A DNA stretch of 15,446 bases from positions 1 through 15,446 of the forward strand of contig DDYO01000171.1 in NCBI GenBank assembly GCA_002348045.1. The letters are read 5' to 3'. The notes beneath the pieces were generated by a model. It saw only the letters and a list, made by a program, of their open reading frames with translations. It had not been told where the DNA came from and ran no database searches. Shown here in pieces: positions 1 through 15,446 of this stretch. Numbering within the stretch: position 1 is the stretch's first letter; every line of letters starts with the position of its first letter. This DNA comes from Anaerolineales bacterium UBA2232 (GTDB lineage Bacteria; Chloroflexota; Anaerolineae; UBA2200). A program made the position numbers and the translations under genes.

Positions 1-1235
1 CCCATGCCGGCGACGGTAGCGGGCGGCTGTTCATCGTGGAACAACCTGGGCGCATCCGAATCTTCCGCGATGGCGCCTTGCTCGCTACTCCTTTTCTGAA
101 CATCACCGAACGCGCCAGTTGCTGCGGCGAGCGCGGACTGCTCAGCTTGGCCTTCCCGCCTGACTACTCAGCCACCGGTGTATTCTACGTGAACTATACC
201 AACGGCTCGGGACATACGGTAGTTGCCCGCTATCGCACCGGTGACGATCCCGATCGCGCGGACCCGGGCAGCGAAGAGGTCCTGCTGACAGTCCGCCAGC
301 CCTACCCCAATCACAACGGCGGTCAGCTGGCCTTCAGCCCTATGGACGGCTACCTCTACATTGGGATGGGTGATGGGGGATCCGCCGGGGATCCCCAGAA
401 CCATGCCCAGAATCCCGGCTCATTGCTGGGCAAGATGCTCCGCATAGATGTCAGCTCGGGAGCTGGTCCTTACGCCGTTCCTCCGAACAACCCCTACACG
501 CAGGCAGCAGGCTACAGCAAAGAAATCTGGGCCCTCGGCCTGCGCAACCCGTGGCGATTCTCCTTTGACTCTTCCACCGGCGACCTGTACGTGGGTGACG
601 TGGGGCAGGGCCAGTGGGAGGAGATCAATTTCCAGCCAGCTTCCAGCAGCGGCGGAGAGAACTATGGCTGGCGCATCATGGAGGGCGCCCACTGCTACCA
701 GAACCCCAACTGTAGCCGCACCGGCCTGGTGTTGCCGGTCGCCGAATACGACCATGGGCAGGGTTGTTCCGTCACCGGGGGAATCGTCTACCGTGGCCAA
801 CGCTACCCGCGAATGCAGGGTGTGTACTTTTACGGCGACTACTGCTCCGGCAGGATGTGGGCCCTGCGGCGCAGCGGGCAGGAATGGCAGACCGCCCTGG
901 TGGCTGACACGCCGTACCGAATCAGCAGCTTCGGCGAGGATGAGGCGGGCGAGCAGTTCGTGGTGGACTATGGTGGCGCCATCTACCGGATCGCGGATAC
1001 TGTGGTGGCCACGCCCACTGCGATCGCAACCTCCACATCATCGCCCACCACGCAACCGACGGGCACCCTGCCTCCCGCGCACTCACCGTCACCTACCACC
1101 ACGGCGACTAATGCTGTCGCCCCCACACTCACTCCCTCGGCAACCGACCAGCCAACGAGCACCTCAACCGTTGTGGAAACTCCGTCACAGACGGTGCCCA
1201 CGCCGATCTGGTTGCCAATCATATGGAAAGCGTAG
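1..1235 (+). CDS. Secreted PQQ-dependent glucose/sorbosone dehydrogenase family protein, 5'-truncated by window edge
   Basis: The reading frame is open from base 3 and enters mid-domain (HAGDGSGRLFIVEQPG), so the true start and any signal peptide lie before the window; the GTG at 36 is an internal Val. The body matches the soluble PQQ glucose/sorbosone dehydrogenase beta-propeller. Signature stretches are NHNGGQLAFSP, LYIGMGDGGSAGDP, LLGKMLRIDV, ALGLRNPWRFSFD, LYVGDVGQGQWEEI and VTGGIVYRG. Family members oxidise sugars or related alcohols outside the cytoplasmic membrane using bound PQQ and calcium; the substrate here cannot be read off. The propeller ends near base 1000. A Thr/Pro/Ser-rich linker of about 65 residues follows, ending in IWLPIIWKA (1206-1232). 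The linker suggests an extracellular, perhaps glycosylated or wall-spanning, stalk. No clear operon partner follows, because 291 bases separate it from the next gene. Confidence 0.93.
   Translation, partial: HAGDGSGRLFIVEQPGRIRIFRDGALLATPFLNITERASCCGERGLLSLAFPPDYSATGVFYVNYTNGSGHTVVARYRTGDDPDRADPGSEEVLLTVRQPYPNHNGGQLAFSPMDGYLYIGMGDGGSAGDPQNHAQNPGSLLGKMLRIDVSSGAGPYAVPPNNPYTQAAGYSKEIWALGLRNPWRFSFDSSTGDLYVGDVGQGQWEEINFQPASSSGGENYGWRIMEGAHCYQNPNCSRTGLVLPVAEYDHGQGCSVTGGIVYRGQRYPRMQGVYFYGDYCSGRMWALRRSGQEWQTALVADTPYRISSFGEDEAGEQFVVDYGGAIYRIADTVVATPTAIATSTSSPTTQPTGTLPPAHSPSPTTTATNAVAPTLTPSATDQPTSTSTVVETPSQTVPTPIWLPIIWKA
1206..1232 (+). other. C-terminal LPxxxKA tail of the secreted dehydrogenase
   Basis: The last nine residues read IWLPIIWKA after a long Thr/Pro-rich linker. 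The remnant gene at 3845-4322 ends its own TPTPT linker with RVRLPMVMKA plus three residues. From memory, many secreted Chloroflexota proteins end in similar tails (hydrophobic, LP, hydrophobic, basic). I infer a cell-surface sorting or retention signal; no function is shown by the sequence. Confidence 0.5.
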
Positions 1236-1426
1236 CACGAGATTGGGGTGACGCGTCGCCATCCTCTCATGATTTCGCCACCCACGGTGGCTTCCAGGTG
1301 GCTTGCTGCTTCGGGCGCGGCAGCCCCTGCCTGGCACGGTCAAACATGCGAGTCTCTTGCTGCGCGGATACTGCCTTTGCAGAAGTCCCGTTCGCCCATC
1401 CTCATTATGCTGACGGCCGCCTTGTG

Positions 1427-1435
1427 TGCTATGCT
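1427..1435 (+). promoter_or_regulatory. Candidate extended -10 promoter for the Gfo/Idh gene
   Basis: TGC directly precedes TATGCT, giving an extended -10 element (TGn plus a 4/6 match to TATAAT). No good -35 is seen at 16-18 bases upstream, which an extended -10 can tolerate. Transcription from here would give a leader of about 85 bases that contains the inverted repeat at 1464-1488. Confidence 0.3.
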
Positions 1436-1463
1436 GCTCCGGTCTGCGAGAGCCTAGGCTATC

Positions 1464-1488
1464 TGTCGGGTCGAGAATCCATCCGACA
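1464..1488. repeat. Inverted repeat in the leader of the Gfo/Idh gene
   Basis: TGTCGG (1464-1469) is matched perfectly by CCGACA (1483-1488). Allowing one G-U pair, the stem grows to 8 pairs (1464-1471 with 1481-1488) around a 9-base loop. It ends 38 bases before the start codon. It could be a DNA operator or a leader hairpin; the sequence does not decide. Confidence 0.4.
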
Positions 1489-1526
1489 ACCCTCGCGCCG
1501 AGAATGCGAAAGGAATCGGTGACAAG

Positions 1527-2546
1527 ATGCATCACAATGAGAAGCGAGTAGGTCTGGGATTCGTTGGTACAGGGATTTGTGCCACGGAGCTTCATTGGCC
1601 GGCCGTCCACGCCCTGTCGGACAAGTTCGAGGTGGTAGCCGCCGCCGGGCGCAGTGAGGAGAAGGCCAAGTCCTTCGCCGAGCTGGTGGGAGCCAGGAGA
1701 TCTTACACCGATTACAGAAAGCTACTGGCGGACAAAGAGGTCGAAGCGGTAGCCATCTCCTTCCCCTTCGACATGAACTCTGAAACATCCGTCGCCGCTC
1801 TACAGGCTGGCAAACATGTACTGGTCGAAAAACCCATGGCTCTCAACATGCAGCAGGCAAAGGAGATGTTGCTGGAAAGCCGCAAGACACCATTGGTAGC
1901 TGCTGTCGCAGAGAACTGGGTCTATTGGCCTGTCATCCCTGTAGTACGAGACCATCTGGAACGAGGGACGATTGGTGAACCGCGGCTCATGATCGCAACC
2001 GGCATCGCCAAGATGCCCTTGGACGACAAGTACATATCCAAGAGCACCTGGCGGCTCAACACCCAGAATGGCCTGCCCATTGACCACGGAATCCACCTGA
2101 TTGCCCTCTTGCGGCAGATGTTCGGCCCGATCGTGGCCGGCATCGGTTCGACCTGCAAAGTTCGCGAGGAGTTTACCGAGAACGACACACTGGCCTATCA
2201 GTTCCGATTCGCCAGCGGGATGACTGGGGTCTACCTCAAGAGCACGGGGGCGATGGGGTTCCCTCTCACCACCAATATCGTCTTGTTTGGAACCCGGGGC
2301 ACCATCCTGTTCGAAAACCTGTACACCAAATTGACCTTCATCACCGACCAAGGCACGCGGGTGGAGGAGCATCCTAGGGCTGAAATGGGTTACATCGCAG
2401 AGTTCGACAACTTTTACCAGGCGATCAGGCACGGCGCGCCCGTACGATACAGCTTTGAGGATGGCTATTTGGACCTTCAGGCGATGCTGGGTGGCACTGA
2501 GACCACCAAGGCATGGGAGGCACTCGCTTTTCCCCCCATACCTTGA
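1527..2546 (+). CDS. Gfo/Idh/MocA family NAD(P)-dependent oxidoreductase
   Basis: This 339-residue protein has the normal length and layout of the family. The N-terminal Rossmann fold opens with VGLGFVGTGICA (dinucleotide-binding GxxGxG at residues 11-16). VLVEKPMALN carries the hallmark EKP at 101-103, whose Lys contributes to catalysis. DHGIH at 186-190 supplies the Asp and His usually found at the active site of the C-terminal domain. Family members oxidise or reduce hydroxyls of sugars, inositols and sugar acids in the cytoplasm; the exact substrate cannot be assigned. The ATG follows a purine-rich stretch (AAAGGAATCGGTGA). The CE15-like hydrolase gene follows 117 bases downstream on the same strand, which suggests a shared role in sugar or sugar-acid breakdown. 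An inverted repeat lies in its leader. Confidence 0.92.
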   Translation: MHHNEKRVGLGFVGTGICATELHWPAVHALSDKFEVVAAAGRSEEKAKSFAELVGARRSYTDYRKLLADKEVEAVAISFPFDMNSETSVAALQAGKHVLVEKPMALNMQQAKEMLLESRKTPLVAAVAENWVYWPVIPVVRDHLERGTIGEPRLMIATGIAKMPLDDKYISKSTWRLNTQNGLPIDHGIHLIALLRQMFGPIVAGIGSTCKVREEFTENDTLAYQFRFASGMTGVYLKSTGAMGFPLTTNIVLFGTRGTILFENLYTKLTFITDQGTRVEEHPRAEMGYIAEFDNFYQAIRHGAPVRYSFEDGYLDLQAMLGGTETTKAWEALAFPPIP

Positions 2547-2567
2547 TGCATCGATAGCTTGTGCATC
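2545..2567. repeat. Inverted repeat at the Gfo/Idh stop codon
   Basis: GATGCA (2545-2550) is matched by TGCATC (2562-2567) across an 11-base loop, overlapping the stop codon. There is no T-run after it, so it is not a classical intrinsic terminator. It may be chance. Confidence 0.25.
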
Positions 2568-2624
2568 GCAGACCGATCGCAGGCTTCGCTCCGCGACCCG
2601 GCCGTCAAAGCGGAATGACGGAAC

Positions 2625-2642
2625 TCGTCCCTGTGCGGACGA
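2625..2642 (+). repeat. Small hairpin just before the CE15-like gene
   Basis: TCGTCC (2625-2630) pairs perfectly with GGACGA (2637-2642) around a 6-base loop. It ends five bases before the AGGAGG ribosome-binding site (2648-2653) of the esterase gene. A leader hairpin here could affect translation or mRNA end stability; that is inference only. Confidence 0.3.
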
Positions 2643-2663
2643 TACCCAGGAGGCAGACGAATC

Positions 2664-3764
2664 ATGAAAGCACTGGACTTGGATCGACTTCCCAACATCC
2701 TCACCGCACTGGACGGATCAAGGATCGCAACGGTATCTCGGTGGGAGAGCCAACGAAGGCCAGAAATCACCCGCCTGTTTACCGACGAGGTGTACGGACG
2801 CTATCCTCCACAGCCCGACAGCTTGCGTTTTGAGGTCACGCACTACGACCCACAAGCCCTCGGTGGAACCGCCATTCAGAAATCGATCAAGGCGTCCTTT
2901 TCGGGTCCGCTCGATGACTTTTCCTTTCCCTTCTGGATGTTCATCCCCAAACAGGAAGAGAAATGTGGTGCCTTCATCCTCATCTTTAACAGCGCCAGAG
3001 AGGACAGCCTGGACATCACCAGGCAAGTGAAGACCGGCTTCTGGCCTGTGGAAGAGATCGTGTCGAGAGGCTATGCTGCAGTCGCCTTCCGCAGCACTGA
3101 TTTGGATACTGAGGCCGACGACGGATTCGTCAATGGCGTCCATCGGTGTTTCTCGAAGCATCGCGGTCCCCACGATTGGGCCACCATCGCCGCCTGGGCC
3201 TGGGGCGGCATGCGCGTGATGGACTATCTTGTTACCGACGAAGCTATCGATGCCAAACGCGTTGGCATCGCCGGTCACTCCCGAGGCGGCAAGACTGCGC
3301 TGTTCTGTGCTGCCAGCGACCCCCGCTTTCGGATCGTGTACTCCTGCTGCTCCGGCTGCGTTGGCGCCGCTCTGTCCCGTTTCAAAGATGGGGAGAGCAT
3401 CCAGCAGATTAATGACGTTTTCCCCTACTGGTTCTGCGATGAGTTCAAGAAGTACAACGGACGTGAATTTGACATGCCCTTTGACCAACACATGCTGCTG
3501 GCAGCCATCGCCCCTCGCCTTCTCTACGTGTCCAGCGCCACCGATGATGACTGGGCGGATCCCGAGGCAGAATTCGCTTCAACCAAGCTGGCAGGCGCCG
3601 CGTATTCCCTCTATGGACTCAGGGGGATCGACGAGACAGCCATCGTGAGGCCCGATGAGCCGACCCACGGACAGAGCGTGGGCTATCACCGCCGCCAAGG
3701 AGACCACGACCTCACGGCTTCTGATTGGAAGCTGTTCATGGACTTTGCTGATAGCCGGCTGTAG
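2664..3764 (+). CDS. CE15-like (glucuronoyl esterase family) alpha/beta hydrolase, cytoplasmic
   Basis: This 366-residue protein resembles bacterial carbohydrate esterase family 15. The nucleophile elbow is GHSRGGK with Ser206, preceded by HDWATIAAWAWG and MDYL. GCVGAALSR follows, then FPYWFCDEF, DQHMLLAAIAPR, DDDWADP (294-300) and GDHDLT with the likely catalytic His348. Characterised CE15 enzymes cleave esters between lignin alcohols and glucuronic acid of xylan. Two things are odd. There is no signal peptide, although known members are secreted. The stretch that usually reads NESG, with the catalytic Glu, reads CCSG here (228-231), leaving Asp294-296 or Asp299 as possible acids. The start is supported by AGGAGG ten bases upstream. 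Pairing with the Gfo/Idh gene suggests intracellular processing of an imported sugar-acid ester. A related acyl-glycoside esterase cannot be excluded. Confidence 0.82.
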   Translation: MKALDLDRLPNILTALDGSRIATVSRWESQRRPEITRLFTDEVYGRYPPQPDSLRFEVTHYDPQALGGTAIQKSIKASFSGPLDDFSFPFWMFIPKQEEKCGAFILIFNSAREDSLDITRQVKTGFWPVEEIVSRGYAAVAFRSTDLDTEADDGFVNGVHRCFSKHRGPHDWATIAAWAWGGMRVMDYLVTDEAIDAKRVGIAGHSRGGKTALFCAASDPRFRIVYSCCSGCVGAALSRFKDGESIQQINDVFPYWFCDEFKKYNGREFDMPFDQHMLLAAIAPRLLYVSSATDDDWADPEAEFASTKLAGAAYSLYGLRGIDETAIVRPDEPTHGQSVGYHRRQGDHDLTASDWKLFMDFADSRL

Positions 3765-3844
3765 GGTCGCGGGGACGCCACCGCTAGAAGATCAGCCAGC
3801 GTGCGGAACAGCTCGGCCTATCCGTGGTTGAGCCAGACTCCCCA

Positions 3845-4322
3845 TCACCATCCGCTGGCCTTCATCACCATCGGCAGCCGAACCCGATGCTGCCGCGGGA
3901 TGTCTGTTGGCGTCGGCGTCGGCCGGCCGAAGAACTGAGTACGGCTGGAGCCCGTGGAAATCCGCGCGCTGGCATTGGTGTTGGTCACAGTACAGGAGCT
4001 CTCCTTGACCTGGGCCTGGGAAGCTACTCCCACAGCATGGGTGTCGGCCGGCACCGCATGGGAGTCGGCGACCAAAGTGCAGCCCGGCTTGTTACCGTTG
4101 GCGTCCAGCTTGAGCACCCAGTAGTCCTCGCCGCCGACGCCAAACGACTCGCTGCCGCCGGCCACCACATAGCCTCGGCGCAGAGTAGGACAGCTTGGTT
4201 CCTGCCGGCAGAGGTAGCCTGTCAGTGTCAGGGATAGGAGGCGCGGGAGGCTCTGCCAGAAGCACCGGGGACAACCACAAGACTACAGCCACCACCATGA
4301 TCAGCATTCCCAGGCGACCCAT
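3845..4322 (-). pseudogene. Remnant of a secreted repeat/beta-propeller protein (signal peptide, one repeat, C-terminal tail), frameshifted
   Basis: Read on the reverse strand, the start at 4322 follows AAAAGGG and encodes a clear signal peptide (hydrophobic LIMVVAVVLWLSPVLLA, then a Pro-rich start of the mature chain). This frame degenerates after about 50 residues and stops at about 4092. One base out of frame, from about 4175 down to 3845, runs one repeat of the kind YVVAGGSESFG then EDYWVLKLDANGN. A Thr/Asn/Ala-rich stretch, a TPTPT linker and the tail RVRLPMVMKASGW follow. Intact relatives carry many such roughly 45-residue repeats. Here only the two ends remain, joined out of frame, as expected after recombination between repeats plus an indel. 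The repeat frame has a stop codon in the signal-peptide region, so it has no start of its own. Programmed frameshifting or an assembly collapse of repeats are alternatives. Confidence 0.72.
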
Positions 4323-4544
4323 GGCTCACGCCCTTTTCGTGCGCCTGCGATACGCGAGGAGGCAACAGAACTGACGAGCAATTGCCTCGCCTGTCCACGA
4401 ATGCTGATTGGGGGAGTGACGTGTGTTGATATTGTCTACATCGGCATCGGGGACACCAACGGTTTCAACCGATTGACCCCTCAACCCACGATGCAAGCCC
4501 AACTCGATGCTGTCAGATCAATATCTCTAGAACCTCGTCTGTAG

Positions 4545-4550
4545 TATACT
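4545..4550 (+). promoter_or_regulatory. Possible -10 element for the ThrRS editing-domain gene
   Basis: TATACT matches TATAAT at 5 of 6 positions and lies 45 bases before the preferred start at 4595. No convincing -35 is present at normal spacing (TATCTC at 4522). It also forms the core of the palindrome AGTATACT. The call is weak. Confidence 0.3.
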
Positions 4551-4594
4551 GCACATTAACCCAGATGCGTGTTCACCTGCATAGGAGGCACCGC

Positions 4595-5032
4595 ATGCGC
4601 TTTCTCGCCTGGCACCTCGACTACTTCAAATGCCAAATCACGGAGCAGGGCCGTTCACCCCTCGTGGAATCCTTTGACGATCCCGATACCACGTCCCAGG
4701 ACCTGCTGCTGGTGCTAGCCAGTGTGGAAAAGGAAGACGAAGCGGCCCCCGACATTGTGGCCGAGCGAGCCGCTGAAGAGATCGCCTCCCATGCCGCCAA
4801 CCTCAAGGTGCAGACGGTCGTTCTTCATCCCTTCGCCCACCTCTTCGGCCAATTGGGACGGCCGACCGCGGCGGTCCAAGTGCTGAAGGCAGTGGAAGAG
4901 CGACTACGGGCCAAAGGACTGACCGTCACCCGCACTCCATTCGGTTGGTTCAACGAGTTGGAGATTCGCTCCAAAGGTCATCCCCTGTCTCGAATCGCTC
5001 GCAAGGTCAGCGCCGATGCGGCAAGCCAATGA
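4595..5032 (+). CDS. Free-standing archaeal-type threonyl-tRNA synthetase editing domain protein
   Basis: This 145-residue protein matches, end to end, the N-terminal editing domain of archaeal ThrRS (DTD-like fold). Matching stretches are MRFLAWHLDYFKC, VLASVEKEDE, VVLHPFAHLF, TPFGWFNE and SKGHPLSR. In archaea this domain removes serine wrongly attached to tRNA-Thr; no aminoacylation or anticodon-binding domain is attached here. The start at 4595 is preferred over the in-frame ATG at 4565 because AGGAGG (4583-4588) lies six bases upstream and the family begins MR-hydrophobic. From memory of the Pyrococcus abyssi domain, His83 is kept (His82 here). Lys121 and Glu134 correspond to Asn120 and Arg133, and Tyr120 to Phe119. 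So it may be catalytically altered, a tRNA or D-aminoacyl-tRNA binder, or another deacylase. It stands alone, with gaps of more than 270 bases on each side. Confidence 0.85.
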   Translation: MRFLAWHLDYFKCQITEQGRSPLVESFDDPDTTSQDLLLVLASVEKEDEAAPDIVAERAAEEIASHAANLKVQTVVLHPFAHLFGQLGRPTAAVQVLKAVEERLRAKGLTVTRTPFGWFNELEIRSKGHPLSRIARKVSADAASQ

Positions 5033-5102
5033 GGTCCCCGGGGCGGTTCTCTGGCCAGATTAGACGGAAGCATTCTCACCTCAAGAGGCGACAGGCGCAG
5101 GA

Positions 5103-5135
5103 TTGCTGCCGGGATCCGCTTGTCCACGGCAGCAA
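5103..5135. repeat. Strong hairpin-forming inverted repeat
   Basis: TTGCTGCCG (5103-5111) and CGGCAGCAA (5127-5135) are perfect complements. Inside, GGA (5112-5114) can pair with TCC (5123-5125) past one bulged A, giving a 12-pair stem and an 8-base loop. It begins 71 bases after the ThrRS editing-domain stop. No T-run follows, so it is not a standard intrinsic terminator. It could stabilise the 3' end of the upstream mRNA or end transcription without a U-tract. Confidence 0.5.
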
Positions 5136-5243
5136 ACGGCCTATGATATCAACTGCAGACGGGCATTGCTCCAATCCCTGGAGCACGTTTCGGGCTCGGG
5201 GGCGCCAGCTTTGATCGCTGTGACAGACATCAGTAAATCCCAA

Positions 5244-5261
5244 ACCGTTTGAGACAACGGT
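5244..5261. promoter_or_regulatory. Palindromic operator-like site upstream of the CGGC gene
   Basis: ACCGTT (5244-5249), a 6-base spacer and AACGGT (5256-5261) form a perfect 18-base dyad, 90 bases before the start of the CGGC gene. Size and position fit a binding site for a dimeric repressor or activator. No regulator gene is adjacent and the promoter itself is not clear. Confidence 0.35.
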
Positions 5262-5351
5262 CCTAGTTGTGACCTCTAACAGGAGCCGGCCGCAGGCGAG
5301 GGTACGATGTGGAATCGCCCGGACTGCCATTGACTTTACAGGAGAAGAGAT

Positions 5352-5789
5352 GTGAAAAAGATTGGAATCGTTATCTGTGACCGCTACCATACCTGCGCCG
5401 GTGGCAAATGCCTGCGCTCCTTGCGCAACCGCGAGGGAGCCTTTGCGCAATATCAAGGGGAAGACGTTGAAATCGTCGGTTACACGACGTGCGGCGGTTG
5501 TCCCGGCGGCAATGTTGAGTACGCGCCAGCGGAGATGAAGAAGAATGGTGCGGAGATCATCCATCTGGCGACCGGCCTGGTGGTCGGCTACCCACCATGT
5601 CCGCGCATCGAAGCGTTCTGTAGCTTCATTCCCGCCAAGTATGGCTTGGAGGTGGTGATCGGCACACACCCCATTCCACAGAACTATTACCTGATGCACC
5701 AGAAACTGGGCACCTGGCAATCGCCCGCATGGCAGGAGCGCATCCAGCACGTCCTCACTGATCAGCAAACACGCCTGGCGTACGATTAG
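5352..5789 (+). CDS. CGGC domain-containing putative metal-binding protein
   Basis: This 145-residue protein belongs to the CGGC-domain family, small cysteine-rich proteins thought to bind metal; the biochemical role is unknown. It opens with KKIGIVICDRYHTCAGGKC (Cys9, His13, Cys15, Cys20). It carries the name-giving motif TTCGGCPGGNVEY (Cys47, Cys50), GYPPCPRIEAFC (Cys83, Cys90) and GTHPIPQNYYLMH (His106, His116). No signal peptide or membrane segment is present, so it is cytoplasmic. The start is GTG at 5352, six bases after AGGAGA. The ATG two bases earlier reads directly into TGA and cannot start a protein. It is followed 142 bases later by the YeiH-type transporter gene, so the two may share a redox, sulfur or metal theme. 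Confidence 0.85.
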   Translation: MKKIGIVICDRYHTCAGGKCLRSLRNREGAFAQYQGEDVEIVGYTTCGGCPGGNVEYAPAEMKKNGAEIIHLATGLVVGYPPCPRIEAFCSFIPAKYGLEVVIGTHPIPQNYYLMHQKLGTWQSPAWQERIQHVLTDQQTRLAYD

Positions 5790-5837
5790 ACGCAGGGATT
5801 GGCTCGCAGCGCCTGGGTAACGCCGTGGAATCCTCAC

Positions 5838-5854
5838 CTTGGGCAGGACCCAAG
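5838..5854 (+). repeat. Hairpin downstream of the CGGC gene
   Basis: CTTGGG (5838-5843) pairs perfectly with CCCAAG (5849-5854) around the 5-base loop CAGGA. It lies 49 bases after the CGGC stop. No T-run follows. It could attenuate or process the transcript running into the YeiH-type gene. Confidence 0.35.
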
Positions 5855-5883
5855 CCGACAAGGGCACGTTCTGCAATACACGC

Positions 5884-5901
5884 CAACCCGTTGGAGGGTT
5901 G
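5884..5901 (+). repeat. Hairpin in the leader of the YeiH-type gene
   Basis: CAACCC (5884-5889) pairs perfectly with GGGTTG (5896-5901) around a 6-base loop, 30 bases before the ATG at 5932. The same bases can form a rival stem (CCAA with TTGG, 5883-5894). Leader regulation is possible but unproven. Confidence 0.3.
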
Positions 5902-5931
5902 CCGCACTACTAGTTCACGGAGACCGTAGCA

Positions 5932-7110
5932 ATGAATGGCACCGGAAGCAACCGCCCAGCGCGTCCGATGAGTTCCTGGGAAAAGAACTTGCTTGGTGTG
6001 CGGCTTGAGGAGCTTCCTCGGGTGCTGACTGGACTTGTGACGGCCACCGTACTGGCCTGGGCCAGTATCTGGCTCAGTGACTACATCGGCTGTCAGGTAA
6101 TGGGCTACCCCAAGACGCCCATCTCATCGGTAACTGTGGCGATCCTCCTGGGATTGGTTATCGGCAATGCCATTTCCCAGCCAGAAGCGCTCAAGGCCGG
6201 CCTCACCTTCGTCGTCAAAAAAGTGCTGCCGCTGGGCATCATCTTCCTGGGCATGGGCCTCAGCGTCCTTGATGTGCTGAGGCTGGGCGCAATGGGGATT
6301 CCCATCGTGATGGTATGCATCCTCGCGGCGCTATTCGTCACCACCCGGCTGAGCGCCAGGCTACAATTGCCGGAACGACTGGGCACCCTCATTGCCGTAG
6401 GCACTTCTATCTGCGGTGTGTCGGCCATCGTTGCCATGGGACCGGCCATTGACGCCAGCGACGAGGAAGTAGCCTACGCCGTCTCGGTCATCACCATCTT
6501 TGGGCTATTCGCTACCCTGGTGTACCCCTACGCCGCCAATTGGATGTTTCGTGGTGATCCGGTAAGAGCAGGCCTCTTTCTGGGAACGGCCATTCATGAT
6601 ACCTCCCAGGTCACGGGTGCTGCCCTGGTCTACTCCGATCTGTACGGCCTTCCCCGCGGCCTCGACGTAGCCACCGTCACCAAGCTGGTACGGAACGTGT
6701 TCATGGCCGCAGTCATCCCTCTAATGGCCTATTCCCATGCACGCCAATCAACAAAGTCGACACCCGTTCAAGGAGGGAACCCTCACATTGTCAACCTTCT
6801 GCCCCGCTTCGTACTGGGCTTCCTGGGGCTAGCCCTCTTCCGCTCCATCGGCGATGCCAGCCTGCAGGCTGGAGGACGCGCGCTGGTTATCTGGGATGCA
6901 ACCGCCTGGGCAGCCATGGTCAGTTCCTTCAAGCAGGCGGCGGTAACACTACTGGTCATTGCCCTGGCGGGGGTTGGCTTGAATACCCGAATCCGTGTCC
7001 TCCGAGGACTCGGCGGCAAGCCCTTCTTGGTGGGCCTCGGTGCGGCGCTGGTGGTCGGACTAATCAGCCTTCTCTCCATCCTGCTTCTTGGGTCATTCAT
7101 CGCCTCGTGA
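5932..7110 (+). CDS. YeiH/UPF0324 family putative sulfate exporter-type membrane protein
   Basis: This 392-residue integral membrane protein fits the YeiH (UPF0324, Cons_hypoth698) family in length and sequence. Family landmarks are LGIIFLGMGLSVLDVLRLG, GTSICGVSAIVAMGPAI followed by EVAYAVSVITIFG (about residues 160-195), and AGLFLGTAIHDTSQVTGAAL (about 215-235). I count about ten hydrophobic segments, with a polar loop near residues 270-285 (HARQSTKSTPVQGGNPH). Members are annotated as putative sulfate exporters, but transport evidence is thin and the substrate here is unknown. The ATG at 5932 has CGGAG nine bases upstream; an internal ATG at 5968 is a possible later start, since the first residues are not conserved-looking. 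It lies downstream of the CGGC gene on the same strand with two small hairpins in the gap. Confidence 0.9.
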   Translation: MNGTGSNRPARPMSSWEKNLLGVRLEELPRVLTGLVTATVLAWASIWLSDYIGCQVMGYPKTPISSVTVAILLGLVIGNAISQPEALKAGLTFVVKKVLPLGIIFLGMGLSVLDVLRLGAMGIPIVMVCILAALFVTTRLSARLQLPERLGTLIAVGTSICGVSAIVAMGPAIDASDEEVAYAVSVITIFGLFATLVYPYAANWMFRGDPVRAGLFLGTAIHDTSQVTGAALVYSDLYGLPRGLDVATVTKLVRNVFMAAVIPLMAYSHARQSTKSTPVQGGNPHIVNLLPRFVLGFLGLALFRSIGDASLQAGGRALVIWDATAWAAMVSSFKQAAVTLLVIALAGVGLNTRIRVLRGLGGKPFLVGLGAALVVGLISLLSILLLGSFIAS

Positions 7111-7232
7111 CCCACGGTCATTGGAAGCAAGACCACGGAAGCGCCCCCAAACGCCGGGGCATCGGGCTGATATCAGATAATGATCGGTCTCGCACAGTCC
7201 TGTCGGACAGCGGACCACGAGGACATCTGCAC

Positions 7233-8165
7233 ATGACTTGCACCGTTCAGCCATATCGCAGCGGCTCAGATCAGCATCGGATGATCGAGCTGGCGCAGCG
7301 CTATGCGTCTAGCCATCCCCATGTGGTTGATCTTCCATACCGCCTCAGCTCATGGGCCTTGGACAGCCCCGACAATGTGGCCTTCTGGGTAGAGGAGGGC
7401 GGTAAGCTCCTGGCCTGGGCCGTGATGCAGTCGCCATTCTGGGCGGTTGACTATGTGTGCCCACCCGACGATGCTTCCCTGCTCGCAAAGATACTGACCT
7501 GGGCAGGTCAGCGCGCCCGTGTTCTCCTCCATACGGCTTTCGGCCGCCCCTCGTGGTTCGTCCATCTGCTTGCAGATCAGCCGGCCTCCATCAAAATCCT
7601 GGAGAAGGCCGGTTTCACCTGCCAGGAAAGCACCGGGGAGAATTCATGGTCCAAGGTGCTGATGGAGCGGGCCGGTCCAACGGCATTGCCTCAAGCTCTC
7701 CCTCCGGCCGGATTCGCCCTTCGACCACTGGCAGGGGACGCGGAGGCGGCAGCCTATGTAGAATTGCACCAGGCAGCCTTCGAGAGCCGGAACATGACAT
7801 TGGAGTGGCGGCTTCGAACACTACGACATCCTGACTACCGGTCTTTGCTTGACCTCATCGCGGTTGCGCCCGACGGCCAGCTTGCCGCCTTCTGTGTAGG
7901 CTGGCTGCAGTCACGTGTTCACGGTGACATCGTCGGCCAGATCGAGCCCATGGGCGTCGCGAAAGAGTGGCGCCAGCTGGGACTGGGAAAAGCCATCCTG
8001 GTTGAGGTTCTGGATCGGCTCCAGGTCATGGATGCGTACAGAGTATTCGTTGAGACTGACGACCAGCGCGATGCCGCGTTGGCATTGTACGAGTCCGTCG
8101 GGTTCCGCCGTACGAAGAAGGTACTGGTCTATCGCAAGGACTATGGTCATGATGGCAGCAAGTAG
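7233..8165 (+). CDS. Double GNAT-fold N-acetyltransferase
   Basis: The 310-residue protein appears to contain two GNAT units. The C-terminal one (about residues 160-305) has the acetyl-CoA-binding motif IEPMGVAKEWRQLGLGKAIL (Q/RxxGxG/A) and the family ending ALALYESVGFRRTKKVLVYRKD. The N-terminal one (about 1-150) keeps only the outline, such as LLAWAVMQSP and ILEKAGFTC, and looks degenerate, as in other tandem GNATs where one half lost acetyl-CoA binding. The acyl acceptor cannot be predicted. The start at 7233 is chosen because GAGGA lies nine bases upstream. A longer frame begins with GTG at 7107 overlapping the previous stop (GTGA), but its extra 42 residues look non-coding. It lies downstream of the YeiH-type gene and may be cotranscribed with it. 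Confidence 0.82.
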   Translation: MTCTVQPYRSGSDQHRMIELAQRYASSHPHVVDLPYRLSSWALDSPDNVAFWVEEGGKLLAWAVMQSPFWAVDYVCPPDDASLLAKILTWAGQRARVLLHTAFGRPSWFVHLLADQPASIKILEKAGFTCQESTGENSWSKVLMERAGPTALPQALPPAGFALRPLAGDAEAAAYVELHQAAFESRNMTLEWRLRTLRHPDYRSLLDLIAVAPDGQLAAFCVGWLQSRVHGDIVGQIEPMGVAKEWRQLGLGKAILVEVLDRLQVMDAYRVFVETDDQRDAALALYESVGFRRTKKVLVYRKDYGHDGSK

Positions 8166-8265
8166 CACTGTTCTCCGATGGTTGGAAATCGGCCCCCTCC
8201 TCGCAGCGACGGGAGTCCATAGCGCTGGATACATCTCAGTTGCGGCAGACTCAAGCCTCTTTCTT

Positions 8266-8295
8266 ACAGAAGGCTGCCTCCGGACGACTTTCTGT
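8266..8295 (+). repeat. Imperfect hairpin before the GreA-like gene
   Basis: ACAGAAGG (8266-8273) pairs with CTTTCTGT (8288-8295), eight pairs including one G-U, around a 14-base loop. It ends 37 bases before the preferred GTG start at 8333. Its significance is uncertain. Confidence 0.25.
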
Positions 8296-8332
8296 AGACA
8301 CGGCAAGACGAGGATTGCCAGAGGGAGGTAAG

Positions 8333-8776
8333 GTGCGCCGCACGAAGCAGTCTACCCATCTCGCTCATCCACCTCTTCACTACGCCATTGAGCTGTTAGA
8401 CCGTCAAGACGGCGGCGAGCGGTTGGAGTTTGATATCGTTCCTGACAGAATGGCCGATCTGGCCCGTGGCTTTCTCGGCGAGGGCACCCCTCTGGCCAAA
8501 GCGTTGGCCGGTCAGCCAGCTGGCGCCGTCATCCCTTACCACCAAGCTGACATTGTGCAGGTTCGCATCCTTTCGATTACCACTGCCGCTTCCTCGCCCG
8601 TTGACCGGGAACCTCAGCGCCAAGCCACGTTACGAAGGGCTCTCGAAGAGGCCGATCGGACCAACGCCATCCTTTTTGCCTCATCCTTCACCGGCAAGTG
8701 GGGCGATTACGAACCGGACGGAATGGAGAATTGGAACCTAACCAAGAAGGAGGGCGATGATGCTCCTCAATCCTAG
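8333..8776 (+). CDS. GreA/GreB C-terminal (FKBP-like) domain protein
   Basis: The 147-residue protein resembles the C-terminal domain of transcript-cleavage factors GreA/GreB in the stretch LEFDIVPDRMADLARGFLGE, then TPLAKALAGQPAG, then ADIVQVRILSI (residues about 30-85). That domain binds RNA polymerase beside the secondary channel. The N-terminal coiled coil that reaches the active site and stimulates RNA cleavage is absent, so it is unlikely to act as a normal Gre factor. It could be an Rnk-like or competitor factor. The C-terminal part (ADRTNAILFASSFTGKWGDY) is unknown to me. GTG at 8333 is preferred because GGAGG (8324-8328) sits four bases upstream; an in-frame ATG at 8240 has no good ribosome-binding site. 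The 3' end overlaps the acyl-CoA dehydrogenase gene by 17 bases, and that gene's AGGAGGG lies within this one, so translation is probably coupled. Confidence 0.68.
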   Translation: MRRTKQSTHLAHPPLHYAIELLDRQDGGERLEFDIVPDRMADLARGFLGEGTPLAKALAGQPAGAVIPYHQADIVQVRILSITTAASSPVDREPQRQATLRRALEEADRTNAILFASSFTGKWGDYEPDGMENWNLTKKEGDDAPQS

Positions 8777-10454
8777 GGAACTAAGCCGGCCATATGCCGA
8801 TCGTCGTTCGGCAGATATCATGAAGAAAACGGTAGCCTTCTTCGAGAGCAAAGGCAAGCGCCAGCTGAAAGAAGACGATCGTCATCGGATCTGGTACCGT
8901 GACTTTCTAGAGTTCCAGAAGGGTCAGCGCCTCTTTGCCACCCTCCTGACCCCATCACCATACGGGTTGCCCGATTGCCGTTGGGACACCTGGCGCAATT
9001 GTGAGTTCAACGAGATCCTGGCCTTCTACGGGCTCGCGTACTGGTATACCTGGCAGGTGAGCATCCTGGGACTGGGTCCGATCTGGCAGAGCGACAATGA
9101 AGGATTGAAGCGCAAGGCTGCCCAGCTCCTCGAGGACGGCGCCGTATTCGCCTTTGGCCTATCAGAACGACAACACGGAGCCGACGTCTACGCCACGGAA
9201 ATGGTCCTAACGCCCCAGGCCGACGGCACATACCGGGCCAATGGAGAAAAGTACTATATTGGCAACGGCAACGAAGCACCCATGGTCTCCGTGTTTGGCA
9301 AGATTGCCGGCAGTGACGAGTACGTCTTCTTCTCCGCCGACTACCGTGACCCCCGTTACCGTCTGATCCAGAATGTCTGTGACAGCCAATCCTACGTGGC
9401 CAACTTTGGCCTGCAGGACTACCCGGTCACCGAGGCGGATATCCTCTCCCGTGGACAGGCGGCTTGGGATGCCGCGCTGAACACTGTCAATGTCGGCAAG
9501 TACAACCTGGGATGGGCCTCCATTGGCATGTGTACTCACGCCTTCTACGAAGCCGTCCACCACGCGTCAAATCGCCGCCTCTATGGCATGTACGTCACCG
9601 ACTTTGCCCATGTCCAGCAGATGTTCGTGGATGCCTACTGCCGATTGGTGGCCATGAAGTTGTTCACCCTACGGGCCGCAGATTACTTGCGTTCGGCATC
9701 GCTACAGGACCGCCGCTACCTCCTCTACAACCCCGTGGTCAAGATGAAGGTAACCACCCAAGGGGAAGAGGTAATCAACCTCCTGTGGGACGTCATCGCC
9801 GCCAAAGGGTTCGAAAAGGATACCTACTTTGAGATGGCCGCCAGGGACATCCGCGCTCTGCCCAAGCTCGAGGGGACGGTCCACGTCAACATCGCCCTGA
9901 TCGTCAAGTTCATGGCCAACTACTTCTTTCGGCCCGCGGCGTTCGCCGACATTCCTCGACGGGACGATGCCCTCGACGATGCCTTCCTGTTCCGACAGGG
10001 GCCGACCGGCGGCCTGGGCAAGGTGCAATTCCATGACTATAGGATCGCGCTGGGGAGCCTCGACCTGCCCAACGTGAGGGTGTTCAGCAAGCAGGCCGCC
10101 GTCTTGCGGGACATGCTGGCCTCAGCCCCACCGGATGAGGTCCAGCAACGGGATACCGACTATCTGCTGGCCCTGGGGGAGCTCTTCACGCTGGTAGTCT
10201 ACGCCCAGCTGTTCCTGGAGAACGCGCGCATCTATGACATTGACCAAGCAGTCATTGACCAGACGTTCGACTTTCTGGTACGCGACTTTTCGCGCTTTGC
10301 CGTTCAGCTCCTCGGCAAGTCTGGAACGCCATCTGAGCAAGCAACGTACTGCCTGCAGATGATCCAGAAGCCCATCGCAGACACCGCCCGCTTCCATCGC
10401 GTCTGGAAGGAGCACGTCCATCCACTCCAGGACGCCTACGAGATGAACCCATAG
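8760..10454 (+). CDS. Acyl-CoA dehydrogenase family flavoprotein
   Basis: The 564-residue protein shows the acyl-CoA dehydrogenase layout. An N-terminal helical domain is followed by the beta domain with FGLSERQHGADVYATEM (family motif near the FAD and acyl-CoA sites) and GEKYYIGNGNEAP. The C-terminal helical domain then includes HASNRRLYGMYVTDFAHVQQ and ends its core with LPKLEGTVHVN, whose Glu371 matches the catalytic base of the (Y/L)EGT motif. The enzyme would remove hydrogens from C2-C3 of an acyl-CoA using FAD and pass electrons to ETF. At about 565 residues it is longer than the classic 380-residue enzymes because of an extended C-terminus (about 420-564), so chain-length preference is uncertain. 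ATG 8760 is preferred over 8757, since AGGAGGG (8748-8754) leaves five bases before it. It overlaps the Gre-like gene. Confidence 0.9.
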   Translation: MLLNPRELSRPYADRRSADIMKKTVAFFESKGKRQLKEDDRHRIWYRDFLEFQKGQRLFATLLTPSPYGLPDCRWDTWRNCEFNEILAFYGLAYWYTWQVSILGLGPIWQSDNEGLKRKAAQLLEDGAVFAFGLSERQHGADVYATEMVLTPQADGTYRANGEKYYIGNGNEAPMVSVFGKIAGSDEYVFFSADYRDPRYRLIQNVCDSQSYVANFGLQDYPVTEADILSRGQAAWDAALNTVNVGKYNLGWASIGMCTHAFYEAVHHASNRRLYGMYVTDFAHVQQMFVDAYCRLVAMKLFTLRAADYLRSASLQDRRYLLYNPVVKMKVTTQGEEVINLLWDVIAAKGFEKDTYFEMAARDIRALPKLEGTVHVNIALIVKFMANYFFRPAAFADIPRRDDALDDAFLFRQGPTGGLGKVQFHDYRIALGSLDLPNVRVFSKQAAVLRDMLASAPPDEVQQRDTDYLLALGELFTLVVYAQLFLENARIYDIDQAVIDQTFDFLVRDFSRFAVQLLGKSGTPSEQATYCLQMIQKPIADTARFHRVWKEHVHPLQDAYEMNP

Positions 10455-10493
10455 CTCTCCGAAGGGGACGGGAAACACTCCTTACGCCGGTCT

Positions 10494-11396
10494 CTACGTG
10501 CTCCCCAGTTCGTTCCTTCGCCTACGATTCTGGATTGCTCGTCGACCAAAGTACACCGTGCCAAAGGCAACGGCGGCGTAGAAATACCCAGCGATGATGT
10601 CGATGACCCAGTGATGTCCAAGGTAGACAGTCGAAAAAGCAACGGACATGGGGAGAGGCAGTAGCCACAAACCTCGGCGGCCCCAAGCGCCCACGGCAAC
10701 GGCCAGGAAGAACGCGGGATAGGCACAATGGAGCGATGGCATTGCTGCCACGGGGTTGGGACTTCCCACTTTTATGACCCAGGTCATTACTGAGCGCAGG
10801 GCAACCGGCTGATCCACCAGATAACCGTACTCGGTCGCCCACCACGGAGGGGCGGCGGGAAACAGCAGAAAGGTCGCAAAGGCAACGTAAGACAGCAGTA
10901 CGATGCCAAAGATAAAGGGCCAGTACCAGTCTCGTCGCCTGTACCATAGCACTATGGCCAAAACCACAGGGGTCACAAAGTGCGACATGTAGACCGTGTT
11001 CATGATGGGGTCCAGCCATTGACGCACCGACGGGTTGGCGATGTGGGACTGGACGAATGCCGCGGGGATCGTGCCACCAAACAGGGCCTTTTCCCAGGCT
11101 ATCAGATCTGTGACGTGGATGTCCATCGGCGTAAAGTCATCGGCAAAACCCCGCAGGGTCTGGTACGTGATCATCAGCAAGAAGAATGGCATCATGGCAA
11201 CCAGCAACTGCCGCTCACGGGCCCGCCAAACCAGGAGGAGCACGGCCAACACAAGCATCAACTCCAGCGTGGGAAAAAAGCCCCCAAGCATCAGCAAGGC
11301 GCTCAACACGCAGAGGAACACGACCTGTAACACAAGGGTGGCCTGCTGGAGGCTCAATCTTCGGGCAGCAACATGAGTCTTTGTCTCGTAGCGCAT
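10494..11396 (-). CDS. PAP2 superfamily membrane protein of the inositol-phosphorylceramide synthase (AUR1-like) branch
   Basis: This is a multi-pass membrane protein of 300 residues. The phosphatase/transferase motifs are AAMPSLHCAYP (His223) and STVYLGHHWVIDIIAG (His262 and Asp266, spaced HxxxD). In the second motif the Arg of classic PAP2 (SRx5HxxxD) is Thr, as I recall for the AUR1/IPC-synthase branch. Such enzymes transfer or remove phospho-head groups on lipids at the membrane surface; this one could make a phospholipid or glycolipid or dephosphorylate a lipid carrier. The start at 11396 has AAAGG six bases upstream. In-frame ATGs at 11429 and 11468 would add 11 or 24 polar residues without a better ribosome-binding site. 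It lies 153 bases after the glycosyltransferase gene on the same strand, which fits a role in envelope lipid or glycan synthesis. Confidence 0.82.
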   Translation of the reverse strand: MRYETKTHVAARRLSLQQATLVLQVVFLCVLSALLMLGGFFPTLELMLVLAVLLLVWRARERQLLVAMMPFFLLMITYQTLRGFADDFTPMDIHVTDLIAWEKALFGGTIPAAFVQSHIANPSVRQWLDPIMNTVYMSHFVTPVVLAIVLWYRRRDWYWPFIFGIVLLSYVAFATFLLFPAAPPWWATEYGYLVDQPVALRSVMTWVIKVGSPNPVAAMPSLHCAYPAFFLAVAVGAWGRRGLWLLPLPMSVAFSTVYLGHHWVIDIIAGYFYAAVAFGTVYFGRRAIQNRRRRNELGST

Positions 11397-11549
11397 GGTT
11401 AGCCTTTCCGGGATATCTTGAGAGCTCATCGCGGTGGCACCAATAGGCAATTGTGAGTCCATAGGCACCCATGCCGATCAGTGAACTCAGCCGACTAATG
11501 ATGATCGCTGCCTACGGCCACAGGCTTGGTCCAACAGTCGCCGCACCGC

Positions 11550-12974
11550 TCAGCGTCGACGCTGCAGCTGCACTGAGTCAATGGTGGCCTCGACCTCATA
11601 GTTCCTAGCAAGCGCCTGCCACAGCCTCTCATCAGGGTCCATCTGTGGCAGACGCATTTGTGAAGTCACGACGTACGCCGGTATGCGATTCTGAACGAGG
11701 GCCACAATCTGATCGTAGGCGCCCGGGATGTTCATGATATGAACACGATATAGATACGGAACAGCACTGCGGCGCTCAGCGAGATAATACACATGCGCGC
11801 CCCAAAAGGCGACATAGACCGTTTCATCCTCGGTGGTGTGTGTCTTGAGGTACGCTGCAATCGCGGTCCCGTGCTCATTGTATAGATCATGAAACAACCA
11901 TCGGGCACCGTCTTCCGGAGATAATGCAATGTATGATCCAATGATAGTCACCATGGTAGCCAGCAACAGTGAAGCAGCGATGAAACGTCGCAAAGACCGT
12001 GATTCTGTCAGGTTGACAAGCGTGTGTGCAGCATAGATGCTGAGAAGAGGGATCAGCTGCATAAAGTAGTGCTCGAACCAACGTCCTCCGAGAGACATTC
12101 CGGCGATAGAACCGATTAGCCAGAAAAGTAGGAATGCAGACGCTCGATGCGGCAGCCGACGGTGTCCCCAGAAACCAACGGCAAACGGAGGCAGCCACGT
12201 GGGCATCGTGTATATGGTTGTGAATAGCGCTCTGGCGACTGTGTTGCCTTGCTGAATCTGGAGCCGTGAACCCCCCATGGCATAGAGAAACGCCTGCCAG
12301 CCTACTGTCGCGGCTCCATGGACCACACACAACAGGAGCAGCGGTAGTGCAGACAGACTGAACCGGATGAGCTGGCGAACGGCTACACGTGTATAGATCA
12401 TCCACAGAACGGCAAGCACTACGGCAGAAATCCCCGATGGCTTAAGCAAGATCGCTAAGCTTGCGAAGGCGCCGGCCCACGCTGGACGCTGTCTGATCAG
12501 AAAGAAGGCGCTGGCCGTCGCTGGCAGCAGCATAAAGACCTCGGCGTTCGCCGTGAACCCCTGAATGTTGGGTGAAGCCGAGAAGAGCGCGTAGAGCAGT
12601 GCCGATACTACGCCGGTGCGTTGACCGAATAGGTGGGAACCTAGCGCGTACACGAATAGGCCGGTGCCGGTGGCCCACACCGCCGCCCACTGGCGGATGG
12701 CCTCGGTGCTGGTGCCCAGCAGCCCCATGCCCAGGCGATAGGCGACAAAGATCGCCTGCGGCCTATCAAGCCAGAGCTGGCGGGAGTAGAGGGTCAGTCC
12801 ACGAAACCACCAGGTGGCTGTGTAGGCGTATCCTCCTTCATCCTCAGTCAGCGGCCAGCGGAAGAAAGGAGCACGGATGAGCACCGTCAGGAGAAGAGCA
12901 CCAATCACCCACGCCGTCTGGCGTTGTCCCAGTGTATGCTTTAGACGTTGAATGAGGCCAACAGCCTGAGGCAT
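11550..12974 (-). CDS. GT39/PMT-type (GT-C fold) membrane glycosyltransferase
   Basis: The 474-residue protein has the layout of dolichyl/polyprenyl-phosphate mannosyltransferase-like enzymes. A first membrane helix (about residues 20-36) is followed by the outer-loop acidic motif TEDEGGYAY, with Asp45-Glu46 as the likely catalytic or metal-binding pair. LWLDRPQAIFVAYRLG, about ten hydrophobic segments and a soluble C-terminal part (about 355-474) follow. Such enzymes use polyprenyl-phosphate sugars to glycosylate proteins or lipids on the outer membrane face; donor and acceptor are not predictable. The start at 12974 is supported by GGGAGGAAGGG just upstream. Base composition in the 3' half (11700-12100) looks more AT-rich by eye than its neighbours. 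Transcription probably begins at the TGCTACAAT element close upstream and may continue into the PAP2 gene. Confidence 0.85.
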   Translation of the reverse strand: MPQAVGLIQRLKHTLGQRQTAWVIGALLLTVLIRAPFFRWPLTEDEGGYAYTATWWFRGLTLYSRQLWLDRPQAIFVAYRLGMGLLGTSTEAIRQWAAVWATGTGLFVYALGSHLFGQRTGVVSALLYALFSASPNIQGFTANAEVFMLLPATASAFFLIRQRPAWAGAFASLAILLKPSGISAVVLAVLWMIYTRVAVRQLIRFSLSALPLLLLCVVHGAATVGWQAFLYAMGGSRLQIQQGNTVARALFTTIYTMPTWLPPFAVGFWGHRRLPHRASAFLLFWLIGSIAGMSLGGRWFEHYFMQLIPLLSIYAAHTLVNLTESRSLRRFIAASLLLATMVTIIGSYIALSPEDGARWLFHDLYNEHGTAIAAYLKTHTTEDETVYVAFWGAHVYYLAERRSAVPYLYRVHIMNIPGAYDQIVALVQNRIPAYVVTSQMRLPQMDPDERLWQALARNYEVEATIDSVQLQRRR

Positions 12975-12993
12975 GTGATCCCTTCCTCCCCCT

Positions 12994-13002
12994 ATTGTAG
13001 CA
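12994..13002 (-). promoter_or_regulatory. Extended -10 promoter element of the glycosyltransferase gene
   Basis: On the reverse strand the bases read TGC followed by TACAAT (5/6 to TATAAT), an extended -10. No good -35 is present. The predicted start of transcription would fall about 15-20 bases before the ATG at 12974, right at the ribosome-binding site, so the leader is very short. Confidence 0.45.
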
Positions 13003-13005
13003 TAT

Positions 13006-13034
13006 TTGTGACGAACGATCGATTCCGGTAGACT
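13006..13034 (+). promoter_or_regulatory. Sigma70-type promoter of the DUF998 gene
   Basis: TTGTGA (13006-13011, 4/6 to TTGACA) and TAGACT (13029-13034, 4/6 to TATAAT) are separated by the ideal 17 bases and point at the gene starting at 13105. The -35 lies four bases from the divergent -10 of the glycosyltransferase gene, so the two promoters overlap back to back. Confidence 0.45.
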
Positions 13035-13104
13035 CTAGTGACACCATGCGGCAGTCGCCGCTCCACCGCACTGAGGCGTCGAGTCTATCGGAGGTTATTC
13101 GAAG

Positions 13105-13851
13105 GTGCACAGACACCGGATACCCACGTCGTTCACCTCAGGCTTGCGGACCAATCACCCCGCATTCGGTGTGGCTGGCAGCGGGGTAATCGCCGCGGGC
13201 ATGATGGTCTCGGCGGCTCTATACAGAGGTGCCCAGGGCGAGCGATACTCCATCCTGAACCACTTTGTATCAGAACTCGGCCATGTCGGCGTGGCGCAGG
13301 CTGCACCGGTTTTTAACGCCGGGCTCATCCTGGGCGGCCTCCTGCTCCTTCCATTTATCATCGGATTGGCGCTGTCACTCAACAGCCGGTGCAGCAAGCT
13401 CGCCATGGTCGCCGGCATCATCGCCGCTGTCTCCGCCACCCTGGTCGGCCTGTTCCCCATGAACGTGCTTCGTCCCCACATTGTGGCGGCCATGACTTAC
13501 TTTCGCTTTGGGCTGCTGACCATCGTCCTGTACGGCGTTGCCATCAGCCGGCAGCCGCACGGATCCGAGGTCGTTGATCGTCGGGTGAACTGGATCGGAG
13601 CGCTAGCGGGGCTGGCGTATGCATCCTTCCTCGGGTACATGGGGTTCAGCCGCGCCGGTCCCAGCCAGTTCGATCCCTCAACCCTGTCCTTCCGTCCCAC
13701 GGTGTTCTTACCGGCCCTAATGGAATGGGCCGTGCTGATCTCCACCCTGGTCTGGTTTGTGACAGTGGCTCTGGGACGCCCTACGGGGCTGGCACGGCCC
13801 GTCGCTGGTGAGGGCTCAGCGGGATTTGGCAACCATGATTCCAGACGCTAA
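13105..13851 (+). CDS. DUF998 family integral membrane protein
   Basis: The 248-residue protein has about six membrane segments: near residues 20-40, 68-92, 96-118, 128-147, 162-181 and 200-224. The family-like motif YSILNHFVSELG (about 48-59) is followed by GLFPMN after the third segment. DUF998 proteins are widespread multi-pass membrane proteins without a settled function. The chosen GTG at 13105 has GGAGG (13090-13094) ten bases upstream, rather far. Because the first 17 residues are polar and poorly typical, a later start is possible. The last 25 residues are a polar cytoplasmic tail. It is divergent from the glycosyltransferase gene, sharing a 130-base control region, but a common function is not implied. 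Confidence 0.78.
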   Translation: MHRHRIPTSFTSGLRTNHPAFGVAGSGVIAAGMMVSAALYRGAQGERYSILNHFVSELGHVGVAQAAPVFNAGLILGGLLLLPFIIGLALSLNSRCSKLAMVAGIIAAVSATLVGLFPMNVLRPHIVAAMTYFRFGLLTIVLYGVAISRQPHGSEVVDRRVNWIGALAGLAYASFLGYMGFSRAGPSQFDPSTLSFRPTVFLPALMEWAVLISTLVWFVTVALGRPTGLARPVAGEGSAGFGNHDSRR

Positions 13852-14021
13852 ACTGCTCAGCGAGCGGGGCTGACAGACGGCCGCTGTGCCACGCAAGGGC
13901 ACCGCTCACGCAACAGCGTCGCTCGCAGAGGGCCGCCCAACCGTGCCGCTGAAGCACAGCCTTACGAGTGCGGCATCGGGCCCTTGGGTGGCAGGACGAT
14001 ACCTGACACAAGGGATGACCC

Positions 14022-15446
14022 ATGGTATCCGCTCGACACCGAACTAGGGATCGACTGCTCTCCATTCTCCGGATCCTCCGGATCACATTGTCGTTGGCTG
14101 TACTCATAATCATCCCCTCACACGCCCTGACAGCCTTGTCCGAAAACCACCCTGCCGAACACGGTCGAATCGGTCTGCCGACAGCGTCCGCCACGGCTCA
14201 GGGCTTTTCCACGGCTCTGCTGGCTCAAGGCCAGCCAGTCCGGTTCCAGCACCTGACGCCCGACCATGGCCTTTCCCAGAGCGTCGTTTTGGACATCGTT
14301 CAAGACCATCAGGGATTCATGTGGTTCGCAACGCAGGACGGCCTGAACCGCTATGATGGACACGAGTTCCAGGTCTTCAAGGGTGATGCCTCGGATCCAA
14401 CCGCTTTGTCGGGTAGCATACTATCATCCCTTGACATTGATCCGTCCGGACGCCTGTGGATTGGCACAGGGGGCAGCGGCCTCAACCGCTACGATTCCTC
14501 GACAGGCCATTTCGTGCAGTACAGGCACGATCCTGACGATGCCAACAGCCTGAGTGACGACGCGATCACCTGCCTCTGGACTGGCCAAGCCGATGTCCTG
14601 TGGATCGGTACCACCAACGGGGGGTTGAACCGTCTCGATCTGGTCAGTGGGCACGTTGCACGCTACGTCAATGACCCCGACAACCCTTCCAGCTTGAGCG
14701 CCAATGGCGTGTCCAGCATCGTCTCCGACAGCGAAGGATTTCTTTGGGTAGCCACGTACACTGGAGGTCTGCACCGGCTTGACCCCACCACAGGCCTCTT
14801 CACCCGATATCACCACGACCCTCAGGACCCATTGAGCCTGAGCAGCAACAGCATCGACTGCCTGCACATGGACCGATCGGGCACCCTCTGGATTGGCACA
14901 ATTGACAATGGATTGAATCGACTGGATGTTCAGACTGGTCGCTTCACCCGCTACCTCGCCGACCCAGACAGCCCATCGGGCCTGGGTAGCCCGTCGGTCT
15001 ATGACATCTACGAAGACCGCCAGGGAAAGCTTTGGGTTGCCACCAGCGGTGGAGGACTGCACACACTGGATCGCTTCAGCGGTCGTTTCATCCGCTACGC
15101 TCACAACCCCTACGATCCGGAGGGTATCGCCAGCGACTATGTTTGGAGCATCTTTGAGGACCAGTCGGGCATCCTCTGGTTCGGCACCTTTGGCGCCGGC
15201 GTAGACCGCTATGACCCGGCCAGGGACAAGTTCCTGTTATTCCGCGCCAATCCCGGAGATGACCAGGGTCTGGCCAGTGGTCAGGTGTGGTCCATCTGCG
15301 AGAGCTCATCAGGCCTCCTGTGGGTTGGCACTAGCGGCGGCTGGCTGCACAGCCTCGATACTGGGACTGGCAAGTGGCATAGATATCGCACCGACAGCAA
15401 CTCTATCGTTTTTCACATCCGTGAGGATCGTCACGGAGTGCTCTGG
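14022..15446 (+). CDS. Reg_prop two-component sensor, N-terminal propeller part, 3'-truncated by window edge
   Basis: The frame stays open for 475 codons to the last base. An N-terminal hydrophobic segment (about residues 15-38, LSLAVLIIIPSHALTAL) acts as signal or membrane anchor, followed by a low-complexity stretch to residue 70. PVRFQHLTPDHGLSQSVVLDIVQDHQG then opens a two-component regulator propeller. Eight blade motifs of the type LWIGTxxGGLxRxD are visible, with Trp at 101, 146, 194, 242, 290, 338, 386 and 434; a ninth begins at Trp475. Six successive spacings are exactly 48 residues. Intact relatives continue to about 14 blades, a Y_Y_Y domain, a membrane helix and a histidine kinase, sometimes with response regulator and HTH, and sense extracellular ligands, often glycans. 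Those parts lie outside the window. The start follows AAGGG about eight bases upstream. The 170-base gap before it has no clear promoter. Confidence 0.88.
   Translation, partial: MVSARHRTRDRLLSILRILRITLSLAVLIIIPSHALTALSENHPAEHGRIGLPTASATAQGFSTALLAQGQPVRFQHLTPDHGLSQSVVLDIVQDHQGFMWFATQDGLNRYDGHEFQVFKGDASDPTALSGSILSSLDIDPSGRLWIGTGGSGLNRYDSSTGHFVQYRHDPDDANSLSDDAITCLWTGQADVLWIGTTNGGLNRLDLVSGHVARYVNDPDNPSSLSANGVSSIVSDSEGFLWVATYTGGLHRLDPTTGLFTRYHHDPQDPLSLSSNSIDCLHMDRSGTLWIGTIDNGLNRLDVQTGRFTRYLADPDSPSGLGSPSVYDIYEDRQGKLWVATSGGGLHTLDRFSGRFIRYAHNPYDPEGIASDYVWSIFEDQSGILWFGTFGAGVDRYDPARDKFLLFRANPGDDQGLASGQVWSICESSSGLLWVGTSGGWLHSLDTGTGKWHRYRTDSNSIVFHIREDRHGVLW
14322..15446 (+). repeat. Tandem propeller-blade repeats with a 144-base period
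   Basis: The codon of the conserved Trp in LWIGT-type motifs falls at 14322, 14457, 14601, 14745, 14889, 15033, 15177, 15321 and 15444. The spacings are 135, then six times 144, then 123 bases. Each full unit carries the blade core plus a linker of the type YxxDPxDPxSLSxN. The first spacing is one residue-triplet short and the last is seven residues short, so the equal-length run covers the middle blades only. Confidence 0.8.

Follow-up and report, generated by a model that had tools for sequence, protein, structure and literature searches.

Editing domains of archaeal threonyl-tRNA synthetases (ThrRS) are the closest described relatives of the protein considered here. In these enzymes (PF08915; P. 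abyssi 1y2q, M. jannaschii 4rrf and A. pernix 4rr6) the domain is fused to synthetase and anticodon domains, and its active site is described in the consulted passages of PMC4491819. There, the main-chain nitrogen of Lys121 recognises the serine hydroxyl, and the alpha-amino group is bound, in P. abyssi, by Glu134 of the opposite subunit; the P. abyssi mutants Y120A and E134A still hydrolyse Ser-tRNA-Thr, in three archaeal domains K121M or its counterpart severely compromises activity, with the water displaced, and H83A is inactive in P. abyssi while the matching A. pernix mutant is moderately active. The same passages place a Met at the Lys121 position of DTD, and attribute the chemistry of the fold to RNA and main chain, not to side chains. 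Versions outside ThrRS have also been described. ThrRS-ed, the trans-acting Ser-tRNA(Thr) hydrolase of Crenarchaeota (NF011500), is likewise an editing domain, but keeps an anticodon-binding domain according to passages of PMC8762117. In addition, tRNA-Thr-ED, either stand-alone or fused to SepRS, is found near SepCysS and is linked by its neighbourhood to cysteine coding (passages of PMC5424206, 2017, and PMC8762117, 2022).

The window (the whole stretch of 15,446 nucleotides that was analysed) contains a stop-free forward-strand gene at 4595..5032 for a stand-alone PF08915 protein of 145 residues. Its ATG agrees with the M-R-F-L beginning that family members share, and a start at 4595 rather than at the in-frame ATG at 4565 is supported by a Shine-Dalgarno-like AGGAGG on the same strand (4583..4588), 6 nt before the start codon. 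The protein matches model positions 1-136 of 137 in PF08915 (tRNA-Thr_ED) at 127.1 bits, against a gathering cut-off of 30.2, and no other Pfam family at E 0.01. In phmmer searches, residues 1-140 and 1-141 align with the ThrRS editing domains of M. jannaschii and P. abyssi, and that of A. pernix is matched as well. The NCBI models for ThrRS and for Ser-tRNA(Thr) hydrolase gave partial matches far under cut-off (for NF011500, 76.5 bits vs a curated whole-protein cut-off of 362), and no synthetase domain was found in this reading frame or in nine other window proteins scanned. The first-pass annotation had proposed a stand-alone editing domain of archaeal type in a bacterium, and this view is borne out: the gene has its own start and stop, encodes PF08915 only and lacks a fused catalytic domain, and, unlike ThrRS-ed, an anticodon-binding domain. 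Comparison with DTD and ATD gave a mixed picture, in that the predicted structure has the DTD fold while the PF02580 profile does not match the protein at E 0.01.

The alignment is ungapped near the site, with the offset of one from P. abyssi numbering that the first-pass annotation had given: H82 is equivalent to His83, F119 to Tyr120, N120 to Lys121 and R133 to Glu134. Where P. abyssi has Y-Y-K and PLAE, the window protein reads WFN (118-120) and PLSR (130-133). Of the archaeal site, only the His is kept (forward-strand codon 4838..4840); Tyr120-Lys121 are replaced by F119-N120 (codons 4949..4954, forward strand) and Glu134 by R133 (codon 4991..4993, forward strand), and a (G/S)RS motif, F84 and L122 are specific to the clade. 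As there are no gaps here, Lys and Glu are not supplied from shifted positions. The comparison with published stand-alone tRNA-Thr-ED proteins is by description rather than residue by residue; the serine-recognition motif, said to be completely conserved in the SepRS-fused form (passages of PMC8762117), is replaced in the window protein.

These replacements are not peculiar to one protein. Among 121 sequences (the window protein and the 120 listed of 570 database matches), His82 is present in 121/121, and N120 and R133 in 120 each, with the remaining sequence gapped. F119-N120 and R133 are likewise found in all 42 rows formed by the window and 41 of the 46 named-genome loci, the reading having omitted L041, L042 and L044-L046 as split, cut or weak. 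Genome-search loci provided 83 further rows, 13 of them from genomes already among the named-genome loci; four were set aside (L117, L080 and L093 as other stand-alone kinds, L099 as cut short), and the others were assigned a kind by motif and clade. All 40 rows of the window kind have R133 and R-S at 20-21, and none has the Lys (0/40), position 120 being N in 30, S in 4, H in 4, T in 1 and F in 1. The ThrRS-kind rows have K and E in 39/39, the Asn/Arg pair occurs in none of them (0/39), and rows of mixed kind are absent (0/79). Frame lengths are 139-288 aa for the window kind, except for L088 (637 aa between stop codons, which we read as a fortuitous extension), and 393-676 aa for the ThrRS kind, except for L158 (153 aa).

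Two alignments, A1 (21 of the 121 sequences) and A2 (82 rows), were built. In A2, which sets 67 stand-alone against 15 ThrRS-kind rows, the stand-alone proteins are distinguished by the columns G19, R20, S21, F80, F84, F119, N120, L122, A126 and R133. Of these, G19-R20-S21 (codons 4649..4657, forward strand) form the (G/S)RS motif that follows the first strand, the R-S pair being present in 67/67 stand-alone and 0/15 ThrRS-kind rows; GRS or SRS occurs in 40/40 window-kind locus rows, while the ThrRS-kind rows L114, L121 and L150 show the R alone. His82 and the motifs FAH, PFGWF and GHPLSR are almost invariant in the clade alignments. With dN/dS from 0.084 to 0.239 in eleven member pairs, the stand-alone family is under purifying selection, and conservation and dN/dS together rule out decay or a pseudogene. 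The earlier phrase "loss of key residues" is thus right in that the residues differ from those of archaeal ThrRS, but the substitutes are themselves conserved, and replacement is the fitter word. The altered site is not a product of decay; it marks, as a fixed feature, a family that is apparently undescribed.

The genome scan yielded 46 loci, with a PF08915 match in 45 of their genomes (G046 has none; G044 and G045, counted among the 38 bacterial carriers, are weak). By record title, carriers belong to about a dozen bacterial phyla and to Thermoproteota, Bathy-, Frey-, Jord- and Aenigmatarchaeota, and the idea of one oddly mutated protein therefore gives way to that of a clade. In a Chloroflexota sample (the phylum of G005), 23/400 genomes carry PF08915, 21 of them of the window kind; G224 and G398 are not of this kind and G065 is cut short. 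The phylum of G015, which we take to be Asgard, has 19/195 carriers, 17 of which form one clade in a quick tree built on few columns. A comparably strong match was given by 1/300 genomes in the phylum of G016, presumably Thermoproteota, and in Aenigmatarchaeota (G027) a stand-alone match at E 1e-30 or better was found in 1/145 genomes, the one already known. No relatives were found in viral contigs, and a phage origin was dropped for this reason. The clade is undescribed in the open-licence literature searched, which comprised titles, starts of abstracts and passages; we conclude that this is a real, conserved stand-alone subfamily that is apparently undescribed.

Other free-standing PF08915 genes were seen along the way. 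An Asgard group (L180-L185, L188, L198; e.g. L183:3993-4394) has the pattern FAH..(P/Q)(F/Y)GxF[N/Y/T]..GPSLAK/GK and a recurring gene order with hexapeptide-repeat (tested in L180) and geranylgeranyl-reductase-like (tested in L183) genes. In Thermoproteota, L189 and L190 have FSH..PFGWEK..GHPLAQ and adjoin AIR-carboxylase-like (LarB-like by eye) and nickel-insertion (LarC-like) genes, both tested in L189. L192, L193 and L194 have the full ThrRS-type motif WYK..GHPLxE; the gene beside PF08915 is a phosphoglucomutase/phosphomannomutase in L192 (tested) and resembles one, by eye, in L193. Finally, L080 and L093 (Chloroflexota G224 and G398) and L117 (G484) are divergent, have other site residues and fall in none of the tree's main clades.

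What the altered site might do can be considered in the light of the parent enzymes. Since DTD has Met at the position of Lys121, a residue other than Lys need not end catalysis there, and an Arg in place of Glu134 should change the amino-group subsite; the altered residues alone do not imply lost catalysis, given that the P. abyssi mutants Y120A and E134A stay active. On the other hand, the severely compromised K121M-type mutants in the consulted parts of PMC4491819 mean that loss of the Lys could be loss of activity, and as position 120 may be filled by Asn, Ser, His, Thr or even Phe, no single chemical demand acts on it. A protein that no longer edits, and whose old pocket instead binds a protein, the end of a tRNA or some other nucleotide-linked acyl compound, would fit a site that has lost its water-placing residue and varies there (N, S, H, T, F), the more so as several other free-standing archaeal PF08915 groups differ at this position, as if the fold had several uses. 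We nonetheless consider this rather unlikely, because the near-invariant His82, FAH, PFGWF and GHPLSR resemble a working site around the CCA end and not a bare scaffold.

We instead suggest, with about even confidence for and against, that the protein is a free-standing, probably dimeric aminoacyl-tRNA deacylase of the DTD fold, acting in trans, with a charged tRNA different from Ser-tRNA-Thr as its target. Of the three possibilities raised in the first-pass annotation (new chemistry, another mischarged tRNA and a binder that does not edit), we thus favour another mischarged tRNA. Extrapolating from the P. abyssi and A. pernix enzymes, the 2'-OH of A76 of the tRNA and main-chain atoms would do the chemistry, His82 would hold the ester carbonyl, and Asn120 would take the place of Lys121 in positioning the water. 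Arg133 from the other subunit would make the former alpha-amino (Glu) subsite positive, and may so alter which aminoacyl group fits.

Is Ser-tRNA-Thr itself still the substrate? The companion ThrRS was examined in 46 related genomes rather than in the window's own genome. Among the bacterial carriers with a detectable ThrRS, 30/31 have one with tRNA_SAD inside (partial in G018, G021 and G026); G008 has only archaeal-type ThrRS, and a ThrRS-strength match is absent in 7/38 (G010, G012, G029, G031, G039, G043 and G045). ThrRS was readable in 10/30 fetched tRNA_SAD loci, and HxxxH and CxGPH are present in 10/10 (one of them from G046, which is without a PF08915 match). On the archaeal side, 6/7 carriers (of G013, G015, G016, G017, G024, G027 and G041) have a full-length archaeal ThrRS including PF08915; the second PF08915 frame of G016 is 222 aa. 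Most carriers thus keep apparently complete Ser-tRNA-Thr proofreading beside the stand-alone protein. As a separate observation, the bacterial MAG G008 has two archaeal-type PF08915 frames of ThrRS length (650 and 638 aa) along with the stand-alone gene, and no bacterial-strength ThrRS match.

The protein might still hydrolyse Ser-tRNA-Thr as a back-up to ThrRS, its replacements being functionally neutral. The activity kept by the P. abyssi Y120A and E134A mutants is in keeping with this, and so is U73 in the tRNA-Thr of both carriers in which this tRNA was read (4 genes), since passages of PMC8762117 and PMC11295145 state that the archaeal editing domain is thought to need this base. We believe, however, that this is quite improbable given the clean exchange of Lys/Glu for non-Lys/Arg without a single mixed row of 79, the behaviour of K121M and the ThrRS with editing domain retained in most carriers. 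The protein is not a ThrRS and, going by its residues and genomic company, probably not a Ser-tRNA-Thr editor.

For the deacylase that we favour, the discriminator base sets limits on what can be said of the substrate. U73 is the base in each of the 14 distinct genes for tRNA-Thr, -Cys and -Gly (three carriers, 30 fetched loci), and because it is shared by the three tRNAs alike it singles out no target; its use as proof of tRNA-Cys was rejected, as A73 had been expected in bacterial tRNA-Thr and U73 was observed. The tRNAs with U73 (Thr, Cys and Gly in the carriers examined) are a plausible substrate set. Bacterial DTD needs a purine at position 73 (passages of PMC11295145), and it is an idea only that a DTD-fold enzyme reading U73 could serve tRNAs that DTD spares. 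A separate DTD (PF02580) is present in 35/45 carriers, 7 of the 10 without it being archaea; replacement of DTD is therefore rejected for bacteria.

Gene neighbourhoods offer few partners. In the window, a Gfo/Idh-type oxidoreductase gene and a glucuronyl-esterase-like gene lie upstream, and CGGC, YeiH-like, GNAT, GreA-like (below cut-off) and acyl-CoA dehydrogenase genes downstream, apparently with no evident role in translation. As partners these were rejected: among the predicted genes of 85 loci, only two of the 12 other window proteins longer than 120 aa have relatives, namely the ORF at 2664 (one 60-residue stretch, L039) and the YeiH-like ORF at 5932 (27% over 299 residues, L041), and the CGGC protein has none. 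In the Bathyarchaeota locus L041, the family member itself (L041:8001-8443) is split into two overlapping frames, with the distant YeiH-like relative about 4.6 kb upstream. The window has no tRNA gene and, among the proteins scanned, no SepCysS; the neighbours of the relatives are annotated only in part. A defence role was discarded as five window proteins had no PADLOC match, and so was an operon conserved across lineages, as no neighbour recurs across many of them. Links to NrdR are confined to four Chloroflexota loci (L090 by profile; L089, L091 and L094 by eye), and a proteasome-subunit-like neighbour (by eye) to one Asgard group; other close neighbours are unrelated and include ArgRS (L037, and by eye L021 with a gap of 258 nt), a TtcA-like gene (L022), SDR and MFS. 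A same-strand neighbour lies within 60 nt upstream in 26/70 cases and downstream in 19/71, counts that include some false genes. Locus genes were called by simple scripts that missed or invented some short ones.

A few neighbourhoods do point towards cysteine and selenium. In L027, CysRS and the member gene overlap by 4 nt and NifS lies two genes further on; in the related loci L015 and L024, CysK ends 1 nt before the member with CysE upstream (profile tests covered CysK in L015 alone and CysE in L024 alone). In the Chloroflexota loci L004, L005 and L010, the member is directly preceded (gap -1 to 6 nt) by a PDO-like gene whose CxxC site holds a single in-frame TGA. Bacillota L025 has a similar gene 331 nt upstream, and in L030 a glutaredoxin gene that bears a TGA converges on the member. 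TIGR02187 scores 143.1 (L010) and 132.8 bits (L025) against a cut-off of 185, for the part before the TGA. The PDO-like genes probably encode selenocysteine-containing protein disulfide oxidoreductases (TPT-U-PxCP; L004:7228-8001, L005:7209-7994, L010:1457-2170 and L025:6407-7261); in L005, CoA-binding and OsmC genes follow the PDO-like and editing-domain genes. A scan for in-frame TGA in the neighbourhoods of 86 loci (duplicates included) gave 18 candidate frames, six of them redox-like (five loci, one counted twice) and the rest chance-like.

Such neighbours would suit an editor that removes Sec placed on tRNA-Cys by CysRS, or another wrong group on tRNA-Cys, with Arg133 and perhaps Arg20 favouring the selenolate, which is negative at neutral pH, over the thiol. 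That CysRS can charge tRNA-Cys with Sec (pKa 5.2 vs 8.3) is stated in passages of PMC11431864, and archaeal stand-alone tRNA-Thr-ED genes are reported beside SepCysS and tRNA-Cys (passages of PMC5424206 and PMC8762117). SepSecS is present in 18/19 Asgard carriers vs 91/176 others (Fisher p 1.6e-4), a value that overstates independence because 17/19 carriers are one clade. SelB is over cut-off in 32/45 carrier genomes, 30/38 of the bacterial ones and 19/25 of those outside Chloroflexota; according to passages of PMC5029168, 21.5% of sequenced bacteria used Sec, but this all-bacteria figure is a poor baseline for environmental anaerobes, and outside Chloroflexota SelB was counted in carriers only. 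Within Chloroflexota SelB is not enriched (19/21 carriers vs 288/379 others, p 0.18, assuming one common 400-genome sample for the PF08915 and SelB counts), and it is under cut-off in 8/38 bacterial carriers, including Desulfocucumis (G022) and, awkwardly, G010 and G030, which have TGA-bearing neighbours. Moreover, the cysteine neighbours amount to two events noticed post hoc, and the tests on selenium were picked once the lead had already emerged. We therefore regard a selenium- or cysteine-linked editor as very unlikely; its most specific form, an enzyme that hydrolyses Sec-tRNA-Cys and spares Cys-tRNA-Cys, the selenolate charge being read by the Arg that replaces Glu so that Sec is kept out of cysteine codons, is a long shot. 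Cysteine or selenocysteine as substrate is thus a weak lead.

For the annotation of these genomes, the label "threonyl-tRNA synthetase", given to several database entries, is misleading for stand-alone genes. The passages of literature surveyed name no editor that keeps Sec out of Cys codons, and should the selenium link be true, it would bear on how users of Sec achieve this. Trans-editing factors are few, with five families and superfamilies listed in the consulted part of a 2024 review (PMC11295145); if the protein is indeed a deacylase, a widespread trans-editing factor would be added to them, one whose site was rebuilt by charge reversal at the amino-group pocket. A clade that lacks the supposedly crucial lysine would also be a natural test of the claim that catalysis in this fold rests on RNA and main chain.
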